Shown here: positions 1 to 64,000 of the stretch, in pieces
Layout: each line of letters opens with the position of its first letter
Numbering within the stretch: position 1 is the stretch's first letter
Assembly (NCBI RefSeq): GCF_024296685.1
Contig: NZ_CP100763.1
Span: 1-64,000 of the forward strand
Direction: 5' to 3'
Source: Natrinema marinum
Lineage (GTDB): Archaea > Halobacteriota > Halobacteria > Halobacteriales > Natrialbaceae
DNA: 64,000 bases
Translations under genes and position numbers: made by a program
The notes under the pieces: generated by a model
The model's database searches: none
What the model saw: the letters and a program-made list of their open reading frames with translations, nothing else
Told to the model about the DNA's origin: nothing

Positions 1-14
1 CAAACCGATCCGCT

Positions 15-1049
15 GTGATCGTCGACGGCCGCGTGCTGCGCGAGGATTTCGTGCCCAGCGAGGTGGTCCACCGCCACGACGAGGTGAACCTCCTCTCGGA
101 GACCCTCGAGCCCTTGCTGTCCGACGGCCGGCCGGACCCGGCCTTCCTGTTCGGGCCGACGGGCGTCGGCAAGACCTGCCTCGCCCGGTATACCCTCGCC
201 CAGTTGCGCGATCAGGAGCCGACGGTGCGGGCCGCCTACGTCAACTGCTGGCAGGAGTACACCCGCTTTCGCGTCCTCTACGGCATCCTCGAGTCGCTCG
301 ATCGAGCGGTCGACGTTCACCGCTCGACGCCGAAAGACGAACTGTTCGACCGGCTCTCGCGAGCCGACGGGGAGCCGATCGTCGTCGTGCTGGACGAGGT
401 CGACCAGCTAGAGGAGACCGGCGCGCTGTACGATCTCCACCGCCTGCCACACGTCTCGCTGATCCTGATCGCCAACCGCGAGGAGGAGTTGTTCGCGAGC
501 TTCGACGACCGGGTGCGCTCGCGGTTCCACGCGGGGACTCGGGTTCGGTTCGACCGCTACGGCACCGACGAACTGGCGACGATCCTCGCCGAACGGGCCG
601 AACAGGGCCTCGAGCCGGGTGTGGTACGCGAGTCGCAGCTACGGACGATCGCCGATGCCGCGTCGGGTGACGCTCGCGTCGGGCTGGGAATCCTCCGCTC
701 GGCCGCCCGTCGCGCGGACCGCGAGGGACGGGCGTCGATCACCGACGACGTTCTCGAGGCGGCGATCCCGGACGCGCGGACGGCGATCCGCCGGCAGACC
801 GTCGAGGGGCTGATCGAACACCAGCGGGTGCTGTACGACGTGATCGCCGACGCCGGCGAGATCGAACCCGGCGACCTCTATGCCGAATACGAGCGGCGGG
901 TCGACGAGCCGAAGACGACCCGGACGCTGCGCAACTACCTGACGAAGATGGTCCACTACGATCTGATCGAGGCGGTCGGCAAGCGCCGCGGCCGGACCTA
1001 CCGGCTCGTCGCCGAGGACGACGCGGACGGCTCGAGCGACGATTTGTAG
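15..1049 (+). CDS. orc: Orc1/Cdc6-family AAA+ ATPase
   Basis: Initiator/regulator ATPase of the archaeal Orc1/Cdc6 family, which binds DNA through an AAA+ module and a winged helix. Seen: Walker A GPTGVGKT at residues 47-54, Walker B ending LDEVD near 126-130, a sensor-1 Asn near 154, a sensor-2 region with Arg (GDARVGLGILR, about 218-228) and a C-terminal winged-helix region from about 265. The 344 residues are somewhat short for the family. The start is GTG, chosen because MIVDxRVLxxxFVP is a usual family N-terminus; the frame stays open to the left edge of the window, so an upstream start cannot be excluded. Haloarchaea carry many Orc paralogs, most not essential origin binders. This one sits 172 bp before the PolB2 operon on the same strand, so a regulatory role there is possible (inference). 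Confidence 0.93.
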   Translation: MIVDGRVLREDFVPSEVVHRHDEVNLLSETLEPLLSDGRPDPAFLFGPTGVGKTCLARYTLAQLRDQEPTVRAAYVNCWQEYTRFRVLYGILESLDRAVDVHRSTPKDELFDRLSRADGEPIVVVLDEVDQLEETGALYDLHRLPHVSLILIANREEELFASFDDRVRSRFHAGTRVRFDRYGTDELATILAERAEQGLEPGVVRESQLRTIADAASGDARVGLGILRSAARRADREGRASITDDVLEAAIPDARTAIRRQTVEGLIEHQRVLYDVIADAGEIEPGDLYAEYERRVDEPKTTRTLRNYLTKMVHYDLIEAVGKRRGRTYRLVAEDDADGSSDDL

Positions 1050-1221
1050 CCCGTTTCTCGGTCCGCCCGCGGTGGCGCGCTCGTTTCGGAAACCGATATC
1101 GGAAATCGGAACTATCCTGCCAGCGGCTCCCTGACGGTCTATTTCGGCGCTTCCGAGGTTTTTCGGAAGTATCGGAAACCGTGCTCCGTCGCTTATGGGC
1201 CGCTCGCTCGAGTCTGCACAC
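1050..1221 (+). promoter_or_regulatory. Intergenic region with repeated CGGAA motifs and a TATA-like box
   Basis: This gap between the orc gene and the PolB2 operon holds forward CGGAA motifs at 1087, 1100, 1107, 1164 and 1173 and a reverse copy (TTCCG) at 1151. Two of them, at 1097-1105 and 1170-1178, extend to TATCGGAAA. A TATA-like CTTATG at about 1192-1197 lies about 27 nt before the ATG at 1222 and supports a leaderless transcript. The repeats could be binding sites for a regulator; which one is unknown. Confidence 0.5.
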
Positions 1222-1911
1222 ATGCACCGACTCGAACTCGAGCCCGGAGTGACGCTGTTGAACGTCCCGTCGCCGCGGTCGGGGATCGTTCACCGACTGG
1301 TCTGTGACCGACTGGCCGACGACGCTGGTGGCGGCGACGGCGGCTCGGCCTACTGGATCGACGCGCGGTCGGCGGCGTCGACCCACGCGCTGTACGACCG
1401 CGCCTCGAGCCCGCGCGTCCTCGAGCCGTTGCGGGTCGCGCGGGCGTTTACCGCCTACCAGCACCACTCGCTGGTGCGAACGGTCGCCCGGCGGGCGGGG
1501 CCGACGACGGCGCTGCTCGTCGCGCCGAACGTCGCCAGCCTCTACCGAGACGACGACCTCGCGGCGTGGGAACGCGAGGACCTGCTCGCCGCGAGCCTCG
1601 AGATCCTGTCCGAACTCGGGCGCGTGCTCGACTGCCCGGTGCTCCTGACGAGCGCCGGCGACGGGGACGAGGGCTCGGACGCGGTCGCCGACCGCGCGGA
1701 CACCGTAATCGAGTGTACCCGTACGCGTGAGGGGATTCGATTCGAGGCCGCGGGCGACGGTCCGTCCTCGACGGACGCCACGGCGGGCTACTGGCACGGG
1801 TCCGTCTGGCAGACGACGATCCCCTACTGGGTCGAGGTCTGCGGCGCCGTCGACGCGGTCGACCCCGTCGTCGCCGCTCACGACCGCGGGCTGCTCGAGG
1901 TGATCGGCTGA
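1222..1911 (+). CDS. RecA-fold protein without a Walker A motif, PolB2-associated
   Basis: Protein of 229 residues that I read as an inactivated RadA/RecA-like ATPase. Its middle follows the RadA core pattern: YWIDARS resembles the strand of RadA that reads YIDTE, then RVARAFTAYQHHSLV resembles the N-ARA-FNSNHQ region, then LLVAPNVASLYR stands where Walker B and its following VDS would be, and later CPVLLTS resembles the VTNQ strand. No GxxxxGK[ST] is present. The start at 1222 is preferred over an in-frame GTG/ATG at 1195 because the TATA-like box lies about 27 nt upstream. Its stop overlaps the next start (TGATG), so it is translationally coupled. Inactive RecA paralogs next to PolB2 are known in archaea; the assignment here rests on motif reading only. 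Confidence 0.7.
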   Translation: MHRLELEPGVTLLNVPSPRSGIVHRLVCDRLADDAGGGDGGSAYWIDARSAASTHALYDRASSPRVLEPLRVARAFTAYQHHSLVRTVARRAGPTTALLVAPNVASLYRDDDLAAWEREDLLAASLEILSELGRVLDCPVLLTSAGDGDEGSDAVADRADTVIECTRTREGIRFEAAGDGPSSTDATAGYWHGSVWQTTIPYWVEVCGAVDAVDPVVAAHDRGLLEVIG

Positions 1912-2210
1912 TGGGGCGGACGAACCCGACCTACCGCGACGCCCTTCGCAGGCTCGAGTCGGAGTGGGAGCCGATGCGGCGGGCGCTGCGCCGGGAGTAC
2001 CAGGACGACTTCGATCGGCTGTTCGATCGGGCGCGGGAGTTCGCCGACGCGGCGGGCTACGCCAACCCGCCGGACCCCGAGCGCGCGCTCGTGTTGTCGC
2101 TGTTGCTCGCCCACGAGGTCGAACTCCGGCGGCTGCGAGCCGAACGCGACGTGAACGGGGATCGAGCGGCCGGCGATCGACGAACGGACCGAGAGGGGAC
2201 CGACGGATGA
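1911..2210 (+). CDS. Small helical protein of the PolB2 operon
   Basis: Conserved-looking haloarchaeal protein of 99 residues, predicted almost wholly helical and highly charged, with no enzyme motif that I recognise. It begins MGRTNPTYRDALRRLE and ends in a low-complexity Arg/Asp/Gly tail. The gene overlaps its neighbours on both sides: TGATG with the RecA-fold gene and ATGA with the polymerase gene. That packing indicates one mRNA and probably coupled translation, so the product is likely a partner of the polymerase or the RecA-like protein. The function is not known. Confidence 0.75.
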   Translation: MGRTNPTYRDALRRLESEWEPMRRALRREYQDDFDRLFDRAREFADAAGYANPPDPERALVLSLLLAHEVELRRLRAERDVNGDRAAGDRRTDREGTDG

Positions 2211-4393
2211 GTCCCTTCACCCTCGAGTTCGAGGACGGGACCGTCAGGGAGTGGACCCTGACCGACCAGGGGGCCGAGCCGACGACCGTGGCGGACTACG
2301 CGCCGTCGCTGTTCGTCGCCGGCCCGGACGACGCGCTCGCGGCCCTCCGCGAGCGCCTCGAGTCCGATCCCAAGGTCGTCGCGACCGGCATCGAGCGGTG
2401 GGCGACGAGCCTCCACGAGGCCCACGCGGGCGATCGCAGTCCCGTCTTGCGGGTCGACCTCGAGCGCGTCGGCGAGGTTCGGACGCTGGCCCGTGAAGTC
2501 CGGGGCGTCCACGAGCGCGAGACCCACGCCCCTGGGACCTTCCGCCTGTTCGACGTGGACCTCGCGCCGGGTTTTCGCTACTGTCTCGATCGGGGGCTCG
2601 ATCCGACGCCGGCGCGCGAACTGCGGACGCTTCGGCTCGCGCTCGACGAGGCCGCGCTGGCCGACGGCGATGTCTCGGCGCTGGAACTCGAGGACGAGGC
2701 GGTCGCGGGCGACGAGACGCGCGTCCTCCGGACGCTCGGCCGTCGCCTCGAGTGCGAGGATCCGGACGTGCTCGTGGTGAGCCACGCCGATCTGGTCCCC
2801 TTGCTCGAGCGGCGGGCCGAGGCGCTGGGACTCGACGAGTTCTCGCTGGGGCGGCTGCCGGGCTGGAGGACGCTCGCGAGCGAGAACACGTACGCGAGCT
2901 ACGGCCGGGTGGGTCACTCGCCGGCGCGCTACCGCGTGCCGGGTCGAGCGATCGTCGATACGTCGAACAGCTTTCTCTGGCACCAGTCGGGACTGGCCGG
3001 GATCCGCTACATGGTCGAGCGGACGGGCCGACCGCTCCAGGAGGCTGCGTGGGGGAGCATCGGGACGCTTCTGACCGCGAGGCAGATCCGGCTCGCGCGT
3101 CGGGAGGAAGGGGTGCTCGCCCCGTGGAACAAATGGGAGCCCGAGCGGTTCACCGACGTGGCGACGCTGCACGCGGCCGACCGCGGCGGCTTCACCTTCG
3201 CCCCCGAGGTCGGCTTCCACGAGGACGTCCACGAGATCGACTTCGCGTCGCTGTACCCGCGGATCATCTGCGAGCGCAACGTCAGTCCGGAGACGGTCGG
3301 CTGCGGCTGCGAGGGCGCCGGTGGCCACCGCGTCCCCGACCTCGAGTACGAAATCTGCGACGACGGGGGCTTTCTCCCCGCCGTCCTCGAGCCGCTGATC
3401 GCCGAGCGAGCGGCCATCAAACGGCGACTCGCCGACGGCCCCGACGAGTCGGCGGCCGCCCGGCTCCGCGCCGAATCGGGCGCGATCAAGTGGATCCTCG
3501 TCTCCTGTTTCGGCTACCAGGGGTACCGAAACGCCAAGTTCGGCCGGATCGAGTGCCACGAGACGATCAACGCCTACGCCCGCGAGATCGCGCTGACGGC
3601 CAAACGACGACTCGAGGACGCCGGCTGGCGGATCGTCCACGGCATCGTCGACAGCCTCTGGGTGACCCCGCGGACCGACGAGCCGGAGCCGATCGCCGAC
3701 ATCACCGCCGCCGTCTCTGACGCGGTGGGGATCCCGCTCGAGCACGACGGCAGCTACGAGTGGGTGTGTTTCGTGCCGCGTCGGGACTCGATCTCGAGCG
3801 GTGGCTCCGGGGGCCTCGCCGACGCGACCGCGAGGGGGACCCCATCGGCGGGCGCGCTGACGAAGTACTTCGGCAAACGACGGGACGGCGAGTACACGTT
3901 CCGGGGGATCGAGTCGCGCCAGCGGAGCACGCCCGCGTTCGTCGCGGACGGTCAGCGCGCGTTCGTCGCGGCGCTCGACCGCGAGCGCGACCCCGAGGCC
4001 GTCTGCGACGTACTCGGCCGACGGCTGGCCGAACTCCGCGACGGAGCGGTCGATCCGTCTGCCCTCGAGATCACAAAGCGGGTCTCGAAACCCCTCGCCG
4101 AGTACGGCCGGCGGACGCACACCGTGGCGGCGCTTCGGCGGTACGAGCGCCGGGGAATCGACCGCCGTCCCGGACAGTCCGTCACGTACGTCGTCGTCGA
4201 CGACGATGCCCGCGGCCCCGAGCGCGTTCGCCTCGCGGTAGCGGAGCCCTGCGAGTACGACGCGGACTACTATGCGAGGCTGCTCGTGCGGGCCTGCGAA
4301 AGCGTCGTCTCGCCGCTCGGCTGGGACCGCGCCCGGATCCGGCGCTCGCTGCGCGACGGCCGGTCCGTCCGACTGTCGACGTTCACCGACTGA
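2207..4393 (+). CDS. polB2: PolB2-type family B DNA polymerase
   Basis: Family B DNA polymerase of 728 residues, shorter than replicative PolB. Motif A is DFASLYPRI with Asp at about residue 345. Motif B is reduced to KWILVSCFGYQGY (Lys about 428, without the usual Asn-Ser). Motif C reads HGIVDS at 478-483 where YGDTDS is expected, so Ile replaces the first Asp while the second Asp (482) is kept. The exonuclease region has FDVDL near 116 and looks degenerate. Archaeal PolB2 was once judged inactive, but a crenarchaeal member (Dpo2) has been linked to translesion synthesis; both candidate metal ligands survive here, so loss of activity should not be assumed. ATG at 2207 overlaps the stop of the previous gene, which fixes the start. 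Confidence 0.9.
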   Translation: MSPFTLEFEDGTVREWTLTDQGAEPTTVADYAPSLFVAGPDDALAALRERLESDPKVVATGIERWATSLHEAHAGDRSPVLRVDLERVGEVRTLAREVRGVHERETHAPGTFRLFDVDLAPGFRYCLDRGLDPTPARELRTLRLALDEAALADGDVSALELEDEAVAGDETRVLRTLGRRLECEDPDVLVVSHADLVPLLERRAEALGLDEFSLGRLPGWRTLASENTYASYGRVGHSPARYRVPGRAIVDTSNSFLWHQSGLAGIRYMVERTGRPLQEAAWGSIGTLLTARQIRLARREEGVLAPWNKWEPERFTDVATLHAADRGGFTFAPEVGFHEDVHEIDFASLYPRIICERNVSPETVGCGCEGAGGHRVPDLEYEICDDGGFLPAVLEPLIAERAAIKRRLADGPDESAAARLRAESGAIKWILVSCFGYQGYRNAKFGRIECHETINAYAREIALTAKRRLEDAGWRIVHGIVDSLWVTPRTDEPEPIADITAAVSDAVGIPLEHDGSYEWVCFVPRRDSISSGGSGGLADATARGTPSAGALTKYFGKRRDGEYTFRGIESRQRSTPAFVADGQRAFVAALDRERDPEAVCDVLGRRLAELRDGAVDPSALEITKRVSKPLAEYGRRTHTVAALRRYERRGIDRRPGQSVTYVVVDDDARGPERVRLAVAEPCEYDADYYARLLVRACESVVSPLGWDRARIRRSLRDGRSVRLSTFTD

Positions 4394-4854
4394 GCCGGCT
4401 CCGATCGCCGCGCTATCGAGACGGTCACGGCGGGCAGAGTCTCAGGCCGAGGTGAAGACGAGCGCCAACCTTACACTGCTCGCCGATCTTTTGGACCGTA
4501 TCATGACTGTACCGAACTCGGCAGGCCCGATCCCGTTCCGGCCCCGATGGGGCGGCTATCACGGCGGGCGACCGCCCGCCGCTCGAGCGGAGAGCCCGTC
4601 GACACGCGCCGCGAGCGGGGCCGGTCGGCTTCGCCGGCCGGTTCGGAACCCCACGTATATCCGTATTCGCCGCGAAAGCGGAACCAATATGGACGGGTTT
4701 AGCTCGCGACCGGCGGCGCGGCGGGGGTCGGTCGATCCGGGTCGTCGCAGTCCGACAGTCGACCGACGCCGGGTCCGCGGAACGAACGCCGACACGAAAC
4801 CACCCGCGGTCGACGAGGTCGATGCCGCAGTCGACCGGACGGATGCTCCGACCG
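4394..4854. other. Intergenic region, no gene seen
   Basis: This stretch of about 460 bases separates the PolB2 operon from the response-regulator pair. Open frames occur on both strands, but their predicted products are Arg- and Pro-rich and lack the acidic composition of neighbouring proteins. I see no convincing gene, RNA or repeat in it. Confidence 0.6.
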
Positions 4855-5316
4855 ATGACTGATTCAGGCACTTCGCGACCCGAGCCGGCACAGATCCTCC
4901 TGGTCGAGGACAATCCCGGCGACGTCCGCCTGACGAAGGAGGCGTTCAAACAGGGCCGCATCGAGAACGACCTCCACGTCGTCTCCGACGGCACCGAAGC
5001 GCTCGACTTCCTCACGCAGCGCGGCGACTACGCCGACGCCCCGCGGCCGGATCTCGTCTTGCTGGATCTCAACCTCCCCGGCAAGGACGGCGAGGACGTC
5101 CTCGAGGAACTCAAGGACGATCCGGCGCTGCGATCGATTCCGGTAATCGTCCTGACGAGTTCGCGAGCGGAAGAAGACGTGGTCAAGTCCTACGAACTCC
5201 ACGCCAACGCCTACCTCACGAAGCCGGTCGACCCGGACGAATTCATCGAGACGGTCCGGGCGTTCGAGAAGTTCTGGTTTTCGGTCGTGCGGCTCCCTCC
5301 GGAGGTCGATAACTGA
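4855..5316 (+). CDS. Single-domain response regulator
   Basis: Receiver-only response regulator (153 residues) of the Rcp1-like type common in haloarchaea. Seen: acidic pair in LLVEDNPGD, phosphoacceptor Asp in [12 protein letters not shown], Thr/Ser switch in VIVLTSS and the conserved Lys in YLTKPVD. No output domain follows, so it likely acts by protein-protein contact, for example as a phosphate relay. The ATG at 4855 was chosen because it leaves a short, usual N-terminus; ATGs at 4822 and 4843 would add Arg/Pro-rich residues. Its stop overlaps the start of the next gene (TGATG), pairing it with a REC-GAF-Bat regulator. The cognate kinase is not adjacent. Confidence 0.93.
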
Positions 5317-7007
5317 TGAGCGAAACGGACACACAGGCCGGCGGCGAGCAGGGCCAGGAGGCCGCGGACGCGCTCCACATTCTCCTGATCGAGGACAATC
5401 CCGGTGACGCCCGGCTGATCCAAGAGATGCTTCGGGATACCGAGGAACTCGCCCAGCGGGTGAGCCCCACCGAGGCGACGGGCCAGACCCCGGAAATCTC
5501 TCGACAGACTCGCCTCGAGGAAGGACTGGCGGCCGCCGACTCCGATTCGACCGACATCGTCCTGCTCGATCTGAACCTCCCCGACAGCGAGGGGCTCGCG
5601 ACCCTCGAGACGGTCCACGACGAGGTCGGCGAGACGCCGATCGTCGTCCTGACCGGTGTCCGCGATCAGCAGGTCGGTGTCAGGGCGATCCAGCGCGGCG
5701 CACAGGACTTCCTCGTCAAAGACGAGGTGACCAGCGAACTGCTGGTGCGGACGATCCACCACGCGATCGAACGTGCCTATCAGGAACGCGAGCGACGCCA
5801 GCAACGCGAGCAACTCGAGGCGCTCAATCGGCTCAACCGCGTCGGCCACGATATCACGCACGCGGTGATCACGACCGAGACGCGGGCGGAACTGGAACAG
5901 CAGGTCTGCGACCGGCTGACCGACTCCGATGCCTATCGGTTCGCGTGGATCGGCGGGCTCAACCCGGGCAGCGATCGACTTGTCCCGAAGGCGGCGGCCG
6001 GCGTCGAGGACGGCTACCTCGACGAGATCGACGTCTCCGTCGACGAGGACGACGAGACCGGGCAGGGGCCGGCGGGAACGGCCGTCCGAACGGGACAGGT
6101 CCAGGTCATGAGCGATGTCAGTACGGAATCCGGCTACGAACCGTGGCGGGAGGCAGCGCGCGCCCGCGGCTATCGGTCCGGGGCCTCGATCCCGATCGTT
6201 CACGAGGATCTCGTCTACGGCGTCCTGAACGTCTACTCGGACTCGTCGCGGGCCTTCGAGGGCCCCGAGACCGCTATCCTCGCCCGGATCGGCGACGTCA
6301 TCGCCCACGCGATCACCGCGATCGAGCGCAAGGACGCGCTGGTTAGCGACGCCGTCATCGAACTCGAGTTCCGCGTCGATTCGATGGCCGAGCCGCTGAT
6401 CGACCTCTCGGCGAGCGAGTCGTGTGCGATCGAGTTCGAGCAACTCGTCGGCGGCGACGAGACGTTGCTGGCCTACGGTTCGGCACACGGCGTCGCCCAG
6501 GAGACGTTCGCCGAAGTCATCGAGCGGACCGACGGCCTCGGCGACGTTCGGTTCCTCTCCGCCGGCCGCGACGAGTTCGAGTTCGAACTCGTGGCTCCCG
6601 CGGCCGTCTCACTGTTCGAGACGATCGCCACCCACGGCGGCCGCGTCGCGTCGGCCACGATCGCCGACGGCGAGTTTCGGTTCGTCGTCGAACTCCCACG
6701 CGGGCGGGACACGCGCCGGACGATCGAACTCATCAAGGAAAAGCGCGACGACGTGACCTACCTCGCCCAGCGCACCACCGAGCGCGGCGACCGCAGCGAT
6801 TCGGCCACCCCGTCGGTCATCGAAGACGAACTGACCGACAAGCAGCGCGCGGCCCTCGAGACGGCCTACTTCGCGGGCTACTTCGACTGGCCCCGCGGGA
6901 GCACCGGCGAAGAGATCGCCGAGCGGCTCGGCATCGCGCCCGCGACGTTCAACCAGCACCTCCGGACGGCAGAGCGGAAGTTCTTCAACTCGATCTTCGG
7001 GGAGTAG
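5316..7007 (+). CDS. REC-GAF-Bat transcriptional regulator
   Basis: Regulator of 563 residues that joins phosphorelay input to transcription. Order: receiver domain about 20-150 (IEDNPGD, Asp in [12 protein letters not shown], Lys in FLVKDE), a coiled linker, a GAF sensor domain about 185-335, then a Bat-type output region ending in the HTH often called bacterio-opsin activator HTH (from LTDKQRAALETAYFAGYFDWPRGST to the C-terminus). The HTH ending RTAERKFFNS is typical of the Bat/HTH-10 group. The targets are unknown. Its TAG abuts the stop codon of the convergent flavin oxidoreductase gene with no bases between. Confidence 0.92.
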   Translation: MSETDTQAGGEQGQEAADALHILLIEDNPGDARLIQEMLRDTEELAQRVSPTEATGQTPEISRQTRLEEGLAAADSDSTDIVLLDLNLPDSEGLATLETVHDEVGETPIVVLTGVRDQQVGVRAIQRGAQDFLVKDEVTSELLVRTIHHAIERAYQERERRQQREQLEALNRLNRVGHDITHAVITTETRAELEQQVCDRLTDSDAYRFAWIGGLNPGSDRLVPKAAAGVEDGYLDEIDVSVDEDDETGQGPAGTAVRTGQVQVMSDVSTESGYEPWREAARARGYRSGASIPIVHEDLVYGVLNVYSDSSRAFEGPETAILARIGDVIAHAITAIERKDALVSDAVIELEFRVDSMAEPLIDLSASESCAIEFEQLVGGDETLLAYGSAHGVAQETFAEVIERTDGLGDVRFLSAGRDEFEFELVAPAAVSLFETIATHGGRVASATIADGEFRFVVELPRGRDTRRTIELIKEKRDDVTYLAQRTTERGDRSDSATPSVIEDELTDKQRAALETAYFAGYFDWPRGSTGEEIAERLGIAPATFNQHLRTAERKFFNSIFGE

Positions 7008-8027
7008 TTAGAGCCCGACGCCGTCCGCGATGAGTTCGTGCGAGCGCATCACGTCGTCGTGGTCCGCGATGATATTCTGGACGATCACGTCGTCGACGCC
7101 GACTCGATCCGTCAGTTGCTCGAGCAGGGCAGCCACCGTCTCCGGACTCCCCGAGATCGACCGCGGCCACTCGCCGTCGGGGAGCGGGTTCGGCGTCGGA
7201 TCGGGGACGCCACCGAGCTCGTCGATCGCCGCCTCGACGGACGGGCGCGAGCCGACGACGCCGCGTCGCATCCGCTCGTAGGTCGCCTCGGCGGTCGCTC
7301 GCAGTCTGGCCGCCTCGTCGTCGGTCGCGGCGCAGGCGACGTTCATCGCGAGCATCCCCGTCGGTTCGTTGGGTCCCGCGCCGAGCGGCGACGGCTCGAA
7401 CTGCTCCCGATAGGCCTCGAACGCACGCTCGGCGAGGGCCGGCCTGATGAACCCGGCGAAACAGTACCGGAGGCCGAGTCGGCCGGCGATCTCGGCGCTC
7501 GAGGGGCTCGAGCCGAGCACCCACACCTCGGGAACGCCGTCGGCCGATCGCGGCAGGTTCAAGTCGGCGTACTCGTGGCCGTCCGGAAAGCCGTCGTAGA
7601 GGTGGCTGACCGTCGCGTCGATCTTCTCGGCGTGGTCTTCGTCCGGATTTCGCTGTTGTCGGTCGGTCCCCAGCGCGCGATCGGCAGCCGGAATCCCGGT
7701 CGCTCGACCGAGCCCGAGGTCGATCCGGCCCGGTGCCAGCGCGTCGAGAGAGGCGAACGTCTCTGCGACTTTGAACGGCTGGTAGTGGTTGAGCAACACG
7801 GTTCCGGAGCCGACGCGGATATCGTCGGTTTCGGCCGCGAGACGCGCGATCAGGACTTCTGGGGTCGTACTCGCGATCGAATCGGCCATCCCGTGGTGTT
7901 CGGCCATCCAGTACCGCTCGTAGCCGCGTCGCTCGGCGACGCGTGCGAGTTCGACCGTGTCTTCGTACGCGTCCGTTGCGGACCCGTTTTCGGGCACCGG
8001 CGCGAGATCGACGATCGAGAGATTCAC
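7008..8027 (-). CDS. LLM-class flavin-dependent oxidoreductase
   Basis: Bacterial-luciferase-like monooxygenase of 339 residues, a TIM-barrel enzyme using FMN or F420. Seen: N-terminal NLSIVDLAPVPE strand, then RYWMAEHHGM, a hallmark of the alkanal-monooxygenase-like group, and VGSGTVLLNHYQPFKVAE and GRIDLGLGRATG, which shape the flavin site. The start is a GTG that gives the family N-terminus; the frame continues upstream only as antisense of the next gene. The EHHGM-type subgroup is usually FMN-linked, so F420 use should not be inferred merely from the cof genes elsewhere in the window. The substrate is unknown. Confidence 0.88.
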   Translation of the reverse strand: MNLSIVDLAPVPENGSATDAYEDTVELARVAERRGYERYWMAEHHGMADSIASTTPEVLIARLAAETDDIRVGSGTVLLNHYQPFKVAETFASLDALAPGRIDLGLGRATGIPAADRALGTDRQQRNPDEDHAEKIDATVSHLYDGFPDGHEYADLNLPRSADGVPEVWVLGSSPSSAEIAGRLGLRYCFAGFIRPALAERAFEAYREQFEPSPLGAGPNEPTGMLAMNVACAATDDEAARLRATAEATYERMRRGVVGSRPSVEAAIDELGGVPDPTPNPLPDGEWPRSISGSPETVAALLEQLTDRVGVDDVIVQNIIADHDDVMRSHELIADGVGL

Positions 8028-8113
8028 ACCGGAGATTCGGGACAGGACGCCCAATAACCGTTCGGTCCGGCCGCTCGAGCGGGGGATCGATCTGTGTCCG
8101 ATAAAAAACGGTG

Positions 8114-8713
8114 TTACGCGCTGCGCGGTTCGGTCGCGGGCGGGGTCACGTCCTCGGCCGGCCGGGCGGCCATCGCGACGAAGACCATCGAGAACCCGGT
8201 GACGAGGAGGTTGACTCCCACGAGCAGGCCGATCGCCCAGGCCGCGGTCCCCGGGAAGCCGGCCCAGAGGAGCGCGGCGAGGACCAGACCGACGACGCCG
8301 CTGATGGCGACCGCGGTGCGGCTTCGGGAGCCGGGCATCCGCATCGCCAGCGCGAGTTCCGCGATACCGTCGACGACCAGGTACGCCACGAGCGCGATCG
8401 TCAGGGTGATCAGCGCGACGGCGGGCGCCGCGAGGACGGCGATGCCGGCGACGACCGAGACGACCGCGAGGGCGATCTGCCAAAGCGAGCCGCGCCACCC
8501 ACGCGCCGTGAAGGCGTGGATCCCGTGGACGATCCCGCCGACGACCAGGAGCGCGCCGATCGCGAGCGATACCGATAGCCCCGTGACGAGCGGGAACGCT
8601 ATCGCCAGGATCCCGATCAGCCCGACGATCGCGCCCGCGATCGCCAGGGTCCGCCATTCGTTCTCGAGGGAGTATCCCTCGCCGGGCATGGTGTCTACAG
8701 TGTCGTTGCTCAT
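8114..8713 (-). CDS. HdeD-like DUF308 membrane protein
   Basis: Integral membrane protein of 199 residues with about six hydrophobic segments in three similar pairs, matching the HdeD/DUF308 family. The family is associated with acid or general stress in bacteria, but the biochemical role is unclear. Typical pieces are a charged N-terminus, GLIGILAIAFPLVTGLSVSLAIGAL-type helices rich in Gly and Ala, and short loops. The ATG at 8713 was chosen because a TATA-like box and a palindrome lie immediately upstream; a longer frame from 8992 would cross that promoter. Confidence 0.88.
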   Translation of the reverse strand: MSNDTVDTMPGEGYSLENEWRTLAIAGAIVGLIGILAIAFPLVTGLSVSLAIGALLVVGGIVHGIHAFTARGWRGSLWQIALAVVSVVAGIAVLAAPAVALITLTIALVAYLVVDGIAELALAMRMPGSRSRTAVAISGVVGLVLAALLWAGFPGTAAWAIGLLVGVNLLVTGFSMVFVAMAARPAEDVTPPATEPRSA

Positions 8714-8729
8714 TGAACTCACCGGTATA

Positions 8730-8754
8730 GTATACGTCGTATACGTATATAAAA
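8730..8754 (-). promoter_or_regulatory. TATA-like box and palindromic operator candidate of the HdeD-like gene
   Basis: On the minus strand a TTTTATATAC box (8745-8754) is followed at once by GTATACGACGTATAC (8730-8744), in which 7-base arms flank a single base. The start codon is 17 bases further on. A palindrome between TATA box and transcription start is a usual place for an archaeal repressor to act. The protein that binds it is not identifiable here. Confidence 0.6.
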
Positions 8755-8911
8755 CAAATACGCGATTTGACATTAGGTCACGGGAACGGACCGGTCCGAA
8801 ACCCGGACGAACGGCGCTTCCGGGCCGTCTCGAGACGGAATCTGTTCGGTCGTGTGGCGACGTGACTGCCAGAGCGCGGCTATTATTGCCGTCGGAACGA
8901 CAAATCGAACC

Positions 8912-9037
8912 GTGAGCGACGAACGCGACGCCGATCGTCGGGTCTGCGAGCTCTGTGGCGAACGGGTCCCCGCGGCCGTCTACCGCGAGCACCTGCTGAA
9001 AACGTGCCCCGGTCGCGAGGAGGAGTCGAGTGAGTAA
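8912..9037 (+). CDS. 41-residue zinc-knuckle protein
   Basis: Small acidic protein with one probable zinc site: CELCGERVPAAVYREHLLKTC supplies Cys, Cys, His and Cys, as in C2HC fingers. The GTG at 8912 is supported by a TATA-like CTATTATT about 27 nt upstream (8880-8887), so the message is probably leaderless. The gene is divergent from the HdeD-like gene. The partner is not known; haloarchaea carry many such tiny zinc proteins with roles in regulation or protein contact. Confidence 0.7.
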   Translation: MSDERDADRRVCELCGERVPAAVYREHLLKTCPGREEESSE

Positions 9038-9061
9038 CCGCGTGAGCCGACCGGCGGTCGC

Positions 9062-9733
9062 TCAGACGCCGGCGTCCGACGAGGATCCCGGCCCACCCTC
9101 GAGTTGCCGGTAACAGTAGTACGAGTAGGCCGCGGTGATGACGGCCGTCAGGAGCGCGGGGACGACGAGGAAGTAGACGGCGTACTCCCCGAAGAAGAGA
9201 CCGATCAGCGAGACGACGGCGGTGAGTTTGAACAGCCGACTACCGAGTTCGTGCGTGCGGTCCCAGACCGTCTCGTTGCTGAGCGTCCAAGGCGTTCGGA
9301 TGCCGACGAACCAGTTGGGTTCCGCGTGCGTGAGCAATTCGCCGACGGCGTAGAAGAGGACGGCGACCGCACCGAGGACGAGCAGCGTGAAATCGAACGC
9401 GTAGCCGAGGTTGAACGCGAGAATGCCGACGTGGAGGACGAACATGAACCCCGCGAAGGCGACGACGAACCAGTCGTAGGCGGGGCGGAAGGTCGCGACG
9501 TTCTCCCCGAGCGGGTCGATGCGGGGGACCAGCGCGAGGAGCACCACCAGCGCTCCCGAGAGCGCGGGAACGAACGCGAGACCCAGCGACTTCGACATCG
9601 TTCCGTTCGGTTCGCCGGCGGCGTTCCAGTGGGTTACGAGCCGGTCTGGAAGGTCCGGTGCCGCGAGAACGCTCGCGAGCCCGGCGAGGACGACGAACCC
9701 GCCAGCCAGCGCCAGTCGATGAGAAGTGTTCAT
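9062..9733 (-). CDS. SdpI/DUF1648-family membrane protein
   Basis: Membrane protein of 223 residues with about six transmembrane helices. The N-terminal half matches DUF1648 (LPDRLVTHWNAAGEPNGTMSK type loop: His-Trp then Gly and Pro), and the C-terminal half matches SdpI, with the IGIRTPWTLS-like signature NWFVGIRTPWTLSNETVW. In Bacillus SdpI gives immunity to a toxin and ties up its repressor; in haloarchaea the role is undefined. ATG at 9733 lies about 27 nt after a TTAATACG box at 9757-9764, indicating a leaderless start; a longer frame to 9838 would start inside the promoter. Confidence 0.88.
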   Translation of the reverse strand: MNTSHRLALAGGFVVLAGLASVLAAPDLPDRLVTHWNAAGEPNGTMSKSLGLAFVPALSGALVVLLALVPRIDPLGENVATFRPAYDWFVVAFAGFMFVLHVGILAFNLGYAFDFTLLVLGAVAVLFYAVGELLTHAEPNWFVGIRTPWTLSNETVWDRTHELGSRLFKLTAVVSLIGLFFGEYAVYFLVVPALLTAVITAAYSYYCYRQLEGGPGSSSDAGV

Positions 9734-9744
9734 ATCAGTTGATA
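9733..9744 (-). promoter_or_regulatory. Small palindrome at the SdpI-like start
   Basis: TATCAGTTGATA (plus-strand reading) has perfect 5-base arms and a 2-base centre and abuts the start codon of the SdpI-like gene, downstream of its TATA-like box. It could be an operator, but at this length chance is possible. Confidence 0.3.
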
Positions 9745-9869
9745 CGACGCCGGTGCGTATTAACCAGCGGGGTCGCGCCGGCGCGTGCGTGTCGCCCGCG
9801 ATATCGTCGTTCTCTCGAGACGAAGCGTAGCAAAACACCTATCCGGGTCGTCGGAATCACGGACTGATA

Positions 9870-10022
9870 GTGACGGGAAATTCGTATACCGCCATTCGAC
9901 GGTGCCCGGAGTGTGATCGGGCCGTCAATCGATTCGTGAACGGTGCCCGGTGTCCCTCCTGCCGGGCGGCCGTCTTCGGCGCACAGTCCTCCGATGAAGT
10001 GGGGAACGCGACCTCGAGTTAG
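9870..10022 (+). CDS. 50-residue zinc-ribbon protein
   Basis: Short frame with a clear zinc ribbon: RRCPECDRAVNRF followed by GARCPSCRAAVFG, giving two CPxC knuckles 13 residues apart. It starts with GTG and ends TAG 19 bases before the convergent end of arcS. Codon choice and the spaced cysteine pairs make it a likely real gene, although it is below most gene-calling limits. No catalytic motif is visible. The function is unknown; such ribbons often serve in RNA, DNA or protein contact. Confidence 0.65.
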   Translation: MTGNSYTAIRRCPECDRAVNRFVNGARCPSCRAAVFGAQSSDEVGNATSS

Positions 10023-10041
10023 TCCCCGCACTCGCGGCGAC

Positions 10042-11799
10042 TTACTTCTCCTCGACGTGGCGGACCTCGCAGGCGATGCCGCGCGTGCTCTCTGCCATCT
10101 CGCGGCCGAACATCTCCGCGCGGCCGACGGCGAACGCCTGCGGCCCCTCGACGAGCACTTCGTCGCCGACGCGGATCTCCTCGTCGGCGTCGACGACGCC
10201 CGGCGCGAGGACGCTGCCGTGGGGGACGAAGCCGTCGATCTCGACTCGCTTGACGGGCGCATCGCTCTCGAGCCATCGCTTGGCTCCCTCGAGCGTAAAG
10301 GAGAGGGTGCCGTACTGGGGGACCATCGTCGCGAGCTGGGTGTCGTCGGGGTCGCGGACCTGGATCTTCGGGTAGCGGCTGGTCGTCTGGATGTCCTCGA
10401 AGAGGTCGTCGCCGGCCCCGTCGCCGAGCAGGTAATCCGCGATGGCGCGGACGGTGTTGTGCTCGCGCTCGCGCTTGGAGTACTTGAGTTCGCCCGATAG
10501 GGCTTCCGAGAGGTTCGCGAGCGACTCGTCGGCCGTCGGATGGCCGCCCTCGGGGACGGTGTAGGTGATCTCGAGGTCGAGGCTCTCCTCGACGCGCTCG
10601 ACGATGTCGCGGTAGCCCTCGTCGGGGACGTGCGCGACGATTTTCGGGTACTCGTTGCGCTCGAGGTAGCGCTCGAGGACCGCGCTCACGAACTGCTTTT
10701 CGTCCTCGGACCAGCGGCCCGTGACCACGGTGTCGTAGTGCTGTGCGGGGTAGGTCGTCTCGAGTTCCTGGGGGACGACGCCGATCGGTGAGGTCATCGA
10801 GACGAGGTGGGCCCGCCACTGGATGGCGTCGTGGAACTGGCGGTGGCTCTGGGACTCGCTGTAGGGTTTGGCGGCCGAACAGGGGACCAGCACGAGCGGG
10901 TTTTTGAAGCGGTTCCGGTACCGCGTCGTCACCCGGTCCGCGAAGCGCTGAATTTCGACCCGGCGGAGCGTGTCCGCGGTCGCGGCGCTGATCTGGGCGT
11001 CTCGGAGAATTGGTGTCCGCTTCTCGAGGTAGCCCCACTGCGAGTCGAGTTCGCGCATCGCCGCGGTGAGCCACTGGTCCTGTCGGGCCTGTCCCTCGAC
11101 GTAGTCTCGCAGGCGCCCGTCGCGGATCCGCCGGCGGACGATCGCGAGTTCGGCTTCGAGCGCGTTGACGTTGTGTTCGGCGCAGTCCTCACGGGTAAAC
11201 TCCTCGCGTGGCTGCCGGCAGGCCGGACACGAGCAGGGGAGTTCCTCGAGGTCCTCGAGGAAGTACGCCTCGTCGGTCGTCAGATACCGCCCTTCGGTCC
11301 CCTTCACGACGGCCGCGGTTTCGTCGAAGAGGTCGACGCCGGCGTAGGCCAACACGGCGACGTTTCGCGGCGTCGCCACCCCGGAGAACAGCACGGCGGT
11401 GTCGGCCGGAATCGCCTCGCGGACGCTGACGACGGCTTCGACGAGCGCCGCGCCGTGGCCCATCACGGACTGGCCGTTCGACAGGGCGTAGGCGTCCGTC
11501 CCGTGGTTGTCGGCCTGCTCGCTCGAGACGACGGCGACGCTGGGGTAGTCGACGTCGGGGTAGTCGACGGCGAACGACTCTTGGACTTCCTCGGGAGTCC
11601 CCCCCGGAAACGCCCGGTGAGGGAGGACGGTCAGCCGCGAGTCGTCGCCCTCGGGAACGTCTCGGTCCGCGCTCCAGAGCGAGCCCGCATCCTCGAGAAT
11701 ATCGTCGACGAGTGCGGGCGTCGTCACCGGCGACGAGAGGCGGAGTTCGCCCACGCGCGCGGCCCCGTCGCGCTCGTGGATTTCGAAGTAGTCGGTCAT
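10042..11799 (-). CDS. arcS: Archaeosine synthase ArcS
   Basis: ArcS (TgtA2) attaches lysine to preQ0 at position 15 of archaeal tRNA; RaSEA then cleaves the lysine adduct to give archaeosine. The 585 residues comprise a TGT-like N-terminal domain with a CSCPACR zinc cluster, a central domain with the ArcS signature PCSAAKPYSESQSH (about residues 303-316) and a C-terminal PUA domain for tRNA binding (about 505-585). The TGT-like part is used as a scaffold, not for base exchange. ATG at 11799 begins MTDYFEIHERDG, the usual N-terminus; the frame is open further up. It is not next to its pathway partners tgtA (about 19 kb) and raSEA (about 22 kb), but all three lie in this window. Confidence 0.95.
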   Translation of the reverse strand: MTDYFEIHERDGAARVGELRLSSPVTTPALVDDILEDAGSLWSADRDVPEGDDSRLTVLPHRAFPGGTPEEVQESFAVDYPDVDYPSVAVVSSEQADNHGTDAYALSNGQSVMGHGAALVEAVVSVREAIPADTAVLFSGVATPRNVAVLAYAGVDLFDETAAVVKGTEGRYLTTDEAYFLEDLEELPCSCPACRQPREEFTREDCAEHNVNALEAELAIVRRRIRDGRLRDYVEGQARQDQWLTAAMRELDSQWGYLEKRTPILRDAQISAATADTLRRVEIQRFADRVTTRYRNRFKNPLVLVPCSAAKPYSESQSHRQFHDAIQWRAHLVSMTSPIGVVPQELETTYPAQHYDTVVTGRWSEDEKQFVSAVLERYLERNEYPKIVAHVPDEGYRDIVERVEESLDLEITYTVPEGGHPTADESLANLSEALSGELKYSKREREHNTVRAIADYLLGDGAGDDLFEDIQTTSRYPKIQVRDPDDTQLATMVPQYGTLSFTLEGAKRWLESDAPVKRVEIDGFVPHGSVLAPGVVDADEEIRVGDEVLVEGPQAFAVGRAEMFGREMAESTRGIACEVRHVEEK

Positions 11800-11976
11800 A
11801 CGCGATATGACCGGGGCGAGCGAAAGAGGCTGTCGATAGCGAACGATCGCGCCCTCGAGTGTGGACGCGCTGTAGGTCATCGGTACGGTTCGATGATCGT
11901 TCGGTACGGTAATTGGTAGTAGGCGAGTAAAGTCACGATAATCAACCTTTATGCTATTGGAGTCGAAGTTCGAATC

Positions 11977-13980
11977 ATGCCAGCACCTGAATCACAACCG
12001 AAGCTCCGATCGAAGGACGGCCTTCGCGCCGTTCTCGCCGTCCTGTTGGTCGCAGCTGTCGGCGTCGCGACGATCGGTTTGCCCGCCGTCTACGGCGGCA
12101 TGACGACCACTGCAACCGCAGCACAGCCTTCCCCCGACATCGAATCGTACGACAGCGTCGCCCAGGCCGAGTCGGGCCTCGGTCCGGCCGACGAGATCTA
12201 CCTCCGCGAGGACGGCAGTGCCGTCCTCCAGTACGACAGTCAGTCTGATTCCGGCACACTCGATCTGGGGATGGACGTCAGCGAAGGGCTCGTCCACGTG
12301 CTCGTCGTCGACAACATCAGCAACGAGGATGCCGAGTACGAGGAAGCGAGTTTCTCGGCGCTCCTCAATCAGGAGGGGCTCTCCGGAGACGGCTCGCTCG
12401 TGATGGAACAACCGGATTCGCTGAAAGACCTCTCCGTCGACATCTCGGGCGAGGTCTCCGAAGAAGCCAACCAGTTCGACGCGACCGCCTCCGGCACGTT
12501 CGAGAGCGAGTCGTCGGGCATGGGCATCGGGGCGGTCAGTACCGATGGAACCGTCTCCGCGACCCCCGATCGACTCGAGACGAGCGGCTCCGTCTCGGTC
12601 GACGGCGGGATGGGCGCGACCGGTGGCGACATGCAGATGGACGTTTCCTTAGCGGACACCGGGAGCAGTTACGTCCTCGACGTGAGCCAGAAGCAGCCGG
12701 TCTCCGACTGGTCCGCCAGCCAGTGGGAGACCCGAGAGAAAGCCAAACAGACCCTCCAGCAGCAGTACGGAAACCTCGCGACGGGGCTGGGCGGCTCCAG
12801 TGAGATCACGATCTCGAGCTACGACTTCGAGGAGCGATCCACCGGCCAGCACCGTCTCGAACTCGACTTCACCGTCGAGTACACCGGGATCGACAGCGGT
12901 ATCGAACAACAGCTCGCGACCCAGCTCGCCAGCGATCCGACGACCGATCTGAGCCAGTCCGAAGCCGACGAGATCGCAGCCACCGTCACCGACCTCGAGA
13001 TCGAGACCCTCGAGTTCACGCTCGACAGCAGTAGCGGCTCGATGGAGGCCACGTGGAACGTCGCCATCGCGAACTACGACGAACTCACGCTCGCGATGCT
13101 CGACCTCGCCGAGGCGAGTTCGACCAGCAGCGGCATGGCCCAGGAGGACCTCGAGAAGATGCGAACGAGAATCGAGGCACAGCAGGCGGCCGGCCTCGAG
13201 TCGACGTTCGAGTGGGACGTCTCGATGGAGCAGACGTCCGACCAGGAGATGACGCTCGACGCCGAAGCCACGGGTGACACGAACAATTGGGACGCGTACA
13301 TCGACGAACTCGAGTCGCGAGACGTCGAGCCCCCGCAAGACGTCACATTCGAGATGACCGCCGAGACGAACGACGGCGAACTCGCGCTCGACGCGCAGTT
13401 CGAACTCGAGGCCGAGGATCTGGCCAGCCAGGCGGTCAAAAGCTGGGCCCAGTCGATGCAGGGTGCGCCGACGGGAACGACGATGTCCTCGGACACCAAC
13501 GAGTTCGTCACGGCCCTATCCGAGTCCGAACTCGAGGTCGCCCGGGTCGACGCGAACCTCGGCGACGGCACGGTGCGCGTCGAAGGCGGTGCGAAGTTCG
13601 AGGACATGAGCAAGATCACGAGCACCATCAGTGACTCCCTCGCCATCAGCGGCGTCTCCTCCGAGATGAACGGCGACACCGCGTCGATGTACGTCTACGT
13701 CGACAGCATGGGCGATGTCGACACCGCGTCCGCGACGAAAGCGGATATCGAACACCTCAGCGTCGTCGGGAGCGAGACGACCGTCCACGCGGCCGGCGAG
13801 TGGGACGAGGAGTTCCCGTCGGTCGACGCCGAAGCGATGAACAACTACCTCGAGAGCGAAAGCGGCGGCGACGAAGGAGACGACGAGGGCGGCGACAGTG
13901 TCCCCGGCTTCGGATTCGGGGCCAGCCTCGCGTCGGTCGCCGCGTTGCTGACGGCGCTCGTCCTCCGACGGCGCGAGTAG
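11977..13980 (+). CDS. Secreted PGF-CTERM surface protein
   Basis: Exported protein of 667 residues. A signal-like helix (LRAVLAVLLVAAVGVATIGLP) is followed by a long acidic, Ser/Thr- and Gln-rich ectodomain with much predicted beta structure and repeated helical stretches. The end is an archaeosortase signal: PGFGFG, then a hydrophobic helix, then LRRRE. Such PGF-CTERM proteins are cleaved by archaeosortase A and lipid-anchored at the cell surface. I recognise no enzyme domain. A TATA-like CTTTATG at about 11947-11953 and a T6 run after the stop frame a single-gene unit. Confidence 0.88.
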   Translation: MPAPESQPKLRSKDGLRAVLAVLLVAAVGVATIGLPAVYGGMTTTATAAQPSPDIESYDSVAQAESGLGPADEIYLREDGSAVLQYDSQSDSGTLDLGMDVSEGLVHVLVVDNISNEDAEYEEASFSALLNQEGLSGDGSLVMEQPDSLKDLSVDISGEVSEEANQFDATASGTFESESSGMGIGAVSTDGTVSATPDRLETSGSVSVDGGMGATGGDMQMDVSLADTGSSYVLDVSQKQPVSDWSASQWETREKAKQTLQQQYGNLATGLGGSSEITISSYDFEERSTGQHRLELDFTVEYTGIDSGIEQQLATQLASDPTTDLSQSEADEIAATVTDLEIETLEFTLDSSSGSMEATWNVAIANYDELTLAMLDLAEASSTSSGMAQEDLEKMRTRIEAQQAAGLESTFEWDVSMEQTSDQEMTLDAEATGDTNNWDAYIDELESRDVEPPQDVTFEMTAETNDGELALDAQFELEAEDLASQAVKSWAQSMQGAPTGTTMSSDTNEFVTALSESELEVARVDANLGDGTVRVEGGAKFEDMSKITSTISDSLAISGVSSEMNGDTASMYVYVDSMGDVDTASATKADIEHLSVVGSETTVHAAGEWDEEFPSVDAEAMNNYLESESGGDEGDDEGGDSVPGFGFGASLASVAALLTALVLRRRE

Positions 13981-14000
13981 GGCGGTCGAACGACGACGCG

Positions 14001-14006
14001 TTTTTT
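14001..14006 (+). terminator. T-tract terminator candidate
   Basis: Six consecutive T residues lie about 20 bases after the stop of the surface-protein gene, in an otherwise GC-rich stretch. Archaeal RNA polymerase terminates at such tracts without needing a hairpin. Confidence 0.5.
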
Positions 14007-14110
14007 CGAGGGGCACTGTGCCAGCGACGAATCGATAGTCGATCCCACAGGTCGACCGTCGTCCCGTCGGCGTGACGAGCGACCTTGTTTCGCGAATCAG
14101 ACCAGATACG

Positions 14111-14138
14111 GTTTATTTGCCGGTATTCAATACCCGGT
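14111..14138 (+). promoter_or_regulatory. nosL promoter with operator-like palindrome
   Basis: A TTTATTT box (14112-14118) precedes the nosL ATG by about 22-27 nt, so the message is likely leaderless. Between box and ATG lies GGTATTCAATACC (14122-14134), a perfect palindrome with 6-base arms and one central base. The position fits a repressor site, perhaps metal- or redox-sensing given the gene, which is inference. Confidence 0.55.
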
Positions 14139-14735
14139 ATGGAACCACCGATCGCAGCTACGGGTGACGGAGCAGTCGGGCGCCGGACCGTCCTCGGTAG
14201 CGTCGCGGCCGCCTGTCTCGGCTCGATCGCCGGGTGTGTCGGCGACGAAGGGACCGCGAACGCCCCCGATCCGATCAGTATCGACGCGGAACACGCCTGT
14301 GACAACTGTACGATGGCCGTCGGAAATCACCCCGGTCCGGCCGGCCAGTCCCATTACGAGGACCCGACGGCCGTCCTCGACGAGGACCGGCCGGCGCAGT
14401 TTTGCAGCACGCTCTGTACGTACGCGTTCACGTTCGACCAGCAGCGCGAAAGCGAGCCCGTCGTCTCGTACCTGACCGACTACTCGGCGGTCGAGTACGA
14501 GGTCGACGACAGCGGCCAGCGGACAGTCATCTCTCGTCACCTCGAGGCCGACGCGTTCGGCGATGTCTCGGGGCTCACCATGATCGCCGACAGCGATGTC
14601 GAGGGCTCGATGGGGAGAACGATGATTCCGTTCGGCGACGCCGACGAGGCCGAGGAATTTCAGGCCGAATACGGCGGCGATAGCTACGAAAATGACGAAG
14701 TCACGCAGGAACTGGTAATGTCGCTGATGAACTGA
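14139..14735 (+). CDS. nosL: NosL-like copper chaperone lipoprotein
   Basis: NosL delivers Cu(I) for nitrous oxide reductase assembly. The 198-residue product starts with a twin-arginine signal (GRRTVLGS, residues 14-21) ending in a lipobox IAGC, with Cys33 as the lipid site, so it is likely exported folded and anchored. The metal motif CDNCTM has Cys54, Cys57 and Met59, and QFCSTLC follows at about 88-93. The C-terminal part holds GRTMIPFGDADEAEEF, typical of NosL. The ATG at 14139 is fixed by the promoter just upstream. It is convergent with nosY of the nosDFY operon; no nosZ is seen in the window, so the copper target may be elsewhere or different. Confidence 0.88.
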   Translation: MEPPIAATGDGAVGRRTVLGSVAAACLGSIAGCVGDEGTANAPDPISIDAEHACDNCTMAVGNHPGPAGQSHYEDPTAVLDEDRPAQFCSTLCTYAFTFDQQRESEPVVSYLTDYSAVEYEVDDSGQRTVISRHLEADAFGDVSGLTMIADSDVEGSMGRTMIPFGDADEAEEFQAEYGGDSYENDEVTQELVMSLMN

Positions 14736-14784
14736 CCGGCGGATCAGTCCGGTAGGGAGGTCGGTTCTCGACTGCGAGCGTCGA

Positions 14785-15675
14785 CTACCGGTTCAACACC
14801 CACGTCGCGATGCCGAGCGACGCGCCCGTCCAGCCGCCGAAGCTTAGCAGGCTCGCGATCGGTGCCGCCGCCGCGGGTCCGGTCCCCGACGCGACGACGA
14901 TGGCGCTCTCGAAGACGAGCCCTCGATAGGCGCTGAGCGGGCTGATCGCGAGCGCGTAGACGAGGCTCTCGTCGCCGATTGCGCCGGCCGAGAAGCCGTA
15001 GACCAGCGCCAGGTCCAGCCCGACCAGCAGGACGACGAGCGCGACCACCGACAGCGCGAGCGCGCTGCGCGTGCCGCTGACCACCGCCGAGATCGCGATC
15101 GCGACGGCGAGGACGGTCAGCGCGAACAGCACCGTCAGGACGACGAACCGGGCGAACAGGACCGGCGAGTCGGCACCGGAGTGCGAGGCGTACAGCGTCC
15201 GGCCCTCGTCTTCGAAGACGACGACCGCGAGCGCGGCGAGGACGAGCGGGACGACGACGGCGGTCACCAGTCCTATCGCCCGTCCGGCGTAGACGCCGAA
15301 GACGATATCGCGGCTCGAGACGGGATATGTCTGCAGCACGTCGAGCTCGCCGCGCTGTGCGTCGCCGAGGATGGCGCGATAGCCGAAGGCGACGGCGACC
15401 ACCGGGACGAGCAACTCGAGCGGCGTGAGCAGGTCGACCAGCGTCGGGACGTAGCCGGCGCGGACGCTCCCGCCGACCCAGGCGATGCCCAGGACGACGG
15501 CGGTGAACGCGAGTCCGAGAACGAAAAACGTCCGAGTGCGCGCGACCGTGCGGAGTTCCCGTCCGACGATCGTCTCGAGACGGCGTCTCGAGCCGGGGGC
15601 CGTCGGTCGCGAGCGGTCGGACTGCGTCCCCTCCCCTGTGGTGGCCTCGCCGGGCCGGGTCGCGTCGCCGCTCAT
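14785..15675 (-). CDS. nosY: NosY-like ABC transporter permease
   Basis: Membrane subunit of the NosDFY complex, which works with NosD in copper-site assembly of nitrous oxide reductase. The 296 residues contain about six transmembrane helices after an acidic-basic N-terminal cytoplasmic segment. The loop motif RGELDVLQTYPVSSRD is characteristic of ABC-2 permeases of this type. The start overlaps the end of nosF by four bases (ATGA), so the two subunits are co-translated. It is the last gene of the nosD-nosF-nosY operon. Confidence 0.88.
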   Translation of the reverse strand: MSGDATRPGEATTGEGTQSDRSRPTAPGSRRRLETIVGRELRTVARTRTFFVLGLAFTAVVLGIAWVGGSVRAGYVPTLVDLLTPLELLVPVVAVAFGYRAILGDAQRGELDVLQTYPVSSRDIVFGVYAGRAIGLVTAVVVPLVLAALAVVVFEDEGRTLYASHSGADSPVLFARFVVLTVLFALTVLAVAIAISAVVSGTRSALALSVVALVVLLVGLDLALVYGFSAGAIGDESLVYALAISPLSAYRGLVFESAIVVASGTGPAAAAPIASLLSFGGWTGASLGIATWVLNR

Positions 15676-16409
15676 GCGCGCTCACCCAGTACCGCCACGG
15701 TGTCTCGCTCGCCGCCGACGGCCTCGTCGTAGACCGGGCGCAGCGAGGCGGCGCCCAGACGCTCGCGCAGGTTGGCCGTCGACCCCTGCTCGACGGTCCG
15801 TCCGTCCGCGAGGATGAGCACGTCGTCGGCGACCCGCTCGACGAGTTCCAGGTCGTGGGAACTCAACAGGACCGCGATCCCGTCGTCGGCGAGGGTCGAC
15901 GCCACGTCGAAGACGTGCAGCCGCATGCCGGGATCTAACCCGCTGCCGGGCTCGTCGAGGATGACGATCGGGGGGTCGCCGATCGTCGCCTGCGCGATGC
16001 CGAGCAGCCGCGTCATCCCGCCGGAGAGGGCCTCGACGTTCCGATCGGCCGCGTCCTCGAGGCCGATCCGCTCTAGCTGTGCCATCGCGTCGGTCTCGTC
16101 GCCGCCGACGAGCGACGCGTAGAAGCGAAGCGTCTCGAGGGCCGTGAACCCAGGCCGAAACGCCGGATGTTGGGGTAGGTAGCCGATCCGTCTGGCGGTG
16201 TCGGGACCGTTGTACGCGACGTCGCCCGCCGTCGGCTCGTGGAGGCCGGCGAGGACGCGGATGAGCGTCGTCTTGCCGGAGCCGTTCGGGCCGATCAGGG
16301 CCGTCACGCGGCCGCGTTCGACGGTCGCGGAGACATCCCGGAGCACGGAGACCGCCCCGTAGTCGTGGTCGATACCGGTCGCCTCGAGGATGGGTGTCGT
16401 GTCAGTCAT
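15672..16409 (-). CDS. nosF: NosF-like ABC transporter ATPase
   Basis: ATPase subunit of the Nos accessory transporter. Walker A is GPNGSGKTT, the signature is LSGGM, Walker B is IVILDEPGSGLDP, and the switch His is in SSHDLELV. The 245 residues are the usual single-domain length. It overlaps nosD upstream by eight bases and nosY downstream by four, so the three make one operon. In studied denitrifiers the complex drives transfer through the periplasmic NosD. Confidence 0.92.
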   Translation of the reverse strand: MTDTTPILEATGIDHDYGAVSVLRDVSATVERGRVTALIGPNGSGKTTLIRVLAGLHEPTAGDVAYNGPDTARRIGYLPQHPAFRPGFTALETLRFYASLVGGDETDAMAQLERIGLEDAADRNVEALSGGMTRLLGIAQATIGDPPIVILDEPGSGLDPGMRLHVFDVASTLADDGIAVLLSSHDLELVERVADDVLILADGRTVEQGSTANLRERLGAASLRPVYDEAVGGERDTVAVLGERA

Positions 16410-18333
16410 TGCTCGTCTGCGTCGGTTCGTAACAGGTCCAGGCGTCGTCGGCCCACTCGGTCCGCTCGAGCAGGTCGGGATTGTTCGGCGCGCAACTCGG
16501 CGCTCGGTCGACGATGCTGCCGGTCCGCATCCCGGGGACGGAGCCCTCGAGTCCGGCGAGGGCCTCGAGTGCCGGTGCCCGGGCGAGCGTCGGCGTTCCG
16601 TCGGTTCGATGCAAGCGCCTGTCGACGGGATCGGTCGGCGAGTACGTCAGATCGGACTGGCCACCGCTGGCGACGCCGGCGGCGCCCTGCCAGTAGTTGC
16701 CGCGGCCCTCGTGGTTCCAGACCCGGAGTGGGCCCGACATCGCGGTGGCGTGGACGTCGTTGCCGACGAAGTCGTTGTCGACGACGCGGTTCGTCGGTAA
16801 CATGGCGCTCGCCTCCGCGCCCACGTCGTTGCCGACGATGACGTTGTGCTCGTAGATCGACGTGGTCGAGTCGACGCGGAGCCCGAGCCCGTTGTTCGCC
16901 ACGAGGTTGTACGCGACGTAGGTTCCGCTCCCGCCCGGGCTGATGCCGGCTTCGGCGTTCCGGACCGCGTTCCCGACGACGGCGTTCCGTTCGGGACCTG
17001 TCATGATCATAATGGCGTGGTTGGGCTGCTCGCGCAGGGCGTTGTCGGCGACGAGGCTGTCGCCCGTGTACATCAGGTGGACGCCGAGGAAGTTGTTCTC
17101 GATCGTGTTCGATCTGACGACGGTCTCGGGCGCCCGGTAGAGGTAAACCCCGTTTCTGCCGCCGCGGAACGTCGAGTTCTCGACGACGCTGGGCGACTGG
17201 AACAGCAGGGCTCCGGCGAGCCCGTCGGTCGGACCGGGCCCGGCTACCGTCGTGTTCCGGACGACGGCCGCTTCGCTCTGGTAGGCGATGATCCCGCTGG
17301 CCGGCGTCTCGATGCTGACGTTCTGGACGAGAAGGCCCGCCGCGCCGTAGGCCGCGATCCCGGCGTCGGTCCCGGCGTAATACTTCGTGAACGTGGCGTC
17401 CCACGCCTGTTCGTCGATCTCGACCGGCAGGTCGCCGCCCTCGCGCGTCACGTTTCCGACCCCGGTGATGTCGATCCCCCGAACCGCCGCTCGCTCGCTG
17501 GTGACGGTGATCACCGAGCCGTTGCCGTCGCCGCGAAGCGTCGCGTTCCCCTCGCCGGCGAGCGTGATCGGGCGATCGATCTCGATCTTCTCGGCGTACG
17601 TCCCGTTCGGGAGAACGACGGTCGTGTTCGCCGGCGCCCGATCGATCGCCGTCTGGACGGTGGCCGCGTCCTCGCCGACGACCAGCGACGTCGGTCGCTC
17701 GGCGAGGGTAGCCGACTGCCCGACCCACTCGTCCGCTCGCTGCCGGTGGTCGTCGACCCGGTCGCGAGCGATCGCCGCGTCGTCGCGGTCGAACGAGCGC
17801 TCGAGGACCCCGTCCCACTGCACCACGGTGCCGCCGTGCTCGTCGGTGAACGCCTGCGCGTCGTCGCGGTCGGCGAACGGGACGACGGTCTTCCCGGCCG
17901 GGGTCCGCGCCTCGCTGTCGACGACGAACCACGCCGTCTCGGCGTCGGTCCAGCCGGGCGAGCCGTCGGTCACCGGGTAGCCCTCGTCGGTGAGTTCGAC
18001 TCCGGTGTCGCCGTAGTCGGAGACGTACACCGCCAGTGGGTAGCCGAACCGCTGGCCGTGGGCCGGCTGTCGCTGGTTCTCGACGAACGTCTCGACGCCG
18101 TAGTAGCCGACGACGTACTGATACTGGGAGTAGAACACCTGCGCGCGCGGGAGTTCGACCGCGTCCTCGAGCGAGTACTCCGACTCGAGCGTGAGACCGA
18201 CGGACACCGTGTCGTCGAACGCGACGGGCTCGGGCGAGGTCGATCCCACGTCGACGGCGAACAGGCCCGCAGCGCACAGAGAGGTGACGAGCAGGAGGCT
18301 CAAAAAGACGGTGCTGGCGGAGCGATCGATCAC
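16402..18333 (-). CDS. nosD: NosD-like exported beta-helix protein
   Basis: NosD is the extracytoplasmic, right-handed beta-helix partner of NosFY. The 643-residue protein has an N-terminal signal helix, an unusual region of about 150 residues, and from about 215 on a parallel beta-helix with CASH/NosD repeats (motifs such as IENNFLGVHLMYTGDS and VVGNAVRNAEAG). Residues 134-170 (WFVVDS, then GKTVVPFADRDDAQAF) resemble the C-terminal part of NosL but lack the CxxC site. The start is a GTG: a TATATTT box at 18357-18363 lies about 27 nt upstream, giving a leaderless message, and the longer in-frame start at 18399 would lie before the promoter. Confidence 0.9.
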   Translation of the reverse strand: MIDRSASTVFLSLLLVTSLCAAGLFAVDVGSTSPEPVAFDDTVSVGLTLESEYSLEDAVELPRAQVFYSQYQYVVGYYGVETFVENQRQPAHGQRFGYPLAVYVSDYGDTGVELTDEGYPVTDGSPGWTDAETAWFVVDSEARTPAGKTVVPFADRDDAQAFTDEHGGTVVQWDGVLERSFDRDDAAIARDRVDDHRQRADEWVGQSATLAERPTSLVVGEDAATVQTAIDRAPANTTVVLPNGTYAEKIEIDRPITLAGEGNATLRGDGNGSVITVTSERAAVRGIDITGVGNVTREGGDLPVEIDEQAWDATFTKYYAGTDAGIAAYGAAGLLVQNVSIETPASGIIAYQSEAAVVRNTTVAGPGPTDGLAGALLFQSPSVVENSTFRGGRNGVYLYRAPETVVRSNTIENNFLGVHLMYTGDSLVADNALREQPNHAIMIMTGPERNAVVGNAVRNAEAGISPGGSGTYVAYNLVANNGLGLRVDSTTSIYEHNVIVGNDVGAEASAMLPTNRVVDNDFVGNDVHATAMSGPLRVWNHEGRGNYWQGAAGVASGGQSDLTYSPTDPVDRRLHRTDGTPTLARAPALEALAGLEGSVPGMRTGSIVDRAPSCAPNNPDLLERTEWADDAWTCYEPTQTSND

Positions 18334-18356
18334 GGCCGGTAGTTGGTGACTGAACG

Positions 18357-18363
18357 AAATATA
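18357..18363 (-). promoter_or_regulatory. TATA-like box of the nosDFY operon
   Basis: TATATTT on the minus strand, centred 27 nt before the GTG at 18333. It decides the start of nosD and implies a leaderless operon message. Confidence 0.6.
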
Positions 18364-18430
18364 GGGACTGGTCCGAACGTCGAACCCGCGCCCCCTCACA
18401 TTCTACGGGCTCCGATCGGGGACCCTCGCG

Positions 18431-18793
18431 CTACGCGGACTCGAGAAAGCGCGCCGTCGCTGACGTGCGGCCGCGGTTGAACGAGAGGATCGAGATTCGG
18501 ATCGGGTCGGTCACCTCACAGTCGTCGGGGACGTCTTCGATGAAGACGACGAACCCCTCGACCTTGCCGACCGCCCGGCGCTCGCCGGAGTGGTGGTCGG
18601 TGAACTCGCTGATGGCGACCGTCACGGTGTCGCCGATGTCGACCGGCGGCGCTCGTTTCTGCGCCGCTTCGTGGCGCTCTCGAGACCGCCGCTCGCTGGC
18701 AGATCCGCTCCGACCGCGGACCCGTCTAAACAGCACCGCGCCGAACGCGAGGGCGACGAGACCGCCACCGCCGAGTATCGCTGGATCGAGCAT
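18431..18793 (-). CDS. Membrane-anchored TRAM-domain protein
   Basis: Protein of 120 residues with one N-terminal hydrophobic helix (ILGGGGLVALAFGAVLF), a basic Arg-rich linker and a C-terminal TRAM domain (VDIGDTVTVAISEFTDHHSGERRAVGKVEGFVVFIEDV region). TRAM domains bind RNA and occur in tRNA-modifying enzymes and as small stand-alone archaeal RNA chaperones. A membrane-tethered one would place RNA contact at the inner membrane face (inference). It lies upstream of nosD on the same strand, with 97 bases and the nos promoter between, so co-regulation is unlikely. Confidence 0.82.
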   Translation of the reverse strand: MLDPAILGGGGLVALAFGAVLFRRVRGRSGSASERRSRERHEAAQKRAPPVDIGDTVTVAISEFTDHHSGERRAVGKVEGFVVFIEDVPDDCEVTDPIRISILSFNRGRTSATARFLESA

Positions 18794-18975
18794 ACCGAAG
18801 TCGGTGCTCGCCCGGCTCTTCGGTGTTGCGGTCCTCTGTTCGGTTCGATCGCCCCGAGTTCGCTTCCGACGGCCGCGAGGTCACCGTCGACTCCCGACGA
18901 CGTATCGATCGCGGTCGACGACTCGACCTTCGAACGGCGAATCGGTGCGGCTCCGATTCGACGGCGCAGCGGCGG

Positions 18976-20457
18976 CTACGTCCCGTCCGCGGCGAGGTCG
19001 ATGCGCGCGACGCCGTCGGGTACGCGCTCGAGGACGCTCGCGGGCCAGCCGCGGTGAGCGAGGGTGAGCTCGGTTTCGGGGCTCGTCTCGGCCAGCCGAG
19101 CGATGCCGTCGGCCGCGGCCGCGAGCGCCGCCCGGTCCGTTCGCTCGGGGACTTCGGCGGTGAGCGGATAGCTCTTCGAGAGCGCTCGCGGGAAGGGGCC
19201 GAACGGCGGCTGGACCCGCCAGACCTCGTCGTAGCCGTCGTCGGGCGCGGATCTGTCGACCGTGAGCAACAGCGAGTCGGGGACCGAGAGGCGCTCGAGG
19301 CGCTTGTGGTGGCGCAGGACCTCGGGGCGGCGCGCACTCTCGTGAGAGGCGTAGAAAAAGGACCCCTTCGAGACGGGGTCTGCGCGCTCGAGTTGGTCGG
19401 CGTGGTCGAGCAGCGTCCGATAGCCGTCGAGCATCGTCGGATGGGCGCGGGCGCGCTGTTCGACGAGTTCGAGTAAGTTCCCGGCGCGAATCGCCTGTTT
19501 GATCCGGCGGATCTCGGCGAAGGTGACGTGGAGATTGTGGGCGGCGAGTTCCGACTCGCGCTCGTCGTCGGGCAGTGCGCGGAGTTCGTCCGGCGAGTGA
19601 TCGGTACAGACGGCACACGAACACGGGAGGTAGTCGATGTCCTCGAGCGCGCGGGTGCCACGCACGGTCAGATAGCGGTCGTCGCGTGCGTAGAGCGCGT
19701 AGGCCGCCGAATCGAACAGGTCACAGCCCATCGCGACGGCGAGCGCGAACATCATGGGGTGGCCGGCCCCGAAGAGGTGGACGGGTGCGTCGGCACCGAG
19801 CCCCCGTTTGGCGGCGGCGACGACGTCGATCATGTCGTCGTAGCGGTAGTCGTTCATCAGCGGGACGACCGCGCCGACCGGGAAGACGTCGAGGTCGGTC
19901 CCCTCGGCGTGGCGGCCCGCGCGCTCGCGCAGGTCGGGGTAGGTCGATCCCTGGACGGGCGCGCTGACGAGCATCTCGCCCGTGTCGACCGCGTCGGCGA
20001 TCTCGAGGCGCTCCTGGGTCGTCTCGAGTTCGGTCTCGGCGCGCTCGCGGGAGACGTCCGGCGGCGTCGGGATGTCGACGGGAGTGGCGATGTCGGAGCC
20101 GATCTCGCGCTGGAAGGCGAGGATTTCCTCGGTGGTCACGTCGATCTCGCCGTACTCCGACAGCTGGAACGAACCCGAGTCGGTCATGATCGCCCCCGGA
20201 AAGTCGAGCATCTCGTGGAGCCCGTCCTCGAGGGCGCGCTCGCGGAGAGCGTCGTCCCCGTGGATGATGTAGGAGTTGGTGATGAGGATCTCCGCGCCGA
20301 ACTCCTCGGCGAGCCGGCGGGGACCGATCGTGTCCAGATTCGGGTTGATCACCGGCAGCAGCGCCGGCGTCTCGACGGTAACGCCGGCACGCGGGACGGT
20401 GAGTTCGCCGATGCGGCCGCCGGCATCGGTATCCCGGAGTTCGAAGCACTCGCGCAT
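18976..20457 (-). CDS. tgtA: tRNA-guanine(15) transglycosylase TgtA
   Basis: Archaeal TGT exchanges guanine 15 of tRNA for preQ0, the first tRNA-level step of archaeosine synthesis. The 493 residues include the catalytic Asp region [13 protein letters not shown], a second Asp motif, and the zinc cluster CSCAVC with a downstream His. The start MRECFELRD is the usual one. This haloarchaeal form stops after the C1-type region and lacks an obvious PUA domain, which ArcS supplies separately. ArcS and RaSEA, the next two enzymes, lie at about 10-12 kb and 22-23 kb. Confidence 0.94.
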
Positions 20458-20799
20458 TGGGCGTCAGTTGGCCGGTCCGACGTAAGTCCTGACGGTTTTC
20501 GACCGGCTCCCCGGTGACCCGTGAAAATCGGTGCGAGAAGCCTCCTCAGGTGCGTGATCGGCGTTTCGATTTCGACAATTCGGACGGTCGGCAGTCGCAA
20601 CCCCAACATTCGTACCGCCGGAGTCGCGGCATGTATCACCCTTGGGATCGTTCCGTCTCCGCGATCGAGACAGTCATCCATCGCGAGTGGGCGGCCGCGA
20701 GATGCGTGCCGGTCGCGTGATTCTAACAGTAGCTTTCTCGGAGACAATCCCGTAACAGTCGCCTCGTTTTAGCCCGCGTCCGAGGGTAGGACGGTGCGC
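20458..20799. other. Intergenic region between tgtA and the sequon-rich gene
   Basis: About 340 bases between divergent genes. A GTTTTAG box at about 20766-20772 lies 28 nt before the ATG at 20800 and probably drives it. An open frame from 20521 codes a basic Arg/Ser-rich product unlike neighbouring proteins and is not called a gene. Confidence 0.55.
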
Positions 20800-22143
20800 A
20801 TGGTTTCACGACCGCAGACGATCGGTGTCGTCTTCGTCGCGTTGTTGCTCACACTCGCGGGGGGTCCCACCCTCGCCGGTGCGGCAACGACGGCGGATCA
20901 CGACGCCGGAGACATGGGCGAATCGGATTCCGAATCGGGCGCGGCGCTACAGAACGTCACCGTCGAGACGCTCGAACTCGAGAACGTCACGATCGAGAAC
21001 GCGACGATCGAGGAACTGACCGTCGAGCAACTCGACGCCGACGTGCAGCAACTACAGGAGGAACTCGGCGTCGAAAACGAAACTGCCGGTACCAACGAGA
21101 GCGCGAACGCGACTGCCGCCGGAAACGAGACCGGCAACGTGACTGTCTCGGACGTTCGGCTCGAGTCGCTCGAACTCGAGAACGTCTCGATGGAGGATCT
21201 CGAGCGCGGAGCGAACGCTTCCGCCGACGCGGGAATGAACGAATCCGAAGACGCGGGGATGAACGACTCCACCGACATGGAGACGAACGCCTCCGCAGAT
21301 GCGGAGATGAACGAGAGCGCCGGCGAGCAGGGGCTGATCGACGAGAACGCGAGTCAGGTCACGGTCCAGAACCTGACGATCGAGACGATGACCGTCGAGC
21401 AGTTGACGATCGAGGAGCTGAGCGTCACCGGCGCGGCCGGTATGGACGGTGCAGCCGGGGCGAACGAGACGGTCGACGGTATGGCTGCGGACAACGCGAC
21501 CGACGGCAACGATACCGAGGATGTGTTCGGGGAGAACGTCACGGAAGAGCCACCCTCGATGGAAGACAACGTGACGATCGGCGATAACCTCACCGAAGGT
21601 AACGCGACAGACGGCAACCGCTCCGAGGCGAACGCCAGCGACGAGAACGCCACGCAGGAAATCGAGAACCTCACGATCGAGCAGTTCCACGTCGAGGAGC
21701 TGACGATCCAGTCGATGACCCTCGAGTCGGTCGAAGAAGGCAACGAAAGCGACGACATGGCGATGGACGCCAACGAGAGCGACGACATGGCGGTGGACGA
21801 TGCGACCGACGACCTCGAGGGCGGCGCCGACAACGCCACGATGGCTGAGGACGACAACGCCACGATGGCTGAGGACGACAACGCCACGATGGCCGACGAC
21901 GGCAACGCGATGATGACCGCCGACGAATCGGCCGGTCACACCATCGCCTCGCTGAACGCGTCGTCGATCACGATCGAGAACGCGACCGCCGACGCCCTCT
22001 CGGTCGGCGACGCGAGCGAACTCGCGGGTATCAGCGGTAACGAGACCGCGACCACTGACGCCGGGATGAACGAGAGCGCCGGCGATGAGATAGACACCAA
22101 CACCACCGTCGGTGCGAACGAAACCAACGAGACCGACAACTGA
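20800..22143 (+). CDS. Lysine-free secreted protein dense in N-glycosylation sequons
   Basis: Protein of 447 residues with a signal peptide (VVFVALLLTLAGGPTLAGA) and then an extremely acidic body. I count 39 N-X-[ST] sequons, and no Lys, Cys, Trp or Tyr at all. Blocks such as NVTIENATIEELTVEQL and NLTIETMTVEQLTIEELSV recur and suggest a regular beta-helix or coil-like repeat. Stretches of Met/Asp/Asn (MAEDDNAT) separate them. No membrane anchor or sorting signal is seen at the C-terminus, so it is probably released or held by other proteins. I do not recognise the family; a heavily glycosylated surface or matrix protein is my inference. ATG at 20800 is preferred to GTG at 20794. Confidence 0.75.
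   Translation: MVSRPQTIGVVFVALLLTLAGGPTLAGAATTADHDAGDMGESDSESGAALQNVTVETLELENVTIENATIEELTVEQLDADVQQLQEELGVENETAGTNESANATAAGNETGNVTVSDVRLESLELENVSMEDLERGANASADAGMNESEDAGMNDSTDMETNASADAEMNESAGEQGLIDENASQVTVQNLTIETMTVEQLTIEELSVTGAAGMDGAAGANETVDGMAADNATDGNDTEDVFGENVTEEPPSMEDNVTIGDNLTEGNATDGNRSEANASDENATQEIENLTIEQFHVEELTIQSMTLESVEEGNESDDMAMDANESDDMAVDDATDDLEGGADNATMAEDDNATMAEDDNATMADDGNAMMTADESAGHTIASLNASSITIENATADALSVGDASELAGISGNETATTDAGMNESAGDEIDTNTTVGANETNETDN
21841..21888 (+). repeat. 24-bp tandem repeat inside the sequon-rich gene
   Basis: Two perfect copies of a 24-bp unit (21841-21864, 21865-21888) encode MAEDDNAT twice, with a diverged partial copy after them. Each copy adds one N-glycosylation sequon in frame, so repeat number may vary between strains. 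Confidence 0.85.
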
Positions 22144-22304
22144 CGCTGCGCTGCCGTTGGCGCTGCTATTCGTTTTCTTGCCCCCGTAACCGATCGGCGT
22201 CGAGCCGCGGCCGTACGCCGTTGCTCTCGAGCGACCGAAGTTAGGAGAACGCGAGGCGACCCCAGACGAAGGCGCTTTAGGCGCTGGCCCGCTTGCTGCT
22301 TCTA

Positions 22305-23405
22305 ATGAGTAAACCCACGCCCGAGGTCTACGAGCAGGGCAAGGGCATGGACGCCCACAACCAGGCGATGCGCGAGATCCGCTCGCGCAAGGAGGCCAGC
22401 TACGACCCCCACGAGCCGACCCGCGTCTGGCTCGACGAGGACAACACTCCCGACGGCGTCAAACAGAGTCTGACGATTATTCTGAACACCGGCGGCTGCC
22501 GGTGGGCCCGCGCCGGCGGCTGTACGATGTGCGGTTACGTCGCGGAGAGCGTCGACGGGGGTTCGGTCTCCCACGAGGCGCTGATGGACCAGATCGACGT
22601 CTGTCTCACACACGAGGCGGAGAACGCCGACGAGCCGGCGGACCTCATCAAGATCTACACCTCCGGTTCCTTCCTGGACGAGCGCGAGGTCGGCGCGGAA
22701 AGTCGTCGAGCGATCGCCGACACCTTCGCCGACCGCGAGCGCATGGTCGTCGAATCGTTGCCGGACTTCGTCGACCGCGAGAAGATCGGCGACTTCACAC
22801 AGCACGGGCTCGACACCGACGTGGCGATCGGCCTCGAGACGGCCACCGACCGCGTGCGCCACGACTGCGTGAACAAGTACTTCGACTTCGCGGACTTCGA
22901 GGCCGCCTGCGCGGAGGCCGCCGCCGCGGACGAGAACGCGGGCGGCGACGCCGACGCGGGGATCAAAGCCTACCTCCTGATGAAGCCGCCGTTCCTCAGC
23001 GAGCCCGAAGCCGTCGACGACATGGTCTCGTCGATCGAGCGCTGTGCCGGCGTCGAGGGCTGTCACACCGTCTCGATGAACCCGTGTAACGTCCAGCGCT
23101 ACACGATGGTCGACGACCTCTACTTCGAGGACGGCTACCGCCCGCCGTGGCTCTGGTCGGTCGCGCACGTCTTGGAGGCGACGGCCGATACCGACGCGAT
23201 CGTCGTCTCGGACCCGGTCGGCCACGGCTCCGAGCGGGGGCCCCACAACTGCGGGGAGTGCGACGACCGCGTCCAGAAGGCCATCAAGGACTTCGACCTC
23301 CGGCAGGATCCAACCGTCTTCGAGCAGGTGTCTTGCGAGTGCGAACTCACCTGGGAAACCGTCATCGAGCGCGAGCGGAGCTTCAACCAGCCGCTCGCGC
23401 GATAG
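22305..23405 (+). CDS. raSEA: Archaeosine radical SAM enzyme RaSEA
   Basis: RaSEA is the radical SAM partner of ArcS; it cleaves the lysine-preQ0 adduct on tRNA to leave archaeosine. The 366 residues have the cluster-binding cysteines in GGCRWARAGGCTMCGY, that is Cys65, Cys73 and Cys76 (C-x7-C-x2-C), wider than the canonical C-x3-C-x2-C and typical of the Elp3-like group to which it belongs. A Gly-rich SAM contact and the motif MNPCNVQRYTMVD follow. The C-terminus carries CGECDDRV and CECEL cysteines. ATG at 22305 sits about 31 nt after a CTTTAGG box. Together with tgtA and arcS it completes the tRNA-level pathway. Confidence 0.92.
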   Translation: MSKPTPEVYEQGKGMDAHNQAMREIRSRKEASYDPHEPTRVWLDEDNTPDGVKQSLTIILNTGGCRWARAGGCTMCGYVAESVDGGSVSHEALMDQIDVCLTHEAENADEPADLIKIYTSGSFLDEREVGAESRRAIADTFADRERMVVESLPDFVDREKIGDFTQHGLDTDVAIGLETATDRVRHDCVNKYFDFADFEAACAEAAAADENAGGDADAGIKAYLLMKPPFLSEPEAVDDMVSSIERCAGVEGCHTVSMNPCNVQRYTMVDDLYFEDGYRPPWLWSVAHVLEATADTDAIVVSDPVGHGSERGPHNCGECDDRVQKAIKDFDLRQDPTVFEQVSCECELTWETVIERERSFNQPLAR

Positions 23406-23483
23406 CACGCCACAGCGTCCCAGTCGTCCCTCGAGCCGAGAATCGGGATCGACTATTTTACGTTCGGCCGGCGAACGATCGGT

Positions 23484-23639
23484 ATGGCGCTGTCCGATTA
23501 TCTGAACGAACTCGAGCCCACACTGATGATCGCCATCGGTTTCGTCCTGTTTATCATCCCCGAACCCGCGACCTCCGCGTTCGGCGCGGGCCTGATGCTG
23601 CTCGGTGCGAGCTGGTGGTTCTACGAGTGGGGCCGCTAA
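23484..23639 (+). CDS. 51-residue membrane protein
   Basis: Short protein with two hydrophobic segments (LMIAIGFVLFIIPEP and AFGAGLMLLGASWWFYEW) and an acidic N-terminus MALSDYLNELEPT. The start ATG and compact codon pattern look genuine, and the frame falls between two confident genes, ending six bases before the convergent kinase gene. No function can be assigned from sequence; a small helper of a membrane complex is possible. Confidence 0.7.
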   Translation: MALSDYLNELEPTLMIAIGFVLFIIPEPATSAFGAGLMLLGASWWFYEWGR

Positions 23640-23645
23640 CCGAGT

Positions 23646-26600
23646 TCAATCGCCGGCGGCCGTCCCGTCCGAGACCGAGCGCGTCGATTCGGCGTCGACG
23701 CGTGGGACCTCGAGCGTGACGACGGTCCCCCGCGGCTCGTTGTCGGCGAAGGAGAGTCTGCCGCCGGCCTGCGTGACGACCCAGTTGACCAGCCAGAGGC
23801 CGAGCCCGCTGGCGTGTCTGAGCTGGGTGATCTCCCGGTCGCCCTCGAGCAGTTCTCGCTCCTCCTCGGGCATGCCGGGCCCGTCGTCGGCGACCGTCAG
23901 CCGCAGCATCTCGTCGTCCGGGCAGTCCCGAAGGGTCACGTCGACCGTCGGTCGCGCCCGGTCGTTGTGCTCGACGGCGTTCTCGAGGATCTGGAAGACG
24001 GCCGTCTCGAGGTACTCGTCGGCTCGAGCGAAGCGCCGGTCCGGCAGCGAACTGGAGATCTCGGCGTCGTGGTCGCGCTCGAGCCGGTCGATCGCCTCTT
24101 CGATGGTCGTGGTGAGATCGATCGGCCCGGCCGCGACTTCGTCGCGGTCGAGGACCCGTTCGACGGCGCGGGTCTTTCCCGCGAGGCCGATGAGCTCGCT
24201 CGTCCGTTCTTTGATCGTCTCGACGTATTCGCTGTCGGCGTCGTCGACGGCGTCGGCGAGCATCTCGGCGCAGCCGTCGATGATGTTCATGCCGTTGCGC
24301 AGGTCGTGGCGCAGGACGCGATTGAGGATCTCGAGTCGCTTGCGCCGCCGTTTCTGAGTCGTGATGTCGGTGTAGAGGCCGAAGGTGTGGTTCGAGGAGC
24401 CGTCGGACTCCATCGGGACGATTCGCATCATGAACTCGCGCATCCCGTCGGCGGTCCGACGCGTGACTTCGGCTTCGACGGTCTCGCCGCGCTCGCTCTG
24501 GCGATTGAGTGCGGCGGCCTCCTCCCGCGCGTTGGCGGGAACGAGGTCGTCGTCGAGCGGTTCGCCGACGAGTTCAGCTTCCTCGTAGCCGAACACGCGC
24601 TCGAACGCCGGATTCACCGCCTCGACGATCGGCTCGCCGTCGCAGTGGCGCGCGCTGACGACCGCGTCGGGGACGTTCTCGAACAGCGCCGCGAACCGGT
24701 CGCGTTCCGACCGGAGACGGTCTTCGAACGCGAGGCGATCGAGCGCGTCGGCCACGTGCGAGAGCAGCAGTTCCGCCAGCTCCTCGTCGGCCGGGGTGAA
24801 GGCGTCCGACGCCGTCGAGACGGCCTGAAACACGCCGCGGTCGCCGATCGGGACGCTGAGTACCGACTCGATGTCGTCGATCTTCGGCTCCGTGTCGTCG
24901 TCCGCCGCGATGTCGTCGATCCGGCACGGCCGCTGCGTGCGATAGGTCTTCCCGGCGATGCCGTCGTCGATCGCCCGTCGCTCCGCGAGGTCGCTCTCGA
25001 GGCTGGACGAGACGGCTTCCCTGACGAGGGCGTCGCCGTCGGCCCTGTCGACGCAGCAGACGTCGAAGTTGAGGACGTCTTCGGCGGCTTCCACGGTCAG
25101 GTCGTAGATCTCGGCTCGGCTCTCGCAGTCCTCGAGCCGCGAGGCGACGCTGTGTAAGGCTTCGATCTTCGCTTTCCGATCCACCAGCTTCCGTTCCATG
25201 CGCTTGCGGTCGCTGATGTCGCGGGCGATGCCGACCGTCCCTTCGATCTCGCCGTCGGACCGCAACAGCGCCATGTTGACCTCGAGCGGCGTTTGCTCTC
25301 CGTTGGGACTGACCAGCGTGATCTCGAAAGTGACGACGTGTCGCTCGTCGTCGGCGACGAGCGCTCGAATGTGTCGGTTCCCGCGCTCGACGCTCTCGTC
25401 GGTGAGGATCGTCGAGACGTGCTCTCCGAGAAGGTCCGCGCGGTCGTAGCCGGTCTCTCCCATCATCGTGTCGTTGACGGTGACGAACCGACCCTCGCAG
25501 TCTAACTGATAGACGCAGTCGCCGACCGTCTCGACGACCGTCTTCGTTCGCTCGAGTTCGCGTTCGCGCGCGGCTCGATCGAGGGCGGCCTCGGCCGTCG
25601 TGGCGAGGACGTGGATCAGCGTGGCTTCGACGTCGTCGAGCGTCTCCGCCCCCGGCGACGCCACCGTCAGCATCCCGTGTTCGCCGAGGGGCTGGAGGAT
25701 CGCCGTCCCGACCTCGGTCCGGATGTCGTACGGGATTCGCCCCGTCGAGACGTTCTCGACGACGGTCGGCTCCTCGTTCGTATAAGCGTCCCAGAGAACG
25801 GCGTCGTTCGGCCCGACCAGCGAGATATCGTCGGTGTGCTCGTCGAGCGTCGGCGTGACGCCGACGAGTTCGAGCCGTTCGGTCTCCTCGTCGTAGAACC
25901 TGATCGCGCCGAGCGACCGATCGATCACGTCTTCCGTCGCCGTCATTACGATGTCGGCGATCTCGTCGGCGGACTCGGCTCGCAGCAACTCGTTGACCGT
26001 CTCGTAGAGCGCCTCGAGTGCGTTCGCACGCTCTCGCTCGTCGGTCACGTCCTGGGCGAACGAGAGGACGCTGCTCACGTCTCCCGCGTCGTCGACCAGC
26101 GGCGTGTATGCCCACTCACAACTGACTATCTTGCCGTCCTTGCAGACGTTCCGTTCGAGACGACAGAACGGGTCGCCGTCGAGAGCGTCCTCGCGGAACG
26201 TCTCCCGTCGGGCCCGGTCCGTTTCGTGGTCGCATTCGGGGATGACGAGCTCGACTGCAGACTCGCCGACCGCCTCCTCGGCGGTGTAGCCGAACAACTC
26301 GGTGGCCGCCGGGTTCCAGTTTCGGATCTCGTATCTCGGCGTCCACTCGACGATGGGGATCGGCGATCGCTCGACGAGCGTCTCGACCCGGTCCGCGGAG
26401 ACTGCTGTGCCGTCACCCGTGCCGGCCCGCCCCGTCTGTCGGCGATCCTTGGTCTCCTCGAGCAATTCGTCCGTCCGTGCCGCGAGCGTCTCGGTCCCCG
26501 CTGATCGGGGGACGTAGCCGTCGGCGCCCGCGGCGACGACTGCACCCGCGAGCGCTTCGCTGCCGTCGTCGGGATAGACGACGATCGGGAGCTCGGCTCG

Positions 26601-26816
26601 CTGGGCTCGAATCGCTTCGCAGAGTTCGATCGGCTCGGCGTCGGCCGCCTTCGCGACCACGACGCAGTCGGCACTCGAAAGGCTCTCGAGGCAGTCGTCG
26701 GCCGTCTCGACGGCGTCGGCAGCCACGCCGCGCTCCGCGAGGGCGCGTTCGATCGCGTCGGCCACGTCCGGATCGACGGTGACGACGCAGGCCTTCGTTC
26801 CAGTGTTCGAGCCCAT
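23646..26816 (-). CDS. Multi-sensor histidine kinase with pseudo-receiver
   Basis: Large cytoplasmic kinase of 1056 residues. Order: receiver-like domain (about 10-115), PAS, GAF, PAS, GAF, PAS, then HisKA (LRHDLRNGMNIID, phospho-His) and HATPase (N box LENAVEHN, G1 DDGPGMP, G2 GLGLWLV). The receiver-like domain reads VVVAKAADAEP where the phosphoacceptor Asp should be and YVPRS where Lys should be, so it is unlikely to be phosphorylated. No transmembrane helix is seen, so it senses internal or diffusible cues. ATG at 26816 was chosen over the TTG at 26840. No response regulator is adjacent. Confidence 0.92.
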   Translation of the reverse strand: MGSNTGTKACVVTVDPDVADAIERALAERGVAADAVETADDCLESLSSADCVVVAKAADAEPIELCEAIRAQRAELPIVVYPDDGSEALAGAVVAAGADGYVPRSAGTETLAARTDELLEETKDRRQTGRAGTGDGTAVSADRVETLVERSPIPIVEWTPRYEIRNWNPAATELFGYTAEEAVGESAVELVIPECDHETDRARRETFREDALDGDPFCRLERNVCKDGKIVSCEWAYTPLVDDAGDVSSVLSFAQDVTDERERANALEALYETVNELLRAESADEIADIVMTATEDVIDRSLGAIRFYDEETERLELVGVTPTLDEHTDDISLVGPNDAVLWDAYTNEEPTVVENVSTGRIPYDIRTEVGTAILQPLGEHGMLTVASPGAETLDDVEATLIHVLATTAEAALDRAARERELERTKTVVETVGDCVYQLDCEGRFVTVNDTMMGETGYDRADLLGEHVSTILTDESVERGNRHIRALVADDERHVVTFEITLVSPNGEQTPLEVNMALLRSDGEIEGTVGIARDISDRKRMERKLVDRKAKIEALHSVASRLEDCESRAEIYDLTVEAAEDVLNFDVCCVDRADGDALVREAVSSSLESDLAERRAIDDGIAGKTYRTQRPCRIDDIAADDDTEPKIDDIESVLSVPIGDRGVFQAVSTASDAFTPADEELAELLLSHVADALDRLAFEDRLRSERDRFAALFENVPDAVVSARHCDGEPIVEAVNPAFERVFGYEEAELVGEPLDDDLVPANAREEAAALNRQSERGETVEAEVTRRTADGMREFMMRIVPMESDGSSNHTFGLYTDITTQKRRRKRLEILNRVLRHDLRNGMNIIDGCAEMLADAVDDADSEYVETIKERTSELIGLAGKTRAVERVLDRDEVAAGPIDLTTTIEEAIDRLERDHDAEISSSLPDRRFARADEYLETAVFQILENAVEHNDRARPTVDVTLRDCPDDEMLRLTVADDGPGMPEEERELLEGDREITQLRHASGLGLWLVNWVVTQAGGRLSFADNEPRGTVVTLEVPRVDAESTRSVSDGTAAGD

Positions 26817-26945
26817 CCCCTGTATTCCACTCGTTGCCAAGGAACGCGGTCATCATTACTGTTCGACTCGACTCACGAACTGAGTTGCGACGGCTGAAAG
26901 ACGGGAACGCAGCGGTACAGGACGGATATCTCTCGAAAACGGACG

Positions 26946-27626
26946 TTATGCGGTCTGGAATCCCTCGAGGATCCCCTGGCCGTCGGTCGGGCCGATATCG
27001 GGCAGCGTCGCGCGCTCGGGGTGGGGCATCAACACCGCGACGGTCTCGTGCTCGCCGAGAACGCCCGCGACGTTGTGTTTCGAGCCGTTCGGGTTCACCT
27101 CGGGACCGATCTCGCCGTTCTCGTCACAGTACCGGAAGAGGACCCGTCCCTCGTCCTCGAGTTCGGCGAGCCGATCGTCGTCGATCTCGTAGCGCCCTTC
27201 GCCGTGAGCGATGGGGACCTCGATGACCTCGCCTTCCTCGTAGGCGGCGGTCCAGGGCGTGTCCGCCCGCTCGACGCGAAGGTAGACGTGTTCACATTGG
27301 AAGCGGGCGCTCTCGTTTGTCGTGAACGCGCCCTCGGTGAGCCCGGACTCGCAGCCGACCTGCGCGCCGTTGCAGACGCCGAGCACGGGGACGCCGTCGG
27401 CCGCAGCCTCGCGAATGTCGTTCATGATCGGCGAGCGGGCCGCCATCGCACCCGCGCGGAGGTAGTCGCCGTAGGAGAACCCGCCCGGCAGGACGACGCC
27501 GGTCGTGTCCGCGGGGAGGCCGTCCTCGTGCCAGACGATCTCGGCGTCGATCTCGAGGTGTTCGAGCGCGCGTTCGGCGTCGCGGTCGCAGTTCGAGCCG
27601 CCGAACCTGATGATCGAGACGGTCAT
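26946..27626 (-). CDS. purQ: PurQ, glutaminase subunit of FGAM synthase
   Basis: Class I glutamine amidotransferase that supplies ammonia to PurL for phosphoribosylformylglycinamidine synthesis in purine biosynthesis. The 226 residues show the nucleophile Cys in VLGVCNGAQVG and the His/Glu pair in MPHPERA. Its ATG directly follows the stop codon of purS on the minus strand, forming a purS-purQ unit; the large subunit PurL is not in the window. Confidence 0.95.
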   Translation of the reverse strand: MTVSIIRFGGSNCDRDAERALEHLEIDAEIVWHEDGLPADTTGVVLPGGFSYGDYLRAGAMAARSPIMNDIREAAADGVPVLGVCNGAQVGCESGLTEGAFTTNESARFQCEHVYLRVERADTPWTAAYEEGEVIEVPIAHGEGRYEIDDDRLAELEDEGRVLFRYCDENGEIGPEVNPNGSKHNVAGVLGEHETVAVLMPHPERATLPDIGPTDGQGILEGFQTA

Positions 27627-27878
27627 CTACCGGTCGTCGACCTCCACGTCGTAGTCGTGGATGGTCGGATTCGCCAGCAGCCGTTCGGCCATCTCGCCCG
27701 CGCGTTCGCGAGCGTCGTCCGCGGAGTCGGCCTCGAGGTCGATCTCGAAGCGGTCGGCCGAACGCAGGTCTTCGAGTTCGAAGCCCAGTCGCTCGAGGGC
27801 CCCCTTCGTGGTCTCGGCCTCGGGATCGAGCACGCCGCGTTTGAGTCGAACCGTCACCGTCGCGGTGTAGGCGGTCAT
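27627..27878 (-). CDS. purS: PurS subunit of FGAM synthase
   Basis: PurS (83 residues) is the small bridge subunit that brings PurQ and PurL together for ammonia channelling. The sequence MTAYTATVTVRLKRGVLDPE, then GALERLGF, then RAGEMAERLLANP is the usual PurS pattern. The ATG at 27878 gives this N-terminus; the frame is open to 27947. It is directly followed by purQ with no spacer. Confidence 0.94.
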   Translation of the reverse strand: MTAYTATVTVRLKRGVLDPEAETTKGALERLGFELEDLRSADRFEIDLEADSADDARERAGEMAERLLANPTIHDYDVEVDDR

Positions 27879-28016
27879 TATCTGATACCCCGCAACCGTG
27901 CTCAAAAACGCTTTCGTCTTGACTCCGCAATACACGTTCGTGGACATCGAATCGATCCGCGACGGCGAGTGCCGTCCGAACCGGGACGCCGGCAGTCGCC
28001 TTGCGGTCCACGGCCG

Positions 28017-28334
28017 CTACGCGGCCCGCGCGACGACGATATCCCCCGTCGCGTGAACGGTGATCGTGTAGGCGTCCAACTGGAACGTTACTTGCCCCGT
28101 GTTCCGGCTCCCGGTGGTGCCCGTCGGTTCGAACAGTGTCTCGAGGCTCTCGGGGTCGATCCGGTCGTAGATGCGCTCGACGTCCGTCGGATCGGTCTCC
28201 GAGAGATCCGCGACCGTCGAGACGATGGTCGACGTCAGCGAGTCGTTTCCGTTCCAGTCGTGCGAGACGAACGCCGTCATCCGTTCGCGATCGATCCGTG
28301 ATCGGCCGTGGTCGTGTGGTGTTGCTGTCATCAT
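28017..28334 (-). CDS. HalOD1 output-domain protein
   Basis: Stand-alone HalOD1 domain of 105 residues, a haloarchaeal output module often joined to receivers. The core SLTSTIVSTVADLSETDPTD, then LYDRIDPESLETLF-like text (IYDRIDPESLETLF), then VTFQLDAYTITVHATGDIVV is typical. It starts with two adjacent Met codons; I use the first. Stand-alone copies are abundant in haloarchaea and are thought to take part in signalling, but their target is not known. The gene is followed by the purS-purQ pair on the same strand with 138 bases between. Confidence 0.85.
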   Translation of the reverse strand: MMTATPHDHGRSRIDRERMTAFVSHDWNGNDSLTSTIVSTVADLSETDPTDVERIYDRIDPESLETLFEPTGTTGSRNTGQVTFQLDAYTITVHATGDIVVARAA

Positions 28335-28673
28335 ATTCACCCGTCGGCGACTGTCACTGTGCGTGACTAAACCGTCGTTCCACAGTTGAGAGCATAAAAC
28401 CCTGTCAGACAAATTACCTGTGTTTGTACGACAAAAGAAAGTAATTCACGAGACGGGCGGCAGGTCCGCTCGAGCGTCCGTCATACGTCCGACGGGCGAC
28501 GAGTGGGGTCTCTTGGTCAGACGGAGTAGACTTATCTGATGAGTTTGACGAACTCAGTGAGGATTGGTCGAGTAGGTGTTGACGAGCTCGGCGAGGGTTT
28601 GTCAAGTAGGTGTAGTTGATTTAACCTTAACAATCCAATAGATATTCATACACTCGTGTATTAGTGCAACAAA
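28335..28673. other. Intergenic region leading into an AT-rich island
   Basis: Base composition falls sharply across this stretch. It holds a 34-bp tandem repeat at 28545-28612, a palindrome ATACACTCGTGTAT (28648-28661) with 6-base arms, and AT-rich DNA just before the gene at 28674. A short Ser-rich minus-strand frame (28414-28605) is not convincing as a gene. Confidence 0.6.
28545..28612 (+). repeat. Imperfect 34-bp tandem repeat, two copies
   Basis: Copies at 28545-28578 and 28579-28612 match at 28 of 34 positions. Both begin TTGACGA and end AGTAGGTG. They lie at the edge of the AT-rich island, upstream of the foreign-looking membrane gene, and could be remnants of an integrated element or a protein-binding array. 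Confidence 0.75.
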
Positions 28674-29048
28674 ATGGCTGCTCAAGCAGGATCTCGATGG
28701 TGGTACTTTATAGCCGGGGTGATTGTACTTCCAATCATATGGTTTGTGTTGTTCTTCATTGTCCTCTCCATTTTATTCACGGGTGTTGGTGTAATTAGTG
28801 CCGAGTTTATTTCCATATTATATAATGCACTAGCCTTGATTGGCGTCATTCTATTTTTGCTAGTGCTTATTTTTCCCATTGCTATCTACCAAGACCAGAA
28901 ACACATTCAAAAAGGAGGTTCCACTTGGAAATCTAATACAATCTTGTATATACTAGGTGGGATTTTTGGTATTGGGGTCCCATTATTACAACAGTTCATT
29001 GCAATTATGTATTTATATAAAAGAAATGAATGTGGTGTGCCCTTGTGA
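28674..29048 (+). CDS. AT-rich four-helix membrane protein of foreign origin
   Basis: Protein of 124 residues with about four hydrophobic helices and a Lys-containing loop ([17 protein letters not shown]). It is far richer in Ile, Phe and Lys, and its codons far richer in A and T, than any neighbour, so recent transfer from a low-GC source, virus or plasmid is likely. Its stop lies where the TnpB remnant begins. I do not recognise the family. An upstream AT-rich tract and palindrome may hold its promoter. Confidence 0.7.
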
Positions 29049-29335
<287 letters not shown>

Positions 29336-29469
29336 AACCGGTCGTCTGTTGCGCCGAGAAAACGACGCGGGTCGTTCTCAGCGACCTCCACGGAAAGCAG
29401 GACTTTTAGCCGCGCGCGAACTGAGTCCGTCGTGATGGAACGAACTTCGCTCGAGCGGAGGTGGCAGCG

Positions 29470-30420
29470 GTGACGACCGACGTAACGGAGATCACGGTGA
29501 TCGGAGACGACGACACCGGGCTGATCGCGCGGGTGACGAGCCTCCTGTTCGAGCGCGGGATCAACATCGAGGATCTCGATCAGGCGGTCCGCGACGGCGT
29601 CTTCCGGATGTATCTCGCCGTCGATACCTCGGAGATGGTCTGTACCGAGGCCAAACTCCGCGAAGACCTCCACGACCTCGGGGACGACCTCGGCCTCGAC
29701 GTGCAGGTCCGCTTCCCCACGGACCGCGAGAACCAGCAGATCGCCGTCCTCGTCACCAAGGAGAGCCACTGCCTCGAGGCCCTGTTCGAGGCCTGGGCCA
29801 ACGACGAACTCGGCGCCGACATCGGCGTCGTCATCGGCAACCACGACGACCTCCAGCCGCTTGCCGAACACTACGACGTGCCCTTCCACGACATCGGTGA
29901 CGAGGGCGGCCAGCAAAACGAGGACCGACTGCTCGACCTGCTGGCCGAGTACGACGCGGACCTGATCGTCCTCGCGCGGTACATGCGTATCCTCAGCCCG
30001 AACGTCGTCTTCCGCTACGAGGACCGCATCATCAACGTCCACCCCTCCCTGTTGCCGGCGTTCCCCGGCGCGGAGGCCTACCGACAGGCCGTCGAGGAGG
30101 GCGTCCGCGTCGCTGGCGTCACCGCCCACTACGTGACGACCGACCTCGATCAGGGGCCGATCATCACTCAGCGCGCGTTCGACGTCCCCGACGACGCCGA
30201 CCTCGAGGTGTTAAAGCGCCGCGGCCAGCCCCTTGAGGCCGACGCCCTGCTCGAGGCCGTCAAACTCCACCTGAACGGGGACGTGTCGGTCCATCGGGGC
30301 CGAACGTCGGTCCGGGAGAACGGCAGCGAGTACCAGCTCGGCCTCCCCGACGAGATCGATGAGTTCACGCCGGACCGGCCGGTCGACGGGATCGGCAGCG
30401 CGGTCGCCGAAGACCAGTAG
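29470..30420 (+). CDS. purU: Formyltetrahydrofolate deformylase PurU
   Basis: PurU hydrolyses 10-formyl-tetrahydrofolate to formate and tetrahydrofolate, supplying formate for purine synthesis. The 316 residues have an N-terminal ACT domain (EITVIGDDDTGLIARVTSLL, about 8-85) and a formyltransferase-fold domain with VIGNHDDL, the signature NVHPSLLPAFPG and GVTAHYVTTDLDQGP. The catalytic Asn-His-Asp set is present. GTG at 29470 follows a GGAGGTG Shine-Dalgarno (29457-29463) at proper spacing and gives the usual N-terminus; GTG at 29461 would lie in that site. The C-terminal extension after about 285 is longer than in bacterial PurU. Confidence 0.92.
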   Translation: MTTDVTEITVIGDDDTGLIARVTSLLFERGINIEDLDQAVRDGVFRMYLAVDTSEMVCTEAKLREDLHDLGDDLGLDVQVRFPTDRENQQIAVLVTKESHCLEALFEAWANDELGADIGVVIGNHDDLQPLAEHYDVPFHDIGDEGGQQNEDRLLDLLAEYDADLIVLARYMRILSPNVVFRYEDRIINVHPSLLPAFPGAEAYRQAVEEGVRVAGVTAHYVTTDLDQGPIITQRAFDVPDDADLEVLKRRGQPLEADALLEAVKLHLNGDVSVHRGRTSVRENGSEYQLGLPDEIDEFTPDRPVDGIGSAVAEDQ

Positions 30421-30585
30421 CAGCGTCCGTTCGCTCGGTTGCTTTTGGTGCCAGACGACCAGCGACCAGCGCCGTCGACGGGAATATCGGCGATAGCGTC
30501 GCGTTCATCGGACGCCATCGCCGAGGTCCATCCGGTAAGAGAGTGGCTGGCGGGGTCGCCAGCGTCGGTGGCCGGCCGCTGCCGG

Positions 30586-30750
30586 TTACGCCGACGCTTC
30601 CCAGAGTTCGAGACAGTCGTCGCTGCAGAAGTGCTTGTAGACGGTCGCTCCGTCCTCGACCGTCGTGATCACACGCTGTTCGGGCGACGATCCGACGGGA
30701 TCGCCACAGTGTCGACATTCGGGTCCGTCCTCGTCCGTCGAGTCAGTCAT
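30586..30750 (-). CDS. 54-residue zinc-binding protein
   Basis: Small protein with two cysteine pairs: ECRHCGDPVG and HFCSDDCLELWEA. The pattern CxxC...CxxxC followed by LW resembles TRASH-like or FCS-like zinc knuckles that bind metal or nucleic acid. The ATG at 30750 and clean stop support a real gene too small for most callers. It lies downstream of and convergent with purU. The role is unknown; metal sensing is one possibility. Confidence 0.7.
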   Translation of the reverse strand: MTDSTDEDGPECRHCGDPVGSSPEQRVITTVEDGATVYKHFCSDDCLELWEASA

Positions 30751-31100
30751 CGGTTGACAGGTGGGACGAGACCCACTTTAACGAATCCATTTCGGCCGTT
30801 CCGACCACGGACCGGTAAACCGTCCGTCTCAGCCGTCGACGGGCGAAAACAGTCCAATCGTGGTTCGTTTACAGGGCCGTAACACGCTCGAGCGAGTCCC
30901 GGCGACGCGCTCGTGATCGATCGAGGCGCTCACAAGCGGACGAGTCCGAGGGCGTCACCCGAATCGCGACGCCGTTCGTCGCCCGTCGACGGCGGCGTCG
31001 GGTCCATTTTGTTGGAGCGATCGGCCGAGCGGTCCCGTCGAGCTAAAACGCCGGTGACATCTCTGCGCATACTTATCTCTGCTGAATCCGATACTATCTT
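30751..31100. other. Intergenic region before the PAS kinase gene
   Basis: About 350 bases between divergent genes with no convincing reading frame. CTTATC at about 31072-31077 lies some 27 nt before the ATG at 31101 and is the probable TATA box of the kinase gene. No repeat or RNA structure stands out. Confidence 0.55.
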
Positions 31101-32117
31101 ATGACTGAAGACGTACTGCTTCGTCAGTCGGTGAACGTTCTTGACGACGTCTTCTACGTCTACGACGAACGGGGTGAACTCGTGTTCTGGAACGACCGAC
31201 TCGAGGAACTGTTTGATCTGACTGCGGACCAACTCGCGGGGATGACGCCGATGGAGTTCTTTCTCGAGGCGGACCGGCCGGCCGTCGAGCGCGCCGTCGA
31301 GGCCATCTTCGAGACCGGCGAGATCGTCGTCGAAGCCCGGGCGAACACGACTGAAGGAACGATACTGTTCGAACTTAGTGGCCACCGATTGACGGACGAC
31401 GAGGGTTCCATCGTCGGCTTCTGTGGGGTCGGTCGGGACGTGACCGAACGGCGGGAGCAGTCGGTCAAACTCACCGCACAGAACGACCGCCTCTCCGAGT
31501 TCGCGACGATCCTCACGCACGACCTGCGAAACCCGCTCGCCGTCGCGTACGGCGATCTCGAGCAGTATCGATCGGACGGCGACGAGGAGCGACTGGACCT
31601 CCTCGGCGACTCGCTCGACCGGATCGGTCGCATCATCGACGACGTGTTCGTCATCGCGCGCGACGGCCGCAGCGTGACGGACGCGGAGGCAGTCGATCTG
31701 GCGGCCGTCGCACGCGACGCGTGGGACATGGTCGACACCGCCGCCGCGACGCTCGACGCTCGAGCGACGGTCGTCGTGGACGGCGATGCCTCCCGACTCC
31801 AGCGGCTGTTCGAGAATCTGTTTCGGAACTCCGTCGAGCACGCGGGGCCGTCGGTGACGATCACCGTGACGGAGACCGAGACCGGGTTCGCGGTCGAAGA
31901 CGACGGACCGGGAATCGACGCCACCGACCGCGGAGCAATCTTCGATCCCGGTTTCAGCAGTAGCACCGACGGCACCGGCTTCGGACTCTACATCGTCGAA
32001 ACGATCGCGGAGGCCCACGGCTGGTCCGTCGCCATCACCGAGAGCGCGACGGGCGGAGCGCGGTTCGAATTCACCATTCTCCCGGGGGACGACGACCTCG
32101 ACCTCGTTTCGGGGTAA
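31101..32117 (+). CDS. PAS-domain sensor histidine kinase
   Basis: Soluble kinase of 338 residues: PAS domain (about 8-120), then HisKA with phospho-His in ILTHDLRNPLAVA and HATPase with N box LFRNSVEHAG, G1 VEDDGPGID and G2 GTGFGLYIVETIAEAHGW. No transmembrane helix is seen. The PAS domain ends GVGRDVTERRE, as in many haloarchaeal kinases. The start is leaderless, judging from the TATA-like box 27 nt upstream. No response regulator is adjacent, as is usual in this lineage. It is convergent with purC. Confidence 0.92.
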   Translation: MTEDVLLRQSVNVLDDVFYVYDERGELVFWNDRLEELFDLTADQLAGMTPMEFFLEADRPAVERAVEAIFETGEIVVEARANTTEGTILFELSGHRLTDDEGSIVGFCGVGRDVTERREQSVKLTAQNDRLSEFATILTHDLRNPLAVAYGDLEQYRSDGDEERLDLLGDSLDRIGRIIDDVFVIARDGRSVTDAEAVDLAAVARDAWDMVDTAAATLDARATVVVDGDASRLQRLFENLFRNSVEHAGPSVTITVTETETGFAVEDDGPGIDATDRGAIFDPGFSSSTDGTGFGLYIVETIAEAHGWSVAITESATGGARFEFTILPGDDDLDLVSG

Positions 32118-32151
32118 GCCCGGATCGAGCGGTAGAACGCGAACGAGGTTC

Positions 32152-33171
32152 TTACAGCCGCTGGACCGCACCGATCGCGCTCGAGAGCGGCGGTGCGTCG
32201 AAGAATTCTCGCCCGGTGTAGGCGTTGGCCCCGGCACAGTACATATCGCGGGCGGTCTCGAGGACGCTCTCTGCGAGCGGCTCGGGATCGGCGTCGCACA
32301 GCGACTTCCAGTCGGCGACGTCCTCACGTTTGGCCTCGGCTTTGGCGGCGTCGACGGCCTGAACCCACTCGGGCTGGGTGCGCTTGTGGTACTGCCGGAG
32401 CACTTCCTTCGAGAGCTGACTGCCCTCGTAGCTGAAACGATTCTCGTCGAAGGTGCCGACGACGTCCGCGACGCGGATTTCTCCCTGATAATACAGGCAC
32501 TCGATCTTGCCGTCTTCGTGGACCAGGCCGGCGGAATCGGCCTGTTCGGTGACGATCCGGTTGACCTCGCGGGCGACAGACTCGAGATCCGCGATCGACG
32601 CCTTCCCCGCGATCTCGTCGGCCTCGTCGGGCCCGAGCTGGCGGTCGCTCTCCTCGTACTTCGTCGTGAACTCCACGATCGGCTCGTCGAGGTCGACGGC
32701 CTCGTCGGGCCACTCGTCGAACGCGAGGCCGTGGTCGGCGGGCTCGGTCCGACTCCGCAGACTCGAGCCAACGGGGACGCGGTTGCGGAAGACGATCTCG
32801 AGGGGAACCAGATAGTTCTCGCCGGCCGCGTCGTGATAGCTGTCGTAGTCGTACTCGCGGCCCTCGTGGGGCAGGTCGGGCACCTGCGTCAGCTCGATAG
32901 CCATCTCCCAGGGCGGGTGGGAGGCGTCCTCGAGGTCGATGACGTCGCCGTTCTCGACGACGCCCCGGTAGTGGGTCGGGACGCCCTCGGCCTCGAGCAG
33001 TTCGAAGTTGAACGCGCCCATCGTACAGAGGGTCGCGCCCTTCTGGGGGATCTGATCGGGCATCTTCCCCCAGTCGAACACCGAGTAGTCGTCGGTGAAG
33101 ACGAACGAGCCCCGGCCGAGGTCGTCGGCGGTCGCTTCCTCCTCGATTCGAAACTCTTTGACACTCGTCAT
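32152..33171 (-). CDS. purC: SAICAR synthetase PurC
   Basis: PurC joins CAIR and aspartate with ATP to form SAICAR in purine synthesis. At 339 residues it is the long archaeal form. Typical parts are the N-terminal [15 protein letters not shown], the [14 protein letters not shown] strand, and [26 protein letters not shown], whose acidic residues bind metal and ATP. ATG at 33171 gives [11 protein letters not shown]; three residues further upstream are also open. Together with purS, purQ and purU it makes four purine genes in this 6-kb stretch, on separate transcripts. Confidence 0.94.
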
Positions 33172-33310
33172 ACGGGACACCCCGGAACGCGTCCGCCGCC
33201 GCGGTTCATACTCCAGTTGCTGTGGCCGGACGGTAAGAAGGTTTCAATATCCGACCGGCGGCCACAGCGCGGTCGGTCCGCCCGGTGGCACGGACGGTGA
33301 TCGAGCGCGC

Positions 33311-33604
33311 TCACCTATCGTCCTCGACGGTCGCGAGCAGCTCCTCGGCGTCTTCCCGCAGCGATCCGCCCACCGGCTCCTCCTCGACGAGTTCGCGAAG
33401 CGTCGAGTCGCACTGCGGCGTCGCGAGCGCCTCGAGCGCCTGTCGCCGGAACCGCTCGTCGAGATCCTCCCGACGAACGAGCGCCTCGAGCTCGTCGCAC
33501 TCGTTGGCCGTCCGCAGTTCGCGGATCGCGTCCGCTCGCGCCTTCGCGTCGGCGTCCTCGGCGAGCGCGAGGTCGATACACTCCTCGGGCGTTCGTGAAC
33601 TCAT
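33311..33604 (-). CDS. Small HEAT-like helical protein
   Basis: Acidic protein of 97 residues made of helical hairpins with repeat-like text: ARADAIRELRTANECDELEALVRRED and RRQALEALATPQCDSTLRELVEEE. This resembles two HEAT or armadillo-type repeats. The frame and start MSSRTPEECIDLALAED look ordinary for haloarchaea. No catalytic motif is visible; such proteins usually mediate protein contact. It lies upstream of purC on the same strand with a 139-base gap, so it may share no transcript. Confidence 0.75.
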   Translation of the reverse strand: MSSRTPEECIDLALAEDADAKARADAIRELRTANECDELEALVRREDLDERFRRQALEALATPQCDSTLRELVEEEPVGGSLREDAEELLATVEDDR

Positions 33605-33838
33605 ACGCGGAGGTTCGCGGGCCTCGCGGATAGTTCCGGGACCTGCGTTCGACGAGCCGTCGACCGCGCGACGGCCGGTCCGCGAACATTCCGGCTTGAG
33701 CGTTTTCCGGCTCGAGCGCGAACGGGCGAGCGTGATCGCAGCGCTGTCGGATCAGCGACGGTTCGTTTCCGGCGCGGAGCGAGGGGCCCCGCGAGCGCCG
33801 CGGATCAGTCCGCCGTCCGGTATCGAGGTGGTGCGGAG

Positions 33839-34867
33839 ATGAACCCGCTCTTCCTCACGTTCGGAGTAGCACTCCTCGGCATCGCCGTGGTGGACCTCCT
33901 CTGGACGACGCTCTGGATCGAAGGCGGCGCTGGGCCGCTCACGTCACGGCTGATGGGGTGGACGTGGGGCGGATTCAAGCGGGTCGCCGATCGGAACTCG
34001 CGGCTGCTCACCCTCTCCGGTCCGGTCGTCCTCGTCGCCGGGCTCGTCGTCTGGATCTGCCTCCTCTGGGCCGGCTGGACGCTCGTCTTCGCGAGCGGTG
34101 CACATCCCTTCGTCGACACGATCGACGAGGGACCGCTCTCCTGGTTCGAACACGTGTATTTCACCGGCTACACGATCTTCACCCTCGGAAACGGCGACTA
34201 CGTCCCTCGAGACGGCGTCTGGCAGCTCGCGACCACGCTCGCGACCGCCAGCGGGATGCTCTTCGTCACCCTGACCGTCACCTACGTCCTCTCCGTCCTC
34301 GACGCCGTCACGCAGAAGCGATCGTTCGCGAGCGGCGTGAGCGGGCTCGGGACGAGCGGCGACGAGATCGTCCGGGCGGGCTGGGACGGCGAGGAGTTTC
34401 GGGGTCTCGACGTCCCGCTGAACGACCTCACCTCGCAGCTAAACGCGCTCACGGAGAACCACAAGGCGTACCCGATCCTCCACTACTTCCACAGCGGCCA
34501 GCGCGACCGAGCGCCGGTGGCGAGCATCGCCGCCCTCGACGACGCGCTCACGCTGTTCCGGTTCGGGATACCCGAAACCGACCGCCCCAGCGACGCCGTC
34601 CTGAAAACCGCGCGAGCGAGCGTCCGCGGCTATCTCGAGACGCTCCACGACGCGTTCGTCGATCCCGCGGACCGCTCGCCGCCCGAACCGACCCTCGAGG
34701 GGCTTCGCGACGCGGGCGTGCCGACCGTCTCCGACGAGGCGTTCGACGACGCCGTCGCGGACCTCGAGGACCGCCGTCGAACGCTGCTCGGGCTGGTCGA
34801 GTCCGACGCCCGGCAGTGGCCGTCGTCGGAGTCGACGTCGACTGCGCGTGTCGCACGGGAGCAGTAG
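33839..34867 (+). CDS. Two-pore-helix-type potassium channel-like protein
   Basis: Membrane protein of 342 residues with an Ion_trans_2-type pore. There are about four hydrophobic segments in the first 155 residues, with a pore loop YTIFTLGNGDYVP (Thr115 to Asp120) between two of them. The selectivity filter is TLGNGD rather than TVGYGD, so Asn replaces the Tyr/Phe. A long soluble acidic C-terminal region of about 190 residues follows, without an RCK/TrkA fold that I can see. It may be a cation channel with altered selectivity. The ATG at 33839 follows a GAG-type ribosome site. Confidence 0.85.
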   Translation: MNPLFLTFGVALLGIAVVDLLWTTLWIEGGAGPLTSRLMGWTWGGFKRVADRNSRLLTLSGPVVLVAGLVVWICLLWAGWTLVFASGAHPFVDTIDEGPLSWFEHVYFTGYTIFTLGNGDYVPRDGVWQLATTLATASGMLFVTLTVTYVLSVLDAVTQKRSFASGVSGLGTSGDEIVRAGWDGEEFRGLDVPLNDLTSQLNALTENHKAYPILHYFHSGQRDRAPVASIAALDDALTLFRFGIPETDRPSDAVLKTARASVRGYLETLHDAFVDPADRSPPEPTLEGLRDAGVPTVSDEAFDDAVADLEDRRRTLLGLVESDARQWPSSESTSTARVAREQ

Positions 34868-34959
34868 CGTCCGGCGGCGACGGTCGAAACGACCGAGATG
34901 ACACCGCCGGATCGCCGAATCCACCACGCTTTTCTCGCTGTACCGGAATCGTTTCTCCG

Positions 34960-36342
34960 ATGGAGCGACCGGTGACCGAGGCCGACCTCGCGTTCGAACA
35001 CGTTCCCGAGACCGACCAGTCCTTCGAGAACGCACTGGCGAAAGCGCGCGACGGCGACCGACTCGCGGTCGACGACGCGATCGAGTTACTCACGACGGGG
35101 ACCGACCGCGAGGGCATCGACCGGCGGCGCAAGGAGCGCGTCCTCGAGGCGGCCGATCGTCGCCGCGCCGAGGAGGTTGGCGAGGAGGTCACCTTCATCG
35201 CGAACCTGAACAACAACGTCACGACGGCCTGCAACGTGGGCTGTCTGTTCTGTAACTTCAAAGACGCCGCCCACACGTTCGAACGCGAGACGGAAATCGA
35301 GACCGCCGGCTTCACGAAGACGCCCGCCGAATCCCGCGATATCGTCGCCGACGCCGTCGAACGCGGCATCTACGAGGTCACGTCAGTTTCGGGACTACAT
35401 CCCGCGTTCGCGCTGGACGAGGAACACCGGGAAATCCTCGACGATCACCCGAACCCGAAGGAAGTCAACTACAAGCCGCCGACGGTCTACGAGACCAGCC
35501 CCGGCACGTACACCGACCAGATTTCGGCGATGAGCGTCGACGGGGTCCACGTCCACTCGATGACGCCCGAGGAGGCCTACCACGCCCGGCGGGGTACCGA
35601 CTGGTCCTACGAGGAGGTCTACCGCCGGCTGCAAGCGGCGGGCCTCGACACCGTCCCCGGCACCGCCGCCGAGATCCTCGTCGACGAAGTGCGAGACGTG
35701 ATCTGTCCCGGCAAGATCGGAACCCAGGGCTGGCTCGAGGCCATGGAGGCCGCCGCGAACGTCGGCCTCGGGATGACGGCGACGATCATGTACGGCCACG
35801 TCGAGAACGAGGCCCACCGCGCGCTACACTTGAAACGAATCCGCGATCTGCAGGACCGAACGGGCAACATCACGGAGTTCGTCCCCCTCTCCTTTATCCA
35901 CCAGAACACGCCGCTGTTCGAGCACGATGTGGTCTCGGGCGGTGCCAGCATCGACGAGGACGAACTGCTGATCGCCGTCTCCCGACTCTTCCTCGATAAC
36001 ATCGACCACATCCAGTCGTCGTGGGTCAAGTACGGCGACGAACAGGGGCTGAAGATGCTCTCGTGTGGGGCCGACGACTACATGGGGACGATCCTCTCGG
36101 AGGAGATCACCAAGCGCGCTGGCGGCGGCTACGGCGAGTTCCGCTCGTTCGAGGACTACGTCGAGATGATCGCCTCGATCGGCCGCGTTCCAGTCGAGCG
36201 CTCGACCGACTACGAGCGACGCCGCGTTATCGACCCCGACGACCCGCCGTTCGGCCCGCGACTCGGGCCGAAGGCCGACGGGACGCCGCTGCTGACCCGC
36301 GAGGAGAGCGAGGAACGAACGACCGCCATCGCGGACGACTGA
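34960..36342 (+). CDS. cofH: F420 biosynthesis radical SAM subunit CofH
   Basis: CofH is one half of the FO synthase, joining tyrosine to the pyrimidine precursor to form 5-amino-5-(4-hydroxybenzyl) product, later closed by CofG to FO. The 460 residues have the radical SAM motif CNVGCLFCNF (C-x3-C-x2-C) and the family text SGLHPAFALDEEH and MTATIMYGHVE. ATG at 34960 gives MERPVTEADLAFEH. The gene stands apart from cofG (37,987-39,150, opposite strand), with an SDR and a deaminase between them. Confidence 0.94.
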   Translation: MERPVTEADLAFEHVPETDQSFENALAKARDGDRLAVDDAIELLTTGTDREGIDRRRKERVLEAADRRRAEEVGEEVTFIANLNNNVTTACNVGCLFCNFKDAAHTFERETEIETAGFTKTPAESRDIVADAVERGIYEVTSVSGLHPAFALDEEHREILDDHPNPKEVNYKPPTVYETSPGTYTDQISAMSVDGVHVHSMTPEEAYHARRGTDWSYEEVYRRLQAAGLDTVPGTAAEILVDEVRDVICPGKIGTQGWLEAMEAAANVGLGMTATIMYGHVENEAHRALHLKRIRDLQDRTGNITEFVPLSFIHQNTPLFEHDVVSGGASIDEDELLIAVSRLFLDNIDHIQSSWVKYGDEQGLKMLSCGADDYMGTILSEEITKRAGGGYGEFRSFEDYVEMIASIGRVPVERSTDYERRRVIDPDDPPFGPRLGPKADGTPLLTREESEERTTAIADD

Positions 36343-36456
36343 CCTGCCACGTCGCGACTGCCCGCCGTTGCCGACGCGAGTTCGACTCCCGAACCGGTCG
36401 CCGTCCAGCCTTTCCGCTGTGAAATACTTTATATGGCCGCTCGAGCGTCTATGCGT

Positions 36457-37215
36457 ATGCGACTCGAAGAGAAGACTGCGTTTATCACGGGTGCAGGGTC
36501 CGGCCTCGGCCGGGAAGCCGCCGAACTGTTCGCCGACGAAGGTGCGACGATCGTCGCGGCCGATATCGATCTCGAGAGCGCCGAAGAGACGGTTGCCCTC
36601 GTCGAAGAGGCGGGACAGAGCGGGACCGCCCTCGAGTTAGACGTCCGCGACGCGGACGCGGTCCAGGCAGCCGTCGACGAAACGGTCGACGAATTCGGCC
36701 TCGACATCATGCTCAACAACGCGGGGGTCAGCCACGAGCGTTCGAAAGTCGAGGATATCGACGAAAGCGAGCGTGACCGGGTCATCGACGTGAACGTCAA
36801 GGGCGTCTGGAACGGCTGCCGGGCCGTCATTCCACACTTCAAAGAGCAGGGGTCGGGCGCGATCGTCAACACGGCGTCGCTGGCCGGCGTCATCGGTGCG
36901 CCCGAACTCGGGGCCTACTCGCTCTCGAAGGGCGCGGTGGTCAACTTCACGCGCACCGTCGCGGCGGAGGTCGGCCCGGCCGGCGTCCGGGCGAACGCGG
37001 TCTGTCCGGGTGTCACGGATACCGCGATGCCCCGGAAGAACCACACCGAGGAGGAGTGGGAGGCGAGGAAGGAAGAGATGTCGAAGTTCTATCCGCTCAA
37101 GCGACTCGGCCGACCCGAGGACATCGCCAACGCGATGTTGTTCCTCGCCAGCGACGAGGCCAGCTGGATCACCGGGCAGGCGCTGGTCGTCGACGGCGGC
37201 TTCTCCTGTACGTAG
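36457..37215 (+). CDS. Short-chain dehydrogenase/reductase
   Basis: SDR of 252 residues with a Rossmann fold. The nucleotide motif is TGAGSGLG, Asp in AADIDLE favours NAD, NNAG is present, and the catalytic Ser, Tyr and Lys lie in NTASLAG and YSLSK. The C-terminal signature WITGQALVVDGGFSCT is typical of FabG-like and glucose/alcohol dehydrogenases. The substrate is unknown. A TTTATAT box at about 36428-36434 fits leaderless starts at 36451 or 36457; the latter gives the standard N-terminus MRLEEKTAFITG. Confidence 0.9.
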   Translation: MRLEEKTAFITGAGSGLGREAAELFADEGATIVAADIDLESAEETVALVEEAGQSGTALELDVRDADAVQAAVDETVDEFGLDIMLNNAGVSHERSKVEDIDESERDRVIDVNVKGVWNGCRAVIPHFKEQGSGAIVNTASLAGVIGAPELGAYSLSKGAVVNFTRTVAAEVGPAGVRANAVCPGVTDTAMPRKNHTEEEWEARKEEMSKFYPLKRLGRPEDIANAMLFLASDEASWITGQALVVDGGFSCT

Positions 37216-37274
37216 CGTCGCCGCTCGAGCCCCGCGAGGGGCAACGTTTCGGTGCTGGCGGCCGACGAACCGGT

Positions 37275-37727
37275 ATGGCAAGCGACCAGTCGTACGTGCG
37301 GCGGGCGATCGATCTCGCTGAATCGGCGGTCGAGCACGGCAACACCCCCTTCGGCTCGCTGCTCGTCGTCGACGACGAGGTCGTTCGAACGGCCGAGAAC
37401 ACGACGCTGACTGACGAGGACATTTCCGCTCACCCGGAATTTACGCTGGCTCGCTGGGCCGCGCGCGAACTCGAAGCCGACGAGCGCGCGGCATGTACGA
37501 TGTACACCAGCACCGAGCCGTGTCCGATGTGTGCGAGCGCGATCGTCTACGCGGGGCTCGGGCGCGTCGTCTACAGCGTGTCCGTCGAGTCACTTACCGA
37601 ACTCCGAGACGATGGCGTGATCGACATCCCGTGCGCGGAGGTCGTCGACCGGGCCGACGGCTCGACGACCGTCGAAGGGCCCGTACTCGAGGACGAGGGG
37701 CTCCCGATCCACGAGGGCTATTTCTGA
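37275..37727 (+). CDS. CDA-fold nucleoside or base deaminase
   Basis: Zinc deaminase of 150 residues in the cytidine/guanine deaminase superfamily. The zinc and proton-shuttle motif reads HPEF (usually HAE) and the second motif is PCPMCASAI. Substrate class cannot be set from this; the guanine-deaminase and TadA-like groups share these features. The 59-base gap from the SDR gene suggests a possible joint transcript. The Pro in HPE is unusual but the key His and Glu are kept. The C-terminal tail EGYF is typical of small haloarchaeal members. Confidence 0.85.
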   Translation: MASDQSYVRRAIDLAESAVEHGNTPFGSLLVVDDEVVRTAENTTLTDEDISAHPEFTLARWAARELEADERAACTMYTSTEPCPMCASAIVYAGLGRVVYSVSVESLTELRDDGVIDIPCAEVVDRADGSTTVEGPVLEDEGLPIHEGYF

Positions 37728-37745
37728 CGGGCGCTCGCCGAGGGG

Positions 37746-37919
37746 CTACCGCATCTCTTCGAGCGAGCGGACGGTGTCCGACATGAGCCACGCCGTTTCT
37801 GTCTCCGGGTCCTCGAGACTGATCGCGAAAAACGAGTCGCGGCCCTCGTCGACGGTGATGCGGTACCCGCGACTTTCGAGCGTTCGGCCCTCGTCGGCGA
37901 CGGGTTCGGGGGGAGTCAC
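37746..37919 (-). CDS. 57-residue conserved-type haloarchaeal protein
   Basis: Small acidic protein with text such as GRTLESRGYRITVDEG and SFFAISLEDPETETAWLMSD, predicted as a short beta sheet with a C-terminal helix. The start is GTG, chosen because it precedes TPPEPVADEG, a usual kind of N-terminus; the frame continues upstream without an ATG. It ends 19 bases after the convergent deaminase gene. I recall similar small proteins in haloarchaea but cannot name a function. Confidence 0.6.
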   Translation of the reverse strand: MTPPEPVADEGRTLESRGYRITVDEGRDSFFAISLEDPETETAWLMSDTVRSLEEMR

Positions 37920-37986
37920 ACCCGTCTTCAGGGATAGTAGCGGATAACCGACTCGATTCGGAGCGAGTCGATCCCGCGCTCAGCGG

Positions 37987-39150
37987 TCAGTCCGCGACGG
38001 CCGCCGTCTCGTCTCGAAGCACCGTCCGATAGCGCCGGCCAGCCGGGTCGTCGGCCGCGAGCGCATCCCGAATCGTCGGCGAGAGCCACTTCCGCCCGCC
38101 GTCGGCACCGTCGGCGACTCGGCCGTCGAAGCCGTCCGTCCGCAGCTCCGACGGTAAGAATCGCTCGTAGACCGGGAGTCGTTCGCCGAGCGGCACGCCC
38201 GCGTGGGCTGCGATCTCCTCGAGTTCGCGTAGGGCGGGCCACGTGTAGTCGGGATTGATGTGGTCGTCGGTGACCGGCGAGACGCCGCCCAGATCGTCGA
38301 CGCCGCAGTCGATGAGGTCCTTCGCGGGCGCGAGGTTGGGAGGTACCTGCACCGAGATCTCCTCCGGTAACGCGGCGCGGGCCATCGCCGTCACCTGCCG
38401 CATCGTCGCCAGATCCGGCGAGCCGCCGGACCAGCGTTCGTTCTCCACTACCGGCTGGACGATCACTTCCTGGATGTGGTCGTAGCGCTCGTGGAGTTCG
38501 CGGATCGCGAGCAGGCTCTCGGCGCGATCCCGCCAGTCCTCGCCGATCCCCACCAGGATTCCGGTCGTGAACGCCACGTCGAGTTCGCCCGCATTCTCGA
38601 GGGTCCGCAGCCGCTGGCCGGGCACTTTCCGCCGCGGGCCGGCGTGGGCCCCGACCTCGGCGGTCGTCTCGAGCATCACGCCCATGCTGGCGTTGACGTC
38701 GGCGACGACTGCCATCTGCTCGCGGGTCTGATCGCCCGGATTGGCGTGGGGGAGCAGTCCCTCCTCGAGCGCCACTTCGCAGGCCTCGCGCAGGTAGGTG
38801 TGGATCGAGTCGTGGCCCCATTCCTCGAGTTGCGTGTGGATCTCAGTATAGCGGTCGTCAGGGTCGTCGCCGAAGGTGAACAGCGCCTCCGTACAGCCGG
38901 CGTCCGCGCCGCGCCGACAGATCTCGCGGACCTCCTCGAGCGAGAGCAGCGAGGCCTGTCCCGGCGGGTCGAAGTACGTGCAGTAGGTGCAGGTGTACCG
39001 ACAGGCCGTGGTGAGTGGCACGAAGACGTTCCGCGCGAAGGTCAGTGCCGGCGGCGCGTCGACGTCGTTCGGGCTCACCTGCAGGAGATCATCGACGGCT
39101 CGCTCGTCGACCGTGATATCGACGCCGTACTCGTCCGCCCCGGGGAACAT
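37987..39150 (-). CDS. cofG: F420 biosynthesis radical SAM subunit CofG
   Basis: CofG completes synthesis of FO, the 7,8-didemethyl-8-hydroxy-5-deazariboflavin chromophore of F420, from the CofH product. The 387 residues show CRYTCTYCTY (C-x3-C-x2-C), followed by ALFTFGDDPDDRY and LPHANPGDQ, as expected for the family. ATG at 39150 is a clean start. cofC lies 75 bases upstream on the same strand, so a cofC-cofG transcript is likely. The intervening genes to cofH carry unrelated functions. Confidence 0.94.
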   Translation of the reverse strand: MFPGADEYGVDITVDERAVDDLLQVSPNDVDAPPALTFARNVFVPLTTACRYTCTYCTYFDPPGQASLLSLEEVREICRRGADAGCTEALFTFGDDPDDRYTEIHTQLEEWGHDSIHTYLREACEVALEEGLLPHANPGDQTREQMAVVADVNASMGVMLETTAEVGAHAGPRRKVPGQRLRTLENAGELDVAFTTGILVGIGEDWRDRAESLLAIRELHERYDHIQEVIVQPVVENERWSGGSPDLATMRQVTAMARAALPEEISVQVPPNLAPAKDLIDCGVDDLGGVSPVTDDHINPDYTWPALRELEEIAAHAGVPLGERLPVYERFLPSELRTDGFDGRVADGADGGRKWLSPTIRDALAADDPAGRRYRTVLRDETAAVAD

Positions 39151-39225
39151 TACCTCTGAGTGTCGTCGCTCGGCTCATAAGACCTTGGCTTCGCGGTGGC
39201 CGTCGGGATCCCCGCGGCCGCCCCG

Positions 39226-39927
39226 CTACTCCGTGGCCGCCGGCCCGTCGCGGACCGCGACGACGCGTCCCACCCGATCGGCGAGTTCGAACCCGAACGC
39301 GCGGAGACGGGACGGGGCGCGGTCGGTCTCGTGCCCGTGGACGAGCACCTCGACTAGATCGTCGGGCTCGTCGATATCCGTCGCGAGCCGGAACGAGTCG
39401 ACCGTCTCGAGGGTGGCGCCGACCTCGCGGGCGATCTCGCGGTGGTCGAGATACGAGGTGCCGTGGTAGTCGACCCGAAACGCGGGGTCGCGGACGACGA
39501 GCGCGTTCGTCCCGCCGGCCCGCCCCGGCGCGATCGCCACGTCGGCGTCGGCGTCGAACAACTCCTCGAGCGCGGTGGGTGTCGCCAGCGCGAGATCGGC
39601 CATGACAACGGCGACGGCCTGGAGGTCGTCGCTCCCGTCCGCCTCGCCGTTCCCGTCGCCGCCCGGCAGTCGCGCGTTGACCGCCTCGGTGAGCGGCCGC
39701 TCGTCGACCGTCACCGCGGTCGACGTTTCGACCTCGCCCGGTAACTCGAGAGTGGCGAGATCGAGGTCGCCGGTCGAGACGACCGTCGGCTCGTAGCCCG
39801 CTTCGACGACCGCACGCAACACGTCGGCGAGCATCGCGCGGGCGAGCGTCGAGCGCTCGGCTGCCGTGAGGACGGGCTCGAGGCGGGTCTTCGGCGTCTC
39901 GGCGGCGAACGGGACGACGACGCGCAT
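39226..39927 (-). CDS. cofC: 2-phospho-L-lactate guanylyltransferase CofC
   Basis: CofC activates 2-phospho-L-lactate (or a related acid) with GTP for transfer to FO by CofD. The 233 residues have the nucleotidyltransferase start MRVVVPFAAETPKTRLEPVL, the motif VMADLALAT (metal site) and APGRAGGTNALVV, typical of CofC. An acidic insert near residues 90-100 (GGDGNGEADGSDD) is a haloarchaeal loop. It probably shares a transcript with cofG downstream. cofD and cofE are not in the window. Confidence 0.92.
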   Translation of the reverse strand: MRVVVPFAAETPKTRLEPVLTAAERSTLARAMLADVLRAVVEAGYEPTVVSTGDLDLATLELPGEVETSTAVTVDERPLTEAVNARLPGGDGNGEADGSDDLQAVAVVMADLALATPTALEELFDADADVAIAPGRAGGTNALVVRDPAFRVDYHGTSYLDHREIAREVGATLETVDSFRLATDIDEPDDLVEVLVHGHETDRAPSRLRAFGFELADRVGRVVAVRDGPAATE

Positions 39928-40091
39928 CTGAATCTGGTTGCGGTAGTCCGGGCGCGCTCAAAAGCACGTCGGAGTCAAGACAGCGGCCGACCGCGCCTTC
40001 GGCAGCCGTCCGAGTTCGGTTCCGATCTCGCGCCCCCCGACACGAGTCGAGCGCGGCCGCTCGAGCCGCCGAAGACCGAGAGAAAAGCGGT

Positions 40092-41276
40092 CTAGAAGAG
40101 CGGCTCGAGTTCGTCTTCGTCGTCTTCGACGAGTTCCTCGAGGTTCTCTTCGCTCTCCCGCTGGATGTCGTCCATGTTGTCCTGGGCTTCGATGGCGACC
40201 TGCTGGAGGCGCTTGATCCGCGGGACGTTCGTCACGCCCGACAGCAAGATTGCTGCGGAGACTTCGGGTTCGCCCCGCGGGAAGTCGCCGCCGCGAACCT
40301 CCATGCTACCGGTTTCCTCCTCGAGCCACTTGCGCCCGCGTTCGATGCCTTTCCGGTTCAGATACTCCGAGGGGCCGGAGAGGACGAGCAGGGCGCGCTC
40401 GGTCCCTTCGATCTCGCAGGGAAGGGTGAGCCGGCCGAGCGCCGCCTTGCGGACGAGGCTCGTGATGCGGTTGGTGGTGTTCGCGGCGTCGAGGTTGTCG
40501 TCGCCGGCACCGCTGCCGTCGCCGGTGAACCGCGAGAGGAGGCCGCCGCCGGAGTTGAGTTCGACCTCTTCGCTCGCGAAGCCGACGGTGGAGACGCCGC
40601 CGCCGGAGAGTGTGTTGATGATCTCCGAGGAGTCGACGACGCTCTCGGCGACTTCCTGGCCGTCGCCGACCTCGCCGGCACCGAAGAGGATGCCGAATCG
40701 ACGGACGATCTCCTCGTTGATCTGCTCGTAACCGCCCTCGACGGACTCGCCGGTCTGTCGCCAGGAGTCGTTGTCGAAGACGAGCAGGTTGTCGACCTCG
40801 CGGACGAACGTCTGGAACGATCGCGCCGCGTTGAGCGTGTAGATCCCACCTTCGTCGGTGCCCGGCAGGACGCCGAGCCCGTAGACGGGGATCGTGTAGA
40901 TCCGTTTGAGGTGTTTCGCGAGGACGGGCGCGCCGCCCGACCCGGTGCCGCCGCCCATCCCGGAGACGATCAGGAAGGCGTCGACCTCGTGGGTCGGGAT
41001 CGAGTCGATGGCGTTTTGCACCTCGTCGATGTCCTCCTCGGCGACTTCTGCGCCGAGTTCGTTGTCAGCACCCACGCCGTGGCCCTTTACGCGGGCCTGG
41101 CCGATGAGTACGCGATTCTCCTGTGGAATGTTGTCGAGACCGATGAGGTCCGCCTTCGCGGAGTTGACGGCGATCGCCGCCCGGACGATTCCGCTGTTCG
41201 TCCGATCGTCGTAATCGAGGAATCGATCGACGATTTTGCCACCGGCCTGTCCGAATCCGATCATCGCCAGCTTCAT
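40092..41276 (-). CDS. cetZ: Tubulin-superfamily GTPase CetZ
   Basis: CetZ proteins polymerise at the haloarchaeal envelope and control cell shape, for example the rod transition needed for swimming. The 394 residues have the N-terminal GFGQAGGKI nucleotide contact, T4 loop GGGTGSG and T7 region as in tubulin/FtsZ, and the CetZ-like QENRVLIGQARVKGHGVGADNE. The sequence is close to CetZ1 in pattern. An acidic tail EDDEDELEPLF ends it. The ATG at 41276 follows an AT-rich promoter region with a TATATCC-type box at about 41321-41329. Confidence 0.94.
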   Translation of the reverse strand: MKLAMIGFGQAGGKIVDRFLDYDDRTNSGIVRAAIAVNSAKADLIGLDNIPQENRVLIGQARVKGHGVGADNELGAEVAEEDIDEVQNAIDSIPTHEVDAFLIVSGMGGGTGSGGAPVLAKHLKRIYTIPVYGLGVLPGTDEGGIYTLNAARSFQTFVREVDNLLVFDNDSWRQTGESVEGGYEQINEEIVRRFGILFGAGEVGDGQEVAESVVDSSEIINTLSGGGVSTVGFASEEVELNSGGGLLSRFTGDGSGAGDDNLDAANTTNRITSLVRKAALGRLTLPCEIEGTERALLVLSGPSEYLNRKGIERGRKWLEEETGSMEVRGGDFPRGEPEVSAAILLSGVTNVPRIKRLQQVAIEAQDNMDDIQRESEENLEELVEDDEDELEPLF

Positions 41277-41470
41277 TGTTTGTCAGGGGGCTCCGTTGGA
41301 TTGGTAACAGTGCGATGGAGGATATAAGTCTTGTGCTAAACTGAATTTCTTTATTAATTCAATATCGCTCCGAATCGGCCGGCTGGTGGTGGATTCGAGC
41401 CGTTATTCCGAGCCGAGACCCGACTTCTATTCTATCCTGTGGTGTTTTTTATAATACGTGTTTCAGGGGA
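41277..41470 (-). promoter_or_regulatory. AT-rich cetZ upstream region with two TATA-like boxes
   Basis: On the minus strand, CTTATATCC at about 41321-41330 is proximal to cetZ and implies a leader of some 20 bases. A second AT-rich block with ATTATAAAA lies at about 41448-41456. An inverted GAATT/AATTC pair sits between them near 41343-41360. Two promoters or a distal regulator site are possible. Confidence 0.45.
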
Positions 41471-41524
41471 GCGGGTCGGGGTGACAGATCATTACAGCCG
41501 GTGGCCGAAGCACGACAGTCGCTC

Positions 41525-42445
41525 TCACGCCGTTTCGGTCGGTCGCACTCGAGCGCCGTCCCCCTCGAGGCCGAGGTACGCGCCGAGGGTCGTCAACTCC
41601 GCCGGATCGCGGCCGAACGCGGTCACGTCGTTGTCGGTGACGGTGTTATCGACCTCGAGCGAGCGGGCCTGATCCGGTCCGAACGGGACGAACGGCACCG
41701 GGCCGACAGCCGAAAGCCCGACTTTCGACAGTCCCATCGGAACCGGGACGATCGTGACGTCCTTTCCCTCCGCCGCGTAGGCCAGCTTCGTCACGTCCGC
41801 GAGCGTGAGCACCTCCGGACCGGCGAGTTCGTACGTCTCGCCCGCGTGGTCGTCGTCCTCGAGCGCCTCGGCGAGCATCGGGGCTAGATCGCCGACCCAG
41901 ATCGGCTGGAATCGGGTCTTCCCGCCGGCGGGCAGCCCCGTCACGTACGGCGTCGTCACCCGCTTCGTGAACTCGAGAAACTCGGCCCCATCGCCGAAGA
42001 CCACGGATGGGCGGACGATCGTCCACGCCAGACTCGAGTCCCTGACGACGTCCTCGGCTTTTCCCTTGGCGCGAAGGAATGCCGTCGTGCCGTTCGGATC
42101 CGCTCCGAGCCCGCTCATCTGCAGGAAGCGGCCGACGCCGGCTGCTTCAGCGGCCCGGACGAGGTTCTCGGTGCCGCCGAGGTGGACTTCTTCGTGGGTC
42201 TTCCCCTTCGGGGGCTGGTAGAGCGGCGAGAGCGAGACGAGATTGACGACGGCGTCGTAGCCCGTCACGACGTCGACGATCGAGTCGTACGCGCTCACGT
42301 CGCCCATCGCGGAGTCGACGCCGTCGGGCAGATCGCCGGCGTCCGGGGATCGCGAGAGGGCCGTCACCTCGTGGCCGCGCGCTGCCAGTTCCGCACACAG
42401 GGTCGTCCCGATGAAGCCGGTGCCGCCGGCGACGAGGATCTTCAT
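41525..42445 (-). CDS. NAD(P)-binding epimerase/NDUFA9-like protein
   Basis: Atypical or extended SDR of 306 residues. It begins MKILVAGGTGFIGTTL, the GxxGxxG NAD(P) motif, and continues with NLVRAAEAAGVGRFLQMSGLGAD and VRPSVVFGDG, which resemble the NDUFA9 subunit of complex I and related quinone-linked or nucleotide-sugar enzymes. The classical YxxxK is not obvious, so catalysis is uncertain. The ATG at 42445 sits about 27 nt after a TTTATCG box (42468-42474), a leaderless start; the frame extends upstream but crosses the promoter. It is divergent from tmk. Confidence 0.88.
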   Translation of the reverse strand: MKILVAGGTGFIGTTLCAELAARGHEVTALSRSPDAGDLPDGVDSAMGDVSAYDSIVDVVTGYDAVVNLVSLSPLYQPPKGKTHEEVHLGGTENLVRAAEAAGVGRFLQMSGLGADPNGTTAFLRAKGKAEDVVRDSSLAWTIVRPSVVFGDGAEFLEFTKRVTTPYVTGLPAGGKTRFQPIWVGDLAPMLAEALEDDDHAGETYELAGPEVLTLADVTKLAYAAEGKDVTIVPVPMGLSKVGLSAVGPVPFVPFGPDQARSLEVDNTVTDNDVTAFGRDPAELTTLGAYLGLEGDGARVRPTETA

Positions 42446-42557
42446 GCCCGGATTGTGCTGTCCCAGCGATAAATACCTAGTCGCCTTCACTGTTCGGTGA
42501 GTGCAGCGCTCGACCGATTGTGCTACATCTAAATAGCCCTCTCCACGACGTGGGTGT

Positions 42558-43151
42558 ATGCTGGTCACGCTCGAGGGATTGGACGGCAGCGGGAAGACGA
42601 CGGTCTGGGAGGCCCTCCAGGAACGGTATCCCGACGCCGTGTTCACGCGCGAGCCCACGAGCGACTCGTGGTACGGCGAGGCCGTCTACCGCTCGATCGA
42701 GGACGACGACGCCGACCCGCTGGCCGAACTCTTTCTGTACACCGCCGATCACGCCGACCACCTCTCGCGGGTGATCGAACCTGCCCTCGAGCGCGGCGAC
42801 CTCGTGATCTCCGACCGCTATTCCGACTCCCGCTTTGCCTACCAAGGCGCGACCCTCGAGCGCTCGGATCGGGTCGACCTCGCGGACCCGCTCGAGTACG
42901 TCGTCGACCTTCACCGCCCGTTCTCGATCGTGCCGGACCTGACGATCTACCTTGATCTCGACCCCGAAACCGCCGCCGCTCGAGCGGGGACGACGAACAA
43001 GTTCGAACGCGCCGAGTACCTCGCCGCGGTTCGGGACAACTACGAGCGACTGCTCGAGCGCGACCCCGATCGGTTCGTCCGCGTCGACGCGACTCAGGAG
43101 CCGGACGCGGTGCTCGAGGCGGTGACCGACGCGCTGGCCGCGGCCGACTGA
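42558..43151 (+). CDS. tmk: Thymidylate kinase
   Basis: Tmk phosphorylates dTMP to dTDP. The 197 residues have the P-loop GLDGSGKTT, the DRY motif in [19 protein letters not shown] and the lid Arg region [14 protein letters not shown] at 42558 lies about 27 nt after a TAAATAG box near 42530, so it is leaderless. The divergent NAD(P)-binding gene shares the 112-base promoter gap. Confidence 0.94.
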
Positions 43152-43227
43152 GAGGGGCTGAACGTCGTCCGCGAGTGGGGGTGCTCGGGCAAACGCTTTA
43201 GTCGTGGCACGATGTACCACACTCCCG

Positions 43228-43458
43228 ATGGTCCACGCGTTCATCATGGTGAAGACGGCCGCCGGAAAATCCGAGGGGCTGCTCGCGGATATCGGCGGCC
43301 TCGAGTCGGTCGCCAACGCGCACATCGTCGCGGGCAACTACGACATCATCGCGGAGGTCGACGCCCCGGAGGTCTACGACGTGTTACAGACCGTCTCCTC
43401 GAGCATTCAGGGACTCGGCGGCGTCACCGACACGAAGACCTACATCGCCATGGGATAG
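43228..43458 (+). CDS. Stand-alone RAM (Lrp/AsnC ligand-binding) domain protein, copy 1
   Basis: Protein of 76 residues consisting only of the RAM/AsnC effector domain, with no HTH. The text AHIVAGNYDIIAEVDAPE and TKTYIAMG is the usual betaalpha-beta-beta fold of Lrp sensors. It could bind amino acids or other ligands and assemble as rings. It precedes trkA, and a paralog directly follows trkA, so the two probably act with it. The ATG at 43228 begins MVHAFIMVKT. Confidence 0.88.
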   Translation: MVHAFIMVKTAAGKSEGLLADIGGLESVANAHIVAGNYDIIAEVDAPEVYDVLQTVSSSIQGLGGVTDTKTYIAMG

Positions 43459-43585
43459 TGCAGTCGGGCGTCACTTTCTGTGGTTCCCCCGTGAACTGCT
43501 CGTCGTCGCTCGAGCGTCGCCGCCCGATCCCTTGTCATGGTATACCGGGGCAAGCTTATTCACCGGGGCCGGCGTACCCCTGTTC

Positions 43586-44368
43586 ATGCGGTTCGTGATT
43601 ATCGGGGCGGGACGGGTTGGCCTGCGCACAGCACGCGTCTTGCGCGACGAAGACCACGAGGTGACGCTGGTCGAACGCGACGAACCGACGATCAGGCGCG
43701 CCCGCAATCAGGACTTCGCCGTCGTCGAGGGCGACGGCTCCCACGAGGACGTCCTCGAGGCGGCCGGCGTCTCGAACGCCGACGCCGTCGGGGCGCTGAC
43801 GGGCGACCTGAACGTCAACTTCACCGCCTGCATGATCGCCAACCACTACGGCTGCCGGACGGTCATGCGGATCGACGAGGCCTACCGCGAGGGGATCTAC
43901 CGCAAGTACGCCGACCAGGTCGACGAGGTGATCTACCCCGAGCGCCTCGGCGCGATCGGCGCGAAAAACGCCCTGCTCGGCGGCACGATCCGCGCTATCG
44001 CGGACATCGCCCCGTACCTGCAGGTCGTCGAGCTCACGATCACCGACGCCGCTCCCGTCAACGGCTACACGATGGGCGAACTGCACTTACCGGCCGACGC
44101 GACCGTCCTCGCCTTCGGGAAGCGCGGCGCGGACCTCGGCATCCCCGACGAAGACCTCTCGCTCGAGGACGGCGACCGACTCGTCGTCCTCGCGGACTTC
44201 GACGTGCTGAGCGAGGTGCGCCAGCTGTTGGTCGGCGAGACGCCGAGGAAAGCGGCTGCTAACGCGGGCTCGGACGCGCGCTCAGGCGCGACGGAACTGC
44301 TGGCGGAGCACGAAACCGACGATACGGACGACGCAGAGACGGAATCCGATACAGGAGGTGTCAACTGA
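43586..44368 (+). CDS. trkA: TrkA-type potassium uptake regulator
   Basis: TrkA-like peripheral protein of 260 residues: an N-terminal NAD-binding RCK_N domain (MRFVIIGAGRVGLRTARVL, GxGxxG) and a C-terminal RCK_C/TrkA_C domain (ELTITDAAPVNGYTMGELHL to LVVLADFD). It gates a K+ transporter or channel in response to NAD(H), ADP or ATP. No TrkH-like transporter lies beside it. Its stop overlaps the next start (TGATG), which couples translation to the second RAM protein. The tail is very acidic. Confidence 0.9.
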   Translation: MRFVIIGAGRVGLRTARVLRDEDHEVTLVERDEPTIRRARNQDFAVVEGDGSHEDVLEAAGVSNADAVGALTGDLNVNFTACMIANHYGCRTVMRIDEAYREGIYRKYADQVDEVIYPERLGAIGAKNALLGGTIRAIADIAPYLQVVELTITDAAPVNGYTMGELHLPADATVLAFGKRGADLGIPDEDLSLEDGDRLVVLADFDVLSEVRQLLVGETPRKAAANAGSDARSGATELLAEHETDDTDDAETESDTGGVN

Positions 44369-44598
44369 TGGTTACAGCGTTCGTCATGATCAAAGCGAAC
44401 ACGGGCGAGGCGGACCGGCTCAGAGACAGCATCGAATCCATCGACGGCGTACAATCGGCCCACATCGTCGCCGGCGACGTGGATCTCATCGCGAAAGCCC
44501 AGGTCGAGACGCCGGCCGCGGTCAAGGAGATCGCCGCCACCCGTATCCAGGCGATCGAGGGCGTCGAGGACACCCAGACGTACATCGCGATGGACTAA
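44368..44598 (+). CDS. Stand-alone RAM (Lrp/AsnC ligand-binding) domain protein, copy 2
   Basis: Second RAM-only protein of 76 residues, with AHIVAGDVDLIAKAQVETP and TQTYIAMD matching the first copy in the same positions. It is translationally coupled to trkA (TGATG). No HTH is present, so it does not act as a classical Lrp regulator. A strong hairpin element follows 4 bases after its stop codon. Confidence 0.88.
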   Translation: MVTAFVMIKANTGEADRLRDSIESIDGVQSAHIVAGDVDLIAKAQVETPAAVKEIAATRIQAIEGVEDTQTYIAMD

Positions 44599-44602
44599 GG
44601 AC

Positions 44603-44651
44603 CCAAGTTTTGCGCTGCGGGCCAGCGAAGTTGGCCCTCGGCAAAACTTGG
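44603..44651 (+). repeat. Nested hairpin element after the RAM gene
   Basis: Outer arms CCAAGTTTTGC (44603-44613) and GCAAAACTTGG (44641-44651) are perfectly complementary over 11 bases, and an inner stem GGGCCA/TGGCCC (44619-44624, 44632-44637) lies between them. Placed right after the stop codon it could terminate or stabilise the trkA transcript, or be a dispersed palindromic repeat. Confidence 0.7.
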
Positions 44652-44831
44652 ATGAAAAGCACTCCTCCTTCCCCTGGCTCGCGGCGTTGCCGCTCGTCTC
44701 GCCGCGGCGCGTAGCGCCGCGCTTTCCGGGTCAGTCGTCGGCCCGCTCGCTCGGTTCACTCGCTCGCGGTCGGTAACCGGGTGACGGCCTGCCCTCCCCC
44801 GGGTCGCCCGGCTCTCGCGTCTGCTCGAGCC

Positions 44832-44869
44832 GTGCTCCCGGCCAGTATACGTGCTCCCGGCCAGTATAC
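44832..44869 (+). repeat. Perfect 19-bp tandem repeat
   Basis: The unit GTGCTCCCGGCCAGTATAC occurs twice without a mismatch at 44832-44850 and 44851-44869, upstream of the TATA-like box of the next gene. It may be a pair of protein-binding sites or a recent duplication. Confidence 0.8.
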
Positions 44870-44940
44870 GGGGCAGCGCACCCGTGCTTACCCGATCGGG
44901 ACCGGTCGGATTTATCACTCGAGCGAAACAATAGCTCGAC

Positions 44941-45126
44941 ATGGCGAGTGCGCGGCAGAAAGCGGCGATCGGAAGCGCGATGGTTCTTCTGGGGCTCGTT
45001 CAGGCGGGGTCGTTCTGGGCGGCGGACGACCGGGTAGTCGCCGCGCTGGGGCTTCTCTACGCCGCTATCGGCGTCGGGTTCCTCTGGGCCGAGGTCTATC
45101 GGCCCGACCGGCGTCCGGAGGAGTAG
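44941..45126 (+). CDS. 61-residue two-helix membrane protein
   Basis: Small protein with two hydrophobic segments (AAIGSAMVLLGLVQAGSFWA and VVAALGLLYAAIGVGFLWAE) and a basic-acidic tail. The leaderless start is set by the TTTATC box about 27 nt upstream. No family can be named. A role as a small membrane subunit is possible but unproven. Confidence 0.75.
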   Translation: MASARQKAAIGSAMVLLGLVQAGSFWAADDRVVAALGLLYAAIGVGFLWAEVYRPDRRPEE

Positions 45127-45177
45127 GTCGCTCGGTTCGACCGCCTCTCACTGCGATACTGGATTCGCTTTCGTCGC

Positions 45178-45708
45178 TTAGAGCGGCATCCCCCCGCTGC
45201 TCCCGTCACCGTCAGCGGCCTGCTGGCCGCGGTTTTGGGCGTTCTCGAGCAGCGTCGCCGCCGGGCCGCGGTACTCGTAGCCGGGGATGAGGCCTTGCGC
45301 GTAGGTCCCCTCGACGAACTCGACGAGCGCTTTGGCGTCGGCGACGCCCTCGGCGGCGTCCCAGGCGGTGTACTCGAGGCGGACCCGGACCTCGTCGCCC
45401 TCGCGTTCGACGACGGGCTCGTCGTGGGTGCTCGTGTGTGCGACGCCGAAGGTGTCCTCGAGGCGGCGCTCGAGGGTCTCGAACCAGCCGTCCTCGACGA
45501 CGGGGGCGACGACCTCGTCCGCGACGGCGGCGTCGAGCGTCGGGAGGGAAACGGTGACGCGGAACCGGCCGTCGCGGTTCCCCTCGGCCTCGTCGGCCCT
45601 GATACTCGTCTCGAAGACCGTCGTCGTCAGTTCGTAGCCGTCGTCGGTCCGGTCGAACGCGTCGTGGGACTCGAGTTCGCGTTCGACGGGCTCGGGAAGG
45701 GCAGTCAT
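45178..45708 (-). CDS. DUF5813-type haloarchaeal protein
   Basis: Acidic cytoplasmic protein of 176 residues that I match to DUF5813 by recall. It has an alternating beta/alpha pattern (GYELTTTVFETSIRADEAEG, FRVTVSLPTLDAAVADEVV, EVRVRLEYTAWDAAEGVADAK) and a Gly/Gln-rich C-terminal tail. No catalytic motif or metal site is visible. It is monocistronic with a clear ATG start. Confidence 0.75.
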   Translation of the reverse strand: MTALPEPVERELESHDAFDRTDDGYELTTTVFETSIRADEAEGNRDGRFRVTVSLPTLDAAVADEVVAPVVEDGWFETLERRLEDTFGVAHTSTHDEPVVEREGDEVRVRLEYTAWDAAEGVADAKALVEFVEGTYAQGLIPGYEYRGPAATLLENAQNRGQQAADGDGSSGGMPL

Positions 45709-45888
45709 TGGGGAATCGAACGGGCGTGCCGAAAAAGGGTGTTACGTTGTGGCGGCCGGGCACGGAGCGATTTCGGGACCGGAGACCCGACGGCAAATAC
45801 CGTTTCGATCGTTTCGCTCGAGAAGTACCACGTTGTTACGGAAAATGCTCCGCATTACTACAGGGGAAACCGCCTTCCGTCCGATGAT

Positions 45889-46065
45889 ATGACCATCGAC
45901 AGACACGCTGCGGAACGTCGTCGGTTCGCGCGCCTCCTCGGGACGGACGACGATTACGGCTCCGGCCTGCCGATCGGCGCGTCGGACGCCGACGAGGAGG
46001 CCGCCGAAGACGACATCGATCTCGAGGAGGCGCGCGACGCCGCTACGAAATCTCGCGCTCGCTGA
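45889..46065 (+). CDS. 58-residue acidic hypothetical protein
   Basis: Predicted short protein beginning MTIDRHAAERRRFARLLGTDDDYG and ending in an acidic helix. The composition suits haloarchaeal coding DNA. It overlaps the 3' end of the convergent gene at 46043 by 23 bases, which weakens the call a little. A TATA-like ATTACTA lies about 33 nt upstream. The function is unknown. Confidence 0.5.
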   Translation: MTIDRHAAERRRFARLLGTDDDYGSGLPIGASDADEEAAEDDIDLEEARDAATKSRAR

Positions 46066-46432
46066 GGAACGTATCGAGCGCCGTTGCGACTTCTTCGAAG
46101 TCTTTGACCGTGAGCCCGTCCGTGGTGACGAAGACGCCCTCGCTGTCGTTCGTGACCCGGATGAGGAAGCCGTTGTCGAACACGCGGATCGTGTAGTCGT
46201 ACGCCCCGAGTTCGGACCCCTCGTAGGCTGTCTGGGTGGTCTTGAACCCGCGCCACTCGTGGCCGATGAACGTCGAGAGGTCGGCGTCGCGCTCCAGGTC
46301 CTCGCGGAGATAGACCTGCTCGAAGTCGTCGCGCGTGAAGTACGTGATCGAGCGGAGACTGTCGCCGATGGCCGTCCGACAGGTCGCGACGATCTGCTCC
46401 GTTGCGTCCTCGGTGAGTATCCCGGTTGGCAT
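46043..46432 (-). CDS. Conserved haloarchaeal protein (DUF7522-like)
   Basis: Protein of 129 residues with mixed alpha/beta text: ATCRTAIGDSLRSITYFTRDDFEQVYLREDLERD, YTIRVFDNGFLIRVTND and FVTTDGLTVKDFEEVATALDTFL. This is a common haloarchaeal family without known function, possibly linked to signalling, as it recalls the stress- and Bat-associated small domains. The single ATG at 46432 is a clear start. The family label is from memory. Confidence 0.75.
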   Translation of the reverse strand: MPTGILTEDATEQIVATCRTAIGDSLRSITYFTRDDFEQVYLREDLERDADLSTFIGHEWRGFKTTQTAYEGSELGAYDYTIRVFDNGFLIRVTNDSEGVFVTTDGLTVKDFEEVATALDTFLSEREIS

Positions 46433-46541
46433 GGGAGAACAGTCGAACCGTGCGACCTTAACGACGCGGGCTAGTTACAGTCCGCTGAAATCGCCGCCGA
46501 CAGTGACGGGCGGTCCCGATATCGGCCGTGATAGCCTCGTC

Positions 46542-47834
46542 TCAGGCCTGCTCGATCGCCCGGTCGAGGTCCGCGATCACGTCGTCGACGTCCTCGATGC
46601 CGACCGAGAGGCGCACTAGATCGTCGGTGACGCCGCTTGCCAGCTTCTCCTCCTCGGTGAGCTGCTGGTGGGTCGTGCTCGCGGGGTGGATGATCAGCGT
46701 CTTCGCGTCGCCGACGTTGGCCAGCAGACTCGCCAGATCGACCTCGTTACAGACCGTCTCGGCCGCGTCGTAGCCGCCCTCGAGGCCGAACGTGATCATG
46801 CCGCCGTAGCCGCCCTCGAGGTACTCTTTGGCGTTCTCGTGGGTCTCGTGGCTCTCGAGGCCGGGGTAGTTGACCCAGGCGACGTCCTCGTGGTCCTCTA
46901 AGTACTCCGCGACGGCCATCGCATTGTCGCAGTGTTTCTCCATCCGGAGGGGCAGCGACTCGAGTTTCTGGAGCGTCGTCCAGGCGTCGAACGGCGACTG
47001 CTGGTTGCCCAGGTCGCGGAGGCCGCGGGTGCGGGCGGCGATCGCGAAGGCCATCTCGCCGAACGTCTCGTGGAAGTTGACGCCGTGGTAGGCCGGGTTC
47101 GGCTCGGTGAGTTCGGGGTAGTCGCCCTCGTCCCACGGGAAGGAACCGCCGTCGACGAGGATCCCGCCGACCGTCGACCCCGCGCCGTGGATCCACTTGG
47201 TCGTCGAGTTCCAGACCAGGTCCGCGCCGTGCTCGAGCGGCCGGCACAGGAACGGCGTGGCGAAGGTGTTGTCGACGAACAGCGGGACGTCGTGGTCGTG
47301 GGCGATGTCGGCGATCCGCTCGATGTCCGGGGTGACGAGCGCGGGGTTGCCGATCGTCTCGAGGTGGACGAACGCGGTATCGTCGTCGATGGCCTCCGCG
47401 TAGGCGTCGTAGTCGAGCGTGTCGACGAACGTCGTCTCGATGCCTCGCTTCTCGACGGTGTGGGTGAGGTAGGTGTAGGTCCCGCCGTACAGCGACGACG
47501 AGGAGACGATGTTGTCGCCGGCCTCCGCGAGGATGAACGTCGCCAGATCGAACGCGGCCATCCCCGACGCGGTCGCGAGCGCGCCGACGCCGCCCTCGAG
47601 AGTCGCGATGCGCTCCTCGAGCATGGCGTTCGTCGGGTTCATGATCCGCGAGTAGATGTTCCCGAACTCCTTCAAGCCGAACAGGTCCGCGGCGTGGTCC
47701 GTGTCGTCGAAGACGTAGGACGTGGTCTGGTAGATCGGCGGCGCGCGGGCCCCCGTCGTCGGGTCCGGCTCCTGACCGGCGTGGACGCTGTTCGTGGCGA
47801 AGCGGTGTCCGTCCGAATCGGATTCGTCGCTCAT
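46542..47834 (-). CDS. metY: O-acetylhomoserine sulfhydrylase (Cys/Met metabolism PLP enzyme)
   Basis: PLP enzyme of 430 residues that makes homocysteine from O-acetylhomoserine and sulfide (MetY type); some members act as cysteine synthases. Key text: [29 protein letters not shown], the PLP lysine in [11 protein letters not shown], and the C-terminal [11 protein letters not shown]. The usual family length is matched. ATG at 47834 is used; the frame extends upstream through unrelated text. The partner homoserine acetyltransferase is not in the window. Confidence 0.92.
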
Positions 47835-47955
47835 ACCAGCGCCGTTGTATCGGTCCGTAGTAAAACCACTAGTCGTCTCCCTCGAGGCGGAACGCGACCG
47901 AGTTGTGGGCAACCCTTTCCTCGTTCGTGTCCCACGACTCGGTGCTCGCGACAAG

Positions 47956-49695
47956 TCACGACAATCGGTCGGTCGCCTGGCCGGCGCCACTGGGCTCGTT
48001 CCCGACCGTCATACTTGGCTCGACGACGCCGGGCACGCGAACGATTGCCGTCGTCCCGTTTGCCGCCGTCTCGAACGCGAGTTCGCCGCCGAGCGCCGTT
48101 ACGCACCACGAGGCGACCCACAGCCCGAGGCCGCTGCCGTGTTCCAGCGCCGTCTCCTCGCCGCGCTCGAGGACGGCGAGTTCGTGGTCCGGAATTCCAG
48201 GCCCGTCGTCACGGACGGCGAAGACGACGCGCCGGTCGCTCTCGATGTGCTCGAAGCTGATCGTTACACGCGGTTCGTCGGCGTCGTTGTGAACGAGGCC
48301 GTTCTCGGCGAGATTCTCGAACGCGAGGTCGAACAGCTCCCGGTCGACGCACACCGCGAGGTCGTCGGGAACGTCGATCGCGATGCGGCCGTCAGTCTCC
48401 GCCTCGAGGTCAGCCGCGATATCGTCGAACGCGTCGCGGGCCGTGAACGCCGACGGTGACCCCTCCGTCGACTCGATCGCTCGTTCGAAGTTTCGGGCCT
48501 TTTCGCTGGTCTCGAGGACGCCATCGATGTCGTCGTGGACCGACTCGAGCATCGTCGCGAGGTCGTCGTCGGCGTGGTCGGCCGCGATACCGACGTAGCC
48601 CCGAACGGCGGTCAGATCGTTGCGGAGGTTGTGGCGCAGCACGCGGTTGAGGATCTCGAGGCGCTGTTCGCGTCGCCGCTGGTCGGTGATGTCTTGCAGG
48701 AGGACGGTGTGGCCGACGACCCGGTCCGAGCCGTCCCGCAGTGTCGAGGTCGAGACGGCGAGCTCGCGGCGCTCGCCGCGGTCGGTGTCCGTCACTACCT
48801 GCGTGTCGGCGCCGCCGTCGATGGTCAGACCGGTCGCTCGCTCGAGCGACGCGCCGAGAACGTCCGGCGCTTCGAGGTCGAAGAGGGACTCGGCGGCGGG
48901 GTTACAGTCGACGATTCGCTCGTCGGTGTCGACGGCGAGCAGCGGGCTCTCGAGGGCTTCGACGGCCGACTGGTCGGCTCTGCGTCGGACCGAGGGGCTG
49001 TACGTGAACATGCCGCCGCCGACGAACGCGTAGGCGTCGAGCGCGATATGCGGGAGAAAGAGGATCGCCGAGAGGTTGAGTTGCGGGACCGGTCCGATCC
49101 CGAAGAGCCAGGTGAGCAAGGCGATGCCCGGCGGGAGCGTACTGAGTCCGACGGCGAGCGCTTCCGTCCGATAGAGCGGTCCGTAGCTGATGACCGTATC
49201 GAACAGCAGCAGCGTCCCGGCGGCCGCGAACACGGTCCCGATCATGATCGCGAAGAACGCCCACGCGTTGGGGTCGTAGGAGACCGTCGCGGCCCCGAAA
49301 ACGGGGTCGATACGGAAGTCGCTCCAAACGATCTCGTGGAGCGGGTTCGTCGCGACCAACACCGTCGTGATCGCGGGAACGAGGACGAGCGCGCCGAACC
49401 ACGGCGTTCGAATAAGCGATCCACGACCGGTGTACTCGAGGCCGAAGGCCAGAAACGGGACGCCGGTCCAGACGATGCCGATCCACGTCAGGACCTCGAA
49501 GGCCCACCTGAGCGTCGGCTCGAAGACGAACAGCGAGACGCCGTATGAGAAACACCACAGCGCCTGCGCCACCAGCGCCAGCAGAAACCAGGTCGCTCCC
49601 GGCTTCCCGCGGTGACGACGGAGATACCAGAGCAAGAGGAGCGTGCCGATCCCCGAGAGGATCGACCCGGCCGCCGGCCACGGAATTCCCCCCAT
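47956..49695 (-). CDS. 7TM-PAS sensor histidine kinase
   Basis: Membrane kinase of 579 residues. About seven N-terminal transmembrane helices (residues 1-225) match the histidine kinase N-terminal 7TM region found in archaea. A PAS domain (about 240-345) follows, then HisKA with LRHNLRNDLTAVRGY and HATPase with LAENGLVHND, DDGPGIP and GLGLWVASW. The 7TM part likely senses a small lipophilic molecule or membrane state. The ATG is well placed. No response regulator is next to it. Confidence 0.93.
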   Translation of the reverse strand: MGGIPWPAAGSILSGIGTLLLLWYLRRHRGKPGATWFLLALVAQALWCFSYGVSLFVFEPTLRWAFEVLTWIGIVWTGVPFLAFGLEYTGRGSLIRTPWFGALVLVPAITTVLVATNPLHEIVWSDFRIDPVFGAATVSYDPNAWAFFAIMIGTVFAAAGTLLLFDTVISYGPLYRTEALAVGLSTLPPGIALLTWLFGIGPVPQLNLSAILFLPHIALDAYAFVGGGMFTYSPSVRRRADQSAVEALESPLLAVDTDERIVDCNPAAESLFDLEAPDVLGASLERATGLTIDGGADTQVVTDTDRGERRELAVSTSTLRDGSDRVVGHTVLLQDITDQRRREQRLEILNRVLRHNLRNDLTAVRGYVGIAADHADDDLATMLESVHDDIDGVLETSEKARNFERAIESTEGSPSAFTARDAFDDIAADLEAETDGRIAIDVPDDLAVCVDRELFDLAFENLAENGLVHNDADEPRVTISFEHIESDRRVVFAVRDDGPGIPDHELAVLERGEETALEHGSGLGLWVASWCVTALGGELAFETAANGTTAIVRVPGVVEPSMTVGNEPSGAGQATDRLS

Positions 49696-49836
49696 AGTAC
49701 TCAGGGGTACGGGTACACCGACTTCGGTGTTGTGGCCCGGTCGACTGTACGACGACTCACGGCGGTCGCTCGCAACTGTCCACGCTCTCCACTGTGCCCC
49801 CTGCTGGCGCCTCCTTGTGGTCCCGTGGCCGAGACC

Positions 49837-50241
49837 TCATCGATAGTGCTCTTTTTTCGAGGCGATGTACACCATCACCGCGAGTAGTGCGGTCACGACG
49901 AATACATCGCCCTGTCCGTATCGAAGCAATCCCATCAGTCCATACAGGCCAAGCGCCCACGTCCATGCCCACGGCTTGCGCGTCCAGAGGCCCAACAGGA
50001 CGATCAGTTGTCCGACCGAAAGGACGAGGTTCAGCGACCCGGCGACGATGGCTATCTCCGCCGGTCCGACGAGCGTTGAACTGGGATTTGCGGTCAGCCC
50101 GGCGATGACGCCGACGAGACCGAGATAGATCGTGCCGACCGAAAGCAGCCCAGCACCGACGCAGAGTACTTTGATTCCCAGCGGTGCCGTCTCGTTTCGT
50201 GGGGGTCTCGCTCCCTCTGTCAATACCGGGCCGGATGACAT
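49837..50241 (-). CDS. Four-helix membrane protein
   Basis: Protein of 134 residues with about four hydrophobic helices (GIKVLCVGAGLLSVGTIYLGLVGV, IAIVAGSLNLVLSVGQLIVLLGL, AWTWALGLYGLMGLL, VTALLAVMVYIA). The ATG at 50241 is chosen over GTG at 50265 because a TTATAAT box lies at about 50269-50275, and the longer start would begin within the promoter. A partial palindrome GACAG/CTGTC (50250-50263) overlaps the transcript start. I recognise no family with certainty. Confidence 0.78.
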   Translation of the reverse strand: MSSGPVLTEGARPPRNETAPLGIKVLCVGAGLLSVGTIYLGLVGVIAGLTANPSSTLVGPAEIAIVAGSLNLVLSVGQLIVLLGLWTRKPWAWTWALGLYGLMGLLRYGQGDVFVVTALLAVMVYIASKKEHYR

Positions 50242-50367
50242 GTGCGTGGGACAGCTATCTGTCACTATCTATTATAATTGTCCACATGAGTTGGCGAATT
50301 CGATTTCGGAACGACCGATCACGTCGGACGGACGCTCGAGTCCGACGGCCGACGTAGGTTATCCGAG

Positions 50368-51936
50368 CTACTCGAGCAGCGACTCGCCGGTCATCTCGGG
50401 GGGCTGGGCGAGGTCGATGACCTTGAGCAGCGTGGGCGCGATGTCGGCCAGGGTACCGCCCTCGCGGACGGTTCGCCCGCCGTCGGTGCCGTCCGAAGCG
50501 AGGTAGATCAGGGGAACGTCGTTGTAGGTGTGTGCCGTGTGTGGGTCCGCCTCGGTCCCCATGTCGTCGGCGTTGCCGTGGTCGGCGGTGATCAGGACGT
50601 GTGCGCCGGCGGCCTCGAGCGCCTCGACGAGCCGTCCCAGCTGTTCGTCGACGGCCTCGACGGCGTCGATCGCGGCCTCGTAGTCGCCGGTGTGACCGAC
50701 CATGTCCGGGTTGGCGTAGTTGAGCACGAGCACGTCCGGATCGTCGGACTCGATGTTCTCAATTGCCGCATCCGTGACTTCGGGCGCGCTCATCTCGGGT
50801 TGCTGGTCGTAGGTCGGTACGTCGGGACTCTCGACGATTTCGCGGCGCTCGCCGTCGAACTCGACCTCGCGGCCGCCGTTCAGGAAGTAGGTGACGTGGG
50901 CGTACTTTTCGGACTCGGCGATCCGCAGCTGGGTCTTGCCCGCGTCGGCCAGCACCTCGCCTAACACCTGCTCGGGCTGGGTCGGCGGGTACGCGACGGG
51001 GAGGTCGAACGTCTCGTCGTACTGGGTCATCATCACGACCTCGGCGTCCGGCGGGTCCGTCTCGAACTCGTCGGCCCAGTCCGCCGGGCGGATGTCCGCG
51101 AGCAGCCGCGTGAGCTGGCGCGCGCGGTCCGAGCGGAAGTTGAACCAGACGACCGAATCGCCGTCCTCGAGCGCGGGCTGGCCCTGCTCACGGCTTCGCC
51201 GTTCGCCGTCCGAGGCGCGTAGCGCCTCGCTCTCTATTACCGTCGGCTCGACGAACTCGTCGGTCACGTCGCGCTCGTAGGACCGTTCGACCGCGTCGAC
51301 GGCCGAGTCGGCGGTCCACTCCGCGTCTCGAGCGACGATGGCGTCGTAGGCCCGCTTCGTCCGCTCCCAGTTCTGGTCGCGGTCCATCGCGTAGTACCGG
51401 CCCGACACCGTCGCCACGTCACCCGTACCGTGCTCGGCGATCACGTCCTCGAGCGTCGCGAGATAGTCTCGGCCGCCGGTCGGTGAGGTGTCCCGACCGT
51501 CGGTGATCGCGTGGGTGACGGCCTCGACGTCGCGGTCGGCCGCCAGTTCGATCAGCGCGTGGAGGTGCTCCTGATCGGCGTGGACCCCGCCGTCGCTGAC
51601 CAGTCCGACGAAGTGGACCCGACCGTCGTTTTCCCGTGCCCGGTCGAACGCCCGGTTGATCGCGTCGTTCTCCCGGAAGGAGCCGTCGGCGATCGAGTCC
51701 GAGATGCGGGTGTACTCCTGATACACGACGCGGCCGGCTCCGATATTGAGGTGGCCGACCTCGCTGTTGCCCATCTGGCCCTCAGGGAGCCCGACGCGCC
51801 GGCCCGCCACCTCGAGCGTACCGTACGCGCCGGAGTCCGCGAGCCGGTCGAAGGTCGGCGTGTCGGCCGCTTCGACCGCGTCCCTGCCGCCGTCACCGAG
51901 TCCCCAGCCGTCGAGGACGATCAGCGCAGCTTCCAT
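50368..51936 (-). CDS. gpmI: 2,3-BPG-independent phosphoglycerate mutase GpmI
   Basis: GpmI interconverts 3- and 2-phosphoglycerate using two Mn2+ ions and a phosphoserine. The 522 residues show ALIVLDGWGLGD, the phospho-Ser in GQMGNSEVGHLNIGAG, WFNFRSDRARQL and the C-terminal ITADHGNADDM metal site. About 16-18 extra residues (ESEALRASDGERRSREQ, from the DNA around 51180-51235) lie between EPTVI and QPALEDGD, where other members as I recall them have none; a 19-bp palindrome in the DNA marks an inserted repeat. The start MEAALIVLDGWG at 51936 is the usual one. Confidence 0.93.
   Translation of the reverse strand: MEAALIVLDGWGLGDGGRDAVEAADTPTFDRLADSGAYGTLEVAGRRVGLPEGQMGNSEVGHLNIGAGRVVYQEYTRISDSIADGSFRENDAINRAFDRARENDGRVHFVGLVSDGGVHADQEHLHALIELAADRDVEAVTHAITDGRDTSPTGGRDYLATLEDVIAEHGTGDVATVSGRYYAMDRDQNWERTKRAYDAIVARDAEWTADSAVDAVERSYERDVTDEFVEPTVIESEALRASDGERRSREQGQPALEDGDSVVWFNFRSDRARQLTRLLADIRPADWADEFETDPPDAEVVMMTQYDETFDLPVAYPPTQPEQVLGEVLADAGKTQLRIAESEKYAHVTYFLNGGREVEFDGERREIVESPDVPTYDQQPEMSAPEVTDAAIENIESDDPDVLVLNYANPDMVGHTGDYEAAIDAVEAVDEQLGRLVEALEAAGAHVLITADHGNADDMGTEADPHTAHTYNDVPLIYLASDGTDGGRTVREGGTLADIAPTLLKVIDLAQPPEMTGESLLE
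51182..51232 (+). repeat. Palindromic insertion inside gpmI
   Basis: A perfect palindrome CGAGGCGCGTAGCGCCTCG (51211-51229) with 8-base arms and a three-base loop lies next to a smaller ACGGC/GCCGT stem (51190-51202). Together they account for the extra in-frame residues of GpmI. The core GGCGCGTAGCGCC recurs in the noncoding DNA near 44710. Confidence 0.65.
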
Positions 51937-52116
51937 ACGAAATCGCAAATCGCCGTATCGTAACTAGCTGTCGTTGTCCGTCGTCCGCCGGGAACAGATG
52001 TGATCGGCGAAAATAACGAAACTCTGACAATTGTCTCGTGACGTATTCGACTGCCCGAAATCAGAGTGCCGTACCGACGGACCGCCGGTTCGGCCTGCCG
52101 GGTCGGCCCCGCGTCG

Positions 52117-52380
52117 TCAGTCGTCGTGACGGTGGTCGAAGGTCGCGCCGCAGTCGCCACAGACGGTCCCGTTGCCGGGTTTACTTCGCTGTGCGAATAC
52201 GGCCCCACAGTCGTCACAGATCATGAAGAGTCGCTTTTCGGGAGCCACGCCCGCTTCGAATTCGGCGTGGATCCAGGCGTCAGGATTTCCTTCCTCGTAG
52301 ATGGTGACGCCGGAACTGTTCTGTCGCCAGTTGACCGCGGTACCGTCGCCCGGGACGGTCCGCGTGTCTCGCTCGGACAT
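52117..52380 (-). CDS. Zinc beta-ribbon protein, 87 residues
   Basis: Small acidic protein with a C-terminal zinc ribbon: FMICDDCGAVFAQ and GTVCGDCGATFDH, two CxxC knuckles 15 residues apart. The N-terminal half (NWRQNSSGVTIYEEGNPDAWIHAEFEAG) is predicted as a beta sheet. The layout is common in haloarchaeal proteins of unknown role. The ATG at 52380 is clear. It is divergent from nurA, with 125 bases between. Confidence 0.78.
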   Translation of the reverse strand: MSERDTRTVPGDGTAVNWRQNSSGVTIYEEGNPDAWIHAEFEAGVAPEKRLFMICDDCGAVFAQRSKPGNGTVCGDCGATFDHRHDD

Positions 52381-52505
52381 CGAGATATCGTCTCCTTCGA
52401 CCGTTCATATTTACGTTTTCTGATAGCTATTTACACACCCTCGAGTTAACACGGTATTACGTCGCGACCACTGGCTTTTTGCGGGTCGGGTGGGTGTCAC
52501 CGGTC

Positions 52506-53783
52506 ATGACGCTCGATCCGGTCCACTTCGACGGAATCGCGGACCTCGCGAGGCGGATCGACCACGGGGCCGACGAGCGGGACCGTCGAGCCTTCGCCGA
52601 AACCGTCTGGGAGTCGTTTCTCGACCCGCTGACTCAAGACGGGCGCACGGTCCTCGAGCCGGTCGACGAGCAAGCGCGGCGATTCGTCGACTGCGAGTCC
52701 GTCGCGCTGCGCGACCGCGAGTTTCCGACCGAACACGGGCTCGACGCGGGGACGATCAATCCGACGACGTTCAAGAACGGACTCGTCATCGACATCGCGC
52801 AGGCGGCGATGAGCGCGACGCCCAGCGACCTCGACCTCCACCGGTCGCGGACGACGGTGATGACGGTCCACTCGAACGACGAGACGATGACCGTCGACGA
52901 GACGTGGGGCAAGTTCGACGAGGGCTACAGTCGGAGCCGCGCGGTCAAGATCCCGCCGCTGCCGCGCTTCGCCGAGGGCGTCGTCCACGCCCTCGCGCTG
53001 TACCTCGCCGAGAGCACCCACGCCCGCGACCACGCCGAAACGGTCTCCGATCTGCTCGTCCTCGACGGGCCGCTGTACCCGCGCGGCCTGTTGCGCTGGG
53101 CCGATCAACACCCCGACCTCGCCGATTTCCTGCTCGACGATCCGCGGCCGACGACGGTCCTCGAGAACTACGTCCGCCTCGTCGAGACGTTCGTCGACCG
53201 CGACGTGCCGCTCGTCGGGTTCGTCAAAAACCCCGCGACGCGCGTGCTGACGCGGACGCTCAAATCAAAACGCGACGTCGACGTCAGCGTCCCATGGAGC
53301 GACGACTCGGCGCTTTTCACTCGCCTGCTCGAGCGCGGCGAGTACGTCGACGACGTCGACGGCGACCGCTGGGAACGGGATACTTCGGCGCTGACCTACA
53401 CGAACTGGTTCGTCTCGCGCGGCGGCGTCGACCGCCCGCTTTCCGCCGGCGGAGACGCGCTCGGCGTCGATCGACGGCTCGAGCACGAGGCCTACGAGGT
53501 CACCTTTTTCGTCGTTTACGACCCGCGCGACGACCTGCTGTACCGCGTCGAGGCCCCCTACGCGTTCACCAGCGATCCCGAGACGCGCGAGCGCCTGACG
53601 ATGCAACTGCTCCAGGACGTGGCCGTCGCCCACGGCCCGCCGACCATCGTCGAAAAAGCCGACGAACTCGCCCGGATCAGCAACGCCGAGAAGGCCTCGC
53701 TGCGCGAGACGCTCGAGGACCGGTTCGAGACGGTGCAGAATCGCACCTACGACGACCACCGGTGGGACGATCAGCCGTACTAG
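52506..53783 (+). CDS. nurA: NurA-type 5'-3' nuclease
   Basis: NurA, with the HerA ATPase, resects DNA ends in archaeal homologous recombination. The 425 residues have the haloarchaeal pattern: HGLDAGTINPTTFKNGLVIDIAQAAM near 80-105, DLLVLDGPLYPRGLL (catalytic Asp region) near 190-205, and PLVGFVKNPATRVLTRTLKS, TNWFVSRGG and EVTFFVVYDPRDDLLYRVEAPYA further on. ATG at 52506 follows a CTTTTTG box. A HerA-type gene lies 2.4 kb downstream on the same strand, with three unrelated genes between. Mre11 and Rad50 are not in the window. Confidence 0.9.
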   Translation: MTLDPVHFDGIADLARRIDHGADERDRRAFAETVWESFLDPLTQDGRTVLEPVDEQARRFVDCESVALRDREFPTEHGLDAGTINPTTFKNGLVIDIAQAAMSATPSDLDLHRSRTTVMTVHSNDETMTVDETWGKFDEGYSRSRAVKIPPLPRFAEGVVHALALYLAESTHARDHAETVSDLLVLDGPLYPRGLLRWADQHPDLADFLLDDPRPTTVLENYVRLVETFVDRDVPLVGFVKNPATRVLTRTLKSKRDVDVSVPWSDDSALFTRLLERGEYVDDVDGDRWERDTSALTYTNWFVSRGGVDRPLSAGGDALGVDRRLEHEAYEVTFFVVYDPRDDLLYRVEAPYAFTSDPETRERLTMQLLQDVAVAHGPPTIVEKADELARISNAEKASLRETLEDRFETVQNRTYDDHRWDDQPY

Positions 53784-53825
53784 TTGCTGGAATAGAACCG
53801 GAAACTGTCGCTCCGACGATCGAAA

Positions 53826-54158
53826 CTAGGCGTCGTTCTTCTCGATCTCGAGGTCGACGTCCGCGGGGTCGACCCCGATCCGCGCGAACTGCGTTCGGAT
53901 GTGTTCTTTGGCCCCCTCGAGGGCCTGGTCGCGCGTATCGAAGCCCCGCGGCATGGGCGATTCGAACGCGAGGTTGACCTCGCGGCCGTCGACCTGCTGG
54001 ATCGAGCCGCCGCTGTCGACCTCGTAGAACTCGTCGCAGACCCACACGTACGCGGCGTCTTCGTCGGGGGCGCCGCTGAACGAGGGGGCTCGCTCACCCC
54101 GCTCGTACAGCGTCCCCGTGAGTTCCGTCCCGCCGGCGCGACCGCGTACCATGAGCAT
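53826..54158 (-). CDS. Conserved haloarchaeal protein of 110 residues
   Basis: Acidic protein starting MLMVRGRAGGTELTGTLYERGERAP, with a beta-rich centre AAYVWVCDEFYEVDSGGSIQQVDGREVNLAF and a helical, acidic end. I recall it as a haloarchaeal DUF (possibly DUF7113-like) of unknown function. Two in-frame Met codons occur at 54158 and 54152; the first is used. It lies between nurA and the tandem winged-helix gene on the opposite strand. Confidence 0.72.
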   Translation of the reverse strand: MLMVRGRAGGTELTGTLYERGERAPSFSGAPDEDAAYVWVCDEFYEVDSGGSIQQVDGREVNLAFESPMPRGFDTRDQALEGAKEHIRTQFARIGVDPADVDLEIEKNDA

Positions 54159-54518
54159 ACGTCTCCGTACGTCTCGCGGACGCAAAAATACCGTGGCATC
54201 GCCTCACAGCACGACGGCGTTCGGCCGTGGTGGAGCGACGAGCCGGCCGTCTCGTCCGACGACGACTGTCGGTTCGCCTCGGTGACCGTAAGCGGTGACT
54301 ACGGGGCGGTAACACGGGTTATCTAGCGTGTAGTGAGGTTTTCGCGAGCGATACGGTATAGACCCGTATACAGTCCCGTTCCGAACGGAAATATCCGCTG
54401 TTGGCCGTTCTCGGGCGGTTCGATCGGGTACTCACTCGTTACGAGAGTAAGCCGATTCTTCCCGGCCCAAATCGTTTTGGAAACGGGCTTATCCCCCTTG
54501 CAGAGGTTGGAATGAGTA
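54159..54518. other. Intergenic region with small hairpins
   Basis: About 360 bases between divergent genes without a good reading frame. It contains an inverted repeat CCGTTCCGAACGG and, at 54429-54449, a bulged hairpin TACTC...CTCG/CGAGAGTA. The AT-rich stretch before 54519 (GCTTATCC at about 54488-54495) may hold the promoter of the regulator gene. Confidence 0.5.
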
Positions 54519-55148
54519 ATGAGTTCGGACGCTCACCTCGGCGGCGACAACACACCCGACCCACTCGCGAACGTCCCGGTTGAGTGTTACGAGATCCTTC
54601 GTGACCCCCGTCGGTTGCGCCTCCTTCAGGTCCTCGGCACCCGTCGGACGCGGCTCACTCTCGCCGAACTGACGACGGCACTGCTCGAGCGAACGGCGAC
54701 CGACGCCTCGACCGGTCAGGCGCGACACGACGTTCGGATCGGCCTCGTTCACAACCACCTGCCGCGACTCGAGGAGTACGACATCGTCGACTGGACCGAC
54801 GACGGCGTCGCGCTCGTCGACGAACCGCCCGTCCACCCCGCCGATATCTCCGTGCTCCTCGATATCTGCGAGACCGAGCGCGCCGAACAACTCCTCGAGA
54901 CGCTCGTCGACCCCGTCCGGATGCGACTCCTCTCCGTGCTCGAGGGCGGCGGCCGGCCGCTGTCGGTCGACCAGCTCGCGGCCGAACTGACCGCGCTCGA
55001 CGGCGGGCCGCTGTCGAACACCGACCGCGCGAAGATCGCGCTCCACCACTCTCACCTGCCCGCGATGGCCGACGCAGGCGTCCTCGAGTACGATCCCGAG
55101 TCGGGGCTGGTGACTCAGTACGATCACGCCGTCTCACTCGTTCAGTAG
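54519..55148 (+). CDS. Tandem winged-helix transcriptional regulator
   Basis: Protein of 209 residues with two similar winged-helix units (DUF7344-like): ILRDPRRLRLLQVLGTRRTRLTLAELTTALLE...RIGLVHNHLPRLEEYDIVDW and LVDPVRMRLLSVLEGGGRPLSVDQLAAELTAL...KIALHHSHLPAMADAGVLEYD. Duplicated HTH halves of this kind act as one DNA-binding unit. The ligand or target is unknown. Its position between nurA and herA makes a role in that locus possible, though spacing argues for separate transcripts. Confidence 0.88.
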   Translation: MSSDAHLGGDNTPDPLANVPVECYEILRDPRRLRLLQVLGTRRTRLTLAELTTALLERTATDASTGQARHDVRIGLVHNHLPRLEEYDIVDWTDDGVALVDEPPVHPADISVLLDICETERAEQLLETLVDPVRMRLLSVLEGGGRPLSVDQLAAELTALDGGPLSNTDRAKIALHHSHLPAMADAGVLEYDPESGLVTQYDHAVSLVQ

Positions 55149-55306
55149 GCGTTCGCCGCTGTCGTTTCGACCCGCTGAGCGTCCGTCCCGTCTCGTTTCA
55201 CGGTTTCCGACCGACGGTTTGCACCCGCACGCTCGCGGTCTCTCGAGCCGGTCGCGAGCACAAAACGGTAATGCCTTTCTCACCCCTAGCGAGAGACGAG
55301 CGGACG

Positions 55307-56119
55307 ATGTTCCCAGAGCCCGACGACCACGGCAACCGAGTCGAGGCCGTGCCGAGCGCCGAACAGGCTGTTACTCTCGGTATCGTCGTCCTGATCGCCC
55401 TCTCGGGGGCGGGGGTCGCAGGATCGGCCGTCGCAATCGATCAGGTCGCGATCCTCTCGCCCGACCGAGCGCAGGTCGCGGTCGCCCCCGGCGAAACGGT
55501 CGAGATAGACGTCACCCTCCAGAGCGGCGGCGGCCACGGCGGCGAAGGCATCAGTGCCGTGACGCTGGTCGCCCAGTACAACCCCGAGTACGTCCAGGTG
55601 ACCGATATAGAGCGCGGCCCGTGGCTCGAGGGTGACGGTACCGAGGTCCGAACCGCGACGGCCATCGCCCACGAGCAGGGAACGGCGATCGTCGAGCAAC
55701 GACGCGTGCCGGCCGCGGGGGGAACGACCGGCGACGGGACGGTCGCGACACTGACCGTTCGAATCGCCGCGGACGCCCCGGCCGGGACGACGACGGTCTC
55801 CTTCGCCGAGAGCGACCTCGAGACGACCGGCGACTGGCCGCTCGCCGTCGTCGACGAGTCCGCCACCGTCGCGATCGACGGCGGCGGCGAGCCCCTCGAG
55901 CCGTTCGATCATCCCGATCCCGACGACCTGGGGCTCGCGCTCGAGCCGAACGCGTCGGACGCGGCGACCGGCTCGAGCGGAGCCGACGATTCCGGCAGCG
56001 GAACGGCTGGTAGCGCCGGTGGTGCGCCGATTCCGGGCTTCACGACCGAACTCGCGCTGGCGGCCGTCGCGCTCGCGGCGGGGGCGCTGTGGATCGGGCG
56101 GGACGGTCGTCACAGATAA
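55307..56119 (+). CDS. Cohesin-domain secreted protein with PGF-type anchor
   Basis: Protein of 270 residues with a signal-like helix (VTLGIVVLIALSGAGVAGSAVA), a cohesin-type domain (about 45-205; SPDRAQVAVAPGETVEIDVTL, AVTLVAQYNPEYVQV, TLTVRIAADAPAGTTTVSFAESDLE), an acidic Ser/Gly linker and a C-terminal PGFTTELALAAVALAAGALW-type helix with GRDGRHR. The tail resembles an archaeosortase PGF signal. Cohesin domains bind dockerins in bacteria; in haloarchaea similar domains are found on cell-surface proteins. ATG at 55307 gives a short N-terminus. Confidence 0.82.
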   Translation: MFPEPDDHGNRVEAVPSAEQAVTLGIVVLIALSGAGVAGSAVAIDQVAILSPDRAQVAVAPGETVEIDVTLQSGGGHGGEGISAVTLVAQYNPEYVQVTDIERGPWLEGDGTEVRTATAIAHEQGTAIVEQRRVPAAGGTTGDGTVATLTVRIAADAPAGTTTVSFAESDLETTGDWPLAVVDESATVAIDGGGEPLEPFDHPDPDDLGLALEPNASDAATGSSGADDSGSGTAGSAGGAPIPGFTTELALAAVALAAGALWIGRDGRHR

Positions 56120-56175
56120 ACAGTCCGCCCCGCTGGAGGGAAACGCGTTTTAGGGATGGGCCAGATGGAGTCCGT

Positions 56176-58035
56176 ATGACCGATCTGGGAGACTTCGGCG
56201 ATTTCGACGCCGACGCCGACTCCGACGACGGCGCGGCGGCCGACGCAACCGGTTCCTCGCCGTCGTCTTCGGGGTCCGACGGACAGGGGAGCGCGAGCGC
56301 GAGTGCGACGACCGACGGGACCGCAAGCGAGTTCGAATCGACGCCGGTCGAGCCCAGCGGGGACGATGTCGGCATCGGCGCGATCTGTGTCTCCCAGGGG
56401 CTGCGCGTCGCCGAGGACGGCGAGGAGACCTCCCTGCGGGCGTACGTCACGCGCGGTAACCGCTCGTCGATCCGCATCGGGAGCTACCTGCTCGCGCCCT
56501 ACCCCGACGGCGAGACGCTCTTCTGTCGCATCACGGGACTCGAGTACGCCCAACAGTACCACGCCGACGACGCGACGGAGATCCACGCCCGCCGGGCGAT
56601 GCGCACCGACGGGATCGACGAGTCCGATTACAAGTTCGTCGCCGAACTCGAGCCGGTCGCCGTCCTCTACGACGATGACGGCGAACTGAAACGGCGGATG
56701 ACCGACCGGGTACCGAAGCCGCAGACGGTGATCCGACAGGCCGACGACACCGAGGAGATCAAGACCGGACTGAAGATGCCCGACGACGGCGTTTTCCTGG
56801 GTCACCTCTCGGTCGGCGGCGAGAAAGTCCGTACTGCCGCCTCGCCTCCCACCATCGACTATCGACTGAAAGACGACTACGACGCGGGCGATCCGCTGGT
56901 CTTCCGGCACACGCTCGTCGCCGGCGGCACGGGGTCGGGGAAGACCCACGGCGCGAAGAACATCCTACGCCAGTACCTCGACGCCGACCGGACCTACCCG
57001 ATGGACGACGGCCGCGAGGTCACACCCGCCGTCGTCCAGTTCGACCCGCAGGACGAGTACGCCCAGATGCACGACGACAACCCCGAGTTGGACGACGAGT
57101 TCGCGCGCCGACTCGAGCGCGAGGGGATCGCCTACGGCGGCCACGACGAGACGACCGCCTTCGTGCCGAACGTGGGATCGGCGTCGTACGCCGCGGGCCA
57201 CCACCGCGCCGAGCAAGTCGAGTTCACGATCCCCTTCTCGATGGTCCACGACAACCCGTGGCTGGTCGCGGGCAGCGGCCTCAACGACAACCAGTACGGC
57301 GCGCTCGTCAGCGTGCTTCTGCCGCGGTTCCGCAAGCAGTACGGCGATGGGGGGACCTACGAGGAGTTCACGACCTTCCTCGACGACCCCGCGCTGCGCG
57401 AAGAACTCGACGAGTCCGGGCGGGTCCACGAGGCGACCTTCGACGCGGTCCGGCGGCGGGTGCTCGGCTTCGGTCACGTCTTCGATCAGGACGCGCGCCC
57501 GATCACCGAACTGGTCCACGAGTTCGTCCGCCCTGGCGGGCTCACCGTGGTGCCGACCTACCACATCAACGACAGCCGGGCGACCGAAGCGATCGTCCTC
57601 GCGGTCTCGTCGCTGATCATCGACCAGAAGCTCTCGAACGATCCCGACTACGACCGGATCAAGGAGACCCCGCTCGTGCTGGGCATGGACGAGGCCCACA
57701 ACTTCCTGACTGACGCCGATTCGGTGCAGGCGGGGAAGGTCATCACGAAGTTCACCGAGGCCGCTAAACAGGGCCGCAAGGAACGGCTCGGCCTCTTTCT
57801 CATCACGCAGGACCCACAGGACATCCACGACGCTGTCTTCAAACAGATCAACACCACCGTCGTCCTCAATCTCGGCGACGAGGACGCCATCAAGAGCGTC
57901 AACATCCCGAGCAACCTCGAGTCGAAAGTCCCCTACATGGAGAAGGGCCAGATGGTCGTCTACTCGCCGGACAACTCCGAGCCGGTCGAACTGATCGGCC
58001 TCCCGAAGTGTCTGACCCGCCACGGACGGGACTGA
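56176..58035 (+). CDS. herA: HerA-type hexameric ATPase
   Basis: HerA/FtsK-superfamily ATPase (DUF87 type) of 619 residues that pairs with NurA for DNA-end resection. A disordered acidic N-terminus (residues 1-55) precedes a HAS-barrel region, then Walker A GGTGSGKTHGAKN, Walker B LVLGMDEAHNFL, and LFLITQDPQDIHDAVFKQ, a typical sensor region, and the GEEGAIKSVNIP-like stretch LGDEDAIKSVNIPSN. ATG at 56176 gives MTDLGDFGD. It lies 2.4 kb after nurA, on the same strand. Haloarchaea have several HerA-like ATPases, so pairing with this NurA is an inference from position. Confidence 0.86.
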   Translation: MTDLGDFGDFDADADSDDGAAADATGSSPSSSGSDGQGSASASATTDGTASEFESTPVEPSGDDVGIGAICVSQGLRVAEDGEETSLRAYVTRGNRSSIRIGSYLLAPYPDGETLFCRITGLEYAQQYHADDATEIHARRAMRTDGIDESDYKFVAELEPVAVLYDDDGELKRRMTDRVPKPQTVIRQADDTEEIKTGLKMPDDGVFLGHLSVGGEKVRTAASPPTIDYRLKDDYDAGDPLVFRHTLVAGGTGSGKTHGAKNILRQYLDADRTYPMDDGREVTPAVVQFDPQDEYAQMHDDNPELDDEFARRLEREGIAYGGHDETTAFVPNVGSASYAAGHHRAEQVEFTIPFSMVHDNPWLVAGSGLNDNQYGALVSVLLPRFRKQYGDGGTYEEFTTFLDDPALREELDESGRVHEATFDAVRRRVLGFGHVFDQDARPITELVHEFVRPGGLTVVPTYHINDSRATEAIVLAVSSLIIDQKLSNDPDYDRIKETPLVLGMDEAHNFLTDADSVQAGKVITKFTEAAKQGRKERLGLFLITQDPQDIHDAVFKQINTTVVLNLGDEDAIKSVNIPSNLESKVPYMEKGQMVVYSPDNSEPVELIGLPKCLTRHGRD

Positions 58036-58069
58036 GCGTTCTCCCCGTCGCTCTCGGCAACTCTGCTTC

Positions 58070-59161
58070 TCAGTCGAAGCCGCTGATCAGCGTCACGAGC
58101 CACTGGGCCGGATCGTCGCGCGAGCGGACGTCTACCCGTTCGACCCACTTCACCCACTGAAACCCGCGACGGCCGGGCGCTACGAGACGGAGCGGCGCCC
58201 CGTGGCCGTGGCTCAGCCGCTCGTCGTCGACGTGCGTCGCGAGTAGCGCCCGTCGGGCCTCGTCGATCGGGAGCGACCAGCGGTACCCCGTCACCGAGAC
58301 GAACCGGACGAATTTCGCGTCGTCGCCGACCTCGGCCGCATCGAGGAGGTCGCCGATGCGAACCCCGCGCCACCGTCGGCTGGTGTACCAGCCGCTCGTA
58401 CAGTCGAGTAGCGCTTCCGCCTCGCTGTCCGACGCCAGATCGCCGTACGCGTACTCGAGCGGCGTCGAAATCTCGCCGCGGACCGTCAGCGTCCAGTCGG
58501 ACCGATCGACCGGGTCGGGATCGTCCGCGACCCACGAGGTGACCGGGAATCCTTCGTTACCGGTTCCACGTCGCGGCTGGGAGCCCGTGAACCGCCGGTC
58601 GGCACCGCGCGTCTCGAGGCGGTGATTCGCGACTTCCTGCAGCCGGTAGGTGACCGCGCCGCCGAGCAACAACGCCGTGTACTGGAGCGTCGTTCGGCGA
58701 CGGTCGAAGTCGCGCCGACTCGGGAGCCGAAACCGGGTCGTCAGATGCCACACTACCAGCGGGACGAGGGCGAGCCCGAACCCGACGTGGACGCTCAACA
58801 GCGTCCAGTAGGAGAGCCGAACGTCGAGGCCGAAGGCCCAGGCGATCCCCGTCGCGAGCGCGCCCACCGCCCCGACCGCCGTGAGCACCGACAGGAGCGT
58901 GGACGGCCGCCACTGACCGGGATCGGTGAGGCGGTGGCGGACTCGCGCGAGTTTGAACCCCAGCAGCGCGACGAACGTCAGGCCGACGATTCGGTGGAGC
59001 CAGAACACCGGCCACCCCGCCGGTGTGCCCACGGTAAACGAAACGGCACCCGAGACGGCCTCGAGCACGACGAGCACGAGCAGGGACCAGTCGACGAGCC
59101 GCGGCGGCGGTTTGACTGCAGCCGCGGCAGTCCGAACGAGCGCTCCTGGCCGGAAGCTCAT
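58070..59161 (-). CDS. Membrane b-heme plus molybdopterin oxidoreductase fusion
   Basis: Protein of 363 residues uniting a membrane part and a molybdopterin enzyme. About four N-terminal helices contain His residues in FWLHRIVGL, LSVHVGFG and VVWHLTTRF, as expected for a b-type heme diheme or MsrQ-like module. The C-terminal domain (about 190-355) is a sulfite-oxidase/MsrP-like molybdopterin domain with the ligand Cys in LLDCTSGWYTSRRWRGVRIGDLL and the conserved SHGHGAPLRLVAPG. A single chain could pass electrons from the membrane to an exported or cytoplasmic reductase site. The substrate is unknown. Confidence 0.86.
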   Translation of the reverse strand: MSFRPGALVRTAAAAVKPPPRLVDWSLLVLVVLEAVSGAVSFTVGTPAGWPVFWLHRIVGLTFVALLGFKLARVRHRLTDPGQWRPSTLLSVLTAVGAVGALATGIAWAFGLDVRLSYWTLLSVHVGFGLALVPLVVWHLTTRFRLPSRRDFDRRRTTLQYTALLLGGAVTYRLQEVANHRLETRGADRRFTGSQPRRGTGNEGFPVTSWVADDPDPVDRSDWTLTVRGEISTPLEYAYGDLASDSEAEALLDCTSGWYTSRRWRGVRIGDLLDAAEVGDDAKFVRFVSVTGYRWSLPIDEARRALLATHVDDERLSHGHGAPLRLVAPGRRGFQWVKWVERVDVRSRDDPAQWLVTLISGFD

Positions 59162-59271
59162 GGCTAAAGCTAGCGTCCCCCACGCAAGAAGCGTTGCGCA
59201 CCTCGAGATGCGTCCTCGACAGCGCGGCGACTCCGCTCGAGCGGATCGTAAGCCCCAGTCTGCGCTCGAAG

Positions 59272-59880
59272 TCAGTCCGACTCGAGCAGCGTCCGCTCGA
59301 AGAACGCACCGGCCGTGCTCGCGATCTCGTCTCGATCGCCGGCGAAGAAGTGATCACCGGATAGCGCGGTGACCTCGTCGCCGCGCTCGCGGGCGCGCTC
59401 GACGATCGGCTCCCACTCGACGGTCGTATCGCGCTCGCCGTAGAGCACGTGGAGGGGGCGTTCGATGGCCGAAAGCGCCTCGAGCGCGTCGAGGTCGTCG
59501 CCGAGTCGCGCCGTCGGCGCGAGGGCGGCGACGGCGTCGGGATCGGCGTCGGCAGATGCGAGCAGGGCGAGCGTTGCGCCGAAGCTGTAGCCGAAGACGC
59601 CGACCGGACGGCCGTCGTACTCCTCGCGCGCCCACCGGATGGCGTTGCGAACGTCCTCGCGCTCGCCGTGGCCGCCGTCCCACGCGCCGTAATCGAACCG
59701 GAGACAGGCGATGCCGGCCTCGCGAAGCGCGTCGCTGACCGCGACGAGGCGCGAATCGCTGCGCGACCCGCCGTGTTGGGGATGGGGCGGACAGGCGACG
59801 ACGACCGCCCGCGGATCGTCGGTCGGTTCCTCGAGGGTGCCCCGAACGTCGCGACCGCCGGGAATCAGCACGTCGCTCAT
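59272..59880 (-). CDS. Alpha/beta hydrolase
   Basis: Small hydrolase of 202 residues (dienelactone hydrolase-like). The nucleophile is Ser in GVFGYSFGATLALL, preceded by PPHPQHGGSRSD (oxyanion His region) and CLRFDYGAW, with Asp in GERDTTVEW and His in LSGDHFFAG. The substrate is unknown. Its ATG at 59880 is chosen for a standard N-terminus. It lies 26 bases downstream of the M23 gene on the same strand, so they probably share an mRNA. Confidence 0.87.
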   Translation of the reverse strand: MSDVLIPGGRDVRGTLEEPTDDPRAVVVACPPHPQHGGSRSDSRLVAVSDALREAGIACLRFDYGAWDGGHGEREDVRNAIRWAREEYDGRPVGVFGYSFGATLALLASADADPDAVAALAPTARLGDDLDALEALSAIERPLHVLYGERDTTVEWEPIVERARERGDEVTALSGDHFFAGDRDEIASTAGAFFERTLLESD

Positions 59881-59906
59881 GGCGAGTCGTTCCGAATCGG
59901 TGCTAA

Positions 59907-61493
59907 TCAATCCTCGGCGTCGAGGGCCGCGGACGTGGGCCCGTCAGGGACGGGGAACGACACGCGCAGGCGGCGCCGGTCGTACTCTCCGAGGACGACG
60001 TAGCCGACGAAGCCGACGAGGAAGGCCAGCACGCCGAGCGTCTGGGTCCCGATCTCGAGGACCGTGCCTGCCCCGCCGTAGCGGACGGCCGCGGCGACGA
60101 GCCCGAGACCGACGGCGATGCCGAGGCCGCCCGGTCGGGGCTCGTAGCGGTCCCGTTGCAACACCGCCGCCCGGACCCACCAGCCGACCGCGAGCGCGAC
60201 GCCGGCGGCCAGCAAGAGCGCGACGGTGGAGCGGGAGGCGACGACGGGGCCGAGAAACGCGACGCCGCCGCCGACGCAGGCCCCGAACGCGCCGCGTTGC
60301 AACCCGGCGATCCCCTCCCCGCTTCCGGTCGCCGTTCGGTAGCCGTCCGTCGCGCTCTCGACTGAGACCGCTTCGCTGTCGTCCCCGTCCGGACTCGAGT
60401 CTCCGTCGGCCCGGTCGACGTGGGTGACGCGTTGGCCGGCCGTGATGTACGTGCGACCGTCGTTCGGGGCGTCCTCGAGCAGTTCGCCGATCGATTCGTC
60501 CTCGGTGGGCTCTGGGTCGTCCGCGTTCGCGCCGGGCCACGCCGCGTCGACGTCGTCGAAGCCGATCGGGAGCCCCGCCGCGAGTTCGAACCGGGGGTGG
60601 TCCTGCAGTTGGAAGTGGAGGTGTGGTTCCGAGGAGTTTCCCGAGTGGCCACAGCGCCCGATCTCCTGCCCGCGTTCGACGCGGTCCCCGGGGGCAACCG
60701 CCACGCTGCCGGGGACCAGATGGGCGAGACAGCTGTACTCGTCGGGGGCGTGCTGGATCACGGCGTAACAGCCGCGGATGTCCCGTTTCAGCGGGTGGGA
60801 GAGACCGCCGCCGCGCGGCGACTCGAAGTCGGTGTCGAAGACGTCGACCACGACGCCGTCGGCGGGGGCCAGAATCGGTTCGTCGTAGCAGTAGTAGGAA
60901 CCCACCGCGGACCCGGAGCCGTCGGGGGACGTGCGCCCGTCCGCGTCGGTGATCACGAAGTCGTAGGCATAGCGCTGGGTCACCGGGAACCACGAGTGGG
61001 AGTAGTCGTGGTCGTAGCTGCCGTTGACGACGGTCCACGCGCCGTCGAACGGCAGTCGGTAGTCGGTCTGCTGGTCGTAGCGCTCGGCGTCGGGGAACGT
61101 CCCCCGGTGGCGGACGAACGCGACGCCGGTGCCGAGCCACTGGGCGAAGTCCTGTGCCAGCACGAGGGGGTTGACGAACGTCAGCGGCATCGTGAGGAAC
61201 CACGCCGCGTACTCCCGCCAGTCGCCCATGTGGATCCAGTCGGTCGGTTCCTCGCGTTCTTCCTCGTCGGCCCCGCGTCGCAACGCCAGATCTACTAGCG
61301 GCGAGATGAACGGCCAGAGGAAAAAGAGAAAGAAGACCTCGAAAACCTCGAGGACCGCGAGCGAGTCAAAGACGTAGCTCGGAATCGCCAACAGGCCCAA
61401 TAGGGCCAGATACATCGGCTCGAACGACCGAAGCCGATGCCGAAGCCGCGTGGCGAGCGTGGCCGATTCGGTGGTCTGTATCCGTTCGGTCAT
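59907..61493 (-). CDS. Membrane-associated M23-family peptidase-like protein
   Basis: Protein of 528 residues with two N-terminal hydrophobic segments, an M23/LytM-type beta domain and four C-terminal helices. The zinc site has GHSGNSSEPHLHFQLQ with the HxH motif, while the first motif reads RYAYDF, where His of HxxxD appears to be replaced. Archaea of this group lack murein, so the substrate is not peptidoglycan; a role on cell-surface protein or on glycan bonds is possible. The ATG at 61493 lies just after an ATTACGTA box and inside a 16-bp palindrome; a start at 61553 is possible but lies upstream of that box. Confidence 0.82.
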   Translation of the reverse strand: MTERIQTTESATLATRLRHRLRSFEPMYLALLGLLAIPSYVFDSLAVLEVFEVFFLFFLWPFISPLVDLALRRGADEEEREEPTDWIHMGDWREYAAWFLTMPLTFVNPLVLAQDFAQWLGTGVAFVRHRGTFPDAERYDQQTDYRLPFDGAWTVVNGSYDHDYSHSWFPVTQRYAYDFVITDADGRTSPDGSGSAVGSYYCYDEPILAPADGVVVDVFDTDFESPRGGGLSHPLKRDIRGCYAVIQHAPDEYSCLAHLVPGSVAVAPGDRVERGQEIGRCGHSGNSSEPHLHFQLQDHPRFELAAGLPIGFDDVDAAWPGANADDPEPTEDESIGELLEDAPNDGRTYITAGQRVTHVDRADGDSSPDGDDSEAVSVESATDGYRTATGSGEGIAGLQRGAFGACVGGGVAFLGPVVASRSTVALLLAAGVALAVGWWVRAAVLQRDRYEPRPGGLGIAVGLGLVAAAVRYGGAGTVLEIGTQTLGVLAFLVGFVGYVVLGEYDRRRLRVSFPVPDGPTSAALDAED

Positions 61494-61530
61494 CGATGCA
61501 TCGATGGGTCCAGTGATACGTAATCGCTTT
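61491..61530 (-). promoter_or_regulatory. M23-gene promoter with 16-bp palindrome over the start codon
   Basis: CATCGATGCATCGATG (61491-61506) is a perfect palindrome whose left three bases are the start codon on the minus strand. A TTACGTAT box at about 61518-61526 lies upstream. The palindrome could be an operator, or limit translation by folding. Confidence 0.5.
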
Positions 61531-61620
61531 GTGAACTGGATTTCACGTGCCATGTTAGCATACGGTGGCTGGCCGGTCGCGTCCAGAACGGTCAATGCGG
61601 TATCGAGACAACGGTGAGAT

Positions 61621-62484
61621 ATGAGCCCGGACGACGAGTCGGCGGCCGCGGTTCGGGACGCGTTCTCCCTGCTCGGTCACGAGATCCGCCTCGAGATCCT
61701 GCTGGCCTTGCTCGAGGACTGGCACGCAGTCTACACGGAGCCGCGATCGTACGCGGAGTTGATGGATGCGATCGGCATGCGCGACAGCGGGAAGTTCAAC
61801 TACCACCTCGACAAGCTTCGGGGGGTCTACGTCCGGGAGGTCGAGGGCGGCTACGTGCCGACGGCGGCGGTGACGGCGCTGTACCGGGCCGTGCTGGCTC
61901 ATCGGCCGGCCGAACGACCGGCGGACCAGACGCCGTCCGACCCGACGCCGATCGACTCGCGGTGTCCCCGCTGTGACGCGGGGGCGGTGCTGCGATACGA
62001 ACGGGGATTCGTCACCGTCGCGTGTTCGGCCTGCGAGGAGTGGCCCGGCTTCACGTATCCGTTCCCGAAAAACGGGTTCGCGGGACGGAGCGCGGACGCG
62101 GTCGCGCGCGAAACCGCGCGCCGCGCCCGGTTCCACGTCGGCTTGGCTCGGACCGGACAGTGTCCCTTCTGTGCGGGGACGACGACCGTCGATCCCTGCC
62201 TCGAGGACGGGGCCGACGCCGTCGAGATCTCCTGTGATACCTGCACGTTCCTCGTCGGCATCGATCCGCTCTCGCCGCTGGTTCGGGACGGCCGCGTCGC
62301 CGCGGTGCTTGCCGATATCGGCGTCGACCTCGAGCGCCCGGACTGGGAACTTCCCGAGCCGACGGTACGGATCGAGTCCCGAGAGCCGGTCCGAATCGCG
62401 CTCGCGGTCGAGGGCGATACCGGAACGGTGACGATCGTCGTCGACGGCTCGCTCACCGTCCGATCGATCGATGTCGATCGGTAG
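61621..62484 (+). CDS. Winged-helix regulator with zinc ribbons
   Basis: Protein of 287 residues with an N-terminal ArsR-like winged helix (LLGHEIRLEILLALLEDWHAVYTEPRSYAELMDAIG...GKFNYHLDKLRG) and two zinc ribbons: SRCPRCDAG...VACSACEEW and GQCPFCAGT...ISCDTCTFL. The C-terminal beta region (PEPTVRIESREPVRIALAVEGD) may be a ligand or dimer domain. This design is a common haloarchaeal regulator family (DUF7351-like). It is divergent from the M23 gene, separated by 127 bases, and may control that operon. Confidence 0.87.
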   Translation: MSPDDESAAAVRDAFSLLGHEIRLEILLALLEDWHAVYTEPRSYAELMDAIGMRDSGKFNYHLDKLRGVYVREVEGGYVPTAAVTALYRAVLAHRPAERPADQTPSDPTPIDSRCPRCDAGAVLRYERGFVTVACSACEEWPGFTYPFPKNGFAGRSADAVARETARRARFHVGLARTGQCPFCAGTTTVDPCLEDGADAVEISCDTCTFLVGIDPLSPLVRDGRVAAVLADIGVDLERPDWELPEPTVRIESREPVRIALAVEGDTGTVTIVVDGSLTVRSIDVDR

Positions 62485-62626
62485 TCGACCCGCGCGTTCT
62501 CCGGCCGGCTTCGGTAGCGGCCGATCGAGTCGGTCGTGACGCGTGTTCACCACACCGTGAGTGTCGTCGTTCTCGGACTGTTGCCGAAGTGATGTTTTTA
62601 AGGCCGGAGATCCATACGTTGCGAGT

Positions 62627-63475
62627 ATGGGCATCCTCTCTCGGACCTCCTACGTCATCCGGTCGAAGCTCAACTCGATACTCAACCGGGCCGAGGATCC
62701 GACCGAAACGCTGGACTACTCCTACGAGCAGATGCGAGACCAGCTCCAGCAGGTCAAACGCGGTATCGCCGATCTCACCACGCAGAAAAAGCGCCTCGAG
62801 ATGCAAAAGCGCCGCCTCGAGGAGAACGTCGACAAACACAACGATCAGGCCCGCACCGCCGTCCAGCAGGGCCGAGAGGATCTGGCGCGACGCGCCCTAG
62901 AGAAGAAGAAGACGAAGATGAACCAGATCGAGGATCTGGAGCGCCAGATCTCCGATCTCCAGAGCCAGCAGGACAAGCTGATCAAGCAAAAAGACGAACT
63001 CCAGACTCGCATCGAGGAGTTCCGCACGAAAAAGGAAACGATGAAGGCGCGCCACGAGGCCGCGAAGGCCAGTTCCTCGGTCTCGGAAGCGATGACCGCA
63101 ACCGGCGAGGAGTTCGAGGACGTCGGCCGCGCAATCGAACGCGCCGAGGAACAGACCGAGGATATGGAGGCCCGCGCTGCCGCGATGGACGAACTCCACG
63201 AATCCGGCGCGTTCGAGGACGTCATGTCCGACAAAGATGACATCGACCGCGAACTCGAGCAACTCGAGACCGACAGCGGCGTCGAGGCCGAACTCGAGAC
63301 GCTCAAGTCCGAGGTCGGCGCGGGCGAGACCGACTCGGACGCCGAGCCCGAGGCCGATACGGAGACCGAACCGGCGGCGGACGCCAGCGAGGACGAACTC
63401 ACGGAACTCGAGGCAGACGATCAGGAAGACGTCGAGGCCGAACTCGCGGAGCTACAGGACGAGGAGAACGCTTAA
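62627..63475 (+). CDS. pspA: PspA/IM30-family membrane-stress protein
   Basis: PspA/Vipp1 proteins coat and repair stressed membranes. The 282 residues start MGILSRTSYVIRSKLNSILNRAEDP, the amphipathic helix, and continue as a long coiled coil (about 25-180; QQVKRGIADLTTQKKRLEMQKRRLEENV and on). An acidic, Glu/Asp-rich tail of about 75 residues after position 205 is longer than in bacterial members and typical of halophile proteins. ATG at 62627 gives the standard N-terminus. A TTTTTAA box lies about 30 nt upstream. Confidence 0.93.
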   Translation: MGILSRTSYVIRSKLNSILNRAEDPTETLDYSYEQMRDQLQQVKRGIADLTTQKKRLEMQKRRLEENVDKHNDQARTAVQQGREDLARRALEKKKTKMNQIEDLERQISDLQSQQDKLIKQKDELQTRIEEFRTKKETMKARHEAAKASSSVSEAMTATGEEFEDVGRAIERAEEQTEDMEARAAAMDELHESGAFEDVMSDKDDIDRELEQLETDSGVEAELETLKSEVGAGETDSDAEPEADTETEPAADASEDELTELEADDQEDVEAELAELQDEENA

Positions 63476-63651
63476 CCTGATGACAGCCAGCGGTGCCGTG
63501 TTCCGGATAGCGGGCCGCGTCGGACGGTCACGGGCCACCGGTGTCGCCCAGTCAGTCGCCCAGTTTCTCATGGTCGTTCCACTCCGTCCGTCACTCCCGT
63601 TCCGTGCGACCGGGAGAAACGGTTACCATCGTCCGTGAATAACCCCTTCGT

Positions 63652-63996
63652 ATGACCGAAACAGCGACGTTTGATTCCCTCTCGCTGACCAATCAGGTGG
63701 TGCTGCTGGGTGTCGCCGACCTCGCCGCCGACGGCGAAACGCCGATCCAAACCCACACCGTTCGACAGCACTGCCAGCAACACCTCGAGGACGTAGACAC
63801 GGAGGTCGTCGGGACGATCACCGAGGTCGACGTCATCCGGTCGCTGTACCGACTCGAGGACGCGGGGCTCGTCGAGGAACGCGAGCCGTCGTCGACGACC
63901 CCCACCGGCAAGGGGCGGCCGGCGTACTCGCTGGCCGTGAGCGTCGATGCCGTGTACGACGGGGTCGCCGACGCGCTGTTACAGGGGACAGACTGA
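63652..63996 (+). CDS. Winged-helix DNA-binding protein, Orc1/Cdc6-C-terminus-like
   Basis: Protein of 114 residues with one winged helix: SLSLTNQVVLLGVADLAADGETPIQTHTVRQHCQQHLEDV and VDVIRSLYRLEDAGLVEEREPSSTTPTGKGRPAYSLAV. The pattern of helices and wing resembles the C-terminal winged helix of Orc1/Cdc6 proteins rather than ArsR types, and small stand-alone copies occur in haloarchaea. The target DNA is unknown. It follows pspA by 176 bases on the same strand, so regulation of the stress gene is possible but unproven. Confidence 0.82.
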   Translation: MTETATFDSLSLTNQVVLLGVADLAADGETPIQTHTVRQHCQQHLEDVDTEVVGTITEVDVIRSLYRLEDAGLVEEREPSSTTPTGKGRPAYSLAVSVDAVYDGVADALLQGTD

Positions 63997-64000
63997 GTCG

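Follow-up and report, generated by a model that had tools for sequence, protein, structure and literature searches.

The first genes of the Natrinema marinum chromosome raise the question whether an Orc1/Cdc6-family protein, encoded directly before a cassette for a B-family DNA polymerase, controls that cassette, possibly in response to DNA damage, or is its neighbour for other reasons. The window, which is the whole stretch of 64,000 nucleotides analysed (NZ_CP100763.1, positions 1 to 64,000), starts at base 1 of the complete 3.77-Mb chromosome record; the orc promoter therefore falls outside the window, at the opposite end of the record (locus L009). The initial annotation had described an Orc1/Cdc6 gene followed by three overlapping genes on the same strand, and all four open reading frames are confirmed in the window sequence:

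15-1049, forward strand: orc, GTG start, 344 aa, Orc1/Cdc6-family AAA+ and winged-helix protein
1222-1911, forward strand: iRadA, ATG start at 1222, inactive RadA/Rad51 paralog with no Walker A
1911-2210, forward strand: small protein gene, 99 aa, in the position of PPB2 / arCOG07300
2207-4393, forward strand: polB2, 728 aa, B-family DNA polymerase of the PolB2 group

The orc product matches TIGR02928 (190.4 bits, cut-off 181.3) and has both Walker A and Walker B. Its AlphaFold2 model (pLDDT 90.5) displays a wing hairpin with strands at residues 318-321 and 328-331; the closest solved folds are 2qby_A and 2v1u_A, and Orc1-1 is the nearest solved structure. The second gene had been read as a RecA-fold protein without Walker A. 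This is borne out by the alignment, in which Walker A is absent, and by the AlphaFold2 model (pLDDT 84), a RadA/Rad51/Dmc1 fold with a best Foldseek E of 6.8e-11; the Pfam Rad51 match (E 6.6e-4) is just under the cut-off. The 99-aa protein has no match among Pfam or NCBIfam models. In most loci with both iRadA and polB2 it is kept between the two, and its size and position fit the published description of PPB2 / arCOG07300 (PMC4104785, PMC11791011). The assignment of the polymerase to the PolB2 type likewise holds, with 860 bits to NF004418 against a cut-off of 692. It keeps D345 of motif A (DFASLYP) and D482, the second aspartate of motif C, both invariant across 11 PolB2 sequences, but has lost the first aspartate of motif C. 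The three genes overlap stop-to-start at 1911 and at 2207-2210. This operon corresponds to the PolB2-PPB2-iRadA mutasome, a gene cluster that is already known, with the 99-aa protein as the candidate PPB2.

Neither the linkage nor the general regulatory idea is new, since both are found in Makarova 2014, Timinskas 2025 and other papers. Makarova 2014 reported the three genes together, often accompanied in euryarchaea by a gene of the arORC2 family and in some bacteria by lexA (PMC4104785); Timinskas 2025 repeated the enrichment of orc1/cdc6 and pointed to the Orc as a damage regulator (PMC11791011). In two haloarchaea polB2 was found to adjoin a gene of the Orc5 clade, and polB2 was dispensable (Berquist 2007, PMC1906834). 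The reading in the initial annotation is weakened by these publications, which cover both the gene neighbourhood and the conjecture on regulation for archaea generally (PMC4104785, PMC11791011); new, as far as our searches went, is the operator in the orc and cassette promoters.

A survey of gene neighbourhoods shows that the linkage of orc and cassette exceeds chance within the genus and across genera. Same-genus orc genes of 84-89% identity adjoin an intact cassette in our own genome and in G003, G007, G009, G012, G017, G018 and G023. The polB2 match of G007 consists of two pieces of one long frame. In six further same-genus genomes (G010, G014, G015, G020, G021 and G022) the same orc locus is kept and the cassette is gone or fragmentary. 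Among 80 loci of other haloarchaea a related orc often precedes the cassette directly and in the same orientation, on chromosomes as well as on plasmids and in many other genera, and the clade of haloarchaeal Orc paralogs as a whole is present in 221 of 394 sampled genomes. The polB2 region of strain NRC-1 has orc4 convergent to polB2 and a transposase upstream, an arrangement that says nothing on the operator. The persistence of orc without the cassette in the six genomes would fit a mere neighbour effect, in which the two are linked without shared function. We regard this as very improbable in view of the published enrichment (PMC11791011, PMC4104785), and chance linkage is rejected because other genera and other replicons show the linkage and a shared operator as well.

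This operator is a direct repeat, TCGGAAnnnTCGGAA, which precedes the start codon of orc, and likewise that of iRadA, by exactly 44 nt. The sequence around the two promoters contains the following elements:

chromosome 3765958-3765972, before window base 1: orc operator TCGGAAATTTCGGAA, the own-promoter site of orc
1086-1111, forward strand: distal cluster of three TCGGAA half-sites (at 1086, 1099 and 1106)
1163-1177, forward strand: proximal operator TCGGAAGTATCGGAA, 44 nt before the iRadA start, conserved in relatives
1192-1197, forward strand: TATA-like box CTTATG, in the same arrangement in relatives

Because the TATA-like box occupies 1192-1197, the iRadA start was corrected from 1195, the position in the ORF table, to the ATG at 1222. 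Box and start codon together imply a leaderless iRadA mRNA, as predicted from the sequence. Half-sites similar to the distal cluster are present in several relatives. The intergenic stretch 1050-1221, to which the initial annotation had pointed for Orc binding, thus contains one operator copy, at 1163-1177. The stretch upstream of a TATA box is where an archaeal activator is expected to bind.

The exact pattern TCGGAAnnnTCGGAA has only three sites in the 3.77-Mb chromosome, at 3765958 (orc), 1163 (iRadA) and 385579. The last precedes a gene for a 182-aa protein without a Pfam match, and we consider this gene a weak member of the regulon because its operator is only partly conserved in orthologs. 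With one mismatch allowed, our own genome has 25 operator sites against 5 for the reversed control, and across 41 genomes the real pattern has more than 100 matches and the reversed pattern 2, a control that is only rough as its base composition differs from that of the real pattern. About twenty Natrialbaceae loci have TCGGAAnnnTCGGAA upstream of both orc and iRadA. In most sites of the promoter type the start codon, be it of orc, the iRadA paralog or another gene, follows 44 nt past the operator.

The same arrangement extends to the wider haloarchaea with variants of the form YNGGAA-n2/3-YNGGAA. When a spacing of 2 or 3 between half-sites is allowed, an operator of at least 11/12 is found in 30 of 39 orc promoters and 29 of 39 iRadA promoters of linked pairs, compared to 1.5% of random 112-nt windows. 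Within a locus, the variant of the orc promoter and that of the iRadA promoter covary (11 divergent loci, permutation p 0.001): CCGGAAACCCGGAA stands in both promoters of L126 and likewise in both of L127, and a degenerate TCGGCAGTATCGGA in both of L150. Among adjacent orc or cassette promoters, several (L129, L158, L175) show no operator, and the plasmid lineage of the window-type Orc has at most one clear half-site.

Operators are also found before unrelated genes, and one site occurs in G016, a genome without a related orc at the cut-off used. Both observations would be expected if a different, unlinked factor bound the TCGGAA repeat and orc were only one of its targets, perhaps an effector of replication restart. 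We consider this explanation unlikely, although of some weight; it leaves unexplained why several divergent orc clades carry the operator before their own gene. It likewise does not account for a property of the Orc protein. In an unbiased scan of all Orc columns against operator class (TCGGAA versus C(C/T)GGAA), the column that best predicts the first operator base is residue 324, with Lys, Asn, Arg or Thr accompanying the T class and Gly or Ser the C class. The AlphaFold2 model places this residue at the tip of the wing, between the two hairpin strands. In a second set, composed of further orc promoters picked by similarity to one Orc, residue 324 agrees with the first base of the second half-site in 45 of 46 sequences, and the next-best columns, 302 (at the start of the recognition helix) and 319, are both in the winged helix.

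Three loci depart from this pattern. L398 combines a TCGGAA second half-site with Ser324, and L248 has Glu324; L128 has a Lys324 Orc, but its cassette carries CCGGAA, and its own orc promoter has the UV motif discussed below. The sequences are related, and Fisher values for residue 324 are not independent evidence. A tree built without the wing has about five changes of operator class and four of the residue, and its well-supported branches provide only two independent pairs, of which one agrees and the other shows no difference (an earlier, smaller tree had three changes each and two agreeing pairs). Because independent changes are so few, the covariation of operator and residue 324 is not significant once phylogeny is counted.

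A link to DNA damage is suggested by a second motif. In Halobacterium, TTTCACTTTCA is located about 50 nt upstream of the UV-B-induced genes radA1, top6B, vng17 and vng280 (Boubriak 2008, PMC2556686), a paper that names no regulator for the motif. We find TTTCACTTTCA before radA in our own genome (L307, C1:2839020) and in relatives, before top6B of G040 (both gene names are from the translated sequences), and before a gene for a 77-aa protein. It also precedes iRadA in seven of 17 cassettes without an adjacent orc and in none of 17 with one (p 0.007). The cassette promoter in the window lacks the motif. Elsewhere, in cassettes of other genera, it fills the promoter place that the TCGGAA repeat has here, which supports damage control of the cassette; for our own genome such control is at most probable. 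Targeted mutagenesis in Sulfolobus islandicus is due to Dpo2 alone, and this polymerase is induced by damage (PMC7390963).

Two orc genes, those of L128 and L129, themselves carry TTTCACTTTCA in their promoters, which shows that an orc can be the target of another regulator and lends some support to the unlinked factor. The idea that an Orc of the L112 type regulates the UV motif was dropped, because among the promoters checked only that of L129 has the motif.

The Orc could alternatively be an ordinary initiator and the repeat its origin recognition box, with the linkage to polB2 inherited from an old replication module of a plasmid or integrated replicon. PolB2 and this Orc clade are indeed common on haloarchaeal plasmids, next to other orc genes; moreover, the cumulative GC skew passes through a local minimum close to the start of the record, and a conserved 26-nt element is found inverted at both ends of the intergenic stretch upstream of orc. 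That stretch of 1.4 kb (66.8% G+C), however, contains no A+T-rich part and no known form of a haloarchaeal-type ORB, and A+T-rich stretches do occur in the other orc neighbourhoods checked. The repeat is furthermore placed at a fixed 44 nt before the leaderless starts of non-orc genes too. An origin role is not supported by composition or by the ORB search, and we judge it quite unlikely.

The Orc as regulator is the best explanation, and we consider it probable that an autoregulated transcription factor of the Orc family controls the translesion mutasome next door, probably after DNA damage. As a dimer or as paired monomers, the Orc would use its C-terminal winged helix to bind YNGGAA half-sites repeated directly at a 9-bp period, represented by TCGGAAnnnTCGGAA in our own genome, and the base with which a half-site begins would be read by wing residue 324. 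The repeat, just upstream of TATA/BRE in leaderless promoters, has a position of the activator type, from which the Orc may control both its own gene and the mutasome operon. The trigger is probably DNA damage, to judge by the analogy with Orc1-2 of Sulfolobales and by the UV-B motif that related cassettes have in this position, and the output probably error-prone lesion bypass. The initial annotation had likewise proposed the Orc as regulator; the shared operator, the covariation within loci and the covariation with residue 324 now speak in favour of that proposal, the idea as such having been published before. Its picture of a self-contained module went too far: relatives without the cassette still have orc and its operator, and other genes have the operator.

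More tentatively, the whole haloarchaeal Orc clade may consist of autoregulated, LexA-like transcription factors rather than initiators, each with a tandem operator of its own that a variable wing reads and that evolution has swapped with the UV-B motif at mutasome promoters; for this wider reading we see a real chance, if not quite an even one. If it is true, the clade would supply an archaeal SOS-like response with a layer so far missing. Already with the regulator proposed for this locus, the use of origin proteins as damage-response transcription factors would reach from Sulfolobales to haloarchaea, tied to a mutagenic polymerase. To our knowledge, no damage regulator is known in haloarchaea. 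With an operator, a candidate regulator and one residue as the candidate determinant of specificity, haloarchaeal damage regulation becomes testable by binding and promoter assays.

Among the known systems close to this locus is the PolB2-PPB2-iRadA mutasome, which shares the three genes, their order and their overlap, and has an inactive RadA and an orc1/cdc6 homolog nearby in many archaea. The portions of the published accounts considered here (PMC11791011, PMC4104785) describe no operator, whereas we propose a shared operator and a determinant in the wing. The parallel with Sulfolobales drawn in the initial annotation holds in part. Orc1-2 of Sulfolobus islandicus, a damage-response regulator that binds ANTTTC, is likewise an Orc1/Cdc6-family protein with AAA+ and winged helix and has its operator in its own and in target promoters (PMC9738581), and PolB2/Dpo2 is damage-inducible in Sulfolobales. 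In contrast, the window operator is a TCGGAA direct repeat and not ANTTTC, the Orc gene of the window adjoins polB2, and the region of the initiator-specific motif (ISM) differs from Orc1-2: the conserved Gly-Leu of this motif was not found in the clade, which reads HRSTPKDEL and not a TGL-type loop. The Halobacterium UV-B motif resembles the window operator in being a short tandem repeat, some 50 nt ahead of the start and upstream of the TATA box (PMC2556686), but TTTCACTTTCA differs from it in sequence. Bacterial PolB2 operons with lexA, finally, combine the same mutasome genes with a damage regulator nearby, which is LexA there (PMC4104785) and would be the Orc here.

The cassette that follows orc, comprising the inactive RadA/Rad51 paralog iRadA, the small 99-aa gene and polB2, is degraded in two of the related genomes (G020 and G021), where remnants persist as follows.

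L098 (genome G021), 6281-6642: fragments of polB2 beside a retained orc
L097 (genome G020), 2169-2237: remnant of iRadA, with its operator (the direct repeat before the start codon) intact

We regard the polB2 fragments of G021 and the iRadA remnant of G020 as stages of cassette loss. In a plasmid lineage (L087, L089, L161, L168, L176 and L177) inserts of roughly 2-9 kb lie between the small gene and polB2. At four loci (L229, L230, L243 and L245) an inactive RadA paralog stands alone, full-length in at least some cases, and carries the same operator as orc and iRadA, 43-44 nt before the start.

The genome of Natrinema marinum possesses a third exact operator site.

C1 (own chromosome) 385579-386183: third exact operator site together with the gene of a 182-aa protein that it precedes

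Pfam gives no match for this protein. In four relatives its ortholog retains either a single half-site or a near repeat.

The intergenic stretch upstream of orc, at the far end of the chromosome record (L009) just before window base 1, contains two inverted copies of a 26-nt element, ATAAAYNNNATANNNCGATAYNRAAT.

Chromosome 3764784-3764809 (-): inverted second copy
Chromosome 3765903-3765928 (+): copy before the orc operator

Most orc promoters of Natrinema have this conserved element 5' of the operator, with the inverted second copy 1.1 kb off at the opposite end of the stretch; in other genomes it occurs at further places too.

At eight loci (L227, L233, L234, L236, L237, L244, L246 and L250), TCGGAAnnnTCGGAA sites precede a leader that is conserved and roughly 200 nt long; they are twinned at a spacing of exactly 75 bp in L244, L246 and L250. 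Tyrosine recombinases are encoded downstream of the leader in most loci, other proteins in L233 and L237. Possible readings of this arrangement are a mobile element under regulation and a structured RNA.

The motif published from Halobacterium, where it precedes UV-B-induced genes (PMC2556686), is present on the Natrinema marinum chromosome before radA and before a conserved protein without known function.

C1:2839020 (L307): UV-B motif before radA
C1:1872041 (L292): UV-B motif before the gene of the conserved 77-aa protein
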